A stretch of DNA of 31,551 nucleotides from a virus, in IMG/VR virus record IMGVR_UViG_3300010413_000115, positions 1 to 31,551 of that record, one strand, 5' to 3'. The position numbers and the translations under genes were made by a program. The notes below the pieces were generated by a model. It made no database searches, was not told the origin of the DNA, and saw nothing but the letters and a program-made list of their open reading frames with translations. Below are positions 1 to 31,551 of this stretch, piece by piece. Position 1 is the stretch's first letter; the number at the start of each line of letters is the position of its first letter.

Positions 1-1
1 A

Positions 2-196
2 ATCACACTTGTAACGTTTTTAGTTTTATTGGGTGTTGTCGGTTGGATAATTTGGGAAGTGCGCCACGCTGAAAACGAAACGCATAATATCGGGTCACAC
101 TATGATAGTAATGACGGCGTAACCGAATTTGATTTAGTACGCGAAGAGTTTAATGAGGCGATTCACGAACTACATAAAAAAAGAGGGAATCCATGA
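2..196 (+). CDS. Small membrane protein, 5' end outside window
   Basis: An open frame enters the window at base 2 and runs 64 codons to TGA at 194-196. The first twenty or so visible residues are a hydrophobic segment (LVTFLVLLGVVGWIIW), followed by an acidic and basic soluble tail ending HKKRGNP. This is the shape of a short single-pass membrane protein. The stop overlaps the next start in an ATGA (193-196), so the two genes are translationally coupled as elsewhere in this genome. The family cannot be named, and without the true start a holin-like or other small inner-membrane role cannot be told apart. Confidence 0.6.
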   Translation: MTLVTFLVLLGVVGWIIWEVRHAENETHNIGSHYDSNDGVTEFDLVREEFNEAIHELHKKRGNP

Positions 197-312
197 AAAC
201 CACATTGGATAAAATACGTTCATACAAACCGTGCGCCGACGGTTGGTATAAACTTCTAACCTTTCTGAATAAAACGGGACCCGATGACGAACCGTTGGAT
301 TTGAAGTGGTTG
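193..312 (+). pseudogene. 5' part of a short phage gene split by the cassette array
   Basis: The ATG at 193 overlaps the previous stop. The first 40 codons (beginning MKTTLDKIRSYKPC and reaching DEPLDLKWL) resemble the N-terminus of a small phage protein type I recall as starting M-K-T-T-L-x-K-I with a later DDEPLSL stretch; this is recollection, not a search. At the G of 312 the sequence switches to integron cassette DNA. By chance the frame stays open through the cassette and continues to 564, so gene callers will report one chimeric 123-aa protein for 193-564. Joining 312 to 1821 gives a 46-codon gene ending IKENKQ with TGA overlapping the GTG start at 1838. I therefore read this as an interrupted gene. 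Whether the chimera is made as protein is unknown. Confidence 0.6.
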
Positions 313-339
313 TTATGCGTAAACTTTAAAGGAGGAAAC

Positions 340-564
340 ATGGCTACAGATTTGGCATTACAGAAAGCAGCGCAAGCATGGTGTAAGGAAACCACGAGCC
401 ACAAAGTAATGGATGCGGAACTGGCCGAAGCCTTTGCTGAGATTCTTGACGAGATTTGGAGTCAGCCGCGGCTTGGGAACGCCACCACTGGCGAGATGCT
501 CGAAGAACTGAAAACTCGGGCAGAGATTCACGGCTATTCCGGGTATCGGACTGTTGACGCATAA
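340..564 (+). CDS. Cassette 1 gene, phage-type small protein
   Basis: A 74-aa protein starting at ATG 340 behind a strong ribosome site (AAAGGAGGAAAC, 328-339). It begins MATDLALQKAAQAWC and contains FAEILDEIW and GNATTGEMLEEL. I recall this pattern from small uncharacterised proteins of proteobacterial phages; no function is known to me. The start at 340 is preferred over 193 because the ribosome site sits right before it and the upstream codons belong to another gene. TAA at 562-564 lies inside the terminal CGCATAAC of the cassette, a typical cassette economy. It is likely transcribed from the phage promoter upstream. Confidence 0.65.
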   Translation: MATDLALQKAAQAWCKETTSHKVMDAELAEAFAEILDEIWSQPRLGNATTGEMLEELKTRAEIHGYSGYRTVDA

Positions 565-685
565 CGATGAAGCTGTGCGGCAGGCAGCCGCCACAACCAA
601 AGAACAAGACAATGACTGACGAAACCGAGAACACTGAACAAAGCCGCGTTGCGGCTGACTGTCCGAACGGGCGCCTTGTTATGCC
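558..685 (+). other. attC1, recombination site of cassette 1
   Basis: The site runs from CGCATAAC (558-565) to GTTATGCC (678-685), about 128 nt. The outer boxes are complementary over GCATAAC/GTTATGC. Inside, GTGCGGCAGGCAGCCGC (near 575-591) pairs imperfectly with the stretch GCGGCTGACTGTCCGAAC (649-666). Recombination would cut after G678. The large loop holds an ATG at 612 that is in frame with the next cassette gene. Confidence 0.75.
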
Positions 686-860
686 GCTACGAATAAACGA
701 GAGCGAGATAAACAGGCGGATAAATGCTGCGATGTGGTCCCAACCAAAGTACGCAGTGAATAGTAATTTCTACCTAAAAGGGTGGGACGCAGCAAAGGTG
801 AGGCCAACTGTGAAAGCGATACTTATCGAGGTCGGTCTTGTTGAGTTGATTGACGCATAA
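612..860 (+). CDS. Cassette 2 gene, unknown small protein
   Basis: The frame is open from ATG 567 (inside attC1) through ATG 612 and ATG 681 to TAA 858-860, which lies in the terminal GCATAAC. The cassette's own portion starts at 681 (MPLRINESEINRRINAAMW) and gives 59 aa ending LVELIDA. I list 612 because the equivalent attC3 carries a start with a similar acidic leader (MTDETENTE here, MSDDETKAN there). No start has a convincing Shine-Dalgarno: AAGAACAAGA lies before 612, none before 681. The protein is mixed helical, soluble, and not recognised. The start is uncertain and the reading frame is likely real. Confidence 0.5.
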   Translation: MTDETENTEQSRVAADCPNGRLVMPLRINESEINRRINAAMWSQPKYAVNSNFYLKGWDAAKVRPTVKAILIEVGLVELIDA

Positions 861-938
861 CGCCAAGTTAAAAGGACGCAGTAGGAACACGAACAGAGCG
901 CCGAGGATTAGGCGCTCCTTTTGAACTTTTTGTTAGGT
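855..938 (+). other. attC2, recombination site of cassette 2
   Basis: This is the clearest attC here. The outer boxes are GCATAAC (855-861) and GTTAGGT (932-938). The inner arm AAGTTAAAAGG (865-875) pairs with CCTTTTGAACTT (917-928) leaving a single unpaired base, the extrahelical base expected of attC stems. A terminal hairpin GAGCGCC (896-902) / GGCGCTC (911-917) closes the site. Cleavage would follow G932. Confidence 0.85.
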
Positions 939-945
939 GTTGATT

Positions 946-1152
946 ATGGGAAACGGGACTCGATACGACCGATTTACAGCAAACGAGATTGACCGTGAAA
1001 GATTTAAAGAGCGGCCAAAGTTTTATGACACTCGGTATTCAAACAGGGCGTGCTCACGATGCGGTGAACGCAAAGGATTAAAAGGGGGTAAGCAGGTTCG
1101 CAACGCAAATGGAACACGCACTTTTATCTGTGCTAACTGTAAAGACACCTAA
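946..1152 (+). CDS. Cassette 3 gene, small zinc-ribbon protein
   Basis: ATG 946 gives 68 aa, strongly basic (MGNGTRYDRF...), with two Cys pairs, CSRC and CANC, separated by about 25 residues, as in a four-Cys zinc ribbon. Such ribbons bind nucleic acid or support a fold; nothing more specific is visible, and the length leaves no room for a catalytic domain. A GTG at 937 is in frame, but 946 is preferred: AGGTG (935-939), made by the cassette's own recombination core GTTAGGTG, is a good ribosome site six bases before it. TAA 1150-1152 lies within CACCTAAC. The function is unknown. Confidence 0.65.
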   Translation: MGNGTRYDRFTANEIDRERFKERPKFYDTRYSNRACSRCGERKGLKGGKQVRNANGTRTFICANCKDT

Positions 1153-1272
1153 CGTTGCGCTTCAGAGGCAAGCCGTAACGACCAACTAAGAAGGATAAAT
1201 GAACTATGAGCGACGATGAAACTAAAGCAAACACCGAGGCGGCTTGTCCGCCTGAAAGCGCCTTGTTATGTG
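1146..1272 (+). other. attC3, recombination site of cassette 3
   Basis: The outer boxes are CACCTAAC (1146-1153) and GTTATGTG (1265-1272). GCGCTTCAG (1157-1165) and AGGCAAGCCG (1166-1175) pair with CGGCTTGTCCGCCTGAAAGCGC (1240-1261) with a few bulged bases. The loop of about 65 nt contains AAGAAGGA (1189-1196) and ATG 1206, in frame with the next cassette gene. Length and layout mirror attC1. Confidence 0.8.
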
Positions 1273-1478
1273 GCGGTATGACCCCTGAGCAGTTTTGTTA
1301 CTGGTTGAATGGATTTGGCGAACTAACTGAAGCACCGCCGACGGAAGAACAATGGAGATCAATCAAAGAGCATTTGCAAACGGTATTTTTTAAGATAACC
1401 CCGGTTGCACCGGGAACGATACCTCCAATGACAGATAGGTGGCAGTGGCCGCACATAATGCCGACTATTACGTGCTGA
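1206..1478 (+). CDS. Cassette 4 gene, phage-type small protein with attC-encoded leader
   Basis: The frame from ATG 1206 to TGA 1476-1478 codes 90 aa. The first 24 residues (MSDDETKANTEAACPPESAL...) are encoded by attC3 of the previous cassette. The cassette's own part starts at ATG 1278 with MTPEQFCYWLNGFGEL, followed by PPTEEQWRSIKEHLQTVFFK. I recall this signature from a widespread small phage protein of proteobacterial phages, usually starting at the MTPEQFCYW methionine, with no known role. The 1206 start has AAGAAGGA about ten bases upstream, while 1278 has only a weak GGCGG. The C-terminus (WQWPHIMPTITC) looks unlike the usual short tail and may be diverged. Confidence 0.6.
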   Translation: MSDDETKANTEAACPPESALLCGGMTPEQFCYWLNGFGELTEAPPTEEQWRSIKEHLQTVFFKITPVAPGTIPPMTDRWQWPHIMPTITC

Positions 1479-1547
1479 CACATAACGCTTTGAATGAAGG
1501 GCCGCGTAAGCGGTCCCAGCGAAGCGATTCTATTCAATTGTTATGTG
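1479..1547 (+). other. attC4, recombination site of cassette 4
   Basis: A short attC of about 69 nt. The outer boxes are CACATAAC (1479-1486) and GTTATGTG (1540-1547). TTGAAT (1490-1495) pairs with ATTCAA (1532-1537), and GGGCCG (1499-1504) with CGGTCCC (1511-1517) around a small loop. Cleavage would follow G1540. Confidence 0.75.
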
Positions 1548-1565
1548 CTGATATTGAGAGAAAAA

Positions 1566-1781
1566 ATGACACATGATGAATTTCATCGTTTAATTTTAAG
1601 GGTGGCAAATGTGACCAGTATAAGATACTGGAACTATTTGAACTATCCACGCAAGCCGCAAGAGTTTGCAATTCTAGGGGCTTACGATATGCCAGACGGG
1701 ATACACAAAGAGCTTATTGATATAGGTTTTGAGTTTGGTGATGATGGGCTTTATCGAATTCACAAAACACAAGGCACATAA
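1566..1781 (+). CDS. Cassette 5 gene, unknown small protein
   Basis: ATG 1566 codes 71 aa (MTHDEFHRLILRVANVTSI... ending RIHKTQGT). GAGAGAAAAA directly before the ATG serves as ribosome site. An in-frame ATG at 1494 lies in attC4 and is less likely, as its extra residues (MKGRVSGPSEAIL) have no ribosome site. TAA 1779-1781 lies within the terminal GCACATAAC. The protein is soluble, aromatic-rich in the middle (RYWNYLNYPRKPQEF) and acidic near the end (IGFEFGDDGLY). I do not recognise it. Confidence 0.6.
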   Translation: MTHDEFHRLILRVANVTSIRYWNYLNYPRKPQEFAILGAYDMPDGIHKELIDIGFEFGDDGLYRIHKTQGT

Positions 1782-1820
1782 CATAGTATTAGACCGTCAC
1801 TGGCGACCTAATATAGAGCG
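1774..1820 (+). other. attC5 and right edge of the array (inferred)
   Basis: GCACATAAC (1774-1782) is the exact inverse complement of the cassette 5 start GTTATGTGC (1540-1548). It is followed by a short stem TATTAG (1787-1792) / CTAATA (1808-1813) with GTC/GAC inside, giving a site under 50 nt. The rejoined phage sequence probably begins after G1820, where GATAA fits the secondary-site consensus GWTMW. G1816 is an alternative. Confidence 0.5.
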
Positions 1821-1837
1821 ATAAAGGAGAATAAACA

Positions 1838-2089
1838 GTGAGTATAAGTAATAAAATAAAACTTGTATTGTATTCGTGCTTATTATTATCTTGCGCGAAA
1901 GCGGAAGAAACGCAAACAGTAATGTTTGTTATTCCGTTATTCGATATCACGTCGGTGACGGTAGATGTATCACCAAACGACGATCAATGGTTAATCGGGA
2001 AGTTTATCACGCAAGAAAAACTCAACCAATTACGCGCAAGTCAATACGATATCGAATTAGTAATACGCAGAAAGGATAATGCATTATGA
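1838..2089 (+). CDS. Putative secreted lipoprotein, unknown
   Basis: GTG 1838 has a strong ribosome site (AAAGGAG, 1823-1829) and codes 83 aa. The N-terminus has two Lys, a hydrophobic stretch and LLLSC followed by AKAEE, which could be a lipobox with Cys as lipid anchor or a signal peptide cleaved after AKA. The mature part is a short beta-rich domain (VMFVIPLFDITSVTVDVS) ending in LVIRRKDNAL. It is therefore probably exported. Its GTG would overlap the stop of the restored upstream gene as GTGA once the cassettes are removed, which fits the phage's compact layout. The end overlaps the next start at 2086. Confidence 0.6.
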   Translation: MSISNKIKLVLYSCLLLSCAKAEETQTVMFVIPLFDITSVTVDVSPNDDQWLIGKFITQEKLNQLRASQYDIELVIRRKDNAL

Positions 2090-2325
2090 AACATTTCACT
2101 CCATTATTTTATGGTTTAGTAACTATTATTGATGCATGGGTAATTTATTTTATTCTTGCCGCTTTTTCACCGCCTATAGGGTTAATAAGTGTATTACTTA
2201 CATTTTCCGGTTTTATATTATGGGTTGTATTGAATATGTCATTGTTCGAATACTGGGATAATAACCGCGAAAAAATTTACAATCATATAAAACAATGTTA
2301 TATAAAATATTCTCGTCGTGAATAG
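2086..2325 (+). CDS. Small two-helix membrane protein
   Basis: The ATG overlaps the previous stop (ATGA at 2086-2089). The 79-aa product has two hydrophobic helices, about residues 8-30 (FYGLVTIIDAWVIYFILAAF) and 33-52 (GLISVLLTFSGFILWVVL), and then a charged C-terminal tail rich in Lys, Arg, Tyr and Asn. The topology would suit a holin or another small inner-membrane phage protein, but it lies far from the lysis genes at 14.1-15.5 kb, so no role is assigned. Confidence 0.65.
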   Translation: MKHFTPLFYGLVTIIDAWVIYFILAAFSPPIGLISVLLTFSGFILWVVLNMSLFEYWDNNREKIYNHIKQCYIKYSRRE

Positions 2326-2345
2326 AGAATAATCGTTAATCAAAA

Positions 2346-2364
2346 CGGAGGGATAACCATGTAA
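2346..2364 (+). other. Ribosome site followed by ATG-TAA
   Basis: GGAGGG (2348-2353) stands six bases before ATG 2359-2361, which is followed at once by TAA 2362-2364. This is either a start-stop minicistron or the relic of a gene whose body was deleted. The rest of the 2326-2549 gap holds the hairpin listed next and no gene that I can see. Confidence 0.35.
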
Positions 2365-2379
2365 GCTAATATATATTGA

Positions 2380-2424
2380 GTACCGCGACGGTTTTATATA
2401 ATTAATTAGTTACCGTCGCGGTAC
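2380..2424. terminator. Perfect 12-bp inverted repeat at a convergent junction
   Basis: GTACCGCGACGG (2380-2391) and CCGTCGCGGTAC (2413-2424) are exact inverse complements separated by 21 AT-rich bases. It lies between the end of plus-strand genes (2325) and the end of the minus-strand primase gene (2550), where a two-way terminator is expected. No clean T-run follows on either side, so it could instead be a protein-binding site or an origin element. Confidence 0.5.
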
Positions 2425-2549
2425 AATTACGTGTAACGAATCTTTATTTTTTGCTTATGTAGGAATTTGAGTGTTGCCGAAATGAATAATTACATTTTGT
2501 GGATGCCTTGAGAAATCAACAGATTCGCGTTGTACAGGTTGTAAGTATC

Positions 2550-4862
2550 TCACACCATCCCAAACCGACGCGAAATCGTCGTAACGGTTTGAGCTTCTAT
2601 ATAAGCTTTCGTTATTTCTGATACTTGAGTTAGATTGCGAGATATATGTCCCTCCTTAATGAATAGGCGCGGTTTGCCATCGTCCAAGTGTATATAACTA
2701 TTAACGCGTCCGCCTTTTAGATTTGGATGCCAGTCATATCCAAGACTTTGTAATAATTCACGCCTCTTATTTAACGGAAGGTTACGACGTAACTCGAGTA
2801 ACATTCGATCAAACGCTTTTGATGATATCCAACCGCCTGCAAAACCTGGTCTACCCTCTTCAATCGCTTCGATTATTTCTTGTTCGATACTTCCCAACGA
2901 TGCGTTCAAGGCTTCGTCCGTACTCGTCGTTTTAGGTGCGCGATGACAAAGTATAGCGGGGTTCAATTCGTCTGGTATACGATAGGATTGTAGATAATGA
3001 GTAATCGCCGCGTAACCTTCCGTATTTAACCAATGATAGAGGCGTGGGAAATAATCGCCCGCCATACCATCACGTATAATATCGTCGACGGTTTGTTGTG
3101 CGGTATAGAATACACAAAACCGTCGATCATTTCGTGTTTTACGTATCGCGTCCTTGTGGTTACTATTCAACATGAAATTAGCACATATGTCCGCCGTTAC
3201 CTGATCAATACCTTTTAATTGTATCTCAAGACCGTCGCCGCCCGTAATCATCGGCTTAAGTGTTTCTAATACTTCCCTTCGATGGTCAGGTACATAAATA
3301 TCTTCGACACCGATAAAAATTTTATTCAATAACCAACCGTTAAATTTATTATCGATATCCATTGCTTTAGGAAAATGAACGTAGCGCCGTCCAATCGCCG
3401 CCGCCACACATCGAGTAAGCAACGTTTTGCCGTTACCTTCAACACCTTGTATTAACGGTGCCCATTGGAATTTAATACCTTTGTATTGAACAATCGCCGC
3501 CATATAAGCGAGTAAAATTTGTTGGTCGTATTGATTAGGTAATAATTTAGAAAGGTGGTCGAGAAATGGTTGTACATTACCCTGTTTAGAAGGTACATCG
3601 AGCGGTAAATAAACATTTAATAAACTACGCCCGTTTTCGCTAATAATTGCGCCTGGCGTGTCGTTTGGCTTAAAACAAGTTCCCGATACCTTTGGGAATC
3701 GTACCGCTTGTGATTCCGTGAATACTTCCCACGCTTTACGTGTCGTTTTCACGGCGTCACTATCAAGTTGAAATATATAACCACCATATAAAGCGTTAAA
3801 TTGATCGGACTTTAACAACATACCGTTAGGAATAAATATACGATGTAATTCAGTAATATAAACGCAATTTTTAAATAATTCGAGTTGTTGCGGCGCGGCT
3901 AAATATTGGAATCCTTCAACAAGTAACGGTTCAATTTTATCAGGTAATATGGGCTTTATATCGGTTGATTTCCCTAGTACATCGCGCTGCATTGAAACAG
4001 CGTTTAATATTGTTCTTTGCATATAATCATCGCGCCGCCACTTATCACGAACCAATGATGAACGAAACATAATTCGTTTGACGCGTTCACAATCTTTGCC
4101 CGTCCAAAATGCTAGGTGTTGTGCTAAAGCCGCATCCGCTGCCGATTCGTCATAAGAGTTTGTTTCATGCGGGTAACAATCGTTCAAAACTTCTTTGTTT
4201 GCTATCCATAAATCTTTGAAAGACGCACGACCACCGAACGCACTTGCCGCGCTTGTCGATTTTAACGCACGATCAATTAATACATCGTCGTCTTTGGGTC
4301 CGTTCCATTCCGGACAAGGTTTGTCCGTCCATTCATGTGATGCGATATGTGTTTTTGAAGGAAAATAAAGCGTTATAATATTGGTTAATTCGGTTAATAG
4401 TTGGGTACCGGGTGAACCGATAGCATTTATGCCTGTTAACGCAACGAAACGTCCTTGTGTATAAAGTTCGATTCCCAATTGTGTATTTTTACAACCGTGT
4501 GATGGCGGGTTAACTGCTGTACCAATAATATGCAAGCCTTCGCATGATTGCGAAACCTCAATATATGCGCCCGATAATCGTTGCATTAAATCCATAGCAA
4601 TAACAGACCATTGATTACCGATCAAACAGTGATCAATATCAATGAAAAAAAATGGATCGTTTTCGGTAAAAACAAAACCGATTCCGTATGTTCCACCCAA
4701 CATATCGACCATCGATTTTGCGGTTTGATAATCTAACCAAATATTAGAATTGTGCGCGTCCGCAATTTCGAATGTTCGATAATCAATCGGTATTTTATCT
4801 ATTTTGTTTTCTCGTTGTATTGGCTGCCATAAAATATATTGATTATAATTCGTTATCATCAA
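2550..4862 (-). CDS. Primase-helicase (prim-pol plus SF3-type helicase)
   Basis: The protein has 770 aa. The N-terminal 170 residues look like a bifunctional primase-polymerase domain: FFIDID (metal-binding Asp75 and Asp77), SQSCEGLH (104-111) and a GRFVALTG motif near 137-144. The middle, about 190-440, is a linker and helicase N-terminal region. The C-terminal half holds a ring-helicase core with Walker A GVEGNGKT (473-480), Walker B KIFIGVED (514-521), a sensor segment FMLNSNHKDA (563-572) and Arg pair 580-581. It would synthesise primers and unwind DNA at the phage fork with the polymerase at 11069. The start overlaps the preceding regulator gene's stop (ATGA at 4859-4862). An adjacent Met at codon 2 is equally possible. 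Confidence 0.85.
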   Translation of the reverse strand: MMITNYNQYILWQPIQRENKIDKIPIDYRTFEIADAHNSNIWLDYQTAKSMVDMLGGTYGIGFVFTENDPFFFIDIDHCLIGNQWSVIAMDLMQRLSGAYIEVSQSCEGLHIIGTAVNPPSHGCKNTQLGIELYTQGRFVALTGINAIGSPGTQLLTELTNIITLYFPSKTHIASHEWTDKPCPEWNGPKDDDVLIDRALKSTSAASAFGGRASFKDLWIANKEVLNDCYPHETNSYDESAADAALAQHLAFWTGKDCERVKRIMFRSSLVRDKWRRDDYMQRTILNAVSMQRDVLGKSTDIKPILPDKIEPLLVEGFQYLAAPQQLELFKNCVYITELHRIFIPNGMLLKSDQFNALYGGYIFQLDSDAVKTTRKAWEVFTESQAVRFPKVSGTCFKPNDTPGAIISENGRSLLNVYLPLDVPSKQGNVQPFLDHLSKLLPNQYDQQILLAYMAAIVQYKGIKFQWAPLIQGVEGNGKTLLTRCVAAAIGRRYVHFPKAMDIDNKFNGWLLNKIFIGVEDIYVPDHRREVLETLKPMITGGDGLEIQLKGIDQVTADICANFMLNSNHKDAIRKTRNDRRFCVFYTAQQTVDDIIRDGMAGDYFPRLYHWLNTEGYAAITHYLQSYRIPDELNPAILCHRAPKTTSTDEALNASLGSIEQEIIEAIEEGRPGFAGGWISSKAFDRMLLELRRNLPLNKRRELLQSLGYDWHPNLKGGRVNSYIHLDDGKPRLFIKEGHISRNLTQVSEITKAYIEAQTVTTISRRFGMV

Positions 4863-5365
4863 ATAGAATTCCGTGCGCGAATTTTTAACGCTTCCGAAGC
4901 CTTTTTTACGTGTGGGTCATTATTAGCCAATCCTTGAGCAATAACGGGTAAAATTTCATTACGAACAGCATAACGCAAAATATCACGACGTAATTTCGGC
5001 ATAGTCGAAAAATATTTTGTTACGAGACTATCCGTTACACCAGCTTGTTGCGCTATTTGTTGCCGTGTTAATTTAATATATCCGTGTTTTATTGCTAAGT
5101 CCACGGCGACAAGTAATATTTGTTGTCGACGTTGTTCTGGTAATACGCGCGATTTAACACGGGCGTGATGATTGTTAACTGATTTATTGAACGTACTAAT
5201 AAAATCAGAAAACGAACAACCCATAATATGTAAAAAGGAACCGTCCGGAATTCCGGCACGTTCGCACAAATCAATACGAGTGATATTAATCAATCCGACT
5301 TCTTGTATCATTGTTTCAGTAACATGCCGCACACGTCGGCGTTTTTCTTCGATTGTCATACCCAT
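4859..5365 (-). CDS. TetR-like regulator with two DNA-binding domains in tandem
   Basis: The 168-aa protein appears to contain two TetR-type N-terminal helix-turn-helix domains and no ligand-binding domain. The first, about 12-60, reads VTETMIQEVGLINITRIDL then CERAGIPDGSFLHIMG. The second, about 78-130, reads ILLVAVDLAIKHGYIKLTRQ then IAQQAGVTDSLVTKYFSTM, a classic TetR recognition-helix pattern. It probably binds DNA and may regulate the early promoters; its own promoter lies directly upstream (5387-5415). Start options are 5365 and 5359 (MGM); AGG lies closer to proper spacing for 5359. It is co-transcribed with the primase-helicase gene. The direct target is unknown. Confidence 0.75.
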   Translation of the reverse strand: MGMTIEEKRRRVRHVTETMIQEVGLINITRIDLCERAGIPDGSFLHIMGCSFSDFISTFNKSVNNHHARVKSRVLPEQRRQQILLVAVDLAIKHGYIKLTRQQIAQQAGVTDSLVTKYFSTMPKLRRDILRYAVRNEILPVIAQGLANNDPHVKKASEALKIRARNSI

Positions 5366-5386
5366 ACCTACAGTGTTAGATATTAT

Positions 5387-5415
5387 AATATATTCTATAT
5401 TGTCGCTTTTGTCAA
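5387..5415 (-). promoter_or_regulatory. Sigma70-type promoter for the regulator-primase genes
   Basis: On the minus strand there is TTGACA (5415-5410), a 17-base spacer and TATATT (5392-5387), that is a perfect -35 and a 5/6 match -10. A perfect palindrome ATATTATAATAT (5380-5391) covers the -10 and predicted start, a possible operator. The predicted leader is only about 15 bases. Confidence 0.7.
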
Positions 5416-5419
5416 TATC

Positions 5420-5899
5420 TCATATTGTACCGATACGATTGGCAAAACATGCATCACCACCTAAACTATTTATTAATTCGATCCATTGTAATTGTGCTCG
5501 TTCCCGGGGTGTATCAGAGTATCGCCAACGACTAGGTTTTATTTCCCTGCTCAAAAATTGACCAATAATTAAACCGACATGGTGATGCTGAATTAATACA
5601 GAACGAATACCAATTAGGTCGCTTGATTTTATGCGGGCATTCATTTGGCTTGAATCATTTGCTAAACCGTAACGAATAAAATCACCTTTATCGGTATAGG
5701 TTGCTCCAACATTATTACGCCACAATCGACAATTTTTTCGGCTCGCCTCGAGTCTAACCGCCGATTGTATTCCTCCTTCACTTACTACATCGGTATCCGA
5801 CAACGGTATATCGTCGACAATTCCTAAACGTCGTTTTAAATCTTCAACGGCTTGTTGAGGAATGCTCCATTGAATCGCCCAATTAATTAACTGGTTCAT
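5420..5899 (-). CDS. VRR-NUC domain nuclease
   Basis: The 159-aa protein carries the signature of the VRR-NUC branch of PD-(D/E)XK nucleases: Glu41 with Gln45 (SEGGIQSAVRLEAS), SSDLIG with Asp94, the REIKP core with Glu119 and Lys121, and AQLQWI with Gln136, followed by a Gly pair (LGGDACF). The family cleaves branched or Holliday-type DNA, and in phages it is often found with replication helicases, as here. The ATG at 5899 overlaps the TGA of the zinc-ribbon frame (5896-5899), so translation may depend on reading of that upstream gene, which has an in-frame stop. The stop at 5420 lies next to the promoter of the following gene. Confidence 0.8.
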   Translation of the reverse strand: MNQLINWAIQWSIPQQAVEDLKRRLGIVDDIPLSDTDVVSEGGIQSAVRLEASRKNCRLWRNNVGATYTDKGDFIRYGLANDSSQMNARIKSSDLIGIRSVLIQHHHVGLIIGQFLSREIKPSRWRYSDTPRERAQLQWIELINSLGGDACFANRIGTI

Positions 5900-6186
5900 A
5901 ATTTACCCCTAAAGTGGTTATTAAAATGTTCCTCTAATTCTTCCGGCGTAGGAATATTCGAATTGTCGAAACAGAATTTACTACCCTTACGATGTTCGAA
6001 TAAATAACCGCCACAATTACAAATATTTGTTCGTCCTTTTTCGTTTTTTATTCTGTATTTATCTGGCTTAAATATTCCGCTGCATTGCGAACATTTAAAC
6101 GACTTATCTGTTTTATACGCTCTTAATTGTTAATCGGTAAATGAAATTCGTTGACGACATCGATTACAACGATAGGGAACGCTCAT
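5896..6186 (-). pseudogene. Zinc-ribbon protein gene with an in-frame TAA
   Basis: Read as one frame of 97 codons, this encodes MSVPYRCNRCRQRISFTD, then TAA at codon 19 (6132-6130), then QLRAYKTDKSFKCSQCSGIF and on to HFNNHFRGKL. The first CxxC lies before the stop and the second CxxC (37-40) after it, so the stop cuts a four-Cys ribbon in two. A further CNC and GSKFC follow. The layout recalls small zinc-ribbon proteins of proteobacterial phages, in which the two CxxC pairs are continuous (recollection, not searched). TAA differs by one base from GAA (Glu) or CAA (Gln). No ATG, GTG or TTG follows in frame, so restart is unlikely. Both ends keep the operon's TAATG and ATGA overlaps. It is a nonsense mutation, a sequencing error or a readthrough site. 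Confidence 0.75.
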
Positions 6187-6395
6187 TACCTGCACCAGAT
6201 GTTTTTAATATTTGTAATAATTACGCCTATCGCTACCATTATCGATAATTTAATGAACCCAATTAGTATTATTAAATTTAACAATTCGTTTTTCCCATAA
6301 CGAAACGTTATAAAATCTTTATCGAATGAACCTAATATATACGAAATAATAACAATTACACTCAATAACAATAAAGTATTGCGTATTTTTATCAT
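6186..6395 (-). CDS. Small two-helix membrane protein
   Basis: The 69-aa protein has two hydrophobic helices, about residues 6-23 (NTLLLLSVIVIISYILGS) and 38-61 (NLIILIGFIKLSIMVAIGVI), joined by a charged loop (FDKDFITFRYGKNE). The start overlaps the helicase stop (ATGA at 6392-6395) and the stop overlaps the next ATG (TAATG). It sits inside the replication operon, so it may anchor replication proteins to the membrane or simply be a small accessory protein. The family is not recognised. Confidence 0.6.
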   Translation of the reverse strand: MIKIRNTLLLLSVIVIISYILGSFDKDFITFRYGKNELLNLIILIGFIKLSIMVAIGVIITNIKNIWCR

Positions 6396-8020
6396 TTAAT
6401 TAAATCCTCATTTACTCGATCAGCTAATATTAACGCATCATCATAATTTAACGTTTGCGCGGTTAATACATCCGTACCAAATAAAAAATAAAACTTACGA
6501 TAACTTTCTGAATCAGTTAAACCAATTGAGCGTTGCTTGCCCGCCCAATATGCTATTGAACCGCGTAACGCTTGTTGCGCGTCTTGTCGTTTTAAATGTC
6601 GTTTAGCATGTGCTTTTTGACCAATATACGGTACATGTTTATTTTTTAAATCTTCCTTATATTGTTCAATTGGTAAATCAATTCGCGCAATTTCACCCCG
6701 CATGTGTGAAAGCGTTAGAGGGTCCAATTCAGTTAAATCACCATCGACGAATTGAGGTTGTCCCCTTGCCGTCGGTTCGGGATAATACCCGCAATACGGA
6801 CAACATTTATAAATACGTTCATAAACGTTCCAACATTTAACACAATTACGCAACGGTATAGCGTCAGGGTTCGTACTGCGCGTTTGTTTTTCACGCCCAA
6901 ATAACGACCATTCCCGAAACGCATCAGGTAAACCGTGCCGAATAACATTTCCGACATGATCAATAATAATTCCGTATTGTTTACCCTCCCGCAATCTTAA
7001 TACGCGCCCAAATTGCTGAACATACAAACCGTATGATTGAGTCGGACGTGCAAAACTAACCACTTCAACGGCTGGTACGTCGAAACCTTCACCGAACAAA
7101 TCAACGTTAATTAATTGCAAATATTGCCGATTTTTAAATTTGCGCAATATAATAGCGCGTTCATAATCGGAAGTATTACCGGTTACAATAACAGCAGATA
7201 CACCTTTATCATTGAACTGTTTTGCAATTTCTTCCGCATGTTGTATATCAACTGCGAATGTAATACCTAATTTACCAGGCGCGATTCGTAAATAATGGTT
7301 AACCACATCGCCCGTAATCGTCGATTTTCGAACCGCTTTGCTAACTTGTGGCTGCTTATAATCTCCCGTACTTCCGATTTCAACGTTAGTTAAATCTAAA
7401 TTCGATTGCGGCGCAAAAATTCGATATTCAGTCAAATATCCACGACTGATTAATTCGCGCATTGTCGGACCAGTAACCATCGTATGAAAAACACCGTCCG
7501 CTTGTATCCCTAAACCCTTCCCGTCGGCACGCTCAGGCGTAGCAGTAACACCCAATCCGTACGCATTAGGAAACAATTTAATTGTTTTACCCCATTTATT
7601 CGATCTTAAAACATGATGCGCTTCATCTTGTACCCATAAATCGACTTTCTTTCTCCAATCATGCAAGGTGTTTACACGACGTAAAAGTGTATCGACACCG
7701 GCAACCACGATGGGCGAATTGGGGGTGATATAAATTTTGCCGAATTCTTCATATTGCAATTTCGATATATTTTTAATAACAGATGATTGCCCAATAATTC
7801 GGTGATTAACATCGTTTCTAGATAATGCCAATGAAATTTGACTAACAAGTTCTTGACGATGTGCAGTTACACACGCGGGCTTATCCCGTTCTTGTACAAT
7901 CTTAGAAAATACGCACGTTTTACCGCCTCCCGTTGGCAAAACGGCTAAAACATTTCGATGCAATTTCCAAGCGTCGTTAATATCCGAATCGAGTTGTATT
8001 TGATAATCGCGATAAATCAT
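6392..8020 (-). CDS. SF2 DNA helicase with C-terminal zinc ribbon
   Basis: From ATG 8020 the protein has 542 aa. The motifs run in order: Walker A LPTGGGKT (28-35), DEAH (132-135), TATPER (159-164), a second RecA domain with DLFGEGFDVP (near 307-316), and motif VI QQFGRVLRLREGK with Arg339 and Arg342. After the helicase core come two Cys pairs (Cys393/396 and Cys407/410) forming a zinc ribbon, then a charged C-terminal region. It resembles phage helicases of the RecG/RadD/UvsW-like DEAH class used in replication, recombination or repair. A longer frame from TTG 8047 exists, but the promoter -10 at 8049-8044 lies inside it, so 8020, preceded by AGGTAATAAT, is the true start. Confidence 0.85.
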   Translation of the reverse strand: MIYRDYQIQLDSDINDAWKLHRNVLAVLPTGGGKTCVFSKIVQERDKPACVTAHRQELVSQISLALSRNDVNHRIIGQSSVIKNISKLQYEEFGKIYITPNSPIVVAGVDTLLRRVNTLHDWRKKVDLWVQDEAHHVLRSNKWGKTIKLFPNAYGLGVTATPERADGKGLGIQADGVFHTMVTGPTMRELISRGYLTEYRIFAPQSNLDLTNVEIGSTGDYKQPQVSKAVRKSTITGDVVNHYLRIAPGKLGITFAVDIQHAEEIAKQFNDKGVSAVIVTGNTSDYERAIILRKFKNRQYLQLINVDLFGEGFDVPAVEVVSFARPTQSYGLYVQQFGRVLRLREGKQYGIIIDHVGNVIRHGLPDAFREWSLFGREKQTRSTNPDAIPLRNCVKCWNVYERIYKCCPYCGYYPEPTARGQPQFVDGDLTELDPLTLSHMRGEIARIDLPIEQYKEDLKNKHVPYIGQKAHAKRHLKRQDAQQALRGSIAYWAGKQRSIGLTDSESYRKFYFLFGTDVLTAQTLNYDDALILADRVNEDLIK

Positions 8021-8031
8021 ATTATTACCTA

Positions 8032-8060
8032 TTGACTTGTTAAACAATACTTAGTATTCT
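8032..8060 (+). promoter_or_regulatory. Plus-strand early promoter
   Basis: TTGACT (8032-8037), a 17-base spacer and TATTCT (8055-8060). It drives the 8096-14130 gene block. It overlaps the minus-strand promoter on the same segment. Confidence 0.55.
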
Positions 8061-8072
8061 TCGATTTGTCAA
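8044..8072 (-). promoter_or_regulatory. Minus-strand promoter for the helicase operon
   Basis: On the minus strand TTGACA (8072-8067), a 17-base spacer and TATTGT (8049-8044). The predicted transcript starts about 17 bases before ATG 8020, which settles that start. Confidence 0.65.
8046..8058. promoter_or_regulatory. Palindrome shared by two divergent promoters
   Basis: AATACTTAGTATT is symmetric around its central base and overlaps the -10 of both divergent promoters. One bound repressor could therefore control both directions. The tandem-HTH regulator at 4859-5365 is a candidate, by position only. Confidence 0.5.
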
Positions 8073-8095
8073 TAATCAATTACGGAGTGTAAAAA

Positions 8096-8965
8096 ATGAA
8101 TAGTATCAATTTAAACGTGGAATTAACGGTCGAATCATTGCAACAAGTTGCAGGAATGTTAGAAGATTTAGCTATTATTATATCGGGAAATACTATACCG
8201 CGGGACATTCAAACCTCATCGGTACCACAACAAAACGACCTGGGTGCACCGGCACCACAACAAAACGACCTGGGTGCACCGGCACCACAACAAAACGACC
8301 TGGGTGCACCGGTACCACAACAAAACGACCTGGGTGCACCGGTACCACAACAAAACGACCTGGGTGCGCCGGTACCGTTTGTATCCCCTCCCACTGGGAC
8401 GAAATTGGATAAAGCCGGACTTCCCCACGATCCTCGTATACATGCTAAAAGTAAATCGATTACAGGGGATGGTTATTGGAGATACAAAAAAGGCGTCGAT
8501 AGGGAACATTTTGTTCCAATGATTGAGGCGGAATTACGTACACTAATGGGTATTACTGAACCGCAGACCGCCCCAGTACCGCCGCAGGCCGCCCAGACCG
8601 CCCATGCCGCCCCAGTACCGCCGCAGGCCGCCCAGACCGCCCATGCCGCCCAGACCGCCCATGCCGCCCCAGTACCGCCGCAGGCCGCCCAGACCGCTCA
8701 TGCCGCCCCAGTACCGCCGCAGACCGCCCCAGTACCGCCGCAGGCCGCCCAGACCGCCCCAGTACCGCCGCAGGCCGCCCCAGTACCGGCCACTTTCCCT
8801 GAAATGCTAATTAAGGTTTCACGATTAAAACAAGCGGGAAAATTAACCGATGCTCAGGTAGCAGAGGCAAACGCCGAAATCGGTATTGCACAATTGCCGT
8901 TATTAGCCGCCCGTCCTGATTTGATTCCGGCATATAACGCCGCTATCGAACGAAGGGCGCAATAA
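8096..8965 (+). CDS. Repeat-rich phage protein of the replication block
   Basis: The 289-aa protein has four parts. An N-terminal 40 residues of beta and helix (MNSINLNVELTVESL). Five exact-length repeats of PQQNDLGAPV or close variants (about residues 43-92). A compact conserved-looking domain with GLPHDPRIHAKSKS and GDGYWRYKKGVDREH, which I recall from phage proteins written as LPWDARIHxxxK with WRxKRGV. Then a long Pro-Ala-Gln low-complexity stretch (about 157-231) before a C-terminal helical region (MLIKVSRLKQAGKLTDAQ). GGAG before ATG 8096 gives the start. It precedes the Cas4-like nuclease with a TAATG overlap. The function is unknown; it is perhaps a replication or recombination accessory, with the repeats as flexible linkers. 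Confidence 0.7.
   Translation: MNSINLNVELTVESLQQVAGMLEDLAIIISGNTIPRDIQTSSVPQQNDLGAPAPQQNDLGAPAPQQNDLGAPVPQQNDLGAPVPQQNDLGAPVPFVSPPTGTKLDKAGLPHDPRIHAKSKSITGDGYWRYKKGVDREHFVPMIEAELRTLMGITEPQTAPVPPQAAQTAHAAPVPPQAAQTAHAAQTAHAAPVPPQAAQTAHAAPVPPQTAPVPPQAAQTAPVPPQAAPVPATFPEMLIKVSRLKQAGKLTDAQVAEANAEIGIAQLPLLAARPDLIPAYNAAIERRAQ
8221..8370 (+). repeat. Five tandem 30-bp repeats
   Basis: Five copies of a 30-bp unit run head to tail from 8221, nearly identical at DNA level: GGCACC and GGTACC alternate at the joins and the last copy has one further change. Each unit codes ten residues (PQQNDLGAPV). There are no spacers, so this is not a CRISPR array. Confidence 0.9.
8561..8788 (+). repeat. GC-rich Pro-Ala-Gln repeat tract
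   Basis: Short modules such as GCCCCAGTACCGCCGCAG and GCCCAGACCGCCCATGCC recur in mixed order, coding VPPQA, AQTA and HAAP units. The tract is far richer in GC than the surrounding AT-rich phage DNA. Confidence 0.85.
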
Positions 8966-10110
8966 TGGAACATTCAATATTAGCACCATCAAGCGCCCCC
9001 GTGTGGGGTGCTATAAACGGATGTACAGGCTATGTTCAAATGGCCATTATGTACCCGGAAACAGAACAAAACGCTGAAGCAATCGTTGGTAATGCACTCC
9101 ACAAAATATCGGCCGAATCAATACGGGCAATCACAAGGAGGGTAAGTATCGATATACAATCGCTCGTCGATATTCCGATTGATGGTTACATGATAGACGC
9201 CGTCACAGTATGCGTCGAAAACGTTGCGGATATTATGCGAACATCCGGCGTATTTGGCGGCGATTATCTAGCTATCGAAGAACGGATCGATATTTCAATA
9301 ATAAACCCTATCAATTGGGGAACCCCTGACGTTTGGCTGTTCGATAAAAACACAATGACGTTATACGTATGGGATTTTAAATTTGGTTACGGAATTATCG
9401 AAGCGTTCGAAAATTGGCAATTGTTAGACTATACGGCCGGAATTCTTGATAAATTAGGAATCAACGGGCGTACTGATCAATCCATCAAGGTTGATATGCG
9501 GATTATTCAGCCTAGAGCGTGGCACCGTAACGGGCCAGTTCGAAAATGGGTTACGAAAGCGAGTGATTTGCGCGGATATTTTAACACGCTCCGAGCAAAT
9601 GCCGACGAAGCGTTAAGTGATAAAGCTAGATTACATGCCGGTCCGCATTGTAAAAATTGTTCCGCACGTCATGCTTGTGAAGCCGCACACCGTGCCGCCC
9701 TGGATGCGTGCGATTTATCTTTTACGGTAGCACCATCCGAAATGCCAGACGATGCCGTCGGGTCTGAATTACGATTAATTACTCGAGCAATGGAAGCGTT
9801 AGAATATCGCAAAACCGGTTTAGAAATACAAGCCGAAAGTTTGTTACGACGTAATCGAATCGTATCAGGGTATACGCTTGTTCCTGGTCGCGGGTCAACA
9901 ATATGGACTCAACCCGATAATGACATAATCGCTATGGGCGATTTAATGGGCGTAAATCTTCGTAATTTGAAGGCAAAAACACCAACACAAGCAATACAAT
10001 TAGGTATTGACGAAAACGTCATTAAGGCGTATAGTGAACATAAACCGGGTAAATTAAATTTATCTAGGTTAGACGAAAACTTAGTAAAGAGGACTTTATC
10101 GAATGAGTAA
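8965..10110 (+). CDS. Cas4/RecB-like nuclease (DUF2800 type)
   Basis: The 381-aa protein has the layout of phage DUF2800 nucleases: an N-terminal SSAPVWGAINGC with Cys20, GNALHKI (His46), GTPDVWLFD (Asp122), YVWDFKFGYG with the D-x-K pair Asp137/Lys139, NWQLLDYTAG, and a Cys cluster HCKNCSARHAC (Cys229, 232, 238). With Cys20 this makes a four-Cys iron-sulfur site as in Cas4 and AddB. The last 120 residues are helical. It is a likely DNA exonuclease for recombination or replication. The start overlaps the previous stop (TAATG). The next gene begins inside its last codons at 10103. Confidence 0.8.
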   Translation: MEHSILAPSSAPVWGAINGCTGYVQMAIMYPETEQNAEAIVGNALHKISAESIRAITRRVSIDIQSLVDIPIDGYMIDAVTVCVENVADIMRTSGVFGGDYLAIEERIDISIINPINWGTPDVWLFDKNTMTLYVWDFKFGYGIIEAFENWQLLDYTAGILDKLGINGRTDQSIKVDMRIIQPRAWHRNGPVRKWVTKASDLRGYFNTLRANADEALSDKARLHAGPHCKNCSARHACEAAHRAALDACDLSFTVAPSEMPDDAVGSELRLITRAMEALEYRKTGLEIQAESLLRRNRIVSGYTLVPGRGSTIWTQPDNDIIAMGDLMGVNLRNLKAKTPTQAIQLGIDENVIKAYSEHKPGKLNLSRLDENLVKRTLSNE

Positions 10111-10999
10111 TGTCATTGAAATAATTACCCCTGTCGGCCGATTAGTACAAGGTCATCCGATGGAAATTAATCCGGTAAAAGATGATAAAACCGGAATCCA
10201 AAAAACAAATGTTTCAGGTGAGCCACAAGTAAGCGTATTTGTTGCTATCGCTATCCCAAAAGGAAGTGAAACACATTGGGCGCATACCGAGTGGGGACGT
10301 TCGATTTGGAAAGCGGGCGCGGAAGGTTGGCCAAATGGTGAATTTAATTCACCGTCTTTCGCATGGAAAGTCGTGGACGGCGATTCGCAAGTACCCGATA
10401 AAAAAGGTATCAAACCGTCTACTCGGGAAGGTTTTCCCGGTCATTGGGTCGTAAAATGTAATAACGGTTTCGCAATTCCTTGTTACCACGCCAATCGATA
10501 TCAACCACATGAGGTAATTCAAAATAAAGCCGAAATTAAACGCGGCGATTATATCCGCCTTGTGATCCAAGCAAAAGGGAACGCGCCTAGCCAATCACCC
10601 GGCGTTTATCTTAACCCGTCATTGTTCGAACTCACGCGGGCGGGTGTTGAAATTGTCGTACAATCCGGGCCGGACGCTAGTGAAACATTCGGTAAAACTC
10701 AAGCCGTAATGCCGACAAACGCGCTAATCGATCCGAATATACCAGGTGTGCCAGGTGTGCCAAATGCTAGTTTGATAGTACAAGCCGGAGGAACATTGCC
10801 CGGAGTAGGTGCCCAAATCAATCAAACGGCAAATGTACCGGGCGCAGTAGCGCCGCCAACAATTCCGACATATACACCCGTACCGGAGTTTTTAAGTCCT
10901 GACGAACGTTTTAATGTGTCAGGTACGGTGTATACTCGTTCGCAATTGTTGGGGTTTGGCTGGACGGAAGAACAAATAAAAACGCAATCAAAAGTATAA
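10103..10999 (+). CDS. Single-stranded DNA-binding-type phage protein (DUF2815-like)
   Basis: The 298-aa protein starts with a beta-rich domain of about 200 residues containing VSVFVAIAIPKG, THWAHTEWG, FAWKVVDGD and REGFPGHWVVK, then GDYIRLVIQAKGN and PGVYLNPSLFEL. This pattern is that of the phage DUF2815 family, considered an OB-fold ssDNA-binding protein. The tail (about 210-270) is Pro-Gly-Val rich and flexible, ending in a small conserved-looking module (LLGFGWTEEQIKTQ). It follows the Cas4-like nuclease with an overlap, and a terminator stands right after it. It probably coats ssDNA during replication and recombination. Confidence 0.75.
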   Translation: MSNVIEIITPVGRLVQGHPMEINPVKDDKTGIQKTNVSGEPQVSVFVAIAIPKGSETHWAHTEWGRSIWKAGAEGWPNGEFNSPSFAWKVVDGDSQVPDKKGIKPSTREGFPGHWVVKCNNGFAIPCYHANRYQPHEVIQNKAEIKRGDYIRLVIQAKGNAPSQSPGVYLNPSLFELTRAGVEIVVQSGPDASETFGKTQAVMPTNALIDPNIPGVPGVPNASLIVQAGGTLPGVGAQINQTANVPGAVAPPTIPTYTPVPEFLSPDERFNVSGTVYTRSQLLGFGWTEEQIKTQSKV

Positions 11000-11005
11000 A
11001 TTTGT

Positions 11006-11056
11006 ACCCGTCGCCGTATTAATTCTTTCTCCAACGGTTCACGGCGACGGGTTTTT
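11006..11056 (+). terminator. Strong intrinsic terminator between SSB-type and polymerase genes
   Basis: ACCCGTCGCCGT (11006-11017) and ACGGCGACGGGT (11041-11052) form a perfect 12-bp stem over a 23-base loop, followed by TTTTT (11052-11056). It ends 12 bases before the polymerase ATG, so it should limit polymerase expression. Confidence 0.85.
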
Positions 11057-11068
11057 AAGGGATAAAAA

Positions 11069-13189
11069 ATGATTAACGGCCGACGACAATGTGACCCTAT
11101 AAGTGGATGTGGTAAATATTACAACCAATTCCTTAATATTTGCCCACACTGCCAAACATCTACGGCTTTTTCTAATTTCATGCCGTACAACCCTATCGAC
11201 TGGGTTTACGATTTGGAATCATATCCGAATGTATTTCTAGCGACGTTCAAACATATCAACAGTGGAACAATTAACATATTTGAAGTAAGCACACGTAAAA
11301 ACGAATTAAACGATCTAATGTTGTTTCTAAATGCCTTAACCGGGGTTCAATCTCGTTTAATTGGTTTTAATAATATCGGTTACGATTACCCTATACTTCA
11401 CTTTATTATTACGAATTATTACAAACAAATTAGTTACGACTCTATCTATTATAAAAATCTCGAAATTATTAACACCCCATGGGAGCGCCGATTCGATAGT
11501 ATCGTACCCGAATATCAATGGTACATCTCGCAAATTGACCTATATAAAATTCATCATTTTGACAATGAAGCTCGTCGAACATCGTTGAAAGTTCTCGAAT
11601 TTAATATGCGGTCCGATAATATAGAGGACTTACCCTTTCCCCCCGGAACAATATTAACAAATAAACAAATTGAAACGTTAATACGCTATAACATACACGA
11701 CGTTAACGAAACCGAAAAATTTTTATTTAAAAGTCTGGATAAAATCGAATTCAGGGAAGAGTTAACAAAAAAATATAACAAAAATTTTCTAAATCATAGT
11801 GATAAAAAAATTGGAACCGATTACTTTATTATGAAGTTAGAGGATAATTTACCCGGTTCTTGTTACATAGAAACACCAACAGGCCGGAAACCAAAACAAA
11901 CAATACGACCTCAGATTTACCTTGCGGATGCGATTTTTCCTTATATTAAATTTGAACAACCCGAATTCAACCGTGTACTAAATTGGTTCAAATCACAGGT
12001 AATAACCGAAACAAAAGGAGTTTTCGAAGATGTTAACGTAATAATTGACGGTTTCAAATATGTTTTTGGAAGTGGGGGAATACACGGCTCTATTGATTCG
12101 TGTATTGTGGAATCGGACGATGATTATATTATTACCGATTGGGACGTTGCAAGTTATTACCCAAATTTGGGTATAGTTAACAGGCTTTATCCTCAACATT
12201 TATCTGAAACATTTTGCGATATTTATAAGGACGTATTCGAACAACGAAAACAGTATAAGAAAGGGACCGCTGAAAATGCAATGTTAAAACTAGCTTTAAA
12301 TGGCGTGTTTGGAGATAGTAATAATAAATACTCGCCGTTTTACGACCCATTATACACAATGTCGATTACTATTAACGGGCAATTATTATTATGTGTATTA
12401 GCCGAACAATTAATAAAAATTCCAGGTTTGCAAGTAATCCAAATTAATACCGACGGATTAACGGTCAAATGCCCCCGACTATATATTGATACAATGAATA
12501 ATATTTGTGAATGGTGGCAAAAATTCACATGTTTGAAATTAGAAAAAGCGATATATAAACGAATGTTCATTAGAGATGTAAACAATTATATAGCGGAATA
12601 CGAAAACGGAAAATTAAAACGAAAAGGAGCATATGAATATAAACGCGAATGGCATCAAAACCATTCTGAATTAATAGTCCCAATGACGGCAGAGGCCGTA
12701 CTAGTAAGGGGGGAAGATGTCAGACAGTTTATTAGCAATCACAAAAATATTTTCGATTTTATGTTGCGCGCAAAAGTAGGAAAAAAAGAGAAATTAATTT
12801 TTAACAACGCTCAAGAATTGCAAAAAACCAGTCGATATTATATCGCGCATGACGGCGGAACGCTCGTTAAAATTAGTCCGCCAGTAACCGGGGGTATTGT
12901 CGGATGTTGGAAACGTTCTAACGGCATAACGAAATATTATTACGACCAGATTAGGGAATCTTTAAAAGGTATTGATACGACCGAACCATTGGATGCGAAT
13001 GGTATACCATGGGACGAACGTATAAATACTAAGAATAAGTCTAAATATAAGGAACGAAAGACGGCGTATAATAAGGGATATTTAGTACAACCCTGCAACG
13101 ACATTACTACAGTTAATATTGATAATATTAATTTAGATTACTATATAAATGAAGCAAATAAACTTATCGAACCTTTGAGGGTTAAATAA
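11069..13189 (+). CDS. Family B DNA polymerase
   Basis: The 706-aa protein opens with a four-Cys zinc finger (Cys8, 14, 25, 28). The 3'-5' exonuclease follows: YDLES with Asp48/Glu50, GFNNIGYDYP with Asp106, and YNIHD with Tyr207 and Asp211. The polymerase domain has motif A DWDVASYYPN (357-366), motif B KLALNGVFG (407-415) and motif C NTDG with Asp462, where a single Asp replaces the usual DTD as in several phage enzymes. All catalytic elements look intact, so it is the phage replicase with proofreading. AAGGGA before the ATG is the ribosome site. No promoter is evident between the terminator and the start, so it depends on readthrough or antitermination. The stop overlaps the next ATG. Confidence 0.92.
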   Translation: MINGRRQCDPISGCGKYYNQFLNICPHCQTSTAFSNFMPYNPIDWVYDLESYPNVFLATFKHINSGTINIFEVSTRKNELNDLMLFLNALTGVQSRLIGFNNIGYDYPILHFIITNYYKQISYDSIYYKNLEIINTPWERRFDSIVPEYQWYISQIDLYKIHHFDNEARRTSLKVLEFNMRSDNIEDLPFPPGTILTNKQIETLIRYNIHDVNETEKFLFKSLDKIEFREELTKKYNKNFLNHSDKKIGTDYFIMKLEDNLPGSCYIETPTGRKPKQTIRPQIYLADAIFPYIKFEQPEFNRVLNWFKSQVITETKGVFEDVNVIIDGFKYVFGSGGIHGSIDSCIVESDDDYIITDWDVASYYPNLGIVNRLYPQHLSETFCDIYKDVFEQRKQYKKGTAENAMLKLALNGVFGDSNNKYSPFYDPLYTMSITINGQLLLCVLAEQLIKIPGLQVIQINTDGLTVKCPRLYIDTMNNICEWWQKFTCLKLEKAIYKRMFIRDVNNYIAEYENGKLKRKGAYEYKREWHQNHSELIVPMTAEAVLVRGEDVRQFISNHKNIFDFMLRAKVGKKEKLIFNNAQELQKTSRYYIAHDGGTLVKISPPVTGGIVGCWKRSNGITKYYYDQIRESLKGIDTTEPLDANGIPWDERINTKNKSKYKERKTAYNKGYLVQPCNDITTVNIDNINLDYYINEANKLIEPLRVK

Positions 13190-13395
13190 TGGAATATTCA
13201 ATCGCGTTTAATTTGTATTGTCCGGCAACTGTTGAATTTTACGATGACATAATTGAAGTCGATGCTACTATGACAGTCGATGAAATTTATAAAATGATTC
13301 ACGATAAAGGACGTTTGATTTTTAATAATCATCCTTTTTTTATTCGTGAAACATCACTTATTCGTTCTATCATGCAAGCCGACCAGGGGTTGTAA
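13189..13395 (+). CDS. Small acidic protein, unknown
   Basis: A 68-aa soluble protein (MEYSIAFNLYCPATVEFYDD... ending SIMQADQGL) whose ATG overlaps the polymerase stop (TAATG). The pattern is alternating beta strand, a helix (VDEIYKMIHDKG), then beta (LIFNNHPFFIRET). It is translationally coupled to the polymerase. No family is recognised. Confidence 0.65.
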   Translation: MEYSIAFNLYCPATVEFYDDIIEVDATMTVDEIYKMIHDKGRLIFNNHPFFIRETSLIRSIMQADQGL

Positions 13396-13396
13396 A

Positions 13397-13633
13397 ATGA
13401 TCGAATTAAAAAAAGTATACAGAGGAAAAGAAACGGTAATAACTAGATTAAATAAAATTTTAATCGATAGTGAGGGTAATTTATTTATAAAAGAAATGCA
13501 ACGGTCGGATAATTATAAATATTACTGTGTAGAAATTACACCTAAAGAATTGCGAGAACTAAGAGACAAATGTAACGAGGCATTAAGTAAAATTACCGGT
13601 TATGATTACAAAACAACAGTAACGATAAAGTAA
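13397..13633 (+). CDS. Small protein, unknown
   Basis: ATG 13397 follows the previous stop by one base, with AGGGG upstream, and codes 78 aa. The first part looks like an antiparallel beta sheet (VYRGKETVITRLNKILIDSE), and the second contains a helix (TPKELRELRDKCNEALSK). A longer frame from GTG 13346 runs inside the previous gene and lacks a ribosome site, so it is rejected. The function is unknown; it is part of the polymerase transcript. Confidence 0.65.
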   Translation: MIELKKVYRGKETVITRLNKILIDSEGNLFIKEMQRSDNYKYYCVEITPKELRELRDKCNEALSKITGYDYKTTVTIK

Positions 13634-13670
13634 AATTGTCGCCGTTTAATCAGGGTGAGGTTATATAAAA

Positions 13671-13949
13671 ATGACTGAATTACTATTAAGTACTTTTTTA
13701 CTTATAGGCGATTGGGGACAAACACGTTATATTGCAACGACGCATTATAAAGAAGTTAACCCTATATTAGGTAAAAATCCGTCGCTATCTACAGTTAATT
13801 TATATTTCGGTTCGGCTATTATTATCAACGGAACAATTTGGAAAGTGTTACCTAAAAAATATAAAAAAACGTACGGATATACAATTGCTAGTTATGAAGC
13901 TATGATCGTTTTACAAAACAAGGTGATCGGAATCAATGTTAAATTTTAG
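13671..13949 (+). CDS. Phage protein with DWGQTRYIA motif, probably membrane-associated
   Basis: The 92-aa protein opens with a hydrophobic segment (LLLSTFLLIG) followed by DWGQTRYIATTHYKEVNPIL, then a second hydrophobic segment around LYFGSAIIINGTIWKVL and a third moderately hydrophobic stretch near the end. I recall DWxQTRxIA...ENPILG proteins as a common small membrane protein of proteobacterial phages, with unknown role. CAGGGTGAGG precedes the ATG at a loose spacing. The next gene starts inside its last codons. Confidence 0.65.
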   Translation: MTELLLSTFLLIGDWGQTRYIATTHYKEVNPILGKNPSLSTVNLYFGSAIIINGTIWKVLPKKYKKTYGYTIASYEAMIVLQNKVIGINVKF

Positions 13950-14130
13950 TAAAATTATAGTTACTTTCTATATCGGGTTTATATTCGGTTACGGTTATAA
14001 CTACAACGCCGCAACAGAAATAATAAAACAACCGACTATTAGCCTATCAAATTATATAATACAGGCTTTCGATACGTGCTCGAACGAATTAAGTGTGTTA
14101 CGTGATTTTATTGTCGAGACGCGTCGTTAA
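13936..14130 (+). CDS. Small membrane or secreted protein, unknown
   Basis: A 64-aa protein with an N-terminal hydrophobic helix (KIIVTFYIGFIFGYGY) that could anchor it or act as a signal peptide, then a helical tail with one Cys (NYIIQAFDTCSNELSVLRDF). Its start lies inside the previous gene and its end overlaps the o-spanin gene on the other strand by 23 bases. No terminator is visible in this convergent overlap. In position it resembles small accessory genes next to lysis cassettes. The function is unknown. Confidence 0.55.
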   Translation: MLNFSKIIVTFYIGFIFGYGYNYNAATEIIKQPTISLSNYIIQAFDTCSNELSVLRDFIVETRR

Positions 14131-14425
14131 AGTTCATACGGGCGGTACATTGTTCGCCGTAACGTTTCAACGCTTGTATTGTTGCGGATAAATTCTTAAA
14201 CGATTTATCATCTAAACAAATTAACCCTAATCCGTTATAATCAATTGCTTTTACGTTGACTTCCGGGGGGTTTATCGGTCCCGGGCGTGGTGGCAGAGGT
14301 AACTTTGTCGATAACGTCGAAATATCCCGTAAATTCTCTGATTTCATTCCACATGCTGTGAATAGAATCATTAAGCACACGCTCAAGTTCAACAGGTTTA
14401 ATACGCGCCAATTTTTCGTAATCAT
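14108..14425 (-). CDS. Rz1-like outer-membrane spanin lipoprotein
   Basis: The 105-aa protein has a hydrophobic signal peptide ending in a lipobox (LMILFTACG, Cys25), then a Pro-rich segment (KLPLPPRPGPINPPE) as in Rz1 proteins, then a C-terminal region with two Cys. Its start lies inside the Rz-like gene in another frame, the classic overlapping spanin arrangement. It would span the periplasm with Rz to fuse the membranes at the final lysis step. It implies a Gram-negative host. Confidence 0.8.
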   Translation of the reverse strand: MITKNWRVLNLLNLSVCLMILFTACGMKSENLRDISTLSTKLPLPPRPGPINPPEVNVKAIDYNGLGLICLDDKSFKNLSATIQALKRYGEQCTARMNFNDASRQ

Positions 14426-14663
14426 GTGAATTTACCCTTTGGTTAAATTCTTGTTCTTTCAGTGAATAAGTTGTATATACATTTCGCAATGTTTCGATAT
14501 TAATTGCGTAATCATTTATTTCATTACTCAAATTAATAATCGATTTTTCATACGCTTTTGTCGATTCTTCTAGGATAGTGTTTTGCCTAATTAAATGTGC
14601 GCCATATCCGATAATAGACGACAAACACGCGATTGCAACTACGTAGGTATATAATTTATTCAT
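14241..14663 (-). CDS. Rz-like inner-membrane spanin
   Basis: ATG 14663 codes 140 aa: a short N-terminal transmembrane helix (LYTYVVAIACLSSIIGYGAH) followed by a helical, coiled-coil-prone periplasmic domain (ESTKAYEKSIINLSNEINDY and onward). This is the i-spanin architecture, partnering the o-spanin encoded in its 3' part (overlap 14241-14425). A longer frame from 14690 runs into the holin-like gene and is rejected. The start overlaps the holin-like stop by a few bases. Confidence 0.8.
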   Translation of the reverse strand: MNKLYTYVVAIACLSSIIGYGAHLIRQNTILEESTKAYEKSIINLSNEINDYAINIETLRNVYTTYSLKEQEFNQRVNSHDYEKLARIKPVELERVLNDSIHSMWNEIREFTGYFDVIDKVTSATTPGTDKPPGSQRKSN

Positions 14664-14823
14664 TCTTTTTTTCCCACACGTTAGCCGCAAAATAGGAAGG
14701 TAACAAAACCATTAACAACGATTGATACGCATCAACCGTTAATATTTTCACGATTAGTAATACGCTAAATAAAATAATACACCCTACTAATAACGCAAAT
14801 TTACGTGAACTGTACCGTTCCAT
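14656..14823 (-). CDS. Holin-like membrane protein (55 aa)
   Basis: ATG 14823 codes MERYSSRKFALLVGCIILFS, continuing VLLIVKILTVDAYQ and ending SYFAANVWEKKNE. It has one clear helix (about 9-27), a short polar loop, and a second hydrophobic segment (about 35-50), with a charged C-terminus. The size, topology and position between endolysin and spanins make a holin likely. The RYSSRK...AANV pattern recalls small phage holin-like proteins. The ATG follows the endolysin stop by one base. Confidence 0.7.
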   Translation of the reverse strand: MERYSSRKFALLVGCIILFSVLLIVKILTVDAYQSLLMVLLPSYFAANVWEKKNE

Positions 14824-14824
14824 T

Positions 14825-15193
14825 TTAATAACTCCACACGGTTGGACGCGGACGGTTTACCGATCCTGTTAAATCGTCCAAATGAATAAAACGATTTACT
14901 CCTTTTTGTTTTACACCAACCCCAGTAAATCCGAAACGTTTAGCGTTTGATAAGATTAAAAACGCTTGTTCGTAATCACACAAAATGTCAATTGCTCGCC
15001 CTGTTGTATGCGGCCCATTGCGCCCTGTTGTCGATACAATATCGTTATAGTCTGGACATCGATATCCACTAGAAACGAAAAACGGAAATCCGAGAAATTT
15101 TCGCATTTCAATAACTTTTCTCATAAAATCGGATTGTATTAAATGTTTACTACAACAAGGACATTTCAACTCGTTTTCGGTAAAGTATTCCAT
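14825..15193 (-). CDS. Endolysin, M15-family peptidase
   Basis: ATG 15193, behind AGGGGGCTGATA, codes 122 aa. The M15 (DD-carboxypeptidase-like) zinc site is complete: SSGYRCPDYN (41-50, Arg45), GPHTTGRAIDI with His62 and Asp69, and RFIHLDD with His104. An N-terminal CPCC pair adds possible structural Cys. It cuts peptide cross-links in peptidoglycan. An alternative ATG at 15211 lies inside the previous gene and lacks a ribosome site. There is no signal peptide, so release depends on the holin-like protein next to it. Confidence 0.88.
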   Translation of the reverse strand: MEYFTENELKCPCCSKHLIQSDFMRKVIEMRKFLGFPFFVSSGYRCPDYNDIVSTTGRNGPHTTGRAIDILCDYEQAFLILSNAKRFGFTGVGVKQKGVNRFIHLDDLTGSVNRPRPTVWSY

Positions 15194-15195
15194 TA

Positions 15196-15456
15196 TCAGC
15201 CCCCTTTCCATTTACTAACCATGGGAAACGATGCGACCATAACAATGGCAACAATTAACAAGCCTATAAAAACTTTTCTTACTGCACTCGTTGTTTCATT
15301 GTATATTTTTAATAGTTGTGATAAATCTTTATGCTCATTATAGTGTTTTTCCGGATCGATCCAAAATTCATGCCCTTGCGCTTTTGTTTTTTCGATCAGC
15401 TTAGACGCTATCCTATCCACATCATCATCGCTTAACGTTCTTTGTTCTTCGTTCAT
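15196..15456 (-). CDS. Single-pass membrane protein of the lysis block
   Basis: ATG 15456, behind AGGGGTAATA, codes 86 aa. The N-terminal 55 residues are charged and helical (LSDDDVDRIASKLIEKTKAQ), followed by one transmembrane helix (VFIGLLIVAIVMVASFPMV) and KWKGG. It may be a second holin or antiholin or an accessory lysis protein. The stop precedes the endolysin start by three bases. The upstream in-frame ATG at 15471 is less well placed. Confidence 0.65.
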   Translation of the reverse strand: MNEEQRTLSDDDVDRIASKLIEKTKAQGHEFWIDPEKHYNEHKDLSQLLKIYNETTSAVRKVFIGLLIVAIVMVASFPMVSKWKGG

Positions 15457-15499
15457 TATTACCCCTTTCATAAAACATAATTAAAGAGGAATCCATTCC

Positions 15500-16030
15500 C
15501 TAACCGTATGTTGCAATTCTTAAAAATATATCCGCTAATGTCATACATGCACCGTTTCTTATTTTTTGTATTTGTTCGATATTGTGAAAATAATCCGGAA
15601 AAATTAATAATGTTGGGATAGGCGTTTTATCTAATAAAAAATCCAATCCTTTTAACTTATCGTTCCGATAATAACCCGGGACGATTTCACCTTGGCCAAA
15701 ATATAATTCGAGTGGTTTTAGTATTTTATTTGCTAATTCTTTTGTATTTTTATGTTTTGGATTGTATTGAATTTGTGGTCCTATTTTTTTCGTCTTTACG
15801 CCGTTAAAATGTATTTCAAACCATAAATTAACGCCGACATAATTTTTATCGATTAATTGATAAACTGTTTTTAATTTATTATTTGTTGTATTTGGGGGAA
15901 TAATTACACAGTAATCTTCAATATAAGAATGAATTTCGTTAACCCATAAAACCGCCTCGTCATGTTCATTGAACCCGATATACTCTTCACCCGGTTTTCC
16001 AGGTCTATGTCCTGCGCTTAACAAAATCAT
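15500..16030 (-). CDS. Amidase_3-like protein, catalytic Glu apparently replaced
   Basis: The 176-aa protein resembles N-acetylmuramoyl-L-alanine amidases of the Amidase_3 fold: LLSAGHRPGKPGEEY (His8), GFNEHDEAV (Glu22 or 25 as second ligand) and WFEIHFNG (His74, Asn76). In active enzymes the last strand carries a catalytic Glu in a pattern like L-I-I-E-P-x-F; here it reads TLLIFPDYFHN, with Phe144 at the Glu position and Asp146 shortly after. It therefore may bind but not cut the wall, or may use another residue. It overlaps the tail protein gene upstream and sits between tail and lysis genes. Confidence 0.65.
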   Translation of the reverse strand: MILLSAGHRPGKPGEEYIGFNEHDEAVLWVNEIHSYIEDYCVIIPPNTTNNKLKTVYQLIDKNYVGVNLWFEIHFNGVKTKKIGPQIQYNPKHKNTKELANKILKPLELYFGQGEIVPGYYRNDKLKGLDFLLDKTPIPTLLIFPDYFHNIEQIQKIRNGACMTLADIFLRIATYG

Positions 16031-16704
16031 CTCAATACCGTTACATCGAGAAAATTAATATTACCTACAATATAGGGGTCGTTTCCTTGATTCTGTATTA
16101 CATATGCACTAATTCTATCGCCGGAATTAACCTTAATTGTTCCCGATACCGCAGTAAGCGTGACTTCGCCTCCACCAGCGCTTGCGAAATAAACCCTGTG
16201 ATACCCTAACCCGTAATCTTCGGCACCATTGATACGATTTCCTAAATCAATATAACCCAAACTGTTAGTATGATATCGAATCATTGACGTAATACGTACT
16301 TTTTTAATCGAACTATTAGCAATTTGGATACAGCTATTCGTCATTATCAAATTATCGCCAGTATTTAAAACTGACGGTATGTTCATAATTGAATACGTGT
16401 CTTTTGTTAATGTTTGATTACTAGTACCATATGCTAACGCGCTACGATTACCACTAATTAAATCGTGTTGATATTGAATCCCGCTATTAACACCAAATAA
16501 AAAATTTATTTCCGTATTGCTGGCACTATTTATTGATGTAATAGCGGTGATCGCTAATGATCCCGCTATCGTAATTGAACCGCTCATTACTCCGGTAACA
16601 CCACCGGCACCGTGTACATGATCGCGTATATTTGCTTCGACTTGGTTCATTTGTGCCGACGTTAGAACCTGGTTGAGTGTAAATGTTTGGAACGAATACG
16701 ACAT
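16027..16704 (-). CDS. Tail fibre or tip protein
   Basis: ATG 16704, with GAGGG upstream, codes 225 aa. The N-terminus (MSYSFQTFTLNQVLTSAQMN) with RDHVHGAG resembles phage fibre proteins that start with a shared attachment module. The rest is beta-rich, Ser-Thr-Gly-Asn-rich, as expected for a receptor-binding or fibre domain. It overlaps the amidase-like gene by ATGA (16027-16030). Confidence 0.6.
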   Translation of the reverse strand: MSYSFQTFTLNQVLTSAQMNQVEANIRDHVHGAGGVTGVMSGSITIAGSLAITAITSINSASNTEINFLFGVNSGIQYQHDLISGNRSALAYGTSNQTLTKDTYSIMNIPSVLNTGDNLIMTNSCIQIANSSIKKVRITSMIRYHTNSLGYIDLGNRINGAEDYGLGYHRVYFASAGGGEVTLTAVSGTIKVNSGDRISAYVIQNQGNDPYIVGNINFLDVTVLR

Positions 16705-16706
16705 AA

Positions 16707-16991
16707 TTAACCCTCTAATGATTCCCATACGCCAGCGTTTAACATTAATATTTCGCCGGTATTTTCGTCGATTCTAAAATTATTTTTTTCACTATCTAAA
16801 CCGACATTATTTAACGCATCTACACCGGAAATTTTTTGCAATTGTTCAGTATCATTAATTTTAAACATATAGAATTTTTCTTGTTTTAAATATTCAGCAC
16901 GCGCAACACCAAGCGCGTAGGCATTTTGATCCTGACGTAATTTTAATTCCTTTATTCTATTTAAGTCGTCTTGTTTAATAAATTTAGGCAT
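16707..16991 (-). CDS. Small tail-region protein, unknown
   Basis: ATG 16991 (AAAGGG upstream) codes 94 aa. The first half is helical and charged (LNRIKELKLRQDQNAYALGV), and the second ends with ENTGEILMLNAGVWESLEG, a short module seen at the ends of fibre-associated proteins. It lies between the baseplate-type gene and the fibre gene, so a tail-tip role is likely, but the family is not recognised. The Met at 17006 overlaps the upstream stop and is less likely. Confidence 0.55.
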   Translation of the reverse strand: MPKFIKQDDLNRIKELKLRQDQNAYALGVARAEYLKQEKFYMFKINDTEQLQKISGVDALNNVGLDSEKNNFRIDENTGEILMLNAGVWESLEG

Positions 16992-17002
16992 CGTATACCC
17001 TT

Positions 17003-18439
17003 TCAAAAAGCCAAACGTTGATTATCCAATTGACTAGTATCTAAAATAAACCAGTCGTAATCTTTCCATAAATCGATTGTATAATTCGTTACGTGTTCGA
17101 TTCCGTTTTTTAAATTAATAACGTGTGAAATACCCAATACAGTAAATTTATTGTTCACCCCGGTATTATTTTCTCTTATGTGAATTAAATTTCCCAAATC
17201 AATACTCAATTGTTCAGGAAAAATATTTTTATGGGAAATTGTCATATCCGGTTTAGGATCGTGAAATTCCGCCGTTAAAAATTCCGCGTACTCTTGTGCA
17301 AAATTTTTATTTTTAATTAAATTACTCGTCAACGTTATGTCGCGTTCTCCGTATTCTGTAATTGACGAATTAACAGACGAATAAGTCGTAAATGTGGGTA
17401 TACGTTGAATCGGTTTACCACGTACGTTAAATGTCGTCACATAGGCTGTACTATCTGAACCGTTAAATAATGAACAAATCGCCGTCGCACCAAAAAAAGA
17501 TATATCTAAACTAGCGGTTAAGGTTAAATCGGTTCCAGAATCACCAGACGCCGTATTTAATCGATAATCTAAACTCACAACGGGGGTTATTAAATCGGTA
17601 GCGGGCGTATTTTCTTGTTTGTTATCCGGGTCAAAATAATTTAACCAAAAATTAACGTGTGAACTTGCGGGCACTGTTATTGCTGACGGTTCGAGATAGG
17701 CAACAGTACGGACATTAGTGGAAATTATTCGAGGTTGCGCAACGACATGCGAAATGTTCGCAATATTTCGATCGTCTAGCGCGTAAGTTAAACCGAAACC
17801 GGTATTATCAAAACTTGCCGTTACCGTACCTAACACATTGAAATAACGATTATGAAAAAATAATTGTTCACAAGGACCATTTGCCGCCCAATAGTAACCG
17901 GATTCTAAAATTTCTTGAATTGCCGAATTAGCTTGTCTATTTTGAAACCATGCAAACGGTATATCATCATAGAATGTATCGGTACCGAAACTCGCGACGT
18001 TACATTCTGACATGATAGCCGTAAATAAACTAGCAGGGTTAGTATCGGTATAAAGCGGTATATTGATATTATTATCTTTTAATCGCGCTATTTGATCCTG
18101 TGCTCTTAATGTTACTGTACGTGGACCTAAAATTGGTTGGACTGTAAATTGTTTTATAGTTCCTGCGAACACGGGATAAGTAGTACCTGAAAAAGTAGCA
18201 CGCAAACGAATTTTTTTATTCGGCTTTAGATAGGAATAAAAAGCGCTTGCAGAATTAGAAGGTGAATATTTTCCATTTGAATTATTTAAGGCGATATCCA
18301 TTACACCAACAGATAAAGGGCGACCTAACGTACTAGCTCGTCTGTCTATTGATACGCGTTCACAATCATCGGTAATGTTTGTATAACTACCTGTTACAAA
18401 TTCGACCTCAAGCGCATAGTTAGGATAGGTGACAGTCAT
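17003..18439 (-). CDS. Tail tip/baseplate hub-like protein
   Basis: The 478-aa protein is beta-rich throughout. It starts TVTYPNYALEVEFVTGSYTN with DDCERVSIDR and NNSNGKYSPSN, a pattern typical of minor tail proteins downstream of tape measures, followed by FAGTIKQFTV and LRAQDQIARLKD as in hub/gp27-like domains. It follows the tape measure directly (TAAATG), the standard siphovirus order: tape measure, tip proteins, fibre. It would form the distal tip that contacts the cell. Confidence 0.7.
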   Translation of the reverse strand: MTVTYPNYALEVEFVTGSYTNITDDCERVSIDRRASTLGRPLSVGVMDIALNNSNGKYSPSNSASAFYSYLKPNKKIRLRATFSGTTYPVFAGTIKQFTVQPILGPRTVTLRAQDQIARLKDNNINIPLYTDTNPASLFTAIMSECNVASFGTDTFYDDIPFAWFQNRQANSAIQEILESGYYWAANGPCEQLFFHNRYFNVLGTVTASFDNTGFGLTYALDDRNIANISHVVAQPRIISTNVRTVAYLEPSAITVPASSHVNFWLNYFDPDNKQENTPATDLITPVVSLDYRLNTASGDSGTDLTLTASLDISFFGATAICSLFNGSDSTAYVTTFNVRGKPIQRIPTFTTYSSVNSSITEYGERDITLTSNLIKNKNFAQEYAEFLTAEFHDPKPDMTISHKNIFPEQLSIDLGNLIHIRENNTGVNNKFTVLGISHVINLKNGIEHVTNYTIDLWKDYDWFILDTSQLDNQRLAF

Positions 18440-21331
18440 TTATACAAACCTTTCAGATTCAAGGTTAAAACTATTCATCTGATTACGCGCAAATAATCGC
18501 GCCGTGATTTCGTCCATAATTACAGGACCTTGAAATACGTAAGTATTGCCGGAACCACCAAAATTACCGCCATTTGGTCCTATGGTGATTTTTTCGGGTC
18601 CGTTTTCACCCGCTCTAAACATTGTCGGCTTATTTACAATAAATGATCCGCCATTGGCATATGATCCAATAAAATCAGGGGTAATAGTTCCCGACGTCAA
18701 ACCGCCTTGTAACCCAACGTTTGTAAACGAAGGGATTGCAATATTGGGTAAATAATAATTAGAAGGGATTCCACCTTCGTTATATAAAGCTTGTCGGCGT
18801 TGTTCTAACTCACCTAATGAAGTGTCGGTAGGTTGTCCTAGATAAGCTTTTTGCCATTGTTCCGCTAAATAATTATACTCGCTTGCAGCCGCACTAGTTT
18901 CAGCCTCCCATATCATACGTTGGGAAGATGATAAACTCTCAATATAGATTTGCTGTTTAGCGAAACGTCCGTACGGCAATTTTAAAATTTGCCCTTGCAA
19001 TTGTTTTAATAACGGTTCGTACATCGCGTCAGGGATTAATGATTTTTTCGATTTATAAGTTTCAAAAAAATTATCAACAGCCTTATTAAAATCGTCTATT
19101 TCTTCCTTTGACAATTCATCGATAACTTTTAAATATTCCGTGCGCAAATTCGCCAATTGCGTGGCGGCGGTACTCAGTGAGTCTAAAAATTCACGAGACT
19201 TAGTATACCCACTTATTTTCGGCATGATTTCAGTAACAAAATAATATCCGGCCGTTAACCCTGCTACAATATAATTTCCAGATGCCGCCGCCGCAGCCGT
19301 ACCGGCCGTCGTTGTTGTTGTTGCCACTGCTGACGCTGTCGCACCTTGTGCCGTCCCTTGAGCAATAGCGGTACCTACGCCACCACCTGACGGACCGCTT
19401 AAAATCGTTTGCCATGCTTTTGAGGCGACGATTTCACCAAATTTATCGGTAATAATTTTTCCAATAGCATCGAATAATTTTTTAAACCCGTCCTTTAATG
19501 TTCCGCCGTCATGTAACAAATCGGAAATAGTAGAACCGAAAGCCTTTCGACTACTTTCCCACATATCGATCCAATCATCTCCGATACCTTTAAAACGATA
19601 TTTCAATTGATCGCGCATATCGTCAGACGTACTTAATACGTCTCTATTCATTTCTTGCATAGCATCGTCGATACGTTTAGCCGCCGCCGCCCCTTCGTCA
19701 CCAATCGATTCGTAATATTTTTTATAACTTGCCATCATTTCCATTTGCTCGCGTCTCGATATATTTTTAGTATCGCGAATAATTTTTATTTCTTCGTCGG
19801 CTAATCGTTGATATTCTTTGACCATATCATTGCGTATTTTTGTTTCCTCTTCCGATTCCTTTTCGACTTCTTTTAGTTGCGATCTTAAAAAATTAATTTT
19901 TTGTTCGGAAGTTTTGCGACCTGTTTCGACCTCAAGGTCGATACGTTTACGAGCCAGTTCGCGTCTTTTAGCAAGTGTTTTTTCGTCTTGTGTTACCGCT
20001 TCTTTTGCTTCCTTAGTTAATGATTCAATTAATTTATTATTCGCTTGTTCGATTTCTTTACTATCTTTCGTAGTTGTCGCTGCTAATTCGTTAAACGTTT
20101 TTCCCATTTCTGCCATTTGTTTTCGAGTCGCTTCCGTTTTACGTTTTATTTGTTCCTCATCGACAATATTACGTAATGATTCGCGAGCGCGATTTATTAC
20201 TGATTCAAAACCGGGAATCCAACTAACCAAAGTTCCAAAGGTTTCCAATATCATTTCAACATGGTCGGCAATAAATTCGACCATTTCGGACCACGCATTA
20301 CTAACAGCGTTTGTTACTTCATCCCAATTATTAGCGAGAGCGACGCCAGCAGCCACAAGGGTGCCAATAGCGACAACGGCTAAACCAACCGGCGAGGCTA
20401 TTGCCGCAACAACGGCGAGAAATCCCGCTATAACTTTAGTCGCAGCACCAATACCGACGAGTAACGGGCCTAATACCGCGGTAAAGGTTGCAAAACCGAT
20501 AATTAAATCCTTGGTCGATTCGTCTAAACCTTTAAACCAGTTTACGGCATCTTCCGTCCAGGTTAATAACTCGTTGCCCACCTGTATCAATTCAAGTAAA
20601 TACGGACGCAATATTTCGCCGACTGTTCGCGCTAATGTTTCGGCACGGTCGCTCATAATTCGAAGCATATTCGTAGGACTATCGATGGTACGGGCAAGGT
20701 CACCCTGCGCCGCTGTGGTACCTTCCAATATAGTAATATATCGCGCTAATACTTTTTGTTGTTCGTTTAACTCTTCGCCTTGTTTGATAATACCGTGATT
20801 TAACGCGGTCATTTTTACTGTCGTTTCGTTGACAATAATTCCAAGCGCTTTCAACGGTTCCGCTTCGCCGGTAATACCCGAACGTAATTTTTCGAACGCT
20901 ACGTCGCCTTTTAAATTGTAAAATGACTCTAAATCTTTCGATAATTCCGTTAGGCTTTTCGCCATTTCATACGATGCGGTTTCGCTAACGCCCATGGATT
21001 TTGCCATAACGTTAACTGTTCCGATTGTCTTACGTAACTCGACATCGTTTAAACCTAAGTTTGTTCGTAAATCTTCCGACCACTTGCGAGCGTCCTCTTC
21101 CATGTTACCCATGGAAACACTAAACAAGTTTTCGCTTTCTTCCGCTTCGAGTGCAAATTTTAGCGCAGCACCGGCCGCAGTTACCAAGGGTGCAGTAATA
21201 CCCACGGATAACCGCGTACCGGTCGATTCCATTTTATCGGCCATTTTTTCGAACGATTCAGACGTTTTGTTTAAATCGTTTCGAATTTTATCTAGGCCAA
21301 GTAACGACGTGGTTATTGAGACGTCAGTCAC
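18440..21331 (-). CDS. Tail tape measure protein
   Basis: The 963-aa protein is the longest structural product here and lies after the G/GT chaperone, as tape measures do. The first 270 residues are helical, and hydrophobic stretches follow near 275-345 (LLVGIGAATKVIAGFLAVVA, SPVGLAVVAIGTLVAAGVAL) and near 645-700 (Ala-Thr-rich, GNYIVAGLTAGYYF). Long coiled-coil segments rich in Glu, Lys and Arg run from about 390 to 550. It sets tail length, likely near 140 nm by the usual ratio of about 0.15 nm per residue. The start is GTG 21331 with AAAGGGG upstream. Alternative long antisense frames are shadows of its codon bias. Confidence 0.9.
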   Translation of the reverse strand: MTDVSITTSLLGLDKIRNDLNKTSESFEKMADKMESTGTRLSVGITAPLVTAAGAALKFALEAEESENLFSVSMGNMEEDARKWSEDLRTNLGLNDVELRKTIGTVNVMAKSMGVSETASYEMAKSLTELSKDLESFYNLKGDVAFEKLRSGITGEAEPLKALGIIVNETTVKMTALNHGIIKQGEELNEQQKVLARYITILEGTTAAQGDLARTIDSPTNMLRIMSDRAETLARTVGEILRPYLLELIQVGNELLTWTEDAVNWFKGLDESTKDLIIGFATFTAVLGPLLVGIGAATKVIAGFLAVVAAIASPVGLAVVAIGTLVAAGVALANNWDEVTNAVSNAWSEMVEFIADHVEMILETFGTLVSWIPGFESVINRARESLRNIVDEEQIKRKTEATRKQMAEMGKTFNELAATTTKDSKEIEQANNKLIESLTKEAKEAVTQDEKTLAKRRELARKRIDLEVETGRKTSEQKINFLRSQLKEVEKESEEETKIRNDMVKEYQRLADEEIKIIRDTKNISRREQMEMMASYKKYYESIGDEGAAAAKRIDDAMQEMNRDVLSTSDDMRDQLKYRFKGIGDDWIDMWESSRKAFGSTISDLLHDGGTLKDGFKKLFDAIGKIITDKFGEIVASKAWQTILSGPSGGGVGTAIAQGTAQGATASAVATTTTTAGTAAAAASGNYIVAGLTAGYYFVTEIMPKISGYTKSREFLDSLSTAATQLANLRTEYLKVIDELSKEEIDDFNKAVDNFFETYKSKKSLIPDAMYEPLLKQLQGQILKLPYGRFAKQQIYIESLSSSQRMIWEAETSAAASEYNYLAEQWQKAYLGQPTDTSLGELEQRRQALYNEGGIPSNYYLPNIAIPSFTNVGLQGGLTSGTITPDFIGSYANGGSFIVNKPTMFRAGENGPEKITIGPNGGNFGGSGNTYVFQGPVIMDEITARLFARNQMNSFNLESERFV

Positions 21332-21334
21332 GGG

Positions 21335-21723
21335 TTAACCCCTTTCTAGTAGTTGCGCTAAAAAATTATACTCCGATATCGTTAATTCTCTGACGTCTCG
21401 CTTAGTCCAACCGTAGACGCGAGCGAATCGGTCAAGGGACTTGAGAAAGGGACGTCTGTCCGCTCCCCGTCTTGTAATTCTCTAATAGTACGATTTAATT
21501 CCATCATTTGTTCTAACGTCAACGAACGTACATCATTGGCGGTTATCTCATTGTTTGCTTTATTACAAACATGTGTAAGAAACATTCGTAATAATTTATA
21601 ACTGCCTTTACCTAACGTTGAAGGTGTTACACCAATATCCTCCAAATCCTCCCAGTCTCCGATTGTCAATGGTAAAGCCTTTTTAAGGTGTACTTCTTTA
21701 CCGTTAATTTTTAACATGCTCAT
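21335..21723 (-). CDS. Tail assembly chaperone GT, made by -1 frameshift
   Basis: Ribosomes that slip -1 at CCCTTTC (21451-21445) leave the G frame after 93 codons and continue for 36 codons (LKSLDRFARVYGWTKRDV then RELTISEYNFLAQLLERG) to TAA 21337-21335, for 129 aa in total. The T extension has the familiar signature of tail chaperone T domains (RFxRxYGW, LTxSEYN) and binds the tape measure. The T frame has no start of its own and lies just before the tape measure GTG. Confidence 0.85.
21382..21723 (-). CDS. Tail assembly chaperone G
   Basis: ATG 21723, with AAGGAG upstream, codes a 113-aa protein (MSMLKINGKEVHLKKALPLT... ending TVGLSETSEN). It is helical, acidic in the second half, and sits between the major tail protein and tape measure, the position of lambda gpG equivalents. 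It is the main product when no frameshift occurs; the last 20 residues are encoded in the region that the GT product reads in another frame. It assists tail tube polymerisation around the tape measure. Confidence 0.8.
   Translation of the reverse strand: MSMLKINGKEVHLKKALPLTIGDWEDLEDIGVTPSTLGKGSYKLLRMFLTHVCNKANNEITANDVRSLTLEQMMELNRTIRELQDGERTDVPFSSPLTDSLASTVGLSETSEN
21445..21451 (-). promoter_or_regulatory. -1 ribosomal frameshift slippery site CCCTTTC
   Basis: On the coding strand C CCT TTC matches X XXY YYZ in the zero frame. After a -1 slip the tRNAs pair with CCC and TTT. It is positioned near the end of G, exactly where the T frame becomes continuous. Confidence 0.8.
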
Positions 21724-21738
21724 AGCATTAACTCCTTT

Positions 21739-22695
21739 TTAATAATCCGATTTTGTGGTTGTTAAATCAATTTGAATCGCTGTACCGGAACCAGAATGGT
21801 AAAAAGCCTTTGCGTTAAAATCCACTGTAATTCGTTCGCGCCCTGGAATCGACAACGGCATACTAGTGAATACCATTCGAGGAATGTCAAATATTAAACT
21901 AAACGAACTGGCTTTTGTCGCTGATACTGTGAAACGCTGTTCGGTTTGGCTTAAAAATTGCTGGTACTCTATCATGTCAGAAAAATCAAGCGTTCCATTG
22001 ATATTTACCATTTGATGACCAGACCGACGAATTCGACCGATATCGACCGAATTATTGAGGATCGGAATACCTTCAAACGCGTTTTGTATCGCAATTGTTA
22101 ATGCTTCGACTTTAGTCGTAGCAGAGCCACCCAATGATAATGATACTGTATCGAACGTAAACGGTTTACTAGACGATCCCGGGAAAGTTGGTGTAACTTT
22201 GGTCGTGTATTCTTCGCCGCGACCCAGGAACGTTACAGACGCACGTACGTCCTGATTTGGTACCATATTGAAAGTAAGGGCTGTAACCACACAGCCGGTA
22301 TAACGAACCGCCGTTGTAACGTCACGGAATACTGTCACCGAATAAGGAGTAACAGGACAATCCGCCGCGAAGTCTGATTTAGTGGTTAAAAATGTGTTTT
22401 TATACAAAGAACCAGATGCCACGATTGAAACCGATTTCGTTTCTAGCGCACCTTTCAACAGATGGCCAACACTGACGGGGTGCGCGGCTAATGTCATATT
22501 ACCGCCGCGACGATATACGCCTGCTTGGTCGTCTGGTTCGGCTAATGTGCCGATAATATTTTTGTACGAAAATCGATCAATATTCGTTTGTATACTTTCG
22601 TTTAATGCTTCAAGAAAATCGGTTGCCGCCTGGCCCGATCCCCAATTACTTTCTTTCGATATTCCGATATAACCTTGAAAACCTTGTCCGGACAT
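21739..22695 (-). CDS. Major tail tube protein
   Basis: The 318-aa beta-rich protein starts SGQGFQGYIGISKESNWGSG, then GTLAEPDDQAGVYRRGGNMT and HPVSVGHLLKGAL, a pattern of long-tailed phage tail tube proteins, with a second domain having LTIAIQNAFEGIPILN and GRIRRSGHQMVNINGTLDF. The order (tail terminator, tube, G/GT chaperone, tape measure) confirms the role. It forms the hexameric rings of the tail tube. Confidence 0.8.
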   Translation of the reverse strand: MSGQGFQGYIGISKESNWGSGQAATDFLEALNESIQTNIDRFSYKNIIGTLAEPDDQAGVYRRGGNMTLAAHPVSVGHLLKGALETKSVSIVASGSLYKNTFLTTKSDFAADCPVTPYSVTVFRDVTTAVRYTGCVVTALTFNMVPNQDVRASVTFLGRGEEYTTKVTPTFPGSSSKPFTFDTVSLSLGGSATTKVEALTIAIQNAFEGIPILNNSVDIGRIRRSGHQMVNINGTLDFSDMIEYQQFLSQTEQRFTVSATKASSFSLIFDIPRMVFTSMPLSIPGRERITVDFNAKAFYHSGSGTAIQIDLTTTKSDY

Positions 22696-22707
22696 TTTTC
22701 TAACTCC

Positions 22708-23163
22708 TTACGTAGTTGTCGCTTTTACCATAACTGAAAAAATAATTTCGCCTAACCCAATTCCGTAATCAGTAGCGTCTTTAATACTGATAATTTCACC
22801 ACCGAACAAAAATGATAATTGAACGTTAAATTGGTCGTTCAAGTTTAAATTTTCCATTAATATTTTTTCGACTTTCGCTAATAATTTATTACGGTTTATG
22901 TATGCTTCATCAGGATCAATCGAAGCTGACGCGCACCAAATCGAATATTGTAATTCGATCATTAAAACCGTACCGCCACTTATTACTTGGTTTTCTACAG
23001 GGGGGACAATTCGTTTATCGAAATAAACGCCCACCCAGTCACCTACATAACCTTCGAACGGGAATTCCTTTTCTTTCTCCACAGTAACGCCGAACATATC
23101 GGTGTTACTATCCAATATATTGACGATTTCATCTTGTACAGCGTTATAATCGACCCACGGCAT
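22708..23163 (-). CDS. Probable tail terminator protein
   Basis: The 151-aa protein (MPWVDYNAVQDEIVNILDSN ... IIFSVMVKATTT) starts with a helix and has a beta sheet with a central helical hairpin (AYINRNKLLAKVEKILMENL). Size, fold pattern and position directly before the tube gene match tail terminators that cap the tube and join it to the head. The assignment rests mainly on gene order. Confidence 0.6.
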   Translation of the reverse strand: MPWVDYNAVQDEIVNILDSNTDMFGVTVEKEKEFPFEGYVGDWVGVYFDKRIVPPVENQVISGGTVLMIELQYSIWCASASIDPDEAYINRNKLLAKVEKILMENLNLNDQFNVQLSFLFGGEIISIKDATDYGIGLGEIIFSVMVKATTT

Positions 23164-23691
23164 TTATTTTGTTACTCCCGAATCGCGTATCCTTGCTTCA
23201 ATGATTGTAATACCGAGTTTTTTACCGATTACTTTTGTCGGTAACATTGGACGTTTCTTTAACCCCGGATGCTGAATTTGTTTTCGCACTATAGACCCTT
23301 TCGCCGTTCTAAATTTCAACGCTTTTTTTGTTTTCGGTTTTATTATATATTTCGATGTGCCATTTTGATGCCATTCGGCGGTTTTTTCATTACTGCCAAC
23401 CCATACGGCATGATCACCTATTATTTTTTTGTAATAACTTTGTTTTAATCGTCCTCTATCTTGTAATATTCTCGATGATCCTAAACGACGATTCGCAATC
23501 GTATTTTCGGATAATGTAGGCCAACCGCCCGACGGTTGTAAACGTCCTTCCTGTTCGAAATTGTCATTAATCCACTTTAAATGTCGCGAACCAATCGCGT
23601 TTAATAATTCGAATTTATCAAAAACAATTCCTAACCGTTCAAGTTTTTTAACAGCTCCACTTACATCAACTTGAGTTTTATTTCCGATCAT
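23164..23691 (-). CDS. Phage virion morphogenesis / tail completion protein
   Basis: The 175-aa basic protein contains WINDNFEQEGRLQPSGGWP and LSENTIANRRLGSSRILQDR, followed by GRLKQSYYKKI and ending with KKRPMLPTKVIGKKLG. Phage morphogenesis proteins of the Mu gp29/gpG and HK97 gp10 type share a pattern of x-GGW-P-L near a stretch of -RL--S-. It would act in the neck or head-tail joining. It overlaps the preceding gene by 14 bases. Confidence 0.7.
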   Translation of the reverse strand: MIGNKTQVDVSGAVKKLERLGIVFDKFELLNAIGSRHLKWINDNFEQEGRLQPSGGWPTLSENTIANRRLGSSRILQDRGRLKQSYYKKIIGDHAVWVGSNEKTAEWHQNGTSKYIIKPKTKKALKFRTAKGSIVRKQIQHPGLKKRPMLPTKVIGKKLGITIIEARIRDSGVTK

Positions 23692-24154
23692 CTTCTATAT
23701 CATCCAATTTGTCAGAATCAATAGTTTGATTTTCGAATTGATCTTCCTGAAATGTTGGAGTATACCCGCTGTTATTACTCCATACCGACCCGGCCCCCGT
23801 GGATTTGGCCGAAATTGTCGCGCCGGATGAATCGAATAATTCGATTTTACCTTCGGAAATTTCGTTTAATAAATCCATTGCTATCTTATATTCTTTCAAC
23901 CACGGAGAATCCTTACTGGTATTTCTTACGAATATTCGTTTAGCTAATAATTCGTAAACGGTTAAATCCGTGGCGATAGTTTCCAATATTGGTGCACCCG
24001 AAACCGGTATCGTATAACGCTTACTTAACTTTGCATTAATAACGTTATCGACTCTATCCATATAATGTGCAATATCGGCACTGCCAACAGTACTCACGCT
24101 GCCAACTGAGGGCAACGTGAGTAATACTTTTGATTGCGTCGTATAAGTCGACAT
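23678..24154 (-). CDS. Head-tail connector protein (DUF1320/gp36-like)
   Basis: The 158-aa protein opens with a short helical region (MSTYTTQSKVLLTLPSVGSV), then IAHYMDRVDNVINAKLSKRY and TIPV, LETIATDLTVYELLAKRIFV, as in the DUF1320/gp36 family of adaptor proteins, and has an acidic flexible C-terminus (ENQTIDSDKLDDIEDDRK). It belongs to the connector between portal and tail. The portal and capsid genes are expected further upstream (to the right), but here a large enzyme gene intervenes. Confidence 0.75.
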   Translation of the reverse strand: MSTYTTQSKVLLTLPSVGSVSTVGSADIAHYMDRVDNVINAKLSKRYTIPVSGAPILETIATDLTVYELLAKRIFVRNTSKDSPWLKEYKIAMDLLNEISEGKIELFDSSGATISAKSTGAGSVWSNNSGYTPTFQEDQFENQTIDSDKLDDIEDDRK

Positions 24155-24156
24155 AT

Positions 24157-27054
24157 TTAATAATACTCGTTTTCTAATGGGTCGAAAATTGAATCAACAA
24201 TATTTCCAAAATCTTTCAAAAACGCGTCTTTTGTTTCGTATCGTATCAGTTTGTTTTCGGGCGGTTGCGCCCCTTCCCTTCCTGCATTGATCCCAAAATG
24301 AACCGTTACGCCACGCCCTAACAATTCAAGCGCTTGACTATACCAGTTGACTGAATCAACATTAGCGTAATGTTTCTTGCCTAGAAAATGCGTTGTATAC
24401 AATGTCACGACCTCTTCACATAATACCCGTATTTCGTTAGTAATTACGCCGCCGTTACTCTTAAGTATATAGCCACAAATCAGCATATTGTCACGCATGA
24501 TAAAATGTTTTTGTAACAATCGATCCGGATATGTTTCCTTGTCTTTTTGTAGTAGCGGATAATTACGGTTAAATCGTCCGCGCCGAATATCTTCCGATAA
24601 GTATCCCGTGTGAGCTATTGTTACATCAAACAATACAATAACCTCGCCCGGTCCTTTATTAAGTCCTAATTCGGGATGTTCATGAATCATGCCATAAAAT
24701 CGCATTGTATCGCCTTTATACGGGCGATTCCTAAATAATCTAACCGGCATATCAGGCGCAAAATTCGTATCACAAGCAAAGTGCATTTGGCGTACGCCAT
24801 AACCGTTAAAACAATTTTCGCGTAAATATTTTTGAATATTGAAACCGTCGATTACTTTTTCATCGGTGTCGATCCAAAAAACCCATTCCATTTCACATTC
24901 TGCTAGTCCCGCATTCCTTCCTGTTTCAAATCCTTCCGACCTGACGTCCGGACCATTATCGACAATAAATACGTTTCGATCAGAATATTGACTAATAATG
25001 TGTTTAGCGGCTTCATTCATTCCTGTATCAACGATTACAATTTCGTCGGCGATATGTTCGAGCGAACGCAAACACCAGTGTAATTGTTCCTCAGAATTTG
25101 GCCCCGCCATTAAACACGCCGACACGGTTTGTCGTGGGCGTTGTAACGTCAATTTACGATCCATATTAATCGGTTTCGACGGTTTACCATTAACGGTATA
25201 TTCGATAATCCACCATCCTGCCGGTTTATTTAAAAATCGTGTATTACCGTTATACATCGACCCAACAGCAAGATTTGCTTTATTCGAAAACATGTCGCGA
25301 ATATCATGCATATCGAAATGCCAAATATGTGCACGCCAAGGATATGATTTGTAGCTATCGTATTCCCACGGACCGTAAGGGACAGTTATATAAACTTTCG
25401 CGCCTGGCGCTAAATTCTTTTCTAACTCGTCAATAAATGCCCATGGTTCGGGTACATGCTCGAGAATTTCTTGTACGACTAGACAATCATAATTTTTTGT
25501 ATTGATTTCGTGAAACTTATCCACTGTTGAAAATCTCAACATATCAGGGTATTTCGCTTTCCCCTCGCTTACGTATTCTTTCGCAATTTCGATACCGTGG
25601 TAATCAATGTCAATACCCGTTACATATCGGTCGTTTCCAATCGCGTTACTTGTATGGATAGCATACGACCCATGGGCGCACCCGTAATCAAGAATATTTT
25701 TTATATCAGTGTGCGTATTCAAAAAACTGGTTAAAATACCTAACCGCTGTTCATGCACTGTAAATGAAAAAACAGTCTTGTCGTGAGTACTTCCAATATG
25801 TTCGTATTGTTTTTTATACCCGTCCGTTTCTTCCATAAAATTGTAGTTTTGTAATTCTTCGACCACATCGGCGGCCGGTTCGTATCCGCGCTTAATCATT
25901 TCTTTCGCCGCGACAATATCAGAATTTCGAATAAAATCCCGTATTAACGAATCGTTATTTTTACTAAACGACTCGATTTGCGTTACGAATGTTTCTTGCC
26001 ATTCCTTAGCAATCTCGCGCCAATTATAACTTTGCGAGTGGTTAATACCTTCATAGGAAGTACCCGAAAATAATTTGATATCGGTACAAATTTCGTAAAC
26101 TCGTTTTACAAAATTTTCGACGTATTGTTCGTTTTGATTGATTAAATATCCCGCCCATTGGTTAATGGTTTCAGGTAACGCACCACGCGCCGTCGTTACA
26201 ATTGGTAATCCGCACGCTTGTGCCTCAATTGCTGAAATGCAAGACACTTCATTAAATGTCGGCATAATCGGTGACGGTGTTGGATAAACATAACAACCCG
26301 CCGTTAGATAATGTTTATATAACTCTTCTTTGCTCAATTCACCCAGTACGATAATTGATTCACCGTATTTTTTAATTTCTTGATTGCAGAAATCATAAAA
26401 TGTTTTGAAATGATCAACCGGGTTGTTATATCCGGCAACATACAATTTAAAATTCGGATTTTTTTCAAGTAAACGCGGAAAAATTTCAGTTAACAAAACA
26501 TCGAGTCCGCGTTCAGGACGCGCAGCATAAATTAGCTTGTTATAGTCACGATGTGCGACGGTTTCACGTAATGAATTAATTAAATCTAAATCAACACCGT
26601 TTCGTGTCACCATAAAAACGTCATTATCTATGTTATGAACGCTTTCATACTGTTCTTTATGATAATTTGAAACGAGCGCGATACGATCCACGTTCCAAAG
26701 TACTCCACGTATAACACCATCGTTGCGACCTAATGCTAGGTCGTGCTGCCATAAAACATTCAAACGGCTATTAGTGGGATTTACGAACACTTCAGGGGAA
26801 CGTTGCACAATAGTGACATCGTGTGGAACGGTACGAATATAATCTAATCCCTGAGAATAAGGAGCATATAACACGCCGTCAATCATTGCCGGTTTATCGG
26901 TATTAGTGAACATGGTAACGTTATTTCCTAATGCGGCCAATTCTCGCCCCATGTAATAACCAGCCGTTTCAGAACCACCAAGACCTTTTGTTTTGATTGT
27001 GTTGCCGTCAAAAGGTAAACCAGGTACTAATATTGCGATATCAAGTTTTTGCAT
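24157..27054 (-). CDS. Three-domain glycosyltransferase-methyltransferase-glycosyltransferase
   Basis: The 965-aa protein fuses three enzymes. Residues 1-370 look like a GT-B glycosyltransferase of family GT4 type (GLGGSETAGYYMGRELA, AARPERGLDVLL, and the E-x7-E motif Glu269/Glu277 in NEVSCISAIEAQACGLP). Residues about 420-620 form a SAM-dependent methyltransferase (LDYGCAHGSY 455-464, GIDIDYHGIEIA, QEILEHVPEP). Residues about 640-965 form a GT-A, GT2-type glycosyltransferase (EIVIVDTG, GRNAGLAE, and DTD at 729-731). A linker of about 50 residues, helical, joins the first two. It would transfer and methylate sugars on an unknown acceptor, perhaps a virion protein, DNA or host glycan. It lies between head-tail connector and appendage genes. 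Confidence 0.85.
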   Translation of the reverse strand: MQKLDIAILVPGLPFDGNTIKTKGLGGSETAGYYMGRELAALGNNVTMFTNTDKPAMIDGVLYAPYSQGLDYIRTVPHDVTIVQRSPEVFVNPTNSRLNVLWQHDLALGRNDGVIRGVLWNVDRIALVSNYHKEQYESVHNIDNDVFMVTRNGVDLDLINSLRETVAHRDYNKLIYAARPERGLDVLLTEIFPRLLEKNPNFKLYVAGYNNPVDHFKTFYDFCNQEIKKYGESIIVLGELSKEELYKHYLTAGCYVYPTPSPIMPTFNEVSCISAIEAQACGLPIVTTARGALPETINQWAGYLINQNEQYVENFVKRVYEICTDIKLFSGTSYEGINHSQSYNWREIAKEWQETFVTQIESFSKNNDSLIRDFIRNSDIVAAKEMIKRGYEPAADVVEELQNYNFMEETDGYKKQYEHIGSTHDKTVFSFTVHEQRLGILTSFLNTHTDIKNILDYGCAHGSYAIHTSNAIGNDRYVTGIDIDYHGIEIAKEYVSEGKAKYPDMLRFSTVDKFHEINTKNYDCLVVQEILEHVPEPWAFIDELEKNLAPGAKVYITVPYGPWEYDSYKSYPWRAHIWHFDMHDIRDMFSNKANLAVGSMYNGNTRFLNKPAGWWIIEYTVNGKPSKPINMDRKLTLQRPRQTVSACLMAGPNSEEQLHWCLRSLEHIADEIVIVDTGMNEAAKHIISQYSDRNVFIVDNGPDVRSEGFETGRNAGLAECEMEWVFWIDTDEKVIDGFNIQKYLRENCFNGYGVRQMHFACDTNFAPDMPVRLFRNRPYKGDTMRFYGMIHEHPELGLNKGPGEVIVLFDVTIAHTGYLSEDIRRGRFNRNYPLLQKDKETYPDRLLQKHFIMRDNMLICGYILKSNGGVITNEIRVLCEEVVTLYTTHFLGKKHYANVDSVNWYSQALELLGRGVTVHFGINAGREGAQPPENKLIRYETKDAFLKDFGNIVDSIFDPLENEYY

Positions 27055-27068
27055 GTTATGTCATCCTC

Positions 27069-27356
27069 TTAGGGTGTACGTTTGGGTTCAATTACATTAA
27101 ATAAAAACGCTTTTTTGAATGGATAAGTAGAACTAACGACAGTTTTTTCCGCTACCCATTCGGCCAAGTATATACCGACACTCGTCGGCATAGTATATAA
27201 AACATAATAATTAGTCGAATCACTAGACGTCGACGTAATCGAATTTATCAAAGTATTATCAATACCTGTTACGGCAAGTACTGGCGCAGAATCGGGCGCG
27301 ACCGAACTAGTCCAAGTGAATTGAACAGTATGTCCTCTATTATAAGATTCACGCAT
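27069..27356 (-). CDS. Small Ig-like structural protein
   Basis: The 95-aa protein (MRESYNRGHTVQFTWTSSVA...) is an all-beta single domain with APVLAVTGIDNTLI and PTSVGIYLAEWVAEKTVVSS, consistent with an Ig-like fold of phage decoration or fibre proteins. Its ATG lies within the last codons of the preceding gene (overlap of eight bases). It may decorate the virion or be an adhesin domain. Confidence 0.55.
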   Translation of the reverse strand: MRESYNRGHTVQFTWTSSVAPDSAPVLAVTGIDNTLINSITSTSSDSTNYYVLYTMPTSVGIYLAEWVAEKTVVSSTYPFKKAFLFNVIEPKRTP

Positions 27357-28113
27357 CTAACCCGCCCCCGTCGTATTGATCGCCTATTTTGACATTTAAA
27401 AAATTATCATTCGCGCCGACTTTCATACCTAGAAAATCACTAGTCCGCAGTTTAGCATATACGAGCGCAGCGACCGCCGTGGTAATTCGTTGTGTTGTTG
27501 CTGAATCGGATAAAAATAAACCTTCACTAATTAAAATTTCGCGCAAACGTTCCGTTAATTCACTAAATAACAACGCATCGGTTTTTGTTAATTGTATTTC
27601 TTTTGTTGTTGCAGTACTCAACACGATTCTATCGACGACAATTTTCAATAAATCTCTAAATATTGAATCATTCATTAAAACCGAATCGACAATCGTATGT
27701 TCACTAATTCTCGATATTGAATCGACCATTAAAACCGAATCAGTAATTAATATTTCAAGCGCTCCCGACAATGTGATTTCGGTACTAGCGGTATCGTCAA
27801 GAAATAAACTTGAAACCGCCAAATGTTCGAATATTTTAAAAACTTCATCTGTTAGTAAAATATTATCGACTAATAATTTATCAATAATAGTTATTCGTTC
27901 GTCAGGTATTAAAACAAAATCCGATAATACTTTTTCCTGTATACTTTCGCGCAAATCATCAAATACAATTCCATCGGTGTGGTCAACTGTATAAACGGTA
28001 CCACCCGTTAACGTAGTTTCCGGAACGAACCCATAACCAGGAATAAGATTGAATTGCCCTTGATCTTGGTCTAATACGTATCCGTAACCCGGTATTAAAT
28101 TAAATTGCGCCAT
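27349..28113 (-). CDS. Repeat protein of the virion surface, unknown
   Basis: The 254-aa protein starts with two copies of QFNLIPGYGY/FV separated by a short acidic linker. Residues about 55-215 are built of roughly eight repeats of 17-24 residues of the type VDSVLM-DSI-RI-EH (for example TIVDSVLMNDSIFRDLLK), likely a beta-solenoid or helical-repeat rod. The C-terminus ends FLGMKVGANDNFLNVKIGDQ, a possible capping motif. No family is recognised. It lies between the beta-helix-type and Ig-like genes, so a fibre or spike role is plausible. Confidence 0.55.
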   Translation of the reverse strand: MAQFNLIPGYGYVLDQDQGQFNLIPGYGFVPETTLTGGTVYTVDHTDGIVFDDLRESIQEKVLSDFVLIPDERITIIDKLLVDNILLTDEVFKIFEHLAVSSLFLDDTASTEITLSGALEILITDSVLMVDSISRISEHTIVDSVLMNDSIFRDLLKIVVDRIVLSTATTKEIQLTKTDALLFSELTERLREILISEGLFLSDSATTQRITTAVAALVYAKLRTSDFLGMKVGANDNFLNVKIGDQYDGGGLDA

Positions 28114-28115
28114 AC

Positions 28116-29573
28116 TTAAGTTGTCGTTATATCAAAATCAGGACATACATAAATTTGATCGGTTCCAGCTAAACCGGTCGCCATTACCTCAATTTCGATT
28201 TCAACTAATCCGTTACTCACGGATGAAAGTGCCCCAATGTTATATGAAATTTTGTAATATTTCGCGTTTGCCGCTGTTTCCCCTTCCCAATTTGTCGAAC
28301 CGCTCGAATCAGTGGTAAGCGCTGCCGGTGAAGCTGTTAACGGGTTAGAAGCATTAACCGCGACCACATCGGCGAGCGCAATACTTGTGTTGTTATTAAC
28401 AGTAACGCGCATTTGAACGTCATTGACGTTTAACGCTGTTGCTGCCACGCTTGCGTTTTCAACGATTAAAAATACGGTAACTGTACGTGCCGTCGTTAAA
28501 TCGTAAAATTTACCCCCTAATAAAAAGCGCAAACCTTGCGAACCATTGACGCAATTTGCTGCTGTAGGTGATACCTTTAGTGATATTTCATTTGTTCCGT
28601 CGTATTTCGCTTTTCCAGTTCGAACGATGGTGGTTTCTTCCGTCAACGATCCGTAATAATCAAGAACCCGTTTTGAATAATACTGTCCGGATGTTCCGCA
28701 TCCGAAAACCTCAATACGATGTGCCGAATTTTGTATAGAGGTCGTATTCAAAGTAACCCCGCTCGGGATAATACAGCGCTTCAAAATAACGTGCACCGAA
28801 TCGGCGTTAGTCGAATCGATGTCGCAAATAGCCGCATTGATTTGCGTAAAATCAACCCCCTCACATTCCACATGTCCGCCGCCGGTGCCCGCAAATGAAA
28901 AAGCATGGTCTGCTTTATTCGTTCCGCTGCCGAGAATAACCGCGCCGCCTTTCCATACTAGTTTCTGTCCGCCCGCAATGCGTACTGCACCAGTCGACGC
29001 CGCCGATGACGTATCGTGAAATTCTAAATCGGTGTTAATCAAAGTTACATCGCAGCCGTCCGTAGCTTGCATAACGCATTGGTCATTTGTTCCGGTTCCT
29101 GTGCATCCGATCGTACCATCTTCGAAATAGCTACACTGGTTAGTCGTTGCACCGTGTAACGTGCAATCATTACCGGAATAAAAACTAACCCCTTTGATGT
29201 ATTTGACGTCGCCAGCCGCCGAACCTTGTACTATTAGATTGTATGCACCGGTTATTGCGTTTTCTTTCGCTCCCGCTAAATAGGTCGCCATTGACGTATC
29301 ATCAACGGATATAATCGTTACTCCATTCGGAATCGATATTGTAGTCGACGCGCCATATTCGGTATTGTGAATATTTGAACATACAATAACGTCACCCGCC
29401 GTTGGTGGAGTAGTAACAGTGGCTAAAAGTGCGCTAATAGACGCATAATAGGAAGTTGTAGCTGGAAAAGTGGTGTCCCAATCACCGGTTTGAGGAGTTG
29501 TATAGCGTCCCCCGTCGCCTGTTGCTGTTCCGGTTCCTGCTGCATTATCACGAACATAATAACAATTAGGCAT
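28116..29573 (-). CDS. Predicted beta-helix structural protein
   Basis: The 485-aa protein is rich in Gly, Thr, Ser and Asn, with recurring short strands (VIVCSNIHN, LIVQGSAAGDVKYIKGVSF, VHVILKRCIIPSG) suggestive of a right-handed parallel beta-helix, in a region about 70-290. It has an unusually high number of Cys for a phage structural protein (about 13). The C-terminal 170 residues look like a separate beta-sandwich (FYDLTTARTVTVFLIVENAS). It could be a spike, fibre or capsid decoration. The ATG overlaps the upstream stop (TAATG). Confidence 0.55.
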   Translation of the reverse strand: MPNCYYVRDNAAGTGTATGDGGRYTTPQTGDWDTTFPATTSYYASISALLATVTTPPTAGDVIVCSNIHNTEYGASTTISIPNGVTIISVDDTSMATYLAGAKENAITGAYNLIVQGSAAGDVKYIKGVSFYSGNDCTLHGATTNQCSYFEDGTIGCTGTGTNDQCVMQATDGCDVTLINTDLEFHDTSSAASTGAVRIAGGQKLVWKGGAVILGSGTNKADHAFSFAGTGGGHVECEGVDFTQINAAICDIDSTNADSVHVILKRCIIPSGVTLNTTSIQNSAHRIEVFGCGTSGQYYSKRVLDYYGSLTEETTIVRTGKAKYDGTNEISLKVSPTAANCVNGSQGLRFLLGGKFYDLTTARTVTVFLIVENASVAATALNVNDVQMRVTVNNNTSIALADVVAVNASNPLTASPAALTTDSSGSTNWEGETAANAKYYKISYNIGALSSVSNGLVEIEIEVMATGLAGTDQIYVCPDFDITTT

Positions 29574-30109
29574 TAGTTAAATTCCGTAGGTAATTCAAGC
29601 CAACGTTGATTTTTTTCGTCGGAAATGAAAACCGCCGATCCGTTCAAATCGTTAAAACGAGTGTCGATTAAATTCCATTGCGTCGATGTTATCCCGAGAT
29701 ATGCGGCACGCTGTGCGGCATTGGCACCGCCACGCGTTCTTACAGCTACAAACATCGGATAAATAGCGTACAACGTGTGGACATCACGCAATAACATTGC
29801 TCGACCAAGTACGCGCCGGTCGAATTCGGCCTGTGTTTGATATTGCGGTACGCGGTCCGGGTTGTTTCCAGATTCAGCAAAAAGTAACGCCTCATTAACT
29901 TCCTGTATTGCACGCTTGTAATCGTATCGAGATATATACAACGCACGAAATAAAGCGTGCTCCGTCTCCGTGTCCGTTCCTGGTACTAGCATTGGAGGTA
30001 AGGCAAAATCACCGGTTATATCATCGACAAAGTGATGAACGACATAGCGTGAGCCGGTAATCGCCTGCGTGTGTCCATCTGCTATCGTGTACGAATTAAT
30101 TATCGTCAT
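29573..30109 (-). CDS. Unknown structural-region protein
   Basis: The 178-aa protein has a beta start (INSYTIADGHTQAITGSRYV) followed by largely helical sequence (ALFRALYISRYDYKRAIQEV, EFDRRVLGRAMLLRDVHTLY) and ends SDEKNQRWLELPTEFN. I do not recognise a family. It is coupled to its neighbours by overlaps at both ends. By position it is a minor virion component or assembly protein. Confidence 0.6.
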   Translation of the reverse strand: MTIINSYTIADGHTQAITGSRYVVHHFVDDITGDFALPPMLVPGTDTETEHALFRALYISRYDYKRAIQEVNEALLFAESGNNPDRVPQYQTQAEFDRRVLGRAMLLRDVHTLYAIYPMFVAVRTRGGANAAQRAAYLGITSTQWNLIDTRFNDLNGSAVFISDEKNQRWLELPTEFN

Positions 30110-30260
30110 TATTATTTAATTCCAATAACCACAAATGAAAAACAATTTGTCCGATTAAACGTTGAAAATCTATCATTATCAAAGGTGCGAAACTTAATTG
30201 CAATTTCGCAATTTCTCGAAGTTTTTGCAATGCTAGTTTACCTTTTTCGATGTCGGACAT
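30096..30260 (-). CDS. Small helical protein (54 aa), unknown
   Basis: ATG 30260, behind GAGGGCG, codes MSDIEKGKLALQKLREIAKL, then a hydrophobic stretch (LSFAPLIMIDF and LIGQIVFHLWLLEL) and NNNDDN. The end overlaps the next ATG at 30109. It could be membrane-associated or a small coiled protein. It has no recognised family. The ribosome site, overlap and position support it as a real gene. Confidence 0.5.
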   Translation of the reverse strand: MSDIEKGKLALQKLREIAKLQLSFAPLIMIDFQRLIGQIVFHLWLLELNNNDDN

Positions 30261-30275
30261 ATTGACGCCCTCACG

Positions 30276-30794
30276 TTAGATTGTATTTGATCCCACGTTA
30301 GTTTGTAATGTAATCTTAACTAGGTCACTACTTGCGAGTGTTACCGCTGCAAACGTTACGCGTTGGAACGCTGTGCCGTTTCCGCTCGATGCGTGGTTGG
30401 TAAGTAATGCTTCGGTTAATGCTAAGGATGTAACAGAATCGGCCGCACCACCAAACGTTGCAACCGCTGTAAAAACATTATTTGTTTGTGCCGAATATAC
30501 GGCTAACGGTTTTCGTGCAACTTCCCCTGTTAACCCTGTATCGGTTAATGTCGCCACCGTAGTGACGGTACCTACTGCCATATAACGTATTGCACTTGCT
30601 ACATCACTATCGGCCGCGATGCGTTTAGCAAGAAAAATGCGACCGGCGTTTGTAATCAAATCATTTACACAAATATTTTCGTCGGGTTGTTCCGTATAAT
30701 AGCCTTTGTCGCCGCGCCATACTTCGGCCTTAACAATTTCCTGAAGCCCTAAAATATCGGTCGGCGTTGAAAAACTTTTTACTCTTCGTTTCAT
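30276..30794 (-). CDS. Putative tail or capsid-associated protein
   Basis: ATG 30794, with GAGGG upstream, codes 172 aa. It starts with a charged region (MKRRVKSFSTPTDILGLQEI) and has ICVNDLITNAGRIFLAKRIA and then a beta-rich domain (IRYMAVGTVTTVATLTDTGL ... FQRVTFAAVTLASSDLVKIT). The ITNAGR--LA----G--- and MAVGTG-T pattern recalls phage tail-fibre-type proteins. The assignment is only tentative. Confidence 0.5.
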   Translation of the reverse strand: MKRRVKSFSTPTDILGLQEIVKAEVWRGDKGYYTEQPDENICVNDLITNAGRIFLAKRIAADSDVASAIRYMAVGTVTTVATLTDTGLTGEVARKPLAVYSAQTNNVFTAVATFGGAADSVTSLALTEALLTNHASSGNGTAFQRVTFAAVTLASSDLVKITLQTNVGSNTI

Positions 30795-30805
30795 TGGGTT
30801 TACCC

Positions 30806-31387
30806 TCACAAGCCTAATTCGTACCAGAAAAATCGATATAAAAACGTATTTGTTTGGTTATGTTCGTTTGTTACCGTCATCATATACGGTATGCCGCCGT
30901 CGATCGTCCATTCAAGCGGTAAACCTGATATTTCACCACTAGCGCTAGTTCCTGTTCCAGCCCCGACAATTCTATCCTTATCTAATGGATAACCAACGCT
31001 TGAAACCGCTGCGTTAACATAAATTCCCGCGCTTGATACTTTAGACGATAAGCGGTTACGGTTACGTGGGGTAATCTGTGTTCCGGTAGTAGTTACAACA
31101 GGGTTTTCATAAAACTGTACGCTCAAAGGATTACCTTTAACGCTATAATTTCGAAAATGCATCGCTATTGCTGGATACACCAAAACCGAAACACTAGAGC
31201 CAACCGGTAAACTAACTACTTCGTCAAAAATAGAAAACGCTTTTCCTGCATGAATCCAAGCGTGTTCAGTCTCGATCATTAATTGTGCTTGCGAATATGG
31301 ATCGACGTGCGCCCCAACAATAGTTTGAGAATCAACGGTCGATACGCCGCCGATAAATCGTTTTAGCCAAGGCACGGAAGTTCCCAT
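30806..31387 (-). CDS. Putative beta-rich structural protein
   Basis: The 193-aa protein (MGTSVPWLKRFIGGVSTVDS ... LYRFFWYELGL) is all-beta in pattern, with a histidine-containing segment (ETEHAWIHAGKAF) and alternating strands (VSVLVYPAIAMHFRNYSVKG). Such short beta-sandwich proteins occur as minor structural or decoration proteins. It is coupled to the next gene by a four-base overlap region around 30806. No family is named. Confidence 0.5.
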   Translation of the reverse strand: MGTSVPWLKRFIGGVSTVDSQTIVGAHVDPYSQAQLMIETEHAWIHAGKAFSIFDEVVSLPVGSSVSVLVYPAIAMHFRNYSVKGNPLSVQFYENPVVTTTGTQITPRNRNRLSSKVSSAGIYVNAAVSSVGYPLDKDRIVGAGTGTSASGEISGLPLEWTIDGGIPYMMTVTNEHNQTNTFLYRFFWYELGL

Positions 31388-31389
31388 AT

Positions 31390-31551
31390 TTACAACCCCC
31401 CAATAATATTCAATGTCGCAACATGGGTTAAAGGTGTAGCAAAAACGATTTTTACATAACCAAGCGTTGAATATTGCGCCGGAAAATTAATGGCTAAATT
31501 TCCGGAACCTACGTCGAACCCTACCGCGCCGGGCGGCGTAATTGTGACAGG
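31390..31551 (-). CDS. 3' end of a beta-rich structural protein, cut by window
   Basis: The minus-strand frame is open from the window edge to TAA 31392-31390 and codes 53 aa: PVTITPPGAVGFDVGSGNLA, a central INFPAQYSTLGYVKIVFATP, ending ATLNIIGGL. It ends three bases before the next ATG. It is beta-rich like its neighbours. The start lies outside the window, so no more can be said. Confidence 0.55.
   Translation of the reverse strand, partial: PVTITPPGAVGFDVGSGNLAINFPAQYSTLGYVKIVFATPLTHVATLNIIGGL

Follow-up and report, generated by a model that had tools for sequence, protein, structure and literature searches.

A cluster of five head-to-tail integron cassettes, each of 254-366 bp, occupies positions 313-1816 of a 31,551 bp IMG/VR virus record that was analysed as a whole (hereafter the window; classed as linear and possibly a fragment). 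The array is a CALIN, that is, a cluster of attC sites without an integrase, located in a phage, an assignment that has its limits in the closeness of the array to the contig end and in the weak score of one site, attC 4, with the covariance model alone. The five cassettes very probably entered a phage gene at a secondary site that is not an attI.

Phage context of the array

The window encodes a tape measure protein, minor tail, tail fibre and neck proteins, a helicase, an exonuclease, a ssDNA-binding protein, a DNA polymerase and a primase-polymerase (prim-pol) of the NrS-1 type, which serves as the marker of this phage group (Table 1). To the right of the array lie the tape measure, tail, neck, polymerase, helicase and prim-pol genes of a tailed phage, and to its left one recognised phage gene fragment and one short ORF, so that phage genes do stand on both sides as first described, with structural and replication genes on the right. 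The prim-pol and the polymerase are also what the window phage has in common with its IMG/VR relatives, at about 40-64% identity. A megablast search with the first 12 kb of the window against known phages gave no match, nor did an Rfam scan of the window. The two small genes directly to the right of the array have no family match, and a search for relatives of the first of them found none, which is a weak negative. Elsewhere in the window a 965 aa protein (24157-27054, minus strand) that adjoins the tail genes combines glycosyltransferase and methyltransferase matches, and short Ala/Pro/Gln-rich repeats form a run at 8569-8800 inside the gene at 8096-8965.

Anatomy of the cassettes and their attC sites

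Each of the five units contains one short plus-strand gene, and the sequence at one end of the unit is the exact inverse complement of that at the other for 7-9 bases. This agrees with the preliminary description, the bounds of which are corrected here; the right edge in particular moves from 1820 to 1816. The stop codon TAA falls inside the R'' box in four of the five cassettes. The genes had further been said to end at RYYYAAC, but only the R'' box of cassette 3 (ACCTAAC) strictly fits this consensus, the other four reading (A/G)CATAAC and departing from it at the third base. Throughout, R'' boxes ending in AAC and R' boxes starting with GTT are paired around inner L boxes.

Table 1 Features of the window and relatives of cassette 1 in other phage contigs
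Feature	Position	Strand	Details
Phage gene fragment, N-terminal 40-41 codons	193..312	+	KTTLNxIRxHxPCxDGWxKLL family; tblastn to phages; phrog_18326 over residues 2-44
Cassette 1	313-678	+	ends GTTATGCGT/ACGCATAAC; gene 340-564, 74 aa
attC 1	558-685	+	R1 25.6 bits, E 1e-4
Cassette 2	679-932	+	ends GTTATGC/GCATAAC; gene 681-860, frame open back into attC 1
attC 2	854-939	+	R1 33.9 bits, E 8e-7
Cassette 3	933-1265	+	ends GTTAGGTGT/ACACCTAAC; gene 946-1152
attC 3	1146-1272	+	R1 15.9 bits, E 0.026; bottom strand folds with outer stem
Cassette 4	1266-1540	+	ends GTTATGTG/CACATAAC; gene 1278-1478, or from 1206 inside attC 3
attC 4	1479-1547	+	R1 11.2 bits, E 0.39, weak alone; fold z -4.8
Cassette 5	1541-1816	+	ends GTTATGTGC/GCACATAAC; gene 1566-1781, 71 aa
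attC 5, R'' and body without R'	1774..1816	+	cut at junction; no R1 match as is
Lipoprotein-like small gene	1838-2089	+	sequence reading, ORF list; no PHROG match
Membrane-protein-like small gene	2086-2325	+	sequence reading, ORF list; no PHROG match
NrS-1-type primase-polymerase	2550..4862	-	Pfam PF22763 and PF19263; phrog_1829, E 8e-151
Cassette 1 family, L103	4973-5232		
Cassette 1 family, L112	about 5960-6224		
Cassette 1 family, L114	5973-6226		
Cassette 1 family, L118	5963-6247		

The attC sites were searched for with a covariance model, R1, which was built from 35 attC sites of arrays beside intI, none of them from the window. The sources were 20 stretches beside intI in genomes of the order to which a Methylobacter MAG (G008) belongs, together with one contig of that MAG; exact-ended arrays were located first and their attC sites were loop-trimmed, and the resulting E-values are rough. 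Over both strands of the 31.5-kb window R1 gives exactly four matches at E <= 10, all on the plus strand and within 990 bp, where at least two close attC sites define a CALIN, and there are none elsewhere in the window. They start at 558, 854, 1146 and 1479 and are thus the very sites at which attC-like folds between the units had been anticipated (558, 855, 1146 and 1479). As controls, R1 recovers three sites at the published CALIN of Tetrasphaera phage TJE1, which the chain test described below recovers as well, and two sites of plasmid R388.

The folds of the individual sites differ in strength. attC 4 has the strongest single-strand fold, which none of 200 shuffles equals, and the other three fold only moderately better than their shuffles (z -0.8 to -1.7). 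In the minimum-energy fold of the bottom strand the hairpin is clear for attC 3 and attC 4, and only its inner parts are formed in attC 1 and attC 2. In a strict chain test, which requires exact 7-nt ends and a folded attC for every link, the window reaches a chain of five, whereas the maximum in 400 dinucleotide-preserving shuffles is three (3/400). A chain of matching ends without the fold test was rejected as a sole criterion: shuffles then sometimes reach 5-7, so that end symmetry alone is not decisive. The earlier claim that such symmetry and site structure prove an integron origin therefore holds where the symmetry is combined with the folding of the attC sites and the R1 matches, in which combination it is decisive, and not for the symmetry by itself. 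The modest folds of three sites and the end-match chains of some shuffles are also what could be cited for a chance origin, in which hairpins or terminators that lie between small phage genes merely look like attC sites. This explanation is refuted by the strict chain test and by R1, an independent model that finds only the four sites here and has one match per 224 kb and one per 953 kb in related phages, and the probability left to it is negligible. Both of the matches in related phages (G006 and L282) adjoin exact cassette ends, and for this reason they look like real cassettes.

The fifth attC site has no R' of its own, because the array ends at the insertion junction and the R' that belongs to this site sits at the left end of cassette 5. 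Once rejoined with this R' from 1540, attC 5 folds like an intact attC, with its end at G1816. A missing R' is expected where the terminal cassette of an array has been inserted outside attI, and the last cassette of the L103 array behaves in the same way on rejoining.

That the contig carries no integron integrase, as had been noted, was borne out by a TIGR02249 search of the record, possibly a fragment, and by tblastn with two IntI proteins, neither of which finds one in the window.

Edges of the array and the interrupted gene

The left edge is a canonical G/TT crossover at 312/313, which together with the end of the rejoined attC 5 at G1816 places the array at 313-1816. The phage gene on the left is cut after codon 41 and its frame continues into cassette 1. 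Its family is widespread in phages and is full-length in the viral contigs inspected; in the relative L308 the corresponding position is taken by a complete 234 aa gene of this family, which converges with the prim-pol gene. No match to the 3' remainder of the interrupted gene was found in the window among the matches listed, so that either a deletion or a previous truncation has to be invoked. The peptide 'DRHWR' just past the last R'' was considered as a remnant of the gene and rejected; it has no tblastn support among the matches listed and is put down to chance, since attC 5 accounts better for this stretch. A search of related phages for the same site, which the preliminary description had proposed, thus yielded the whole gene in L308 but no near relative with an empty site, and a search for relatives of the left-flank 21-mer also found none; both are weak negatives.

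An assembly chimera, in which a piece of a bacterial integron became fused to phage sequence, could be suspected from the start of the array only 313 bases from the contig end and from its G+C content of 0.47 against a mean of 0.396 elsewhere, a value still within the range of the contig. It is nevertheless highly improbable, given that phage sequence flanks the array on both sides, that both edges coincide with cassette crossover points and that the left-flank gene is whole in L308, where its position with respect to prim-pol matches. Two related phages, L282 and G006, also have cassettes, and another phage shows the same array and flanks across four assemblies, and this comparative evidence, as far as sequence comparison reaches, argues against chimeric assembly.

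The array could instead have been acquired ready-made, by homologous or illegitimate recombination with a phage or prophage and without an integrase acting at the site. An interrupted gene that lacks its 3' part is what an illegitimate exchange may leave behind, and the arrays of other phages are possible donors, but the edges lie exactly at crossover points, with G/TT on the left and a reconstituted attC end on the right, and such a block transfer is considered unlikely.

Genes carried by the cassettes

The cassette 3 gene encodes CxxC...CxxC pairs and is zinc-ribbon-like, with matches to zinc-ribbon-type Pfam families that stay below their cut-offs; its product looks like a small zinc ribbon. 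The cassette 4 gene belongs to the phage family phrog_35763 (E 2e-16), and its relatives are plain phage genes, some of them in lysis regions, which by eye have no adjoining attC. When the cassette proteins were compared with those of plasmids and phages, relatives were found for cassette 4 only. NCBIfam and PADLOC have no family for any of the five, and no homolog of the five genes was found in the 22 bacterial stretches searched. The AlphaFold model of the cassette 1 protein has a mean pLDDT of 69, and at this confidence a fold search was not warranted.

The loops of attC 1 (614-681) and attC 3 (1206-1278) contain start codons from which a frame crosses R' and enters the following cassette's gene, and the same is seen in an attC loop of L282 (490-560). 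The first count, over 19 and 66 junctions, seemed striking, and in a larger one start codons lie inside attC at 8/36 junctions of phage arrays against 3/101 (p 0.001), the junctions being non-independent. Exchanging attC sites among junctions leaves the number about the same (P 0.33). A special feature of phage attC sites was therefore rejected, and the start codons are ascribed to open frames and tight packing.

Cassettes in other phages

Relatives of the 74 aa cassette 1 protein, at 70-85% identity, are present in four other phage contigs with attC arrays (Table 1). Two of the carriers are the viral contigs G209 (47.8 kb) and G211 (66.4 kb). A third is a phage that was recovered as four contigs from different metagenomes, among them G210 and G212, which agree at 98.6-100% identity across the array and its flanks on either side. 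The fourth, a contig of 31 kb, belongs to the Methylobacter MAG and encodes terminase, portal and major head protein. The cassette ends are exact over 7-8 bases in three of the four contigs, and those of G209 differ by one mismatch (GTTATACG vs CGCATAAC). No intI was found in the viral records that carry the family; the Methylobacter MAG has two, on other contigs. Three further viral contigs (L117, L119 and L120) hold the gene without an adjoining attC, as judged by eye. The recurrence of cassette 1 suggests that phages share cassettes, and the four other phages are, on the basis of their different marker genes, apparently unrelated to the window phage. In each of these four the family occupies the final position of its array, and in the window the first. 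It may represent a founder insertion in front of which the others were added.

Cassettes were also noted in several viral and phage-like contigs. The 66-kb viral contig IMGVR_UViG_3300020171_000022 has two divergent arrays (L128, 16193-19422, minus strand; L129, 5420-7547, plus strand), with about 16 attC sites by R1 and no intI. A phage-like contig of the Methylobacter MAG (G008:C212) has about 11 attC sites immediately ahead of its terminase genes (L121, 5124-10318), and one of its cassettes codes for the phage protein phrog_322. Among the related prim-pol phages, L282 (218-760; IMGVR_UViG_3300010413_000258) and L093 (9727-10084) have one or two cassettes of their own, from which it seems that this phage group acquired cassettes more than once.

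It is tentatively proposed, as a possible rather than a probable picture, that environmental phages exchange their own small accessory genes as cassettes by means of host integrases, with a cassette pool common to unrelated phages and with phage genes becoming cassettes. Cassettes borne by phages would offer integron cargo a route between cells that share no plasmid. The shared cassette, and the cassette genes that recur as plain phage genes, point to a flow that does not run solely from bacteria to phages; a two-way flow would bear on the open question of cassette origin.

Proposed formation of the array

As established for integrons, the integrase acts on the bottom strand of a cassette's attC, folded into its hairpin, and recombines it with a target site, here presumably a secondary site in phage DNA. 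A host integron integrase acting in trans probably placed the first cassette of the window between G312 and the base that is now at 1817; an empty site would be expected to read G312 followed directly by AGCGATAAAGG. In one plausible host order, 85 of the 151 genomes sampled have integrases above the family cut-off. Further cassettes would then have entered by attC x attC recombination, and replication of the phage would carry and spread them. The cassettes may still be mobile and their genes expressed, and a host with a compatible integrase could excise cassettes from the array or add more.

Comparison with known systems

The preliminary description regarded a phage that carries and could transfer a cassette array as unusual, and saw no integrase gene. 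The cassettes and the lack of an integrase stand, but the class is not new, as Qi et al. (2023; PMC9892861) describe 17 CALINs from a set of 10,705 phage genomes and demonstrate recombination with IntI1 for five of the six phage attC sites that they assayed. A literature search, limited to the parts of the sources available, found nothing closer than that study and no description of one cassette that recurs in several different phages, or of cassette genes with relatives among phage genes that lack attC.

Arrays that lie beside intI in bacterial chromosomes, as in the order of the Methylobacter MAG, have the same attC boxes, stem layout and end pairing as the window. Unlike them, the window has no intI and no attI, its cassettes are short and its five cassette genes lack homologs in the bacterial stretches searched. 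Frames stay open through R' at 17/36 junctions of the pooled phage arrays against 21/101 of the chromosomal ones, pooled counts that are not independent.

The Vibrio anguillarum phage Va_90-11-286_p16 also carries cassettes, but its type includes intI and derives from the host's own integron, a piece of which left with the excising prophage (Qi et al. 2023; PMC9892861), whereas the window has no intI and no sign of imprecise excision. The closest likeness is to phage CALINs such as that of phage TJE1, which also have attC sites without intI, in one direction and with one small gene per cassette (Qi et al. 2023; PMC9892861). As far as these are described there, the window differs in that its five closed-end cassettes lie inside a still recognisable phage gene, in that one cassette is common to four other phage contigs, and in that it belongs to a different phage group, with an NrS-1-type prim-pol. 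Phage cassette arrays are known but rare, and the window is one more example of them.
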